Assembly (NCBI GenBank): GCA_030835085.1 | Contig: JAUQWQ010000168.1 | Coordinates: forward strand, 1-33,744 | Reading direction: 5' to 3' | DNA from: Ignavibacteria bacterium | GTDB lineage: Bacteria; Bacteroidota; Ignavibacteria; Tepidaquicellales; OLB5 | Length of the DNA stretch: 33,744 nucleotides | In this document: piece by piece, positions 1 to 33,744 of the stretch | How the letters are laid out: each line of letters opens with the position of its first letter | How positions within the stretch are numbered: the first letter of the stretch is position 1 | Translations under genes and position numbers: made by a program | The notes under the pieces: model-generated | Databases searched by the model: none | What the model was told of the DNA's origin: nothing | What the model saw: only the letters and a program-made list of their open reading frames with translations

Positions 1-1
1 G

Positions 2-1147
2 AAATTTTCGACTAAAGCAATTCATGCTGGCAACAACCCTGATCCAACAACCGGTGCTGTGAACATACCCATCTACGCAACATCAACTTATGCCGATGAA
101 GCATTCGGTGTATCAAAAGGATTTGATTACGGCAGAACAATAAATCCAACTCGCGTAGCGCTTGAAACAAATATCGCCGCACTTGAAAACGCAAAACACG
201 GTTTTGCATTTTCAAGCGGAATGGGCGCAACTCATGCTATCGCAACACTGCTGCAAAAAGGCGACCATGTAATTGTATCACAGAACGTTTACGGCGGAAC
301 TTACAGGATATTTGAACGCATCTTCCGTAAAATGGGACTCGATTTTTCTTGGGTAGATACCTCAAAAGAATCTGAAATTACCGCTGTTTTAAAGACTAAT
401 ACCAAAATGATATTTGTGGAAACGCCCACAAATCCTATGCTTACGCTTACAGATCTTGAAATGATATCAAAGTTTGCAAAAGCAAATAAGCTTATTTCTG
501 TATGTGATAATACATTTATGAGTCCCTATTTCCAGAATCCTTTGGACCTTGGAATTGATATAGTTGTACACAGTACCACAAAATATATCAACGGGCACAG
601 TGACGCAATAGGCGGCTTTGCTGCTACATCGAGCGAAGAAATTGCCGAACAGTTGAAGTTCATACAAAATTCCGTTGGAGCGGTACCCTCACCATTTGAT
701 TGTTACTTAGTGCTCCGCGCAACAAAGACACTTGCGTTAAGGATGGAAAGGCACAACGAAAATGCAATGAAGTTAGCAGCCGTACTTCATGATAAATACA
801 AAGATAAGATCAAACATGTATTCTACCCCGGTTTACCATCGCATCCGCAGCATGAGCTCGCTAAAAAACAAATGCGCGGCTTTGGGGGAATGATATCTAT
901 TGAGCTTGGATCGCTTGATAATGCGATTAAGTTTTTCAACGGACTCAAAATTTTCTCACGTGCAGAATCACTTGGCGGAGTAGAGAGTTTAGTTTGCCAC
1001 CCCGTTAGCATGACACATGGAGCAGTACCCAAAGAAGAACGCGAGAAATTCGGTTTGACCGATGGACTTGTGAGACTTTCAGTTGGTGTTGAAGATTATG
1101 ATGATCTGCTTGAAGATATTACTAATGCACTGGCGGGAGTAAAATAA
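2..1147 (+). CDS. Cystathionine gamma-synthase/lyase family PLP enzyme (5' end cut by window)
   Basis: A cytoplasmic PLP enzyme of the trans-sulfuration (Cys/Met metabolism) family, which makes or cleaves cystathionine or related thioethers. The frame is open from base 2 and already reads KFSTKAIHAGNNPDPTTGAV, the usual N-terminus of the family, so only a few residues are missing. The GTG at 59 is an internal valine, not the start. Seen motifs are YGRTINPTR, SSGMGA in the PLP phosphate-binding region, and HSTTKYINGHSD, whose Lys (codon 581-583) should carry PLP. The C-terminal SLGGVESLVCHP segment is also typical. The stop codon is followed at once by the ATG of the next gene, suggesting translational coupling. 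Synthase, gamma-lyase and other family members cannot be separated from sequence alone, so no symbol is given. Confidence 0.93.
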   Translation, partial: KFSTKAIHAGNNPDPTTGAVNIPIYATSTYADEAFGVSKGFDYGRTINPTRVALETNIAALENAKHGFAFSSGMGATHAIATLLQKGDHVIVSQNVYGGTYRIFERIFRKMGLDFSWVDTSKESEITAVLKTNTKMIFVETPTNPMLTLTDLEMISKFAKANKLISVCDNTFMSPYFQNPLDLGIDIVVHSTTKYINGHSDAIGGFAATSSEEIAEQLKFIQNSVGAVPSPFDCYLVLRATKTLALRMERHNENAMKLAAVLHDKYKDKIKHVFYPGLPSHPQHELAKKQMRGFGGMISIELGSLDNAIKFFNGLKIFSRAESLGGVESLVCHPVSMTHGAVPKEEREKFGLTDGLVRLSVGVEDYDDLLEDITNALAGVK

Positions 1148-2293
1148 ATGCTGGATAATCACAATGAAATTCGCGCGCAGTTCCCCTTCATGGAGAAATT
1201 CATCTACTTTGATGCTGCGCATTATACGCCGTACCCGCAAAGATCGGTTAAGAAACTGAACGAGTTTATAAATACATTTACAACTGATTACCTGAACCTG
1301 AGTCTTGTGAATATTAACCAGTCACGTGAGTTCAGGAGCACTTGCGGCAAACTGCTTAACTGCGAAGCTGAGGATATTATAATTACATCTAACACTACGC
1401 ATGGAATAAATATTTTTGCCAACGGCATTCAGCTTGATCCCAAAGATAACAATGTTGCTATGCTTGATTCTGAATTCCCCGCCGTAGTTTACCCTTGGCT
1501 TAACCGGGAAAAACTTGGCAAAGCAACTGTAATGCTTATTCCCAGCGATAAAGGTTATGCCAACGAAGCGCTCATCAAGCGTACGCTTATGGATTTCAAT
1601 GTACGTGTATTTACCATAAGTTTGGTACAGTTCCTGGGTTACAGGCATTCCATACGGAATATTGCGGAATTCTGCAAAAAACGCAATATTTATCTTGTTG
1701 TTGATGCAATTCAGGCAACCGGTGTGTGCCCGATTGATGTACAGGAAATGGGAATCGATTTTTTGAGCACAGGAAATCAGAAGTGGCTAATGTCTCCCGC
1801 GGGATTGGGCTTTACATACATTTCAAAGAAATACCGTGAGCTGATAAATCCGACTTACGCCGGCACTACGAATGTTAACTACAACTTCGATAATTTTCTG
1901 GATTACAAGCTTGATTTCAAAACATCCGGGGAAGCGTATGAGAACTCAACTCTTAACACACTTGGGATGATTGGCACAGATGAAGTTTTAAAGTATTTTA
2001 TGGAGCTTGGTGTAAAGAATATATTCGATCATATAATCGATATCCAGGATAAGCTTATCAGCCTGCTTGATAAGACAAAGTATAAGGTTGAAAGTGACCT
2101 CTCGGCAGAACACCGCTCGAACATTTTGATTTTCTCTCATGTTGACAGCACTAAGAACAAAGATGTTCAGAAAATGCTTGAAGATAAGAAAATATATATC
2201 GCAGTCCGTGAAGGTTTCCTGAGAGTTTCACCGCACATTTACAATAACTACAGCGATGCTGAACAATTAGCTGAAAGCCTGAACAGTTTTTAA
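1148..2293 (+). CDS. Aminotransferase class V-fold PLP enzyme (cysteine-desulfurase-like, no catalytic Cys loop)
   Basis: A fold-type I PLP enzyme of the class V aminotransferase/SufS/kynureninase superfamily, 381 residues. It shows VVDAIQATG (Asp186, PLP nitrogen contact) and STGNQKWL (Lys212, predicted Schiff-base lysine), followed by SPAGLGF. True SufS/CsdA desulfurases have an RxGHHC loop with the nucleophilic Cys shortly before the final RxSxxxYN motif. Here the text runs from IAVREGF straight into LRVSPHIYNNY, so that loop and Cys are missing. It is therefore more likely a lyase, epimerase or aminotransferase than a desulfurase. The ATG follows the upstream stop codon with no gap, so it is very probably co-translated with the trans-sulfuration enzyme and may act on the same sulfur or amino-acid substrate (inference). 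It lacks the overall pattern I would expect of kynureninase. Confidence 0.88.
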   Translation: MLDNHNEIRAQFPFMEKFIYFDAAHYTPYPQRSVKKLNEFINTFTTDYLNLSLVNINQSREFRSTCGKLLNCEAEDIIITSNTTHGINIFANGIQLDPKDNNVAMLDSEFPAVVYPWLNREKLGKATVMLIPSDKGYANEALIKRTLMDFNVRVFTISLVQFLGYRHSIRNIAEFCKKRNIYLVVDAIQATGVCPIDVQEMGIDFLSTGNQKWLMSPAGLGFTYISKKYRELINPTYAGTTNVNYNFDNFLDYKLDFKTSGEAYENSTLNTLGMIGTDEVLKYFMELGVKNIFDHIIDIQDKLISLLDKTKYKVESDLSAEHRSNILIFSHVDSTKNKDVQKMLEDKKIYIAVREGFLRVSPHIYNNYSDAEQLAESLNSF

Positions 2294-2317
2294 CGATTCA
2301 TTTTAATACAGAATATC

Positions 2318-2707
2318 ATGACGTACCACAATTCAAAAACCGTAACAACATCCTTCGAAGAAACGATCGAGAAAGTAACCGAAGAGCTGAAAAAAGAAGG
2401 CTTTGGGGTACTTACAGAAATTGATGTAAAAGAAACATTAAAGAAAAAACTTGATGTGGATTTCCGGAAATACAGGATCTTGGGCGCGTGCAATCCGCCG
2501 CTGGCATACAAGGCATTAAGCGAAGAAGAGAACATTGGAGTAATGCTGCCCTGTAATGTTATAGTACAGGAAAAAGAGGGCGGTGTTGTACAGGTATCTG
2601 CCATAAATCCAATGGAATCAATGAAGGCTGTGGCGAATCCCAGGCTCGAAGAAGTTGCATCAACAGTGAGCAGTAAACTTGCTAAGGTAATAGAAAACTT
2701 AAAATAA
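2318..2707 (+). CDS. DUF302 domain protein
   Basis: A 129-residue soluble protein that matches the DUF302 family over its whole length. An amphipathic N-terminal part (TVTTSFEETIEKVTEELKKEG) is followed by the family's conserved centre, YRILGACNPPLAYKAL, and by IGVMLPCNVIVQE. DUF302 proteins are small dimers of unknown biochemical function, often found near redox or sulfur genes. It has no signal peptide. It sits 24 bases after the class V enzyme and 6 bases before the rRNA methyltransferase, so it is probably in the same transcript. The ATG at 2318 is preceded by AATATC, with no recognisable ribosome-binding site. Confidence 0.88.
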   Translation: MTYHNSKTVTTSFEETIEKVTEELKKEGFGVLTEIDVKETLKKKLDVDFRKYRILGACNPPLAYKALSEEENIGVMLPCNVIVQEKEGGVVQVSAINPMESMKAVANPRLEEVASTVSSKLAKVIENLK

Positions 2708-2713
2708 AATAAA

Positions 2714-3880
2714 TTGGCTGCTATATTTTTAAAGAAGAACGAATCCCGCAGGATACGCAACGGTCACCAGTGGGTATTCAGCAATGAAATTGCAAAAACA
2801 GAAGGCAGCCCCGATAGCGGCGTACTTGCTGAGCTTTATGACCAGAAGGAATATCTGGGTACGGGATTCTATAATAAGAATTCGCTGATATCCTTAAGAC
2901 TGCTTAACAATACTTATGAAGATGACCTGGGTTCATATATTAAGGATTCTATTCTAAAGGCAAATGACCTGAGAAAGACGTTTTACCCGAACCGCAGTTC
3001 ATACCGCATGGTATTCAGCGAAAGTGATTTCCTTCCCGGACTGATAATAGATAAGTACAACAACACGTATGTAATGCAGGTGTACTGCTTTGGTATGAAT
3101 GAGAACATTCAGCTTGTGGTTGATGTTCTAAAAAACGACCTTGGCGCGGAAAATATCTTTACACGCAACGATCCCTATTTCAGGAAACTCGAAGGGCTGC
3201 CCGAAGATGATACTATGTACCTTGGCGAAGCAGCGCCGGAAACAATTGATGACGGCACTTTGAAGTATAAGATAGATTTCGCTGCATCACAAAAAACGGG
3301 ATTTTATTTTGACCAGTGCGATAACAGGGATTTCATTGAGAAAATTTCAGGCGGTAAGACAGTGCTTGATGCGTTCTGTAATTCCGGAGGATTTGGTATG
3401 CACGCCGCAAAAGCCGGCGCGGGATTTGTAACATTCCTCGATTCATCAACCGGCGAGATTGAAAACGCCGAGAAGAATTTTGCATTGAATGAGCTGACGA
3501 GTGAAACTGATTTTATAGTTATGGATGTATTTGATTACTTTACTAAAAGTATCGATGCAGGCAGAACGTTTGATATAGTTATGGTCGATCCGCCCGCGTT
3601 TGCAAAAAGCCGCAAGAGCATTCCAACCGCACTTAAAGGCTATGCCAAACTGAATAAAATGGCGGCAAGCTGTGTTGGTGTTAACGGTTACCTTGTTACA
3701 TCGTCATGCTCGCATCACATTTCACAGGAAGATTTCCTCGAAGCAGTCATTAGCGGCGCATCAAAAGCAGACCGTAAACTTCAGCAGGTGCATTTTAACG
3801 GTGCATCGTTCGATCACCCTTCAATACCCGGGATGAACGAAACAACATACCTGAAATTTGCAGTATTTAAGGTTTTTTAA
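2714..3880 (+). CDS. RlmI/RlmK-type class I SAM-dependent 23S rRNA methyltransferase
   Basis: A 388-residue enzyme of the COG1092 family, which methylates 23S rRNA (RlmI makes m5C1962 in E. coli). Residues 1-70 form the N-terminal PUA RNA-binding domain (RIRNGHQWVFSNEI, then YLGTGFYN). A middle linker domain follows, then the Rossmann methyltransferase: SAM motif I VLDAFCNSGGFG from residue 217, DPPAFAKSRK from 292, and SCSHH with Cys332. The start must be the TTG at 2714. The same frame holds the upstream gene's TAA at 2705-2707, and the protein begins AAIFLKKNESRRI as expected. The gap to the preceding gene is 6 bases. The exact target base is inferred from family membership only. Confidence 0.92.
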   Translation: MAAIFLKKNESRRIRNGHQWVFSNEIAKTEGSPDSGVLAELYDQKEYLGTGFYNKNSLISLRLLNNTYEDDLGSYIKDSILKANDLRKTFYPNRSSYRMVFSESDFLPGLIIDKYNNTYVMQVYCFGMNENIQLVVDVLKNDLGAENIFTRNDPYFRKLEGLPEDDTMYLGEAAPETIDDGTLKYKIDFAASQKTGFYFDQCDNRDFIEKISGGKTVLDAFCNSGGFGMHAAKAGAGFVTFLDSSTGEIENAEKNFALNELTSETDFIVMDVFDYFTKSIDAGRTFDIVMVDPPAFAKSRKSIPTALKGYAKLNKMAASCVGVNGYLVTSSCSHHISQEDFLEAVISGASKADRKLQQVHFNGASFDHPSIPGMNETTYLKFAVFKVF

Positions 3881-3953
3881 AACACTTTTTATATCTTTTA
3901 TTATTAAACCAATACCCTTATTTTACATCCTTAAATCTCTAAATTCATAAAAA

Positions 3954-5045
3954 ATGAGCAAGTTTCCGCCTATTTATTACGCAGATTACCTGCAGCTCGA
4001 AAGTCTGCTGAATTCACAAAAGCCTAAGAGCACTGAGTACGGCTATAAAGCGCATGATGAAATGCTGTTTATAATAGTACACCAGGCATATGAGCTTTGG
4101 TTTAAGCAGATACTGCATGAAGTGGATTCTGTAAATACCATGTTCCGTGATGATGTGGTAGACGAAAAAAGCATAGGAATTGCTGTATCACGTCTGCACA
4201 GGGTAACTGAAATTCAGAAACTGCTCATTGAACAGTTAAGAGTACTTGAAACAATGACCCCGCTCGATTTTCTTGAGTTCAGGGATTTCCTTATTCCGGC
4301 AAGCGGATTCCAGAGCTTTCAGTTCCGTTTAATTGAAAATAAACTGGGTTTATCAGATGAAAAACGCATTCAGTATAACAATATTGATTACCTGAATACA
4401 CTTGAAGAAACGCACAGGAAACTTATATTAGAAACAGTCAACAGTCCCTCGCTGTTTGAGCTGGTGCAAAAGTGGCTTGAGCGCACACCTTTCCTTAATT
4501 CGCAAAGTTTTAATTTCTGGCAAAGCTACAAAGAGGCTGTAGAAAGAATGCTTGAGCATGATACAAAGATAATAATGGAAAACGCTACTCTTACCGAAAA
4601 GAAGAAGGAATTTCAGCTTCGTAATATTGAACTGAACCGCGAGAATTTTGAGGCTTTGTTTGATGAAGCTAAACATAACGAGCTTGTAAAAGAAGGCAGA
4701 AGACATCTTTCGAACCGTTCCATGCTTGCGGCTATATTTATAAATCTGTACCGCGATGAGCCTATTTTGCATTTGCCGTTCATGTTCTTAAATACACTTA
4801 TAGAAATGGATGAGCTATTTACCGAGTGGCGTTACAGGCATGCGCTGATGGTGCAGAGAATGATAGGCACTAAGATAGGTACAGGCGGCTCATCGGGTCA
4901 CCAGTACTTGATGTCAACGGTTGATAAACACAGGGTATTCACAGACCTGTTCAATCTGCCGACGTTCCTGATTCCGCGCTCAGAGCTGCCCAAACTTCCG
5001 GAAGAATTGATCAAAGAGTTAAGCTTCAATTTTAGCAACAGGTAA
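3954..5045 (+). CDS. kynA: Tryptophan 2,3-dioxygenase
   Basis: A cytoplasmic haem dioxygenase that opens the indole ring of L-tryptophan to give N-formylkynurenine, the first and committed step of the kynurenine pathway. Diagnostic blocks are HQAYELWFKQILHE (His43, the distal active-site His), PASGFQSFQFR (Arg125, binds the substrate carboxylate), WRYRH (His296, proximal haem ligand) and GTGGSSG. At 363 residues it is clearly longer than classical proteobacterial enzymes (about 280) and closer to the animal type. For example, DLFNLPTFLIPR near the C-terminus resembles the animal sequence. It is preceded by 73 AT-rich bases without a clear promoter. The SDR, aldehyde dehydrogenase and RidA genes downstream fit the same catabolic route. 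Confidence 0.97.
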   Translation: MSKFPPIYYADYLQLESLLNSQKPKSTEYGYKAHDEMLFIIVHQAYELWFKQILHEVDSVNTMFRDDVVDEKSIGIAVSRLHRVTEIQKLLIEQLRVLETMTPLDFLEFRDFLIPASGFQSFQFRLIENKLGLSDEKRIQYNNIDYLNTLEETHRKLILETVNSPSLFELVQKWLERTPFLNSQSFNFWQSYKEAVERMLEHDTKIIMENATLTEKKKEFQLRNIELNRENFEALFDEAKHNELVKEGRRHLSNRSMLAAIFINLYRDEPILHLPFMFLNTLIEMDELFTEWRYRHALMVQRMIGTKIGTGGSSGHQYLMSTVDKHRVFTDLFNLPTFLIPRSELPKLPEELIKELSFNFSNR

Positions 5046-5149
5046 TGCATGTTAATGATAGATTATGTGATTTTAAAAGATATTGCTGCTAATTAGTGAA
5101 ATTCGTGGTTATTGATTCTAAAAAAATGATATTGTAAAATAGTGAAAAA

Positions 5150-5938
5150 ATGAAAATTGATCTTACAGGGAAAAACGCTGTAGTATGCGGAAGCTCACAG
5201 GGTATAGGCAGGGCAATTGCAATTGAGTTTGCAAAGTGCGGCGCAAATGTTGTGCTTGTTGCAAGGAACGAAGAATCGCTGCGCAGAGTATTAAGAGAAA
5301 TGCCCGCCTCAAAGACCCAGAACCATAATTTTATTGTGGCAGATTTTTCAAATCCTGAGGAGCTGCGCGGAAAGATGTCTAATTTTGCAAGTGAAGCAAG
5401 GCCTGTGCATATACTGGTAAATAATACAGGGGGACCCAAAGGCGGTGAAATTCTAAAAGCCGAAACCGGTGAGTTTGAACAGGCTTTCCGTAATCATTTG
5501 ATCTGTAATCAGATAATGGTTCAGGCGCTTGTAGAAGGAATGAAAAGGAATGAATACGGAAGAATAATAAACATCATTTCAACATCGGTGAAGCAGCCAA
5601 TTAAGAATCTTGGAGTATCAAACACGATCCGCGCAGCAGTAGCAAACTGGTCAAAAACGCTTTCGGTTGAGCTGGCTCCGTTTGGAATAACAGTAAATAA
5701 CATACTGCCCGGTGCAACAAAGACAGAAAGGCTTTACGGTATATTTGATGCACGCTCCAAAGCAAGCGGAAAGTCATTGGATGAAATAGAAAAAGAGTGG
5801 CTGGCTGAAATACCCGCAGGCAGGTTTGCTGAACCTGAAGAGCCTGCATACGCTGCAGCTTTTCTTGCTTCACCTTTGGCTGGTTACATTAACGGAATAA
5901 ACCTGCCGGTTGATGGCGGAAGATTAAACTGTTTATAG
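5150..5938 (+). CDS. SDR-family oxidoreductase, BKR-like, with degenerate catalytic residues
   Basis: A Rossmann-fold short-chain dehydrogenase/reductase, 262 residues. The N-terminal cofactor loop is present as CGSSQGIGRA (usual TGxxxGIG). NNTGGP replaces the usual NNAG. The catalytic YxxxK is not there: the expected place reads SNTIRAAVANWSK, with Ser for Tyr and Arg for Lys. The C-terminal LPVDGGR motif is intact. This matches the SDR subgroup described as BKR-like, which lacks the standard catalytic tetrad. Related SDRs are, as I recall, found in kynurenine/3-hydroxyanthranilate gene clusters of Bacteroidota. A role in tryptophan catabolism next to kynA is therefore plausible, but the reaction is unknown. 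The start ATG at 5150 is preceded by the AT-rich word AATAGTGAAAAA. Confidence 0.92.
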   Translation: MKIDLTGKNAVVCGSSQGIGRAIAIEFAKCGANVVLVARNEESLRRVLREMPASKTQNHNFIVADFSNPEELRGKMSNFASEARPVHILVNNTGGPKGGEILKAETGEFEQAFRNHLICNQIMVQALVEGMKRNEYGRIINIISTSVKQPIKNLGVSNTIRAAVANWSKTLSVELAPFGITVNNILPGATKTERLYGIFDARSKASGKSLDEIEKEWLAEIPAGRFAEPEEPAYAAAFLASPLAGYINGINLPVDGGRLNCL

Positions 5939-5944
5939 TCTTTT

Positions 5945-5979
5945 AAAACCTGCGAGGTCTTAAAGACCTGACAGGTTTT
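5945..5979. terminator. Strong palindromic hairpin after the SDR gene (terminator or interspersed repeat)
   Basis: AAAACCTG (5945-5952) pairs with CAGGTTTT (5972-5979), and inside it AGGTCTT (5955-5961) pairs with AAGACCT (5963-5969). Only a two-base internal mismatch on each side interrupts the stem. The run of T following the plus-strand stem fits a Rho-independent terminator for kynA-SDR. The word CCTGnnAGGTCTT also resembles interspersed palindromes I associate with Bacteroidota genomes, so it may be a repeat used as a terminator. Confidence 0.65.
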
Positions 5980-6015
5980 TGCAAATATTAATTTCAAAAT
6001 AAACTAAATTACACT

Positions 6016-6318
6016 ATGCTATCATACAACGTAACAATAAATGTAGATGATGATATCCATGATGATTGGGTTGACTGGATGACAACGCAGCACATCCCGG
6101 ATGTCATTTCAACTAAATGCTTCAACAATTACAGCATGCACAGGCTGCTTTCACCTGAGCCTGAAGAAGGCACAACATATGTGATACAGTATGTCTGCGA
6201 TACCGTAGAAGATTACGAGCGCTACCAGATTGAACATGCAGCTTTGCTGCAGAATGCGCACCAGGAAAAATTCGGCGGCAAGTTCACAGCGATAAGATCG
6301 CTGATGGAAGAGGTCTGA
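6016..6318 (+). CDS. DUF4286 family protein
   Basis: A 100-residue soluble protein that matches DUF4286 over its full length. It has an N-terminal strand LSYNVTINVDDDI, then HDDWVDWMTTQHIPDV and a central YVIQYVCDTVEDYERY. This ferredoxin-like family is widespread in Bacteroidota and has no established function. It starts at an ATG at 6016, 77 bases after the SDR stop and beyond the hairpin at 5945-5979. It is followed 35 bases later by a small zinc-ribbon gene. The sequence gives no evidence for membrane association or metal binding. Confidence 0.88.
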   Translation: MLSYNVTINVDDDIHDDWVDWMTTQHIPDVISTKCFNNYSMHRLLSPEPEEGTTYVIQYVCDTVEDYERYQIEHAALLQNAHQEKFGGKFTAIRSLMEEV

Positions 6319-6320
6319 AC

Positions 6321-6353
6321 CAATTTACAATGAGCAATTAACAATGATCAATT
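6321..6353 (+). repeat. 14-base tandem repeat leading into a start codon
   Basis: Two near-identical 14-base units (6321-6334 and 6335-6348) differ at two positions. A third partial unit, CAATT, runs into the ATG of the zinc-ribbon gene. Each full unit carries an ATG (6330 and 6344) that starts only a very short or out-of-frame reading. This is a short low-complexity spacer of unknown role. Confidence 0.7.
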
Positions 6354-6557
6354 ATGGATCATTCAGAAGAGAACAAGTCGAAACCTGATGGCGGAATTGA
6401 TCCTGAGGAATTAACAAAGCTTTTTGAGAAGCTTAAGCTGAATAAATTCCAGTTCTGCCCGTATTGCCAAAGCGCAGTTGAGTATATTTGGGTGCATGGC
6501 CATTACCAGTGTCCAAAGTGCAAGAATGTGGTTATAAGCTGCTGCGGAGAATCGTAG
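6354..6557 (+). CDS. Small zinc-ribbon protein
   Basis: A 67-residue protein with a charged N-terminal half (an amphipathic helix around residues 17-30) and a C-terminal four-Cys ribbon: CPYC at 35-38 and CPKC at 53-56. Two further Cys follow at 63-64. The spacing fits a structural zinc site. It is probably a small adaptor or nucleic-acid or protein-binding module. No specific family is recognised and no function is claimed. The Cys pairs and codon use resemble real coding sequence despite the short length. It lies between DUF4286 and ASCH genes in the interval separating the SDR from the aldehyde dehydrogenase. Confidence 0.8.
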   Translation: MDHSEENKSKPDGGIDPEELTKLFEKLKLNKFQFCPYCQSAVEYIWVHGHYQCPKCKNVVISCCGES

Positions 6558-6592
6558 ACAGTGAAATTGTGAAATAATGAAATGGTGAATTT

Positions 6593-6844
6593 GTGAACAG
6601 ATTACATTTGAGTATATATAAAAAGTGGTTTGATGAAATTCTGCTTGGCTCAAAGAAAACTGAATACAGAGAAATTAAACCATTCTACGATAAGCTGCTG
6701 AAGAATCATTATGATGAAGTCAAATTTGTTAATGGCTATGGTGAAGAAAGGCCATTTCTTGTTGTTAAGGTCACAAAGATAATCAAAGCTAAAGAATTTT
6801 ACGAAATACATTTAGGTAATATTATTGAAACAGGAAACCTGTAA
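6593..6844 (+). CDS. ASCH-domain (PUA-like) small protein
   Basis: An 83-residue protein that is essentially one ASCH domain, a beta-barrel related to PUA and thought to bind RNA. The N-terminus HLSIYKKWFDEILLGSKKTEYREIKPFY is the family's signature: a first strand, then the K.EYR motif after a helix. It is followed by VKFVNGYGEERPFLVVKVTKI. The frame opens only at 6581 and the only reasonable start is the GTG at 6593. This lies directly after a repetitive stretch of GTGAAAT-like words (6561-6592). The stop is 44 bases before the aldehyde dehydrogenase. The RNA ligand is unknown. Confidence 0.83.
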   Translation: MNRLHLSIYKKWFDEILLGSKKTEYREIKPFYDKLLKNHYDEVKFVNGYGEERPFLVVKVTKIIKAKEFYEIHLGNIIETGNL

Positions 6845-6888
6845 CCTGTAACTATTAGATCAGTGAAATCAATTAATCAGATAAATCT

Positions 6889-8325
6889 GTGATAAAGAAC
6901 TATATAAACGGTAAATTACTTGAACCTGTATCGGAGAAATACTTCGATAACTACGATCCCGCAATAGGCGAAGCGTACGGTATTGTGCCTGATTCCGATG
7001 AGCGGGATGTTGAGCTTGCTGTAGCCGCAGCGGAAGCTGCTTTCCCTGCATGGGCGGCTACTCCGCCTGATGAACGCTCGCGTATAATGTTTAAGATCGC
7101 AGAACTGATCAAACGTGACCTTGCTGAGTTCGCACGGGCTGAATGCATCGATAACGGCAAACCGCTCACGCTGGCTAAGACTGTTGATATTCCCAGGGCA
7201 ATTAAAAATTTCGAGTTCTTCGCATCTGCAATACACGGTTTTGCAAGTGAATCACACAACATTGAAGGCGAAGCGGTTAACTATACACTACGCAATCCAA
7301 TAGGGATTGTAGGAGCAATTTCACCATGGAATCTGCCGCTATATTTGTTCACGTGGAAGATCGCTCCTGCTCTTATCACAGGAAATTGCGTAATTGCAAA
7401 ACCCTCTGAGATCACGCCAATGACAGCATTTCTGCTTTCGGAAGCATGCATTGAAGCGGGATTGCCAGAAGGAGTGCTGAACATTGTGCACGGTTACGGG
7501 CATAAAGTCGGCAAAGCCATTACCGCTCACCCCAAAATTAAAGCAATCACATTTACAGGCGGCACAAAAACGGGAGCTGATATTGCTTCAGTTGTTGCGC
7601 CCATGTTTAAAAAGTTATCACTTGAGCTTGGCGGCAAAAATCCCAACATAATTTTTGCTGACGCGAATTATGAAAAGATGCTGAGCACAACGGTTATGTC
7701 ATCATTTCGTAACCAGGGAGAGATTTGCCTATGCGGCTCCAGAGTATTTGTAGAGAAACCCATTTACGAAAAATTCAAAAAGGATTTTGTTGAACGCACC
7801 AAAGCTTTAAAAATAGGCGACCCCCTGCAGAACGATACCGACCAGGGAGCTATTGTATCAAAAGAGCACATGGAAAAAGTGCTGGGTTACATCAAACTTG
7901 CACAGGAAGAAGGCGGTACAGTTCTTTGCGGCGGCAATCAGTTCATACCCGAAGGCAGATGCGATAACGGCTGGTTTATAGAACCTACGATTATTGAAGG
8001 CTTGGCATATAATTGCAGAACCAATCAGGAGGAAATTTTCGGCCCGGTTGTGACAATTACACCGTTTGAGACCGAAGAAGAAGTATTAATGATGGCAAAC
8101 AGCACAGAATACGGGCTGGCATCAATTATATGGACGGAAAATCTTTCACGCGCTCACAGAATGGCGGCAAATATTCAGACCGGAATAGTTTGGATAAATT
8201 GCTGGATGGTGCGCGACCTGCGCACGCCGTTTGGCGGAATGAAATCCTCCGGCGTCGGCAGGGAAGGCGGAATGGAAGCATTAAGGTTCTTTACAGAGCC
8301 AAAGAATGTCTGTGTAAAATTGTAG
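6889..8325 (+). CDS. Aldehyde dehydrogenase, 2-aminomuconate/2-hydroxymuconate semialdehyde type (ALDH8-like)
   Basis: A 478-residue NAD-dependent aldehyde dehydrogenase. Catalytic elements are SPWNLP (oxyanion Asn148), LELGGKNPN (general base Glu246) and NQGEICLC (nucleophile Cys280, 34 residues after the Glu as in the family). Features of the aminomuconate-semialdehyde branch are the DIPRAI segment (Arg103), which I equate with the substrate-carboxylate Arg, and the C-terminal INCWMVRDLRTPFGG. In the kynurenine pathway this enzyme oxidises 2-aminomuconate 6-semialdehyde to 2-aminomuconate. The nearby kynA and RidA-type deaminase gene support that use. A 2-hydroxymuconate semialdehyde role remains possible. 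The start is the GTG at 6889, giving MIKNYINGKL, the usual N-terminus. The preceding stop is 44 bases upstream. Confidence 0.93.
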   Translation: MIKNYINGKLLEPVSEKYFDNYDPAIGEAYGIVPDSDERDVELAVAAAEAAFPAWAATPPDERSRIMFKIAELIKRDLAEFARAECIDNGKPLTLAKTVDIPRAIKNFEFFASAIHGFASESHNIEGEAVNYTLRNPIGIVGAISPWNLPLYLFTWKIAPALITGNCVIAKPSEITPMTAFLLSEACIEAGLPEGVLNIVHGYGHKVGKAITAHPKIKAITFTGGTKTGADIASVVAPMFKKLSLELGGKNPNIIFADANYEKMLSTTVMSSFRNQGEICLCGSRVFVEKPIYEKFKKDFVERTKALKIGDPLQNDTDQGAIVSKEHMEKVLGYIKLAQEEGGTVLCGGNQFIPEGRCDNGWFIEPTIIEGLAYNCRTNQEEIFGPVVTITPFETEEEVLMMANSTEYGLASIIWTENLSRAHRMAANIQTGIVWINCWMVRDLRTPFGGMKSSGVGREGGMEALRFFTEPKNVCVKL

Positions 8326-8397
8326 TTTTGTAATTGTCATATACCGGTGGGAAAATGGAGAAGAGTAAATATTTTTCCATAAATTAACTTAAATTTT

Positions 8398-10053
8398 ATG
8401 ATGCTCGGAATCTGTATAGAACTCAAAACCACCTGCAAACACTGCAGCTCACCCCTTATGCTGAACGCATTCACTGAAAACGTATTATGCCCATCATGCA
8501 ATAAGTATAACTATTTTGATGGCGAAGAGTGGAAAAATCTGCTTGAAGATGCAATGCAGGAAGCTCCCAAAATGGAATTAGGCGAAGGGCAGCCTTCAAC
8601 TATAATGCGGGGGCAGTACACATACCAGCTTATGTACGGCAGACAGGAACCCAGATGCGGGAAATGCAAAACAAATATTGATATTTCGAAGATTGAGGAG
8701 TATTCTTCAAAAGGAAATGTTTCATGCAAAAAATGTTCAGCTGAAATTTTCGTCCGGAAACCGGATGAGCTCATATCGGAGAGTTTTTCAAATGTAAAAT
8801 TCCTGGTTGGTGAAGATGACGACCAGCTGAAGAAGAATCCCGAACCAGGCAAACTGCCATCTTCGGCAAAACCGGTGTTGTTTACCTGCCCTGCGTGCGC
8901 GGGGAATCTGGAAATTGACGGCACTGACCGCATGGTGAGCTGTAAATTCTGTGATTCACAGATATACCTGCCTGATGACCTGTGGTTAAGGCTTCACCCG
9001 GTTAAAGAAGTATCACGATGGTACATGGTACTTGATGAAAACGCGCTGCCGCCGCAGGGAAAAATGCCAGAATGGTATTATCTTTCAGATATGATCGCTG
9101 ATAAACAGGGAAATGTTTATTTTGCAACTGCACAGGATGGCGAAAATGATTTTATGGTATGGTCAATTGATAAGGATCTTAATACCCGCTGGATCAAAAA
9201 AGATATCAAGTTCAATTACGAGCATACCAGGATGGAAATTGCTCATGACGGTAACTTGTACCTTTATAATGAAAACAGGCATTCACTGGTGAAGATCAGC
9301 TCAAAAGATGGTTCATTGTTATCAAAGCTGGAAGGCAGCAAAGACCGCAAAAAGCTTAACATGAAAGGCTGCAAGCGGCTTGTCGTGTATCCGGACGGGA
9401 CTTTGCTTGCTAATATCAATCACGTTTTTGCAAGATTCAACGAAGATGGTGAGCGTGTTGAGCTGTGGGAGTCGAAGAAATTCGGGCTCTTTTCAGCGGG
9501 GGTTGGGGATGATATCCCCGAAGGTGACGGAGAATGGGCGCCTTACGTTAAAGATGTGGGTTCGAATCCGAAAAAAATAAACGGTGATTTCACCTATATG
9601 AATATAGGTCTAGATGGCTATTTGTATATGCTTGATAGAAGCTCAAGTGATGGCGAGCTTGCCAAGTATGAGCTATCCGGTACAAAAGTTTGGTCTAAAT
9701 ACATTCCGCTAAGCTATAAGGAATGCCGCCCGTGCCAGGATGAAAGAGGTTACATTTATATTATCGGAACCGACGATAAATCAAATACAAGAATAATAAG
9801 GTATCATACTTCAACTGATAGTTTTGAAACCATTGTAACTGATCTCAGGGAAGGCGGACTTCTTGAAGAAGAAGATACAATCGCAGTACTTCCTGATGGT
9901 ACCGTTTTCGCAGCGAAATTTCATAACAGGCTCAAAGTATTTTCACCCACCATGGAAATGATTTACCGCTCAGAGCAAAGTAAAGAAGATGATGAGCTTG
10001 AACAGAGAAGAAGGAAAGATAAAATTGAAAAAGACGAGGAGTTCGAAGACTGA
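8398..10053 (+). CDS. Triple zinc-ribbon plus beta-propeller-like protein of unknown function
   Basis: A 551-residue soluble protein with no signal peptide or membrane segment. The N-terminal 200 residues hold three four-Cys ribbons: C13/C16 with C31/C34, C87/C90 with C110/C113, and C164/C167 with C182/C185. Linkers are acidic. Residues about 205-530 look like repeated beta-propeller blades of NHL/PQQ style, each with a short loop such as DKQGNVYFAT, HDGNLYLYN, YPDGTLLANI, LDGYLYMLD, ERGYIYIIG or LPDGTVFAA. The last 25 residues are highly charged (EQRRRKDKIEKDEEFED). ATGs occur at 8398 and 8401 and the choice is arbitrary. The stop overlaps the next ATG by one base (TGATG), so it is probably coupled to the FAD oxidoreductase. 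I do not recognise a named family. A cytoplasmic sensing or scaffolding role is speculation. Confidence 0.87.
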   Translation: MMLGICIELKTTCKHCSSPLMLNAFTENVLCPSCNKYNYFDGEEWKNLLEDAMQEAPKMELGEGQPSTIMRGQYTYQLMYGRQEPRCGKCKTNIDISKIEEYSSKGNVSCKKCSAEIFVRKPDELISESFSNVKFLVGEDDDQLKKNPEPGKLPSSAKPVLFTCPACAGNLEIDGTDRMVSCKFCDSQIYLPDDLWLRLHPVKEVSRWYMVLDENALPPQGKMPEWYYLSDMIADKQGNVYFATAQDGENDFMVWSIDKDLNTRWIKKDIKFNYEHTRMEIAHDGNLYLYNENRHSLVKISSKDGSLLSKLEGSKDRKKLNMKGCKRLVVYPDGTLLANINHVFARFNEDGERVELWESKKFGLFSAGVGDDIPEGDGEWAPYVKDVGSNPKKINGDFTYMNIGLDGYLYMLDRSSSDGELAKYELSGTKVWSKYIPLSYKECRPCQDERGYIYIIGTDDKSNTRIIRYHTSTDSFETIVTDLREGGLLEEEDTIAVLPDGTVFAAKFHNRLKVFSPTMEMIYRSEQSKEDDELEQRRRKDKIEKDEEFED

Positions 10054-11171
10054 TGCTTTCTTTCTGGGAAAAAAATTCGTTTCTTAATTACGATATTATT
10101 ATCGTTGGCAGCGGTATACTTGGACTTTCGACCGCATGTGAGATAAAAGAAAGATTCCCGGAGAAAAATATACTTGTGCTTGAGCGCGGCATACTGCCAA
10201 CCGGTGCAAGCACCAAAAACGCGGGATTCTTATGCTTCGGTTCACTGACCGAGATACTGGCAGATATTGAACTCAAAGGCGAAGCTCAGACACTTGAGCT
10301 GGTGGAAAAGAGATGGAAAGGAATAAATTACCTTAAAGAGAGATTATCGGAAAATAAAATTGGCTATCACCCGTACGGCGGGTATGACCTTATTGATACA
10401 AAACATTCAACAGCCATCAGGAAAATGGATGGCGTTAATGATCTTCTAAGGCGGATCTTCGGGAAAGATGTATTTGCGGTTGCCGACAGCAAAATAAAAG
10501 AATTCGGATTTGATGCGGGACTAGTATCGCACCTGATCTACTCACCATTTGAAGCGCAGATCGATACAGGCGAAATGATGAAGACCCTGATCAAGTATGC
10601 ACAGTTCCTGGGCGTACAGATAGTAAACGGCGCTGAAGTGAAAGAATTATCCGGAGGAAGAGTCTCTGTGTGGCACTCTGCCCTTGGAGAGCAAATTACA
10701 TTTGCATCTGATATGGTAATAATCTGTGCCAATGCTTTTATGAACCGGATTTCTCAAGAGCCGGTGGTGAAACCGGGCAGGGGACAAGTTTTGATCACCA
10801 ATGAAATAGAGGACCTCAAACTAAAAGGAATTTTCCATTACGATGAAGGCTATTATTATTTCAGGAATTACGGCAAAAGAGTTATAATAGGCGGCGGAAG
10901 GAATCTTGATTTCAAAAAGGAAGAATCATATGAGTTCACTTACAACGATATGATAATAAGTGACCTTAAGAATAAACTTGATAAAATGATCCTGCCTGGA
11001 GTGAAATATGAAATAGCTGATAAATGGACCGGTATTATGGGGTTTACAGAAAATAAACTGCCTGAAATTAAAGTTATTGATAGCAATACAATTGCGGCAT
11101 TAAGCTGTAACGGAATGGGTATAGCGCTATCAAGCTACATTGCCCGCGAAATTGCCGTCTTATCGAATTAA
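10053..11171 (+). CDS. FAD-dependent oxidoreductase, DAO (D-amino-acid oxidase-like) family
   Basis: A 372-residue flavoenzyme of the DAO superfamily, which includes amine and amino-acid oxidases and gamma-glutamylputrescine oxidase. The FAD-binding signature is IIVGSGILGLSTA (Gly19, Gly21, Gly24), followed by an acidic strand end LVLERG. Next comes GASTKNAGFLCFGS, which resembles the flavin-contacting segment of the family. The C-terminal KWTGIMGFTENKLPEIK and ALSCNGMGIALSSYIAREIA match the second FAD contact. Its ATG overlaps the stop of the zinc-ribbon/propeller gene by one base, suggesting an operon pair. It ends convergently with, and overlaps by 12 bases, the HEAT-like gene on the other strand. 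The substrate is not deducible. Amino-acid catabolism fits the neighbourhood. Confidence 0.9.
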   Translation: MLSFWEKNSFLNYDIIIVGSGILGLSTACEIKERFPEKNILVLERGILPTGASTKNAGFLCFGSLTEILADIELKGEAQTLELVEKRWKGINYLKERLSENKIGYHPYGGYDLIDTKHSTAIRKMDGVNDLLRRIFGKDVFAVADSKIKEFGFDAGLVSHLIYSPFEAQIDTGEMMKTLIKYAQFLGVQIVNGAEVKELSGGRVSVWHSALGEQITFASDMVIICANAFMNRISQEPVVKPGRGQVLITNEIEDLKLKGIFHYDEGYYYFRNYGKRVIIGGGRNLDFKKEESYEFTYNDMIISDLKNKLDKMILPGVKYEIADKWTGIMGFTENKLPEIKVIDSNTIAALSCNGMGIALSSYIAREIAVLSN

Positions 11172-11684
11172 TTTATTTAAAGCACTCAGTTCTTTACGCG
11201 ATCTTGATCTTAAGCCTGCCGATGAATTTTTAAGCGAAACATTAATATATTCAATTACTTCTTTTGCCAGCTCAGGGTACAATTTGGCAAGTCTTGAAGC
11301 TACTGACATAGAAAATACTCTTACCGCAATTGCTTCGTGAGGGTCAGAGAGGTATTTTAAGCAGATATCAAAAACTTTTGCGTGATATTTTTCCGGAATA
11401 TCCAAAAACTGCAAAACCCTGATAACATTTCTTTTTGCTGCGGTATGAATTCCCGGGTCATCGAGCCTGTTAATCATATCACCCATATTTTTTTCCACAA
11501 GATCAGGGTATTTTTCCGCAATATCGCATATAACCCATGATATCCTTTGAACAACTCTGTATTCATCATGCAGGAATAGATAAAGATACTGCCTGAACCG
11601 GGCTTCATCCTTACCGATCCAGGCAACTATTTTGTTTGTCTGTGCTTTTGAGTGTTCTTTTAAAGCTTCCTCACGAATATCCAT
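11160..11684 (-). CDS. HEAT-repeat-like alpha-helical protein
   Basis: A 174-residue protein that is almost entirely helical. The sequence shows HEAT/armadillo-type helix pairs: FLHDEYRVVQRISWVICDIAEKYP, a segment beginning MINRLDDPGIHTAAKRNVIRV, and YLSDPHEAIAVRVFSMSVAS. Asp-Pro turns and basic residues sit at the usual positions. Such folds mediate protein-protein contacts. No catalytic residues or signal peptide are seen. It lies 9 bases downstream of the DinB gene on the same strand, so the two are probably co-transcribed. Its stop overlaps the FAD oxidoreductase 3' end by 12 bases. Similar hypothetical adenylosuccinate-lyase-mislabelled HEAT proteins occur in Bacteroidota, but I make no functional call. 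Confidence 0.8.
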   Translation of the reverse strand: MDIREEALKEHSKAQTNKIVAWIGKDEARFRQYLYLFLHDEYRVVQRISWVICDIAEKYPDLVEKNMGDMINRLDDPGIHTAAKRNVIRVLQFLDIPEKYHAKVFDICLKYLSDPHEAIAVRVFSMSVASRLAKLYPELAKEVIEYINVSLKNSSAGLRSRSRKELSALNKLIR

Positions 11685-11693
11685 TTCAATATT

Positions 11694-12191
11694 TTACATA
11701 ACTTCATCAGCAGTTGGTCCGTAAGAACTTGGCAGCGGAATATCAAGCAGCCTTAAATAAACACCAAGCTGTGCGCGGTGATGGACCTGATGGTTAAAGA
11801 CAAATGAACGAAGCACTGCCGCTTTTGGCAGCGTGAAAAATATTTTTTCACCCTGTCTCATTGTCCAGTTTTCCATGAACTTCGCGTCATCTGCTTTCTT
11901 TAAACAATCAGTTGCTTTGGCTACCTGTTCATCAAAATTTTTTACCAGTTCTTCTGTTGTTGCAGGTATCACGGGTTTATATTCCCACTTTGCGAAATCA
12001 AGCTCATCCTGGTCCATTGTTACCATAGTCCAGCCCAATAATTCAGAAACATGGTGCGCCAGGTTACCAAGCTTCATTGATTTCGCATGCGGTGTCCAGT
12101 CTGCTTTATCCATTGGTACACGCTCAAGTAACTTTCTTGTTGCAGCTGCTTCCTGCTGAAGCTCTGCGATAAAAACTTCGTTCATTCCCAT
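11694..12191 (-). CDS. DinB/YfiT-superfamily protein
   Basis: A four-helix-bundle protein of the DinB family, whose members are putative metal-dependent enzymes, often thiol transferases. Metal-ligand candidates are the His in NLAHHVSE and the C-terminal FNHQVHHRAQLGVYLRLL, the family hallmark. The open frame extends to 12260, but the family's N-terminus corresponds to MNEVFIAELQQEA. I therefore take the ATG at 12191 (MGMNEVF). The ATG at 12185 is equally possible. The residues upstream (IILRRLKVILLFYYSI-like) are probably untranslated. It heads a two-gene minus-strand unit with the HEAT-like gene and is divergent from the secreted DUF3298 gene. Confidence 0.87.
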   Translation of the reverse strand: MGMNEVFIAELQQEAAATRKLLERVPMDKADWTPHAKSMKLGNLAHHVSELLGWTMVTMDQDELDFAKWEYKPVIPATTEELVKNFDEQVAKATDCLKKADDAKFMENWTMRQGEKIFFTLPKAAVLRSFVFNHQVHHRAQLGVYLRLLDIPLPSSYGPTADEVM

Positions 12192-12312
12192 AGAATTGAT
12201 ATATTTTAGGATTATTGAATAATAGAATAGCAAAATAACTTTAAGCCTGCGGAGTATCAATGAAAATCGCGGGATATTTGGTTAATTATTTGTTAAATGA
12301 GGAACTTTACAA

Positions 12313-12343
12313 TTGTTTTTGCACTACAATATTCATAATTTTG
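12313..12343 (+). promoter_or_regulatory. Candidate Bacteroidota-type promoter for the DUF3298 gene
   Basis: TTG at 12313-12315 is followed after 20 bases by TAATTTTG at 12336-12343. This fits the -33 TTG / -7 TAnnTTTG pattern of Bacteroidota sigma-ABfr promoters. Transcription would start near 12350, consistent with translation from ATG 12358 or 12388 and not from the TTG at 12313. Prediction by eye only. Confidence 0.5.
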
Positions 12344-12387
12344 TTAACTATCGGGAAATGAAAGTCCCTGTTGAAATTGCTGAAAAT

Positions 12388-13464
12388 ATGAAGAAAATCG
12401 CGTTTTTGCTGTTTTTTGCTTTTGTTGTGTCAAGTTCTTACTCGGGTGACCCCAGCTGGTATAAGCTTCTGACGGGCACTATTGATTCATATCCCGTTAC
12501 AATGAGCCTGGTTAAGTTTGGCGACGAAGTGCGGGGGTTTTATTACTATGATAAATACAAACAGCCCATGGATGTATACGGAAATGTGAAGGGCGATTCA
12601 ATTACACTTTATTCCTATTCAGGCTATGATGATTCTGAGTCTTTCAAAGGAGTTCTCAAAGGCAGCAGTTATTCCGGCACATGGGATAAGCCTTCACAGA
12701 ATAAAGTGTTTAAGTTTTCGCTGAATGATGATAAAAAACAGAGCAGCAATTTTGAATTTGTATATGTTGAAGGCAAGGAAAGATTTTTTAAGGATCTTGA
12801 GTCACCGTTCTGTAATTACACTGAAGGCACAATTTGGCCGACTGATAATTATGCCAATGCACAGTTTATCAGGAATTACATCCTGAAATCAAAGAACATG
12901 AAAACGGGTGCAACAGAAATTGGCGGACAGATGCTTGCCAATAAGAAAAAATACATGAAGGATTTCAGGGAATATAATAAAGATCTTAACCGTGACGATA
13001 TGGGTGACGGGTGGAGCTACTCACTTGAAAGCCAGAACATAAGCATCCCGGTTTTCTTTAACGATAAGCTGTTTGTGTTATCAAATTTTGATTACTCCTA
13101 CACAGGCGGTGCACATGGAAATTACGGAACAGGGTTTACGAATCTTGACCTGAAGCGCAAAAAAGTTTTAACCCTTGATGATGTTATAATAAAAAAAGGA
13201 ATTGAAAAAATGCCGGCATTGCTTGAAAAATACTTTAAGATACAAAGAGGCGTTCCCCAGGAAAAAACATTGCAGGAAGCGGGTTTGTTTCTTGATACTA
13301 TTCCCGTAAATGAGAATTTTATGATATCACCCGGTAATATTATGTTCAATTACATTCCATACGAAATTGCATCGTATGCAGATGGTGAGATTAAGATAAC
13401 GATTCCGTTCAGTGAAATTTCTGATTTTATCAAACCGGATGTGAAAGATCTATTTAAAGAGTAA
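12388..13464 (+). CDS. Secreted DUF3298 (RsiV-like) domain protein
   Basis: An exported protein of 358 residues from the chosen start. MKKIAFLLFFAFVVSSSYSGDP is a clear Sec signal peptide, so I chose ATG 12388 over the longer frame from TTG 12313. ATG 12358 would only add ten residues before it. The mature N-terminal part (TGTIDSYPVTMSLVKFG, YGNVKGDSITLYSY) has the repeated strand pattern of a small beta domain. The C-terminal half is the DUF4163/DUF3298 pair: FDYSYTGGAHGNYGTGF, RKKVLTLDDV and NYIPYEIASYADGEIKITIPFSE. This domain also occurs in the extracellular part of the anti-sigma factor RsiV, where it binds lysozyme. Here there is no membrane anchor and the ligand is unknown. Its stop overlaps the RidA start (TAATG). 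Confidence 0.86.
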   Translation: MKKIAFLLFFAFVVSSSYSGDPSWYKLLTGTIDSYPVTMSLVKFGDEVRGFYYYDKYKQPMDVYGNVKGDSITLYSYSGYDDSESFKGVLKGSSYSGTWDKPSQNKVFKFSLNDDKKQSSNFEFVYVEGKERFFKDLESPFCNYTEGTIWPTDNYANAQFIRNYILKSKNMKTGATEIGGQMLANKKKYMKDFREYNKDLNRDDMGDGWSYSLESQNISIPVFFNDKLFVLSNFDYSYTGGAHGNYGTGFTNLDLKRKKVLTLDDVIIKKGIEKMPALLEKYFKIQRGVPQEKTLQEAGLFLDTIPVNENFMISPGNIMFNYIPYEIASYADGEIKITIPFSEISDFIKPDVKDLFKE

Positions 13465-13913
13465 TGGCAGATAATAAAAGTATTAATGAAGCAATAAATT
13501 CAGGGAAAGCCCCTGAACCTGTTGGATTGTACCCGCATGCAAGGCGTGCAGGTAATTTGTTGTTCCTTTCCGGGGTGGGTCCAAGAGAGCGCGGCACAAA
13601 AAAGATCCCCGGCGTTACACTTGATGAAAGCGGGAACATTGTTTCCTATGATATCGAAACCCAGTGCCGCTCGGTATTTCAGAATGTTAAATGGATACTC
13701 GAAGAAGCAGGCTCAGGGTGGGATAAACTTATTGATGTTACCGTATTTCTCACCAATATGAAAGATGACTTCCCCGTATACAACAGGCTTTGGGCTGAGT
13801 ATTTTAAGGATAACCAGCCCTGCCGTACTACCATTGAAATTAACTGTTTGCCAACACCTATAGCTATTGAACTGAAATGTATTGCGCTTGCGGAAAACAA
13901 CGGGCAGAAATAA
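13464..13913 (+). CDS. RidA-family protein, 2-aminomuconate deaminase type
   Basis: A 149-residue RidA/YjgF/UK114 protein. The N-terminal PVGLYPHARRAGNLLFLSG and GVGPRERGTKKIPGV match the subgroup that contains 2-aminomuconate deaminase of aromatic degradation, not canonical RidA. The Arg in QPCRTTIEI corresponds to the substrate-binding Arg of the family, and the C-terminal IELKCIA is typical. In the kynurenine pathway this enzyme would convert 2-aminomuconate, the product of the aldehyde dehydrogenase at 6889-8325, to 4-oxalocrotonate and ammonia. The start overlaps the previous stop by one base, although that neighbour is an unrelated secreted protein. The assignment to aminomuconate rests on subgroup motifs plus kynA and ALDH nearby. 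Confidence 0.88.
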   Translation: MADNKSINEAINSGKAPEPVGLYPHARRAGNLLFLSGVGPRERGTKKIPGVTLDESGNIVSYDIETQCRSVFQNVKWILEEAGSGWDKLIDVTVFLTNMKDDFPVYNRLWAEYFKDNQPCRTTIEINCLPTPIAIELKCIALAENNGQK

Positions 13914-14584
13914 TCACATTTATTTCTGCAATCAGCTTATTAATATTACTTCCTGCATATTTTATGATATCTGAAGCACCAACCAAACATAAATATACAT
14001 ATCTCGCTCTGGGTGATTCATATACCATTGGCGAAATGGTTAATGAAAACGAGCGCTTTCCTGTTCAACTAAGCTCCATGCTTAATTCCGACAGCATTGA
14101 TATTGCTGAACCGCTTATCATTGCCAAAACCGGATGGACAACCGATGAACTGCTTGCCGCGATCAATGAAAAAAATGTTAAGGATACATTTAACATTGTT
14201 ACTCTGCTTATAGGTGTAAATAACCAATACCGCGGGCGAAGTTCTGAAGAATACCGCTCGGAACTTAAACAGCTTCTGGATATTGCCATAAACTATGCCG
14301 GCGGAAAAAAAGAACATGTGTTTGTGCTTTCAATACCTGACTGGGGTGTCACCCCCTTTGCCGAAGGCAAAGACAGGGGTAAAATTGCGGCAGAGATCGA
14401 TGATTATAACCGTGTAAAGAAGGAAGAATGCGAGAAGCTGGGTGTGAAGTATTACGATATTACAGGCATATCACGTACAAACGATCCGGATATGATAGCA
14501 ACAGACGGACTGCATCCATCAGGCAAAATGTATAAAATGTGGGTCGATAAAATTTACAGCGATATTAAAGCAACTTTAAAATAA
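13877..14584 (+). CDS. SGNH/GDSL-family hydrolase, membrane-anchored or secreted
   Basis: A serine esterase/lipase-like hydrolase of the SGNH superfamily. Block I is YLALGDSYTIGE (nucleophile Ser), block III is LLIGVNNQYRG (oxyanion Asn) and block V is ATDGLHPSG (catalytic Asp and His). A Gly for block II probably lies in AKTGWTTDEL. The N-terminus has a hydrophobic stretch (IITFISAISLLILLPAYFMI), likely a signal peptide or anchor. The only ATG before that stretch is at 13877, overlapping the RidA gene by 37 bases. ATG 13964 would remove the hydrophobic segment. I keep 13877, with doubt. The substrate (acyl ester, acetylated sugar or similar) is unknown. Confidence 0.88.
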   Translation: MYCACGKQRAEIITFISAISLLILLPAYFMISEAPTKHKYTYLALGDSYTIGEMVNENERFPVQLSSMLNSDSIDIAEPLIIAKTGWTTDELLAAINEKNVKDTFNIVTLLIGVNNQYRGRSSEEYRSELKQLLDIAINYAGGKKEHVFVLSIPDWGVTPFAEGKDRGKIAAEIDDYNRVKKEECEKLGVKYYDITGISRTNDPDMIATDGLHPSGKMYKMWVDKIYSDIKATLK

Positions 14585-14650
14585 CATCTGTGCGGCCTCA
14601 AAAGTCTATTCAATTTACACAATACTTTTGAAGTCTTATAACCTGAACAT

Positions 14651-15871
14651 TTGAAAATTAATCCCGCCGAAATATTAATCAAAGATTACACCTACGAACT
14701 TTCCTCAGAAAAGATCGCGCAGTTTCCTTTAAAAGAACGTGACAGCTCAAAGTTACTTATCTACAACAATGGCACTATCTCACAGGATATATTCCGCAAT
14801 ATTGCAGAAATTATTCCTGAAAACTCCCTGCTTATTTTTAACGATACTAAAGTCATCAATGCAAGATTGAAATTCATGAATCCTGCAGGCAAAGAAATTG
14901 AAATTTTCACATTGGAACCGGCAGAGAATACTGAGCTTGTTACTGCATTAAGTACAAAGGGTTCAGTAAGCTGGGCATGCCTTGTAGGGAATCTCAAAGC
15001 GTGGAAATCAGGTAAACTGAGTTCAGTCAAAATTCATAACGGCACGGAGTGCCGATTGGAAGCGGAGCTTCTTTCCAGGCAAGCTGATACATTTATTATC
15101 AGACTTTACTGGCAGCCTCTAGAGCGTACCTTTGCTGAAGTGCTTGAAATCTTCGGGCAGATACCGCTTCCGCCATATATGAAGCGTGATGCAGTACCCG
15201 ATGATAAGACAACATACCAGACGGTTTACTCAGAAACTGAAGGCTCCGTTGCCGCGCCTACTGCGGGTCTGCATTTCACAAATGAAGTATTGGCTTCACT
15301 TAAAAGTTATAATATCAAAACGGGATTCGTAACTCTCCACGTAGGTGCCGGAACATTTAAGCCGGTTAAGACCAGAAATATTTCAGAGCACGATATGCAT
15401 TCAGAAAGCATTTATATTAAGCTAAGCCTGTTGGAAGAAATTACTGCAAATATTGGCACAAATAGAATAATTGCCGTGGGCACAACTTCAATGCGTACAA
15501 TTGAATCACTTTTCTGGTTCGGCGTTCAGTTATTACAGGGCAGGCATCATATCGGTGAGCTAAACATAACTCAATGGGAGCCGTATGAAAATGAACCCGA
15601 AGATCCTGCAAAAGCCTTTCAGGCTATCATTTCATATATGAAACAAAACGACCTAAAGTACCTTTACGGTAAGACCAATATTATTATTGTTCCGGGGTAT
15701 GATTTTAAGATATTTTCGGGCATTATTACGAATTTCCACCAGCCGCAAAGCACGCTTTTGCTGCTTATTGCCGCATTTATTGGCAGTGACTGGAAGGTGC
15801 TCTATGAATATGCTTTAAATAATGATTTCCGTTTCTTAAGTTACGGTGATAGCTCAATATTATTGAAGTAA
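14651..15871 (+). CDS. queA: S-adenosylmethionine:tRNA ribosyltransferase-isomerase
   Basis: QueA transfers and isomerises the ribose of SAM onto preQ1-modified tRNA to form epoxyqueuosine in the queuosine pathway. Hallmarks are IAQFPLKERDSSKLL near the N-terminus, FNDTKVINARL, GQIPLPPYMKR, YQTVYSETEGSVAAPTAGLHF, TLHVGAGTFKPVK and TNFHQPQSTLLLLIAAFIG. At 406 residues it is about 55 longer than E. coli-type QueA. This agrees with the longer form I associate with Bacteroidota. The start is the TTG at 14651 (MKINPAEILIKDYTY), since no ATG lies upstream in frame. Between the previous gene and this start, TCAAAAGT (14598-14605) can pair with ACTTTTGA (14624-14631). The last 13 codons recur after the second S41 gene. 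Confidence 0.95.
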   Translation: MKINPAEILIKDYTYELSSEKIAQFPLKERDSSKLLIYNNGTISQDIFRNIAEIIPENSLLIFNDTKVINARLKFMNPAGKEIEIFTLEPAENTELVTALSTKGSVSWACLVGNLKAWKSGKLSSVKIHNGTECRLEAELLSRQADTFIIRLYWQPLERTFAEVLEIFGQIPLPPYMKRDAVPDDKTTYQTVYSETEGSVAAPTAGLHFTNEVLASLKSYNIKTGFVTLHVGAGTFKPVKTRNISEHDMHSESIYIKLSLLEEITANIGTNRIIAVGTTSMRTIESLFWFGVQLLQGRHHIGELNITQWEPYENEPEDPAKAFQAIISYMKQNDLKYLYGKTNIIIVPGYDFKIFSGIITNFHQPQSTLLLLIAAFIGSDWKVLYEYALNNDFRFLSYGDSSILLK

Positions 15872-15931
15872 AAAAGAATTACGTCCGCTTTTCATCCATT
15901 TCAATTATTCTTAAATCAATTATTCCTTGAT

Positions 15932-18121
15932 ATGAATGAACAAACTCTCCGGAATTTCCGCGCGTTTACAAAAATATACGGTTATATCAGATTTTTCCAT
16001 CCAAGTGATGAAGCTTCATCAATTGACTGGGATAAATTCGCAGTATACGGGTTTGAAAAAGTTGAAAATGCCGGTGATGATAATGAGCTGAAAACTCTGC
16101 TGCTGGAATTGTTCCTGCCGATAGCTCCCGCTATTGAAATATATTTTAATGGTGAAAATTTTACATATGATCAAAGTAAAATAATTCCCGCAGATACAAC
16201 GGGGCTTCTCCCCGTTGCATGGCAGCATTACGGTATTGCTACCGATACCAAAGAATTTTATAACATATACAGCAGCAAGCGTTTAAACAGACTAAAGATA
16301 AATCAGAATAAGCACGGGCAAATTTCAAAAGTTATCAGCGCTGAAAGATTTTCAGGCAAAAGGATAAGGGTAAGTGCCGGAGTAAAATTGAACTTTGGTG
16401 AAAATGCATCCGGAGAACTGTTTGTGAGATCTTCCGGTAAGGAAATTTCAGTAAAATTTAACAATGATAAATGGGAAGAATGTTCTGTAGAGATAGAAGT
16501 TCAAACGGATACTGACACAATAGAGATCGGGTGCAGGCTGTATGATGAAGGCGCAGTATATTTAAACGGGTTTAGAATTTATGTTTACGAAAATGATTGC
16601 TGGATGGAATTTGAAGTGAAAGGACTGCTTTTTGAAGACCAGCTGATCGGCAATGAGCCTGTTGGGTGGATTTTTGAAGAAGTAGGCTATATTTTTAAAA
16701 TTCTGGATTTTGAGAAGTATCATAATGACAGGTTTTGTATTATTGAAGGAAAATATGAAAAACAGCCGTTTGAAAAATACCCCGCACCTGGAGAAATTGC
16801 TGTTAAATTGCTTAATGACAACTTAAAATGCGTTTTTCCTTTATGCCTTTATACAGATGAAAATGGTACCCTTCCAAGATCATCAAAAAAATTTAATGAT
16901 CTTTCTTCAATCCGTTCTGATGAAAAATTTAAAGAACCGGACAGTGATTCCGGGTATACAAGGCTTGCTGTATCCGCTGTAATATGGAATGTAATACAGC
17001 ACTCATACCCATATTTTGAGTATTGCGATATTGACTGGGATAGGTCGTTAAATGAACTGTTAATTAATGCTGATATAAAGCAATCTAAAAATAATTTTAT
17101 AAATGGTGTATATAAAGCAACTGCAAAGCTTGATGATGGACATTTAAACATGTCTCATCCGGATCTCGCGTTCAAATTTTTTTATCCGCCGTTCATTCTG
17201 GATCATGCTGAAGGTAAATTTGTTATTAGCAGGATACTTGAAGAAAACACTGGTGTAAAAACAGGCGATATTATTCTGGAAATAGATGGAATTGATATCA
17301 ATAAAACTGCTGAAGAAGAAATGAAGAATTTTTCTGCATCAACACATGGAAGGAAAATGCATTTTATACTCAGCGGAAAGCTTATAAGGCATGAAAATAG
17401 TAATCCTATCAAGCTCAAAATTCTGCGAGATGAAAAGACAATGCAATTATCTGTTGAGCGCAAATATAAAATGAATGATTTCTTTGAAAGGGGATTATTT
17501 CCCGAATACAGAAAAGAGAAGTATATTGAGTTCAAACCGGGGATCTTTTATGCTGATCTTACCAGGTTTGAGCCCAATGAACTGGAAGATAAGCTGTCAG
17601 AGCTTATCAATGCTGAAGGAGTTATATTTGATCTGAGAGGTTACCCTTTCTTTGACAGTGACTTTTTAAAACATTTAACTGATGAAACAATTAGATTCCC
17701 GCAACTGTTGGTTCCGCAGATAATTTATCCAGACAGGGAAAATATGAATGACTGGGATGGCAGCGGCCGCGGAGAGTGGGAGCCAATGAAACCACGTTTT
17801 AGAGGAAAAATAATATTTATGACAAACTATTCTGCTATAAGCTGGGCTGAAACAATTATGTCAATAGTAGAGGCTTATAAACTAGGGACAATTATCGGCT
17901 CTCAAACTGCAGGTACTAACGGTGATTGCAACAGGGTTAAGTTAACCGGCGGGTATACTTTTCAGTTTACAGGTACGAAAGTACTGAAGCATGATGATAC
18001 CCCTCATCACGGGGTCGGTATTCACCCGACTGTTCCCGTAAGCCGTACTGTAAAAGGAATCCGGGAAAAACGCGATGAATTTCTTGAAAAAGCAATTGAA
18101 GTAATTGAAAATGCCGGATAG
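15932..18121 (+). CDS. S41-family peptidase, tandem copy 1, without signal peptide
   Basis: A 729-residue protein of the S41 (C-terminal processing/tricorn-core-like) peptidase family. The N-terminal segment IYGYIRFFHPSDEASSIDWDKFAVYG and the ELFLPIAPAIEI region are characteristic of this large Bacteroidota group. A beta-rich, carbohydrate-binding-like domain follows at about 115-230. LDDGHLNM near residue 400 begins the S41 core. A PDZ-like segment follows (FVISRILEENTGVKTGDIILEIDG), then the protease domain with the predicted nucleophile Ser637 in AISWAET and HHGVGIHPTVPV. Its neighbour at 18206 is a clear paralogue with a signal peptide, but this copy begins directly at NEQTLRNFRAF. Upstream the frame is open to the queA stop, with no ATG, GTG or TTG that would add a leader. 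Confidence 0.93.
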   Translation: MNEQTLRNFRAFTKIYGYIRFFHPSDEASSIDWDKFAVYGFEKVENAGDDNELKTLLLELFLPIAPAIEIYFNGENFTYDQSKIIPADTTGLLPVAWQHYGIATDTKEFYNIYSSKRLNRLKINQNKHGQISKVISAERFSGKRIRVSAGVKLNFGENASGELFVRSSGKEISVKFNNDKWEECSVEIEVQTDTDTIEIGCRLYDEGAVYLNGFRIYVYENDCWMEFEVKGLLFEDQLIGNEPVGWIFEEVGYIFKILDFEKYHNDRFCIIEGKYEKQPFEKYPAPGEIAVKLLNDNLKCVFPLCLYTDENGTLPRSSKKFNDLSSIRSDEKFKEPDSDSGYTRLAVSAVIWNVIQHSYPYFEYCDIDWDRSLNELLINADIKQSKNNFINGVYKATAKLDDGHLNMSHPDLAFKFFYPPFILDHAEGKFVISRILEENTGVKTGDIILEIDGIDINKTAEEEMKNFSASTHGRKMHFILSGKLIRHENSNPIKLKILRDEKTMQLSVERKYKMNDFFERGLFPEYRKEKYIEFKPGIFYADLTRFEPNELEDKLSELINAEGVIFDLRGYPFFDSDFLKHLTDETIRFPQLLVPQIIYPDRENMNDWDGSGRGEWEPMKPRFRGKIIFMTNYSAISWAETIMSIVEAYKLGTIIGSQTAGTNGDCNRVKLTGGYTFQFTGTKVLKHDDTPHHGVGIHPTVPVSRTVKGIREKRDEFLEKAIEVIENAG

Positions 18122-18205
18122 CAGCAGCCGACATTGATTAAGTTAAAAATATGTCTATAAATTGAATTCTGAATAAGAATTCTATAATATAACATTTATA
18201 CAGTC

Positions 18206-20521
18206 ATGAAAATACTCAGGATTTTCCTTTCGTTGTACATGTTTACTTTCAGTATATATTATAGCGGCTCTCAGCCAATAACAGGTAATGAGCAGTATAC
18301 CCGGAACTGCGAAGCATTTACCAGGCTTTACGGGTATATACGCTTCTTTCATCCTTCTGATGAAGCACAGAAGATCGATTGGGAACGCTTTGCAGTTTAC
18401 GGAATGCAGAAAGTATCGGGTTCTGTGGACGATGAAGAGCTGAAACAAAATCTGCTTGAGCTGTTTCTGCCGATTGCGCCTTCACTTCAGATCACCCGTA
18501 CCGGGGACAATATACCATACGATAATTCGCTATTCATGCCTGCTGATACTGCCGGGTACAAAAGAGTTTTCTGGCAGCATTACGGTGTGTATCTTGGTAA
18601 CGATAAGAACATTTACAAAAGCTCCAGGGTAAATACTGTAACCGAAGGAAGCACAGATGATTTCGGGGGAATTTCCCAATACGTTGATGCTGAAAAACTG
18701 CGCGGAAAGAAAATTAAGCTGAAAGGATATGTGAAAGCCGATGTAAAGGGTGCGCATAATACGGGTAATCTCTGGCTCAGGGTTGACCGTGAGAACGGAA
18801 AAATGGGATTCTTTGATAATATGTGGGATAGACCCGTTAAGCTTAACAGCTGGAACGAGTATGAAATTACAGGTGAAGTTGCTAAGGATGCTTTAAACGT
18901 AATGTTCGGATGTTTCCTTTACGGGCAGGGAAAGATATGGGTTGATGAGTTAAGGCTGTTTGTAAGTGATAACGGAATGTGGAATGAGATAAATATAAAG
19001 GATCCGGAATTTGAGTTAAAAGATAAGGATGGCCAGGGTCTGCACTGGAAAGGCGGCAATGAGAAGTACAGCTACCAAATGACCGATTCAGAAAAGTATA
19101 ACGGCAATTCTTCATTTATGATTTGGCTGAATTCTGAAGCTTTATATCAAAGCAAGATTTTCGATAAAGAACCTTATGACGGAGAAAAACTCCGCGCAAA
19201 AATTAGTGAGAATTTAAGCTGTACTTTTCCTCTAATGCTCTTTGCTGATGAAAAGGGGACACTTCCGCATTCTGATACTTCGGTTCTTGCTGAGCTGAAC
19301 AGGAATATTGGAAATAATACTACTGCTGTGTTAACAGCTAATGATAAATTTGTCAGACTGGGTGATATCTGTATTGCATGGAATATCTTTCAGCATTTCT
19401 ACCCTTATTTTTATATTGCAGGTACAAACTGGAACGAAGTTCTTACCGAATATCTTAAACTGGCTTCGGAAAGCAGTGATGAATTTGAGTTTCATAAAGT
19501 TCTGATGGAGTTTATCGCTGAATTGAAAGACGGTCATGGGAGAGTTGGGTTTAATAAAAATAAACAAAGGAACTACCCGCCTGTAATTCTGGATTACTCC
19601 GAAGGGAAAGTTGTTATATCAAGAATCCTTGACCAAAACAGTACGTGGCCTATAATGGAAGGTGATGAAGTAACTGAAATTGACGGAATGAAAACCGCCG
19701 AGAAAATGAAGCAACTAAGCAGATATATTTCATCGGCAACACCGCAATGGCTAATACACAGGCTGCTTAATGAATCGCTTATTGCCGGGAAGGATGGTTC
19801 AGTTTTCAATATCAAAATCAAAAGTGAAGATGGTACAGAAGAATTTTTTTCAATGAAAAGAAATTTGGCTATAGATGAACTTGTGAAAAAAGGCTGGTAT
19901 GCAGAATACAGGCCTGATGATATTAAAGAGATCAAAAAAGGTATATATTATGTTAACCTTGACAGGGCATCTATGGGCAAGATTGACAGCAATATCAGCA
20001 AGCTGTCAAATGCACAAGGTGTAATATTTGATATGAGGGGTTATCCTAATGGTAACCATGATGTATTGAGGTATCTTACAGATTCACCTATTCGCTCTGC
20101 TTATTTTTCAGTTAACGAAGTCATTTATCCTGATAGGGTAGAACCAGTTATAAAAGATACTTCTTCCAGGTGGAACCTGGGTCCGCTTAAACCAAGATTC
20201 AAAGGGAAAATTGTTTTCCTTGTGAATGGCAACGCCATAAGCTATGCTGAAAGTGTTATGGGCATTGTTGAAGCATACAAGCTTGGCACTATTATTGGGG
20301 AGCCTACTGCCGGCACCAACGGAAATGTAAACCCGTTTAACCTGCCGGGGGGTTTCTATATTTCATGGACCGGTATGAATGTTGTAAAGCACGACGGCAC
20401 ACGTCATCACGGTGTCGGCATCATTCCGGATATATTAGTGAACCGCACTATCAAAGGAATCCGTGAAAAGCGGGATGAATATCTGGAAAAAGCCATTGAA
20501 GTAATTGAAAACGCCAGATAA
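18206..20521 (+). CDS. S41-family peptidase, tandem copy 2, secreted
   Basis: A 771-residue S41 peptidase. MKILRIFLSLYMFTFSIYYS is a Sec signal peptide, so the enzyme should act in the periplasm or outside the cell. The mature part parallels the upstream gene: LYGYIRFFHPSDEAQKIDWERFAVYG, LLELFLPIAPSLQI, then DGHGRVGF near residue 441. The PDZ-like VVISRILDQNSTWPIMEGDEV and the nucleophile region GNAISYAES (Ser679) follow, then HHGVGIIPDI. The two copies end almost identically (GIREKRDEYLEKAIEVIENAR here). They differ more in the middle, so the duplication is old. Members of this group are annotated as peptidases but targets are unknown. The start ATG lies 84 bases after copy 1. Confidence 0.94.
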   Translation: MKILRIFLSLYMFTFSIYYSGSQPITGNEQYTRNCEAFTRLYGYIRFFHPSDEAQKIDWERFAVYGMQKVSGSVDDEELKQNLLELFLPIAPSLQITRTGDNIPYDNSLFMPADTAGYKRVFWQHYGVYLGNDKNIYKSSRVNTVTEGSTDDFGGISQYVDAEKLRGKKIKLKGYVKADVKGAHNTGNLWLRVDRENGKMGFFDNMWDRPVKLNSWNEYEITGEVAKDALNVMFGCFLYGQGKIWVDELRLFVSDNGMWNEINIKDPEFELKDKDGQGLHWKGGNEKYSYQMTDSEKYNGNSSFMIWLNSEALYQSKIFDKEPYDGEKLRAKISENLSCTFPLMLFADEKGTLPHSDTSVLAELNRNIGNNTTAVLTANDKFVRLGDICIAWNIFQHFYPYFYIAGTNWNEVLTEYLKLASESSDEFEFHKVLMEFIAELKDGHGRVGFNKNKQRNYPPVILDYSEGKVVISRILDQNSTWPIMEGDEVTEIDGMKTAEKMKQLSRYISSATPQWLIHRLLNESLIAGKDGSVFNIKIKSEDGTEEFFSMKRNLAIDELVKKGWYAEYRPDDIKEIKKGIYYVNLDRASMGKIDSNISKLSNAQGVIFDMRGYPNGNHDVLRYLTDSPIRSAYFSVNEVIYPDRVEPVIKDTSSRWNLGPLKPRFKGKIVFLVNGNAISYAESVMGIVEAYKLGTIIGEPTAGTNGNVNPFNLPGGFYISWTGMNVVKHDGTRHHGVGIIPDILVNRTIKGIREKRDEYLEKAIEVIENAR

Positions 20522-20523
20522 AT

Positions 20524-20577
20524 TATGCTTTGAAAATTGATTTTCGTTTCTTAAGTTACAGTTACCCGGGAGCATAA
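20524..20577 (+). pseudogene. Remnant of the 3' end of queA
   Basis: Directly after the S41 stop, bases 20524-20562 match 15809-15847 inside queA at 34 of 39 positions, including 12 identical bases TTCTTAAGTTAC. Read in the same phase, the fragment gives YALKIDFRFLSYS against YALNNDFRFLSYG in QueA, then a stop at 20575-20577. Nothing upstream of the match resembles QueA because the S41 coding sequence abuts it. This is a relic of duplication or rearrangement. Confidence 0.75.
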
Positions 20578-20584
20578 ATCCCGG
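20566..20584. terminator. Hairpin after the S41 pair
   Basis: CCGGGA (20566-20571) pairs with TCCCGG (20579-20584) around a 7-base loop. Flanking TTAC and GTAA can extend the stem with a bulge, and an AT-rich stretch follows. It is a possible transcription terminator for the S41 genes. The T-run is weak. Confidence 0.35.
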
Positions 20585-20661
20585 AAACCTGTAATTTTAT
20601 GGATATTTCAGTTCGTTAGAAGTATAATTACTGACTTTGCTTTCAACTAAATCATAAATCA

Positions 20662-21195
20662 ATGCTCGAAACATTACAAAAGAACTGGTGGTTAATTGCT
20701 GTAAGGGGTGTACTTGCAGTAATATTCGGAATACTGGCACTTGCATCTCCATATATAGTAATTTTTTCACTCATAACATTTTTTGCATTCTTTGCTGTTC
20801 TTTCCGGATTCTTCATCCTCACTCTCGCTTTCCTTGGTGAAACCGATAACAAAGGTTTGAGGATAATTGAAGGATTGATCTTTTTAGGCGCGGGAATTGT
20901 TGTTCTTCTGAACCCCGTTTCTGCGCTGGGCGGAATTATGATATTCATAGCAGCTTGGGCAATACTATCTGGATTCATCCATATTATAGGCGCTATAAAG
21001 ATGCGCAAAGTCATTACCAATGAATGGCTGATGATACTTAATGGTGTCATATCAATTGTTTTCGGTATCCTGCTTGCGGGAAACCTGATTCAGGGCGCGG
21101 GGGTGATGCTGATGGTGTTCGGCGCGTTCGCAATACTCAGCGGGATATTTTCAATAATGCTTTCATTCAGAATAAAAACATATAAATCAAACTAA
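20662..21195 (+). CDS. HdeD-like (DUF308) six-helix membrane protein
   Basis: A 177-residue integral membrane protein of the DUF308/HdeD family. After a short N-terminus (LETLQKNWWLIAVRG, typical of the family) come about six hydrophobic segments. The repeated helix-pair pattern shows in GVLAVIFGILALASP, LIFLGAGIVVLLNP and GVISIVFGILLAGN. In E. coli HdeD contributes to acid resistance at high cell density. In other phyla the role is undefined. The start ATG at 20662 is preceded by AAATCATAAATCA, with no ribosome-binding site. Two DUF2007 genes follow closely, so this may be the first gene of a short transcript. Confidence 0.9.
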   Translation: MLETLQKNWWLIAVRGVLAVIFGILALASPYIVIFSLITFFAFFAVLSGFFILTLAFLGETDNKGLRIIEGLIFLGAGIVVLLNPVSALGGIMIFIAAWAILSGFIHIIGAIKMRKVITNEWLMILNGVISIVFGILLAGNLIQGAGVMLMVFGAFAILSGIFSIMLSFRIKTYKSN

Positions 21196-21206
21196 ATAAT
21201 ATAATC

Positions 21207-21572
21207 ATGGCAGAAGACGAAAATGTAAGCCCGGGCGGGATAGATTCAGAAGGCGGCGAAGGCAATGAAGATATGAATGATGAATATCTTGTATCGGTAT
21301 TTAAGACCGATAATATGGCGATAATCGCAGTTGTAAAATCAATTCTCGATGAAGCCGGCATTAAATACATGGCAAAGGGCGAAAATATGCAGGGCGTTGT
21401 TCCCATAAATGCATTTCCTGTTGATTTCCAGGTTATGCCGGGTGATGTAGAGTACGCCAAAGACCTTCTTAAAGAAGTTGACGAGGATTCTGACTGGTAC
21501 AAAGAAGATTCCCCGGATGATGCAGGTGATGAAACACCGGAAGGCGATAAACCTGCTGATGAAAATGCTTAA
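21207..21572 (+). CDS. DUF2007 protein, tandem copy 1
   Basis: A 121-residue acidic protein with a DUF2007 core at about residues 26-95. The core contains YLVSVFKTDNMAIIAVVKSILDEAGI, then YMAKGENMQGVVPINAFPVDFQV and DVEYAKDLLKEV. DUF2007 is a ferredoxin-like domain that some proteins carry fused to zinc ribbons; its role (putative signal transduction) is not established. The N-terminal 25 and C-terminal 25 residues are low-complexity, acidic and Gly/Asp/Glu-rich. It starts 11 bases after the HdeD-like gene and is followed 24 bases later by a paralogue, so the three are likely one operon. Confidence 0.87.
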   Translation: MAEDENVSPGGIDSEGGEGNEDMNDEYLVSVFKTDNMAIIAVVKSILDEAGIKYMAKGENMQGVVPINAFPVDFQVMPGDVEYAKDLLKEVDEDSDWYKEDSPDDAGDETPEGDKPADENA

Positions 21573-21596
21573 TACTTAAATCTTTTATTATTGAAA

Positions 21597-21881
21597 ATGA
21601 ATTATAATGAAGATTCCGAAACACTGGTTACGGTTTATACATCCGGTAACAATGCAATTTGTGCTTTGGTGAAATCGATGCTTGATGAAGCCGGAATAAC
21701 GTACCTGGCTAAGGGTGATAATCTGCAAAGTGCTTATCCGATAAATGCATTTCCTGTGGAATTTCAGGTATTGACAAGTGATGTGGAGTATGCAAGGGAA
21801 CTGCTTAAGGATGTTGAAGAAAGCATTGAGATCGATTCACCTGATGATGGTGAATCCGAAGATGAATATGAAGAAGACTAA
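21597..21881 (+). CDS. DUF2007 protein, tandem copy 2
   Basis: A 94-residue paralogue of the preceding protein. The core TLVTVYTSGNNAICALVKSMLDEAGI and YLAKGDNLQSAYPINAFPVEFQV aligns without gaps to copy 1. The C-terminus is again acidic (DSPDDGESEDEYEED). The frame could begin with a TTG at 21591, but ATG 21597 (MNYNEDSETL) is two codons downstream and preferred. The acidic leader of copy 1 is missing. Two different copies side by side suggest a heteromeric or diverged pair. Function unknown. Confidence 0.86.
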   Translation: MNYNEDSETLVTVYTSGNNAICALVKSMLDEAGITYLAKGDNLQSAYPINAFPVEFQVLTSDVEYARELLKDVEESIEIDSPDDGESEDEYEED

Positions 21882-21905
21882 ACATACAGGGAAAACATAC
21901 AGATT

Positions 21906-23414
21906 ATGCTGAATATATTTAAAATTGTTTTTATCGCAGTCCTGGTCTCATGCAGCAGCTTATCGCAAACCACCGAAGTTGTATTCATACAAATGAACGA
22001 TGTTTACGAAATTGCCCCGCTTGAAGGCGGCAAATACGGGGGACTTGCGCGCGTAAAAACTGTGATTGATAACATTAAACAAACCAACCCCCATACATAT
22101 GTTATACTCTCAGGGGATTTTATTTCGCCCAGTGCGCTTGGTACAAGCACATACGAAGATAAGCGCATTAACGGCAGGCAGATGGTGGATGTACTTAATG
22201 CTATTGGGCTGGATTATGTTACATTCGGCAATCACGAGTTTGACTATAAGTATGAAGTGCTGCAGGATAGATTGAATGAATCGAAGTTTAAATGGATATC
22301 ATCCAATACTTTCCAAAACACTAATGGCGAAATAACTGCGTTCAAACAGAATAGCATTGCATTGCCGGAGTATCACCTTATCAAAATACCTGCATATTTA
22401 AAAGGTATGCCGCTCACTGTTGGAATTATCGGTATCTGCATTGATGCCAATAAACAGCCATATGTATCATACAACGATTACTACAGCTCAGCCAAAAAGG
22501 TATATACTTCTATCAAAGACAGTATTGATTGCCTTATAGGTATAACTCATTTGAATATTGATGAAGATAAAAAGCTGGTAGCGGAGCTGCCTGAGCTGAA
22601 GCTCATAATGGGGGGACATGAACACGTTAACATGCTGCATAAAGTCGGTGAAACAATAATTACAAAAGCTGATGCCAATGCAATCACCGTGTATGTTCAC
22701 AGGCTCATTTTTGATGAGCAGAATAAACTGCTTGAAATTAAATCAGAGCTTCTCAGCATCGATGAAAATATTCCCGAAGATCCGAAAACTAAAAAGCTTG
22801 TTGATGAATGGGTAACACGCGCCTTTAAAGGATTCTACGATAAAGGCTTTGACCCGCTTAAAATGGTAATTGACCTGAAAAAGGATACTCTTGACGGAAA
22901 AGATGAAACTGTACGCTACTCACAATGCGCGCTGGGTTACCTGATAGGTACTGCAATGTTTTATGCTGCAAAGGATGTTGATATTGCTTTCTTCAACAGC
23001 GGAGCTATAAGGATAGATGATAAGCTCACAGGAGAAATAACGCAGTATGATATCATACGCGTATTGCCATTCGGCGGAAAGATACTTAAGGTTGAGCTTA
23101 AAGGCTCACTGCTTAAGCAAATTATTGAAACGGGGTTCTCTCAGCCCGGAAGCGGGGGATATATTCAGTACTACGGACTCGAGCAAACCGCTGCAGGTTA
23201 TAAAGTCAAAAACGCGCTGATAGATGAAAATAAAGTTTATTCCGCCGCTGTAGCTGATTATCTGCTAAGCGGTATGGAGCATAATTTCGGTTATCTTACA
23301 AAAGATAATCCCGGAATTATTAAAGTAACAGAACCAAATCCTGCTGATAAAAATGATCTGTGTAATGATGTACGTTTTGCGGTAATAAATTATCTTGAAA
23401 AATGGAACAGGTAG
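21906..23414 (+). CDS. UshA-like 5'-nucleotidase/metallophosphatase, predicted lipoprotein
   Basis: A 502-residue two-domain enzyme. Residues 1-16 form a lipoprotein signal with lipobox LVSC (Cys16). The N-terminal calcineurin-like metallophosphatase domain has SGDFISPS (Asp71), FGNHEFDY (Asn109, His110), ITHL and MGGHEHVN. The 5'-nucleotidase C-terminal domain contains FFNSGAIRID, ITQYDIIRVLPFGGKI and SGGYIQY. Such enzymes hydrolyse nucleotides or sugar nucleotides outside the inner membrane. In the first metal motif the usual Asp-x-His is Asp32-Val-Tyr34 (QMNDVYEI). I believe NDVYEI is shared by a subfamily, so loss of activity should not be assumed. It starts 24 bases after the DUF2007 pair. 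Confidence 0.93.
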   Translation: MLNIFKIVFIAVLVSCSSLSQTTEVVFIQMNDVYEIAPLEGGKYGGLARVKTVIDNIKQTNPHTYVILSGDFISPSALGTSTYEDKRINGRQMVDVLNAIGLDYVTFGNHEFDYKYEVLQDRLNESKFKWISSNTFQNTNGEITAFKQNSIALPEYHLIKIPAYLKGMPLTVGIIGICIDANKQPYVSYNDYYSSAKKVYTSIKDSIDCLIGITHLNIDEDKKLVAELPELKLIMGGHEHVNMLHKVGETIITKADANAITVYVHRLIFDEQNKLLEIKSELLSIDENIPEDPKTKKLVDEWVTRAFKGFYDKGFDPLKMVIDLKKDTLDGKDETVRYSQCALGYLIGTAMFYAAKDVDIAFFNSGAIRIDDKLTGEITQYDIIRVLPFGGKILKVELKGSLLKQIIETGFSQPGSGGYIQYYGLEQTAAGYKVKNALIDENKVYSAAVADYLLSGMEHNFGYLTKDNPGIIKVTEPNPADKNDLCNDVRFAVINYLEKWNR

Positions 23415-23435
23415 AAAAGTGGAAAAGGTAGAGGA

Positions 23436-23531
23436 GTGGAAAATATAAATCTGACAACGGTTATTGCAGGCGGATTTTTAGTATTATCTTTTATTATCCT
23501 TTATATCTTCAAGCATAAAAACAGGAAATGA
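23436..23531 (+). CDS. Possible 31-residue single-pass membrane protein
   Basis: A GTG at 23436 opens a 31-codon frame reading MENINLTTVIAGGFLVLSFI, then ILYIFKHKNRK and a TGA at 23529-23531. It has one hydrophobic helix of about 18 residues and a strongly basic end, the layout of a small inner-membrane protein with a cytoplasmic C-terminus. It follows the nucleotidase by 21 bases of repetitive purine-rich sequence, with GAGGAG just before the GTG. No homologue is recognised and the frame is short, so this is only a candidate. Confidence 0.4.
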   Translation: MENINLTTVIAGGFLVLSFIILYIFKHKNRK

Positions 23532-23576
23532 TAAAGTTCCCGGAACTGCTGAAGGTGTTCACCCGATATTGTTCTT

Positions 23577-24194
23577 CTATTTTTTCTGATATTTCCAGTT
23601 CCTGGATTTCCCTTCAGTCATCCATTCAATTGCGGTTTCCATTCGTTTTTTACGCGTTTCCTCTGTTTTAGCTTCAATTATCCACTCAAGGTACTCCCGT
23701 TTATGTGAAGGCGGAAATCCTTCAAATACCTGTTTGGCTTTTTTATTTTTGTTCAATTCTTTCTGAAAGTAAGCCGGCATTTTATATTCTTTTCTTTCAT
23801 GTTTGGGTTTTTCTTTTTTATCTATTTTAATTCCATCGACATTCAGTTTCTTTGCTTCTTTGATCCACCTTACAAGAACTGCATCCCTGGGCAGGTCTTC
23901 AATGGATTCTATTCTGCCTAAATTACCCATAGCCCCCTTGCTGTTTGCGCCCATCAGTATTTTGCTGTCCTTCATTATCGCGCCTTTCCAGAAAAAAAGC
24001 GTGAAATGTTTTTTGAATGCCGCAAAACCCATGAATGGTCCTTTATACTCAAATGCAGGCATTCCCCATTTTATTGTTTCTGTTACATCCGGACAGTTTT
24101 TGTGGATGAGCTTTCTGATATGCTCCATAACAGGTTTTGCAAAATCCTGTGATCTTGCGATGTATGCATCTATTCTTTTATCTTTCGTTCCCAT
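23577..24194 (-). CDS. DUF1801 plus YdeI/OmdA-domain protein
   Basis: A 205-residue soluble protein. Residues 1-110 resemble the DUF1801/YdhG fold: IDAYIARSQDFAKPVMEHIRKLI, ETIKWGMPAFEYKG, and MGFAAFKKHFTLFFWKG. The C-terminal part (YFQKELNKNKKAKQVFEGFP, then PSHKREYLEWIIEAKTEETR and RMETAIEWMTEG) is the OmdA bacteriocin-resistance/YdeI domain. The two domains commonly occur fused in Bacteroidota YdeI-like proteins. The biochemical role is unknown, though the C-terminal family is often labelled OmpD-associated. It lies convergent with the nucleotidase/small ORF unit (45 bases between) and 35 bases downstream of the secreted protein gene on the same strand. Confidence 0.88.
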   Translation of the reverse strand: MGTKDKRIDAYIARSQDFAKPVMEHIRKLIHKNCPDVTETIKWGMPAFEYKGPFMGFAAFKKHFTLFFWKGAIMKDSKILMGANSKGAMGNLGRIESIEDLPRDAVLVRWIKEAKKLNVDGIKIDKKEKPKHERKEYKMPAYFQKELNKNKKAKQVFEGFPPSHKREYLEWIIEAKTEETRKKRMETAIEWMTEGKSRNWKYQKK

Positions 24195-24229
24195 ATTATT
24201 TAGAGTTCTTTATGGATTCCGGGATAAGT

Positions 24230-24994
24230 TTATTTAACTTCTTCAAAATACTTTCCCGTGAATTTATATTCCTTAAATTTATCGGTTACTGAACCGTTTG
24301 TCTCATTCACGACGGGTACTCTGATCGTTTTAGTCTCAGGGTCATATTTTATAAGTTCAAGCGGTCTTTCAGTTCTGTCAACCACTGAGAAAAAATCATA
24401 TCCTATCCCTATTTCGCTTTCCATTCCTTTGGAGGTTTTTACCAGATTAACATTTTCCCGCAGTGAATCAAATTCAATTTTAAAGAAGCCAAGTCCCGTG
24501 TACTTATCCCTGTTGGAAAAATCAGAGTATTGAACACCTACATAACAGGTACCTTCATCGGTTGGCAGGGTATAAATTTTTGAAAACCATGAATTCGGAT
24601 CACCTTCAACATCACTCACAGGTTGTTTTACGTACACTTTATTTCCGTATCTGAACTGATAGATGTTTTCATAAAACCTCATTGTACCGCCTGTCTGGGT
24701 ATCCCATGAATATATTCTGAACAAATTGTCATCAGAAGAAGCAATAGTAAGTCCGGCTTTTACCACCTCATCCATTTGGTCAGTTATTGTAAAGGGATGT
24801 TCAATAAGATACTTCAGCAGTAACTTTTTGAAGAGTGAGTTTTCGTATTCAACTGAGTCAGCATTCGGGGAATCATATTTAAAGTGCTCCATTCGTTTAA
24901 GGTGAGCTGCAAGTGTTGTCTCAATATCTTTTGAATCCTGCGCAATTGCGGGTACCGATAAAACCAAAAGAATTAAAATGACTGTATATTTCAT
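24230..24994 (-). CDS. Secreted protein of unknown function
   Basis: A 254-residue protein with a clean Sec signal peptide (MKYTVILILLVLSVPAIAQD, cleavage after AQ or IA-Q). The mature part begins with a helical region (IETTLAAHLKRMEHFKYDSP). It then becomes a beta-rich domain with segments such as NLFRIYSWDTQTGGTMRFYE, VYVKQPVSDVEGDP and IKYDPETKTIRVPVV. No catalytic motif or known domain is recognised. It is probably periplasmic. Its ATG is divergent from nothing nearby: the next gene upstream (25107-25556) is also on the minus strand, 112 AT-rich bases away, enough for its own promoter. Confidence 0.83.
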   Translation of the reverse strand: MKYTVILILLVLSVPAIAQDSKDIETTLAAHLKRMEHFKYDSPNADSVEYENSLFKKLLLKYLIEHPFTITDQMDEVVKAGLTIASSDDNLFRIYSWDTQTGGTMRFYENIYQFRYGNKVYVKQPVSDVEGDPNSWFSKIYTLPTDEGTCYVGVQYSDFSNRDKYTGLGFFKIEFDSLRENVNLVKTSKGMESEIGIGYDFFSVVDRTERPLELIKYDPETKTIRVPVVNETNGSVTDKFKEYKFTGKYFEEVK

Positions 24995-25106
24995 TGATTT
25001 ATAGTAATTTGTGCGTCAGTCAGCAATTTACTAAAGCAAGTACGCAATTTCAATGATTATTAATAATAATTACAACCGGGATTTTTTCAGGATATTCGCG
25101 GAAAAG

Positions 25107-25556
25107 TTATGCTCCGAATTGAGTCAGATGGTGATTAATGTGTTTCCATGTGATGATACCCCACTCTTCAGGGGTAAGCTTACCAAAGAACGGATGCGGG
25201 TTTGAGCTAATTGCAGCAGGTCCCTTTTCAGCAAGTATGGAAACTAATTTTATCAGTTTTTCTTTCTCAGTTTCAAGATCATGATTGCTTCTGGGTTTGA
25301 ATTCATTGCTGGTGGGAACGCCTTTTTTAAAAGGTTTATCGCTCAACACTTCTTTAAGCGCCATTTTACCGAATAATTTACCAATCAATCCATGCTTCAG
25401 TTTAAGTTCACCCAGTGATACCCTTATCGGCTCCTGCAAATGGAAAAGCATTCCTGCTGCATCCATTTTTCCCCATTCAGCCTTTGAGTCCGTGCTGATC
25501 TTTCTGATGCGTTCAATAATTATTCGGTTATCTTCTTTGTTGTACAGGTCATTCAT
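25107..25556 (-). CDS. DUF1569 (DinB-like) protein
   Basis: A 149-residue protein that matches the DUF1569 family of the DinB/YfiT superfamily. AAGMLFHLQEPIRVSLGE contains the first conserved His, HPFFGKLTPEEWGIITWKHINHHLTQFGA is the typical C-terminus, and GVPTSNEFKPRSNHDLETEKEKL lies between. The His pattern suggests a metal-binding helical bundle. The reaction is unknown. It begins only 3 bases after the stop of another DinB-family gene on the same strand, so the two are almost certainly co-transcribed. Confidence 0.88.
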   Translation of the reverse strand: MNDLYNKEDNRIIIERIRKISTDSKAEWGKMDAAGMLFHLQEPIRVSLGELKLKHGLIGKLFGKMALKEVLSDKPFKKGVPTSNEFKPRSNHDLETEKEKLIKLVSILAEKGPAAISSNPHPFFGKLTPEEWGIITWKHINHHLTQFGA

Positions 25557-25559
25557 ATG

Positions 25560-26057
25560 TTAAGCTCCAACTCCTTTTGCGGGATCCCAGTTGCCGAACT
25601 GTTTGCGCAAATGTACAATCTGTCCAATATGATATGCATTGTGAATTGTCATCTGTGTAAGCATTTCATACCATGAAGCACCGTATCCCGGAAAGGCTTC
25701 CGAAGAAAGATACCCGCCATCCGAATTATTTACATTTTCAATTATTGCAAGAGATATTTCGTTCAGCTTTTTTACTGATGAAAGCCATTTTTCTTCATCA
25801 GTACCTGAATCGGTAAAAGTGCCACTGTTATCAATTTCCATTTCAGGCGGCTTGCCGCCGTTTAGCCTGGTAAGCCATCTCGAGTTCCAGAATATCAGGT
25901 GATTTACAATTCCCCATACACTGTGATTACCGCTTGTATCCTTCATTGAGGCTTCAGATGATGATAAACCTGCTACAGCATCTGTAAAAGGTACGAACCA
26001 GTTCTTTTGATCATGTGCTGCCTTAAGCTGCTCTATGATAATTTCTTTTGGTGACAA
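25560..26057 (-). CDS. DinB-family protein
   Basis: A 165-residue helical-bundle protein of the DinB superfamily. Conserved blocks are SVWGIVNHLIFWNSRWLTRL (His in helix 2) and EMLTQMTIHNAYHIGQIVHLRKQFGNW (two His in the last helix), which together form the expected metal site. Family members are proposed thiol-dependent transferases or hydrolases. The start is a TTG (complement of CAA at 26055-26057), giving MSPKEIIIEQL. No better start is seen. It is followed after 3 bases by a DUF1569 gene, and the 59 bases upstream separate it from the malic enzyme stop. Confidence 0.88.
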   Translation of the reverse strand: MSPKEIIIEQLKAAHDQKNWFVPFTDAVAGLSSSEASMKDTSGNHSVWGIVNHLIFWNSRWLTRLNGGKPPEMEIDNSGTFTDSGTDEEKWLSSVKKLNEISLAIIENVNNSDGGYLSSEAFPGYGASWYEMLTQMTIHNAYHIGQIVHLRKQFGNWDPAKGVGA

Positions 26058-26116
26058 ATAGCCGGATAATTATTTTTTAAATATAAAATTATCTACAAAA
26101 ATAATACAATTTTTGT

Positions 26117-27730
26117 TTAGTTGTATTCGGGTTTATACATTATTTCTTTTATAAAAGATTCAATATCTTTGGGTCTCTTTATCTGCGCAAGATCGTTATC
26201 AAAGATGAATTTTGTTACATCAGTCGCAATTTTTTCAGCAACTTTTCTGATATTCTGCACAGGCGGGAAAACTATGCCGTTTTCTATATCACTTTCGCTT
26301 ACCTGGTCAGATAGCGAGTGAAGCGCGGCAATGAACATTTCATCATTTACTCTTTTGGCTTTGGTTGCAAGTACGGCGAGCCCCACGGCGGGGAATATGT
26401 ATACATTGTTTCCCTGGCTTGGGAAGAATGTTTTACCACCGATCTTGACAGGAGGGAAGGGACTCCCGCTGGCGAAAATAGCTTTCCCTTTGCTCCACAA
26501 GTAAGCTTCTTCTGCGGTGCATTCTGAGTGTGAAGTCGGGTTTGAGCACGGAAAAATTATCGGTCTTTCGTTCAATTCACTCATCAGTTCAACAATTTCT
26601 TTTGTGAATGCGCCTTTTATCGTGCTCAATCCCAAAATAGCTGTAGGTTTTACTATCCGTATAGCTTCTTCGAAATTATCACACTCAATATCATTATTTG
26701 CAAATGGCATTTTATGATCTTCAAGGTCATTGCGCTTTCTAGATACCATTCCTTTTCTATCGAACAGCCAGAACCTGCTGAATGCCTCTTCTTTGGATAA
26801 TCCTTTTTGAATAAGTACTTTTGTCATTAATTCAGCAATCCCTGTTGATGCAGCACCGGCACCTAAAAACAAGAACCTGTGTTCTTCCAGTGGTGTGCCT
26901 GATACTCTGCAGGCTGTAAGCAAGCCTGAATCTATAACACTTGCAGTGCCCTGTATATCATCATTGAAGCAGCAAACCCTGTCCCTGTACTGATCAAGAA
27001 TTTTAATTGCGTTAGTGCCTGCAAAGTCTTCCCACTGTATGCATATACCAGGGAACACTTCATTTATCGAGGTAACGAATTCCTCAATGAATTCTTCATA
27101 TTCCTTGCCGCGTACGCGTTTGATTTTTAAACCGGGGTATAGCGGGTCATCAAGCAATGCTTCGTTGTTCGTTCCGGCATCAAGTACAATAGGCAGGGTA
27201 AGAGCAGGTGGAACGCCTGCGCATGCTGTGTAAAGACAAAGCTTACCTATAGGAATACCCATGCCTGACATGCCGAGATCACCAAGACCAAGTATTCTTT
27301 CGCCGTCAGTCACTACTGTGAAACGTACATCCTTTACAGGCCAGTTCTTTAAAAGTGAGGCAATGTTGCCTTTATGTTTTATTGAAATATACATCCCGCG
27401 GGGTCTTCTGAATATATGCCCGAACTGTATGCAGGCATCACCCACTGTGGGAGTGTAAATAATAGGCATATACTTCACTGGGTTATCCATAATTGTCCGG
27501 AAGAACAATGTTTCATTGTAATCAAGCAACTGCAGAAGAAAAATATATTTATTTATGGGGATCGTTAAGCGGTCAACCTGTTCATTAACTCTTAATAACT
27601 GGGTTTTCATTGTTTCAATGTTATCAGGAAGCAAACCGTTTAATTTATATTTATCCCTTTCTTCCTGTGTAAAGGCAGTCCCTTTGTTTTTCGAAGGGTC
27701 ATGAAGCAGGTCATATCCTGTAGGTTCCAT
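26117..27730 (-). CDS. maeA: NAD-type malic enzyme (oxaloacetate-decarboxylating)
   Basis: A 537-residue malic enzyme of the large (SfcA/eukaryotic) type, which converts L-malate to pyruvate and CO2 with reduction of NAD(P). Blocks in order: YNETLFFRTIMDN, MPIIYTPTVGDAC (catalytic Tyr), FTVVTDGERILGLGDLG, KIKRVRGKEYEEF (catalytic Lys), FNDDIQGTASV (metal-binding Asp pair), FLGAGAASTGIA (nucleotide-binding), FPCSNPTSHSECTAEEAY and FPSQGNNVYIFPAVGL. The length fits the family (about 540-570). NAD versus NADP preference is inferred from the family only. About 50 bases upstream of its ATG lie two TGATCA sites, a possible operator. It provides a link between C4 acids and pyruvate. Confidence 0.96.
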   Translation of the reverse strand: MEPTGYDLLHDPSKNKGTAFTQEERDKYKLNGLLPDNIETMKTQLLRVNEQVDRLTIPINKYIFLLQLLDYNETLFFRTIMDNPVKYMPIIYTPTVGDACIQFGHIFRRPRGMYISIKHKGNIASLLKNWPVKDVRFTVVTDGERILGLGDLGMSGMGIPIGKLCLYTACAGVPPALTLPIVLDAGTNNEALLDDPLYPGLKIKRVRGKEYEEFIEEFVTSINEVFPGICIQWEDFAGTNAIKILDQYRDRVCCFNDDIQGTASVIDSGLLTACRVSGTPLEEHRFLFLGAGAASTGIAELMTKVLIQKGLSKEEAFSRFWLFDRKGMVSRKRNDLEDHKMPFANNDIECDNFEEAIRIVKPTAILGLSTIKGAFTKEIVELMSELNERPIIFPCSNPTSHSECTAEEAYLWSKGKAIFASGSPFPPVKIGGKTFFPSQGNNVYIFPAVGLAVLATKAKRVNDEMFIAALHSLSDQVSESDIENGIVFPPVQNIRKVAEKIATDVTKFIFDNDLAQIKRPKDIESFIKEIMYKPEYN

Positions 27731-27766
27731 TTTTTTTTAGATTTGTGTAATACGCTTTTTTAAAAT

Positions 27767-27788
27767 TGATCATAAAAGGGTGATCACC
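27767..27788. promoter_or_regulatory. Paired TGATCA palindromes upstream of the malic enzyme
   Basis: TGATCA occurs at 27767-27772 and again at 27781-27786. The second lies inside the perfect 10-base palindrome GGTGATCACC (27779-27788). The pair sits 37-58 bases upstream of the malic enzyme start on the minus strand, with about one and a third helical turns between sites. A regulator site is possible; no known motif is recognised. Confidence 0.25.
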
Positions 27789-27886
27789 ATTGTTTATTAA
27801 TGCAAAATAATACATAGACCCTTATTATTAAATGATTTAAGTCATAACATCGTATTAGCGAGCGGAATCGGCTAAAAACAGGGGTT

Positions 27887-28285
27887 TTATTTGTGTGAAT
27901 TTGCATTTAGTACGGGTTTAAGCCTGCAGACCCTTGAAACCAAAAACCTGTTGCGGTTGAAGATCTTATAAAACAGCCAGGTGATCTGCCTGAAAGGGGG
28001 GATTGAAAGCAGGTACCCCGCAGGAGATGACCACCACACAGTTTTCATCCCGAAAATGTAAGCATCAGCACCAATGAGCTTTTTTCCGTCAGAAAAGAGC
28101 AGGATGATATCGCGGTTTTCAAGCTCACCGGGTAATTTCAATTCATCCCGCACCCATTTATCCTGCAGCATGGCTATTCCATACCCCGTGCGCTTAATTG
28201 TCTTTTCCCAAAACGGTATCCACCATGAGCAGAACCCGCACATACCATCATATAATACCCAGCCTTTTGAATGGAGCAGTGACAT
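27887..28285 (-). CDS. DCC-family thiol-disulfide oxidoreductase-like protein (DUF393)
   Basis: A 132-residue protein of the DUF393/DCC family, named for its conserved DxxCxxC motif near the N-terminus. Here it is YDGMCGFCSWW (Cys16, Cys19). The central strand IILLFSDGKKLIGADAYIFGM and the C-terminal YLLSIPPFRQITWLFYKIFNRNR with a Cys (VCRL) are typical. The family has a thioredoxin-like fold and is assumed to do redox chemistry. No membrane segment is certain. The start ATG at 28285 is the same as in the truncated copy upstream (28384-28440). The gene is separated from that copy by a palindromic element. Confidence 0.9.
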   Translation of the reverse strand: MSLLHSKGWVLYDGMCGFCSWWIPFWEKTIKRTGYGIAMLQDKWVRDELKLPGELENRDIILLFSDGKKLIGADAYIFGMKTVWWSSPAGYLLSIPPFRQITWLFYKIFNRNRFLVSRVCRLKPVLNANSHK

Positions 28286-28305
28286 TTAATTTGATTTTTT
28301 TTCTT

Positions 28306-28380
28306 CTAACCCTCCCCTTTGGGCTGAAAGACTTGTTTCTAAGTGAGGGAAATCGCACCAAAGGTGCGATTGGGTGGGGT
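28306..28380. repeat. Palindromic element A
   Basis: The element begins CTAACCCTCCCCTTTGGG and ends GGGTGGGGT, so its ends are roughly complementary. It contains a perfect 9-base stem, AATCGCACC (28351-28359) with GGTGCGATT (28363-28371). Its layout resembles elements B and C but its core sequence differs. It lies between the intact DCC gene and a partial copy of that gene's 5' end. Confidence 0.6.
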
Positions 28381-28383
28381 CGA

Positions 28384-28440
28384 TCAAAACCCGCACATAC
28401 CGTCATATAAAACCCAGCCTTTTGATTGGAGCAGTGACAT
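28384..28440 (-). pseudogene. Truncated duplicate of the DCC (DUF393) gene 5' end
   Basis: Bases 28388-28441 match 28233-28286 at 51 of 54 positions. Read on the minus strand, the copy encodes MSLLQSKGWVLYDGMCGF and then stops (TGA, 28384-28386) just before the second Cys of the DCC motif. Of the three differences, two are synonymous and one changes His5 to Gln. Sequence homology to the intact gene ends where element A begins. It is not expected to make a functional protein. Confidence 0.8.
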
Positions 28441-28451
28441 TGTTTTAAGAT

Positions 28452-28964
28452 CTATTGCGCATTTCTCATTCTGATAATCGAAAACTGCAGAGTTGACTTT
28501 GAAACTTCTATTGCAAGCTCTTTGATAGTTGAAAGAACTCTAAGCTCGACATCTCTTTTTTCAAGTTCATTTAATAAATCAACAACTTTCAAAACTTTTC
28601 GGGGTTTCACAGCCTTATAAGAAACATAATATCCAACACCTTTATCAAGCAGTGTAAAAGCTTCTATTGGTAACTCATACAAATATAGTACTGCATGTTT
28701 TACTCTTTCCAGCCAGCTTTCTTCAATATTAATTATATATTTGTTCTTTGAACAGCCTATGAAATTATTAATATCACTTTGCAGTGAATCAGCTTTTGCG
28801 AAATATGTGACCCTTGGACAATCCCGGGGCAGCAGGTAATTATGCAGCATTTCATCTGAAACCGCAAACACAACATACCCGGTAATTTGGTCGTAAACCT
28901 GCGGTGATGGTCTCGGTTCAAAAATTTCAATATCCGGTTCTTCGCTTACATGGTAAAGCTTCAT
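28452..28964 (-). CDS. DUF6886-like protein
   Basis: A 170-residue soluble protein. Its N-terminal half resembles a family I know as DUF6886: KLYHVSEEPDIEIFEPRPSP, then VVFAVSDEMLHNYLLPRDCPRVTYFA. In that family the HVSEEP and PRDCPR motifs are strongly conserved. The C-terminal part (RKVLKVVDLLNELEKRDVEL and a helical tail to RMRNAQ) is less typical. Function unknown. The fold may resemble ADP-ribosyl-transferase-like RES or RNA-2'-phosphotransferase proteins, but I cannot show that. It is the first gene of the minus-strand block, divergent from the S51 fusion gene. The 246-base AT-rich gap between them should hold both promoters. Confidence 0.8.
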   Translation of the reverse strand: MKLYHVSEEPDIEIFEPRPSPQVYDQITGYVVFAVSDEMLHNYLLPRDCPRVTYFAKADSLQSDINNFIGCSKNKYIINIEESWLERVKHAVLYLYELPIEAFTLLDKGVGYYVSYKAVKPRKVLKVVDLLNELEKRDVELRVLSTIKELAIEVSKSTLQFSIIRMRNAQ

Positions 28965-29210
28965 AGATTAAATCAAACAATTCGTGTTAATTAGTGTAAT
29001 TCGCCTGACTTTCGTTTTTTGAAAGTTGGTTTAGCTTTTTATGAATTACTATAACTGTTAATGAGTTCAAATTTACTTATACTTATTAAAGTTTACAATT
29101 ACATATAAATAACAAAATTTCAGAAATATAGCATTTAAATTCTCCCATATTTTAACGATTTTTGTCAGTTCAATTAACTATTAAACTGTTTATTCAGGCG
29201 AATATAAAAA

Positions 29211-30446
29211 ATGCTGAAATCGCTTTCTAAAATTACGCGCAAAATTTCCTCACATATTAACAGGAATGTTACCAAACAGAACCAGGGGCATATAATCGCG
29301 CTGGGCGGCGGCGGATTTTCAGATCAACCCGACAATCTCCTGCTTGATGAATACCTGCTTCTGCAGACCAACAAGGCTAAACCAAAGGTCCTTTTCCTGC
29401 CAACAGCCGGGGGTGATCATGAAGATTACATCGCGAAATTCTACCGCGCATACAATAAATTCAATTGTAAACCAACACATCTTGCGCTCTCGAAAAAATC
29501 TATGCCGTTCAAAAAACTCGAACAGATCGTTTTAAGCCAGGACCTTATTTTTGTCGGCGGGGGAAGTCCCAAGTTTTTAATGCAGGTATGGCGCAAAACA
29601 GGTCTCGACCGCATCATAAAGAAAGCATGGAAGCAGGGCGTTGTGCTTAGCGGTATGTCAGCCGGAGCAATTTGCTGGTATGAAGATGGCTATCAGAACC
29701 CGAAAGACGATATCTGGCGCAGGATAAGCTGCCTCGGATTCCTGGAGGGAAGCTTTTGTCCCCATTATGATAAGCGCGGCGAACTGCGCAGCGCTTACAG
29801 GAAGATGATATCATCCGGCGAAATAGATAGCGGCTACGGCGTACAGGATGGAGTTGCGCTGCATTATGTTGGAACTGAGCTTAAGTACATAGTATCAAGC
29901 TCACCCGATGCCAAGGCATATAATGTTAAGAAATCATCATTCAGGGTTACAGAAAAAGAGCTTAAGCCAACATACCTTGGAATACTGCATGAAGCGCACA
30001 GGCTTGACTCAAAAATTACCGCAAAAGATAATGATTTGCTTATAGACAACACCGAAATTGTCCGCAGGTACATTAAGCTCATTAATGAGCATGATGTTAC
30101 GGGTCTGCTTGCAATGACATCAGGCGATGCTGTGTTTATTGATTCCATGGGAATTGATACCAAGGGCGTAACTGACATGCGGAAGGCGTGGGACGTGCTG
30201 CTGACATTTTTCCCCGATTATACTATAATAGTTAAAGATATAATAAGTAAGAACGGGATGGTTGCGGTTTTCGGCACCGCAAAAGGTACTCTAGCCACAG
30301 ATGGCAAGATACTTGCCGAAAATAAATTTGAGATTCCGGCTTCATGGACAGCCACAGTTGAAAACGGCAAGATTACCAAGTGGCGGGTTTATGCTGATAA
30401 TCAGCCAGTAAGGAAGCTGATTGAGAAATATAGAAGTAGTAAATAA
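29211..30446 (+). CDS. S51-family serine peptidase fused to an NTF2/SnoaL-like domain
   Basis: A 411-residue two-domain protein. Residues about 25-262 are a peptidase E/S51 hydrolase: IIALGGGGFS, KVLFLPTAGGD, FVGGGSPK, the nucleophile elbow SGMSAGAICW (Ser150) and CPHYDKRG (His185), spaced as in peptidase E. S51 enzymes cleave Asp-X dipeptides or related substrates, normally as proteins of 210-240 residues. Residues about 279-404 form an NTF2/SnoaL-like domain: IVRRYIKLINEHDVTGLLAM, DMRKAWDVLLTFFPDY and WTATVENGKITKWRVYADN. The join is in a single open frame with no sign of frameshift. The first 20 residues are basic but not a convincing signal peptide. The stop lies just 7 bases before palindromic element B. 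Confidence 0.9.
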   Translation: MLKSLSKITRKISSHINRNVTKQNQGHIIALGGGGFSDQPDNLLLDEYLLLQTNKAKPKVLFLPTAGGDHEDYIAKFYRAYNKFNCKPTHLALSKKSMPFKKLEQIVLSQDLIFVGGGSPKFLMQVWRKTGLDRIIKKAWKQGVVLSGMSAGAICWYEDGYQNPKDDIWRRISCLGFLEGSFCPHYDKRGELRSAYRKMISSGEIDSGYGVQDGVALHYVGTELKYIVSSSPDAKAYNVKKSSFRVTEKELKPTYLGILHEAHRLDSKITAKDNDLLIDNTEIVRRYIKLINEHDVTGLLAMTSGDAVFIDSMGIDTKGVTDMRKAWDVLLTFFPDYTIIVKDIISKNGMVAVFGTAKGTLATDGKILAENKFEIPASWTATVENGKITKWRVYADNQPVRKLIEKYRSSK

Positions 30447-30453
30447 ATGTTTT

Positions 30454-30555
30454 ACCTCACCCCTAACCCCTCTCCTAAAAGGAGAGGGGAAACAAACCGA
30501 GAATTTTTGCATACCTCTCCCCTCTCCCTCTGGGAGAGGGGCTGGGGGGTGAGGG
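30454..30555. repeat. Palindromic element B (GC-rich, about 100 bases)
   Basis: Its ends are ACCTCACCCCTAACCC at the left and GGGGGGTGAGGG at the right, roughly complementary. Two strong inner stems are present: CCCCTCTCC (30467-30475) with GGAGAGGGG (30481-30489), and CCCCTCTCCC (30519-30528) with GGGAGAGGGG (30532-30541). The first 22 bases are the exact reverse complement of the last 22 bases of element C. It lies between the S51 fusion gene and purT. It may act as a transcription terminator or RNA-stability structure. Confidence 0.75.
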
Positions 30556-30641
30556 TAATAAATTGATTACTCATTTGGATAGGGAGGTTAAATCATGTTA
30601 AAATTTAACTTTAAAAATCTATTTTCCATTTTTAATAAATA

Positions 30642-31808
30642 ATGATAAAAAAAATTCTATTGTTAGGCTCAGGTGAATTGGGCAAGGAGTTCGTTATCGC
30701 CGCGAAGCGGCTGGGGCAGTACGTGGTGGCTGTTGATTCATACAACAATGCCCCGGCACAGCAGGTAGCTGATGAGCGGGAAGTTATCAATATGCTCTCA
30801 GGCGATGAGCTTGATAAGATTGTTGCCAAACATAAACCCGATATCATCGTCCCTGAAATAGAAGCCATACGTACAGAAAGGTTTTACGATTACGAAAAAC
30901 AGGGGTACCAGATTGTGCCGAGTGCACGGGCTGCAAATTTCACTATGAACCGGAAAGCTATCCGCGACCTTGCTGCAAAAGAACTTGGTCTAAAGACCGC
31001 GCCATATAAATACGCTTCAAACCTTGCAGATTTCCAGTTGGTTGTTAAAGAGATCGGGATTCCGTGTGTAGTGAAGCCGCTAATGTCATCATCAGGTAAG
31101 GGACAGTCGGTAATTAAAAATGAAGATGATATCAATAAGGCATGGGAATATGCATCAACCGGCGGCAGGGGAGACTACAATGAAGTAATAATTGAAGGGT
31201 TCATAAACTTCTTTACTGAAATTACACTGCTTACTGTCACGCAGAAAAACGGCAAAACCCTGTTTTGCCCGCCTATCGGCCACAGGCAGGAGCGCGGCGA
31301 TTACCAGGAAAGCTGGCAGCCATGCGGAATATCACCCGAACACCTGGCAGAAGCGCAGATGATGGCGGATAAAGTCACGCGTGCGCTTACAGGTTTTGGT
31401 ATATGGGGAGTTGAGTTTTTTTTAGCAGAGGATGGTGTATATTTCAGTGAGCTCTCGCCCCGTCCGCATGATACCGGAATGGTAACCCTGGCCGGCACAC
31501 AGAACTTTAATGAGTTTGAGCTTCACTTGAGGGCTGTTTTGGGACTCGATATCCCCGAAATTACTTTGGAACGTGCCGGCGCAAGCGCCGTGGTGCTTGC
31601 CGGTGATGATAATCTTAATCATCCTGCGTACAGCGGACTGGAAGACGCTGCCAAATATCCAAAATCTGATGTGAAGATTTTTGGTAAACCAAATACACGC
31701 AAGTACCGCAGAATGGGCGTCGCCCTGGCATACGATAGCCCGGATGCCTCAACAGATGAACTCCGCAGAAAAGCGAAAGAAATTGCTGATAAGATAAAGG
31801 TGAATTAA
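30642..31808 (+). CDS. purT: Formate-dependent phosphoribosylglycinamide formyltransferase
   Basis: PurT makes formyl-glycinamide ribonucleotide from GAR, formate and ATP, the folate-independent version of step 3 of purine synthesis. It is an ATP-grasp enzyme of 388 residues (E. coli 392). Visible features are the N-terminal [38 protein letters not shown] and [18 protein letters not shown]. The ATP-grasp part follows: [45 protein letters not shown], and the metal-binding [16 protein letters not shown]. The C-terminus MGVALAYD is typical. It lies alone between palindromic elements B and C. No PUR box can be recognised. Confidence 0.97.
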
Positions 31809-31813
31809 ATTTA

Positions 31814-31912
31814 ACCTCACCCTCCGTCTCCCTCTCCTGAGAGGAGAGGGAGGGAAGAAAATTCTAAATTTGTGTTCCCCTCACCTTTCAGGAGAGGGGT
31901 TAGGGGTGAGGT
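31814..31912. repeat. Palindromic element C (inverted copy of the element B family)
   Basis: It starts ACCTCACCC and ends GGGTGAGGT. A strong inner stem, CCCTCTCCT (31830-31838) with AGGAGAGGG (31842-31850), extends by at least two more pairs. A weaker one is CCCCTC (31877-31882) with GAGGGG (31894-31899). Bases 31891-31912 are the exact reverse complement of 30454-30475. It lies between purT and a methyltransferase gene. Confidence 0.75.
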
Positions 31913-31929
31913 GACCAACAAAGATCATT

Positions 31930-32724
31930 ATGGAAAAATACATAGAAGTAAACCGCGATTTGTGGAATAAAAAAACACCTGTGCATGTAACATCTGAATT
32001 CTACGATGTTGCATCATTTAAGAAAGGGAAGTCGTCGCTAAATCCCGCAGAGCTTGAAGCGCTTGGGGACGTAAACGGAAAATCACTGCTCCACCTGCAA
32101 TGCCACTTCGGGCTGGATTCACTAAGCTGGGCAAGACTCGGCGCAAAAGTTACAGGTGTTGATCTGGCTGATAAAGCAATTGATGCAGCCATAGAGCTTA
32201 ACAGTGAACTCGGACTTGACGCCGAATTTATATGTTCAAATGTATATGAACTCAAAAATGTTCTTGATAAAAAATATGATATCGTTTTTACATCATATGG
32301 TACAATTGGATGGCTGCCTGATCTTAATAAATGGGCGGATATTGTTTCGCACTATTTAAAACCCGGCGGAACATTTTTTATCGCTGAATTTCACCCAGTA
32401 AGATGGATGTACGATGATGATTGTGTAAATATGGATTATTCATATTTTAACATTGAGCCAATTATTGAGGAAGTGGGGCACTCATACGCGGATAAGGACC
32501 GGGCTATTAACCAGTTATCGTATGGGTGGAATCACCCTTTAAGTGATGTTTTTTCTGCTTTGCTGAAACAAAACCTGCGGGTAACGGAGTTTAAGGAATA
32601 TCCGTACAGCTATTATAAGTGTTTTAATAACACAGTACAAAATGAGCTGGGATACTATGAAATTAAAGGAATTGAAGGGAAAATGCCTTTGATGTACTCA
32701 ATTAAAGCCGTAAAACCGGAATAA
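31930..32724 (+). CDS. Class I SAM-dependent methyltransferase
   Basis: A 264-residue soluble methyltransferase. Motif I is SLLHLQCHFGLDSLSWARLG (residues about 52-71), followed by VTGVDLADKAID with the acidic ribose-binding residue. Later come YDIVFTSYGTIGWLPDLNKW and the post-motif LKPGGTFFIAEFHPV. The N-terminal EVNRDLWNKKTPVHVTSEFYD is common in this subgroup. The substrate, probably a small molecule, is unknown. The start ATG is 17 bases after element C. Its TAA is the only in-frame stop between it and the next methyltransferase. Confidence 0.92.
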   Translation: MEKYIEVNRDLWNKKTPVHVTSEFYDVASFKKGKSSLNPAELEALGDVNGKSLLHLQCHFGLDSLSWARLGAKVTGVDLADKAIDAAIELNSELGLDAEFICSNVYELKNVLDKKYDIVFTSYGTIGWLPDLNKWADIVSHYLKPGGTFFIAEFHPVRWMYDDDCVNMDYSYFNIEPIIEEVGHSYADKDRAINQLSYGWNHPLSDVFSALLKQNLRVTEFKEYPYSYYKCFNNTVQNELGYYEIKGIEGKMPLMYSIKAVKPE

Positions 32725-32742
32725 TTTAAATACAAATCCATC

Positions 32743-33657
32743 CTGAAAAACAAAGAGCAGCAGACTGATAACGAGCAGCTAAAGGAAGTTACAACAAACG
32801 AGAACGCGCAAAATGTTGTAACTTATTACGAAGATACGGGACTTGATTACGGCAAATGGAGCCGTGAATTTAATATGCATTTCGGGTATTACAGGTTCCC
32901 CATGATACCGCTTTGGCGAGAGCAGATGCTGGGCGCTATGAACCGGTACGTGATTGAAAGCCTTAAGCTGGGTGATAGCGATAAGATTGTGTATGACCTG
33001 GGGTGCGGATTGGCCGCACCGTGCAGGACATTTGCGAAAATGTATCCTGGAAAAAAAGTTAAAGGCATTACAATTGTCGAGTGGCAGATCCAAAAAGCAA
33101 GAGAGCTGAACAGGCAAAAGAACATTGATAGTAATATAGAGCTTATTTTGGGTGATTATACCAATCTGCCGTTTGATGATAATTCCGCTGACGCAGCTTA
33201 TGCGCTTGAAAGCGCATGCCACTGTCCGGGTGATGATAAAGCCGCATTCGTAAAGGAAATGATGCGCGTACTTAAACCGGGCAAGAAATTTGCAATAGCA
33301 GATGGATTTTTAAAGCGTCCATCGAAAAAATTTTACCCGCTGCTTAAATACTGCTACCGTGAGATCTGCAAAGGCTGGGCACTGCCATCATTCCCAAATG
33401 TAAACGGAGTTGTTGAACAGTTGAAGTTGAACGGTGCTGAAAATGTTACTGTTACAGATCTCTCTTTTAGAGTAGCACCATCAGTTATGCATGCGCCGTT
33501 TACAGTCGTGAGTTTTGTATTAAAGAAGATGCTGCAGGGCGAAAAACTTAATTCAGTAAGGATAGGACATTTAAAAGCGTGCTTCCTCGGGCTGTTTATG
33601 GGTATGCACCGCGGAAGTTTTTCTTATTTAATGATAACCGGAAATAAAAAATCATAA
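32743..33657 (+). CDS. SAM-dependent methyltransferase (sterol/tocopherol-type), non-canonical start likely
   Basis: A class I methyltransferase with motif I KIVYDLGCGLAAPCRTFAKM, GITIVEWQIQKARELN (post-I), and DNSADAAYALESACHCPGD with MRVLKPGKKFAI. These resemble the tocopherol/sterol/coclaurine methyltransferase group. The first in-frame ATG is at 32875, but the residues before it (NVVTYYEDTGLDYGKWSREF, running into NMHFGYY) are the conserved N-terminal helix of that group. The frame has no ATG, GTG or TTG upstream. It is open to the TAA of the preceding methyltransferase in the same phase. I place the start tentatively at the CTG at 32743. ATC 32740, readthrough, or a sequencing error are alternatives. 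Substrate unknown, probably a lipid or quinone-like molecule. Confidence 0.85.
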   Translation: MKNKEQQTDNEQLKEVTTNENAQNVVTYYEDTGLDYGKWSREFNMHFGYYRFPMIPLWREQMLGAMNRYVIESLKLGDSDKIVYDLGCGLAAPCRTFAKMYPGKKVKGITIVEWQIQKARELNRQKNIDSNIELILGDYTNLPFDDNSADAAYALESACHCPGDDKAAFVKEMMRVLKPGKKFAIADGFLKRPSKKFYPLLKYCYREICKGWALPSFPNVNGVVEQLKLNGAENVTVTDLSFRVAPSVMHAPFTVVSFVLKKMLQGEKLNSVRIGHLKACFLGLFMGMHRGSFSYLMITGNKKS

Positions 33658-33664
33658 ACTATAT

Positions 33665-33744
33665 ATGAAAACAATATTACTGTTCCTGATACTTTCATCA
33701 GTATGTTTTTCTCAATCGTCAAAGGATCTTATCGGCTCCTGGCA
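33665..33744 (+). CDS. Start of a secreted protein (3' end beyond window)
   Basis: ATG at 33665 opens a frame reading MKTILLFLILSSVCFSQ, a Sec signal peptide, then SSKDLIGSW at the window end. The LIGSW start of the mature chain is seen in lipocalin-like secreted proteins of Bacteroidota, but 26 codons are too few for a family call. It lies 7 bases after the methyltransferase stop. Confidence 0.7.
   Translation, partial: MKTILLFLILSSVCFSQSSKDLIGSW

Follow-up and report, generated by a model that had tools for sequence, protein, structure and literature searches.

Cis-regulatory sites can be embedded in upstream coding sequence, and the constraint on such sites acts on the DNA over and above the codons. 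Genomic islands are also known at the ends of tRNA-modification genes. SGI1 sits at the trmE 3′ end (PMC8409611), and dusA is a site of integrases and islands (PMC4482086). The microcin H47 island carries short direct repeats and no recombinase, and its mobility has been observed (PMC3191183, PMC5426353).

The locus described here lies in a stretch of 33.7 kb, hereafter the window, from a 4.05-Mb Ignavibacteria genome (G000). As in the SGI1 and dusA islands, a direct repeat from the end of a tRNA-modification gene, queA, flanks a variable stretch. Unlike those islands, the queA locus has no integrase, holds just one or two S41 peptidase genes, and is synonymously conserved at the queA site in species free of the insertion. 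It resembles the microcin H47 island in that cargo lies between short direct repeats with no recombinase of its own, but it is not known to excise, and the S41-free relative G005 has a normal queA end. Like embedded cis-regulatory sites, the queA repeat has DNA-level constraint over codons just upstream of the next gene; unlike typical examples, it occurs at one locus only and has a second, free-standing copy behind an inserted gene. A repeat that resembles an integration scar may thus be a functional DNA element hidden in codons, which bears on the calling of gene-end islands from direct repeats alone. The locus provides a short candidate cis-element for uncultured Ignavibacteria and allows fast S41 allele exchange to be traced. 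Its features are as follows, with G012 denoting a relative from the same genus.

14651-15871, plus strand: queA2, a queA paralogue of 406 aa (PF02547, NF001140/TIGR00113), whose 3′ end carries copy 1 of the candidate element
15809-15844, plus strand: element copy 1, coding, TATGCTTTAAATAATGATTTCCGTTTCTTAAGTTAC; synonymous codons frozen in 10 species; unique to the locus
15932-18121, plus strand: S41a peptidase gene (PF03572); first ~305 nt (15932-16236) colinear with the single S41 gene of G012, remainder divergent
16237-20474, plus strand, ends approximate: divergent tract private to G000, comprising the rest of S41a, the spacer, and most of S41b
18206-20521, plus strand: S41b peptidase gene (PF03572); G012-like in its last ~15 codons
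20524-20559, plus strand: element copy 2, non-coding, TATGCTTTGAAAATTGATTTTCGTTTCTTAAGTTAC; the same in G012
20553-20597, plus strand: terminator-like hairpin that begins at the end of element copy 2 (fold z = -2.65)
20662-21195, plus strand: HdeD-like (DUF308) gene (PF03729), the right edge of the variable slot

The two repeat copies, 15809-15847 and 20524-20562, lie on the same strand and are identical at 34 of 39 bases, exactly as the original prediction had reported. When either flank is used to search the whole 4.05-Mb genome, the partner copy is recovered at E ~1e-6 and the next-best matches reach only E 0.025-0.08, which is background. The similarity holds up, with the rest of the genome at E of at least 0.025. 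With a profile of the 36-bp core, the two copies score 54 and 53 bits, and no other place in the 33.7-kb window exceeds 4.9 bits. The interval between S41a and S41b contains no copy of the element, as had been claimed, and a third copy suspected by eye in the spacer between queA and S41 was rejected on negative profile scores. No second queA fragment was found beyond the 36-39 bp repeat, and the other queA of the genome (at G000:C159) has no match to the repeat in the whole-genome search. The reported lack of an integrase also held, with none among the Pfam-scanned proteins of the window and no tyrosine recombinase on the contig. The repeat is evidently a DNA-level element of ~36 bp, TATGCTTTAAATNATGATTTYCGTTTCTTAAGTTAC, that is kept nearly unchanged in related species.

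Gene order was compared in 12 congeneric genomes and two genomes from sister genera (G013, G014). In the ten congeneric genomes that carry queA2, the neighbourhood between queA and HdeD holds zero, one, or two S41 genes. In G004, queA and HdeD are directly adjacent, which supplies the arrangement that the original prediction had advised looking for; in G005, G006, and G007, which lack S41, the two genes are separated by a single small ABM-like ORF. Since these S41-free relatives exist, S41 is a variable insertion at the queA-HdeD locus. G008 and G011 have the order queA-ABM-S41-HdeD. G009 has queA-S41-copy-ABM-HdeD, where the copy is the distal repeat, and G003, whose contig begins inside S41, is alike from its S41 end onward. 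G012 and G002 have queA-S41-copy-HdeD, and the window has queA-S41a-S41b-copy-HdeD. In the sister genera, a GDSL lipase gene precedes the small ABM-like ORF, the position held by queA2 within the genus, and there is no queA match at the locus; the ABM-like ORF is followed by an HdeD-like gene in G014, and G013 has no HdeD match.

The distal copy is found in five genomes (G000, G012, G002, G009, G003), in each directly behind S41. Where S41 lies directly behind queA, a copy of the queA tail is present on its far side. The S41-HdeD junctions of G008 and G011 have no copy, so the element is dispensable before HdeD in some genomes. G012, G002, and G009 carry one S41 gene each and already have the distal copy, which is therefore older than the second S41 of G000. 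These arrangements show that the distal copy arose with, or after, the placement of S41 directly behind queA and before G000 gained its second S41. G008 and G009 have mosaic relatedness at queA, and local trees disagree on some branches; allele exchange at the locus is thus likely and complicates any count of gains and losses. The placement of G005, which has no S41, beside G012 requires extra losses or allele swaps.

The part of queA covered by the repeat is unusually poor in synonymous variation. In ten species, 12 columns of this part have an invariant residue, and 9 of them are encoded by one codon throughout; elsewhere in queA this holds for 8 of 101 such columns (Fisher p = 7e-7). The ten sequences come from one genus, and several are close. 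The top 14-codon segment of queA has a synonymous identity of 0.95 versus 0.55 overall, a value matched by 1 of 10,000 column permutations, and eight neighbouring genes treated in the same way peak at no more than 0.83. Compared with the queA protein of the window, the other nine have 56-87% identity. Codon freezing extends to the four species without S41 at the locus (G004-G007), and outside the genus the same residues are encoded by varied codons. The tested region was set in advance by the repeat (± a few codons), so selection bias is limited. Suppressed synonymous variation, which is what a cis-acting DNA site overlapping coding sequence should display, is present here, and the codon record shows DNA-level constraint on the predicted element inside queA.

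The distal copies are conserved as well. Those of G000 and G012 are identical (38/38), and the next ~100 nt match at only 77/95 with many gaps; those of G009 and G003 match at 39/42, and the following ~35 nt align poorly. Within each of these pairs a distal copy is closer to its counterpart than to the copy inside queA in the same genome, which means that their likeness is not maintained by gene conversion from queA. The non-coding copies evidently evolve and are conserved independently of queA. The element is laid out as TATGCTTT ... TTCTTAAGTTAC, and GCTTT through CTTAA takes up 28 nt. None of the 15 copies departs from TTCTTAAGTTAC, which stands at a fixed spacing from the upstream GCTTT or ACTTT block; the complete genome of G009 contains this 12-mer at the two element copies and nowhere else. 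The distance from the end of the element to the next gene is 32-46 nt for the ABM-like ORF and ~60 nt for HdeD in G004; in the window it is 87 nt for S41a and ~102 nt for HdeD. The evidence for the element comprises one genus, ten queA sequences, and five distal copies, all of it sequence data.

Several known functions were considered for the element. The genus uses a Bacteroidota-type promoter, TTG-N18-22-TAnnTTTG, which was seen 13 times versus 0.9 expected in upstream regions L165-L184 of G009; TAnnTTTG is the sigmaA box of Flavobacterium (PMC9723704). This box is absent from the element and the stretch just downstream in all arrangements except that of G004, and a sigma70-like promoter was rejected for the element, which lacks the box that the genus uses. 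No conserved RNA fold was found (consensus -0.75 kcal/mol; single-sequence z -0.8 to +1.5 except for the G000 hairpin), Rfam gave no element match above the gathering score, and no motif of known function was found in the element. A minus-one slippery heptamer, TTTAAAT, was discarded because the shifted frame stops within 1-2 codons in the species checked by eye; the heptamer is lost in the distal copies. A dispersed regulon was likewise rejected, as the core does not form a family elsewhere in the genomes searched, and the element is by all indications locus-specific. A TetR/cation-efflux (CDF) intergenic site, TGGAAACTATTTTCGTTTCTTAAGTTTCCA (G000:C179:1501-1521, L007), is conserved across most of the congeneric genomes and has the 17-mer TTTTCGTTTCTTAAGTT in common with the element. 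It has palindromic half-sites of its own, and the likeness is probably coincidental.

The boundaries of the DNA private to G000 lie inside the S41 genes. The window is colinear with G012 at 87% from 14101 to 16236, a stretch that takes in queA, the spacer, and 305 nt from the start of S41a, and colinearity restarts near the end of S41b and runs through the distal copy and the HdeD-like gene. Measured in 25-codon steps, the DNA is 0.90-0.97 identical to G012 up to S41a codon ~100, where the value drops to 0.46-0.6, and a level of ~0.95 is regained only over the last ~15 codons of S41b. This profile is evidently the footprint of recombination within S41 rather than at the repeats. A tree of S41 sequences, in which the G042 row is out of frame and meaningless, groups S41a with the other S41 genes of the locus and leaves S41b outside, though this placement is not firmly supported.

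The S41 genes of the locus (15932-20521) have conserved ends and a very divergent middle, and the neighbouring genes are 84-96% alike. Such a pattern is expected if alleles are exchanged repeatedly through recombination in the conserved ends.

We give about an even chance to the explanation that best accounts for these observations: the repeat would be a cis-acting DNA element of ~36 bp specific to this locus, copied as S41 took its place beside queA, and later recombination within S41 would have made the pair. The element would overlap the last codons of queA2 and lie 32-102 nt upstream of the next gene, whichever that is, and selection would act on it as DNA (or unstructured RNA) beyond the codons alone. 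S41 would have come between queA and the ABM-like and HdeD genes in the ancestor of part of the genus, leaving the element on both sides. Both copies would have been kept, as we propose, because each precedes a separate downstream unit, and the element would then act on downstream genes. The route may have been a tandem duplication from the end of queA to S41, starting from the queA-ABM-S41-HdeD order of G008 and G011, with one ABM and one S41 then lost; duplication with loss appears to be the simplest route that needs no integrase. Later, in G000 only, the S41 pair would have arisen by recombination within S41, in which the middle of the single S41 was swapped for a divergent tract with parts of two S41 genes. 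A further possibility, which we put forward tentatively and consider doubtful, is that the element marks a slot of gain, exchange, and loss of S41 genes and that, each time an S41 gene arrives directly behind queA, a second, free-standing copy is retained beyond it, so that the element would serve as a portable boundary or control site of the slot through some factor.

The gene order also accommodates an attachment-site scar, which we judge unlikely. An integrative element would have entered at the 3′ end of queA, restored the gene end, and left the old end as the distal copy; the integrase would later have been lost, with S41 as cargo. Direct repeats flank S41 in occupied sites (G009, G003) and a single copy is present in empty sites (G005, G006, G007), as in an integrative element, and islands are known at the ends of tRNA-modification genes, as with SGI1 at trmE (PMC8409611) and those at dusA (PMC4482086). 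However, a PF00589 search of the G000 genome finds five tyrosine recombinases and none on this contig, and S41 is the sole gene between the repeats in relatives. The core, as a potential attP, is absent from 2.9 million viral contigs, and S41b is just 25-26% identical to its best plasmid and phage relatives. Nor does the sequence that follows the distal copy contain an evident remnant of the queA end: in G009 and G003 the match is no better than shuffles except in 1 of 10 comparisons, the best, with p = 0.014. Synonymous freezing in the S41-free species is left unexplained by such an insertion.

A plain, functionless duplication scar is slightly less probable again. The queA tail would then have reached its place behind S41 through unequal crossover or template switching, and common descent alone would make the copies alike. 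Such a scar agrees with the shared orientation and phase of the copies, and tandem duplication with differential loss predicts that S41 should lie on either side of the ABM-like gene by species, as it does. An idle copy should nonetheless drift like its flanks, which is seen in neither species pair, and at the parent site in queA the synonymous codons are frozen. The original prediction had also allowed for a mere relic of a second queA. That view does not survive the DNA constraint on the queA site in species free of the duplication, the independent conservation of the distal copies, or the lack of any longer queA fragment. Either kind of scar is compatible with the gene order; neither accounts for the freezing in S41-free species or for the separate conservation of the distal copies. 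It is very improbable that the 4.7-kb S41 pair entered at the queA end in one piece, bounded by the repeats. In the window alone the repeats do bracket exactly both S41 genes; G012, G002, G009, and G003 already carry the distal copy, and both limits of the G000-specific DNA lie within the S41 genes. What remains of the proposed 4.7-kb block is that S41 is a variable insertion between queA and HdeD, with a copy of the queA tail beyond it where it directly follows queA, and the pair itself is not one repeat-bounded block.

The closest named records to queA2 are Ignavibacteria MAGs such as UBA2360, its more distant relatives, ~50% identical, are Bacteroidia proteins, and a search of the sister genera gave no close match, which suggests that queA2 may have been acquired from Bacteroidia. 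The hairpin at 20553-20597 is strong and possibly a terminator; the stretch of G012 folded for comparison has z = +1.33, and the hairpin was not found there. Residues ~130-260 of S41b resemble parts of AraC-family regulators encoded on plasmids of Priestia and Macrococcus; S41 peptidases do not usually have such a partner domain. Beyond the HdeD-like gene, at 21207-21881, two DUF2007 genes lie in tandem with 71% identity over 197 nt and probably arose by duplication.
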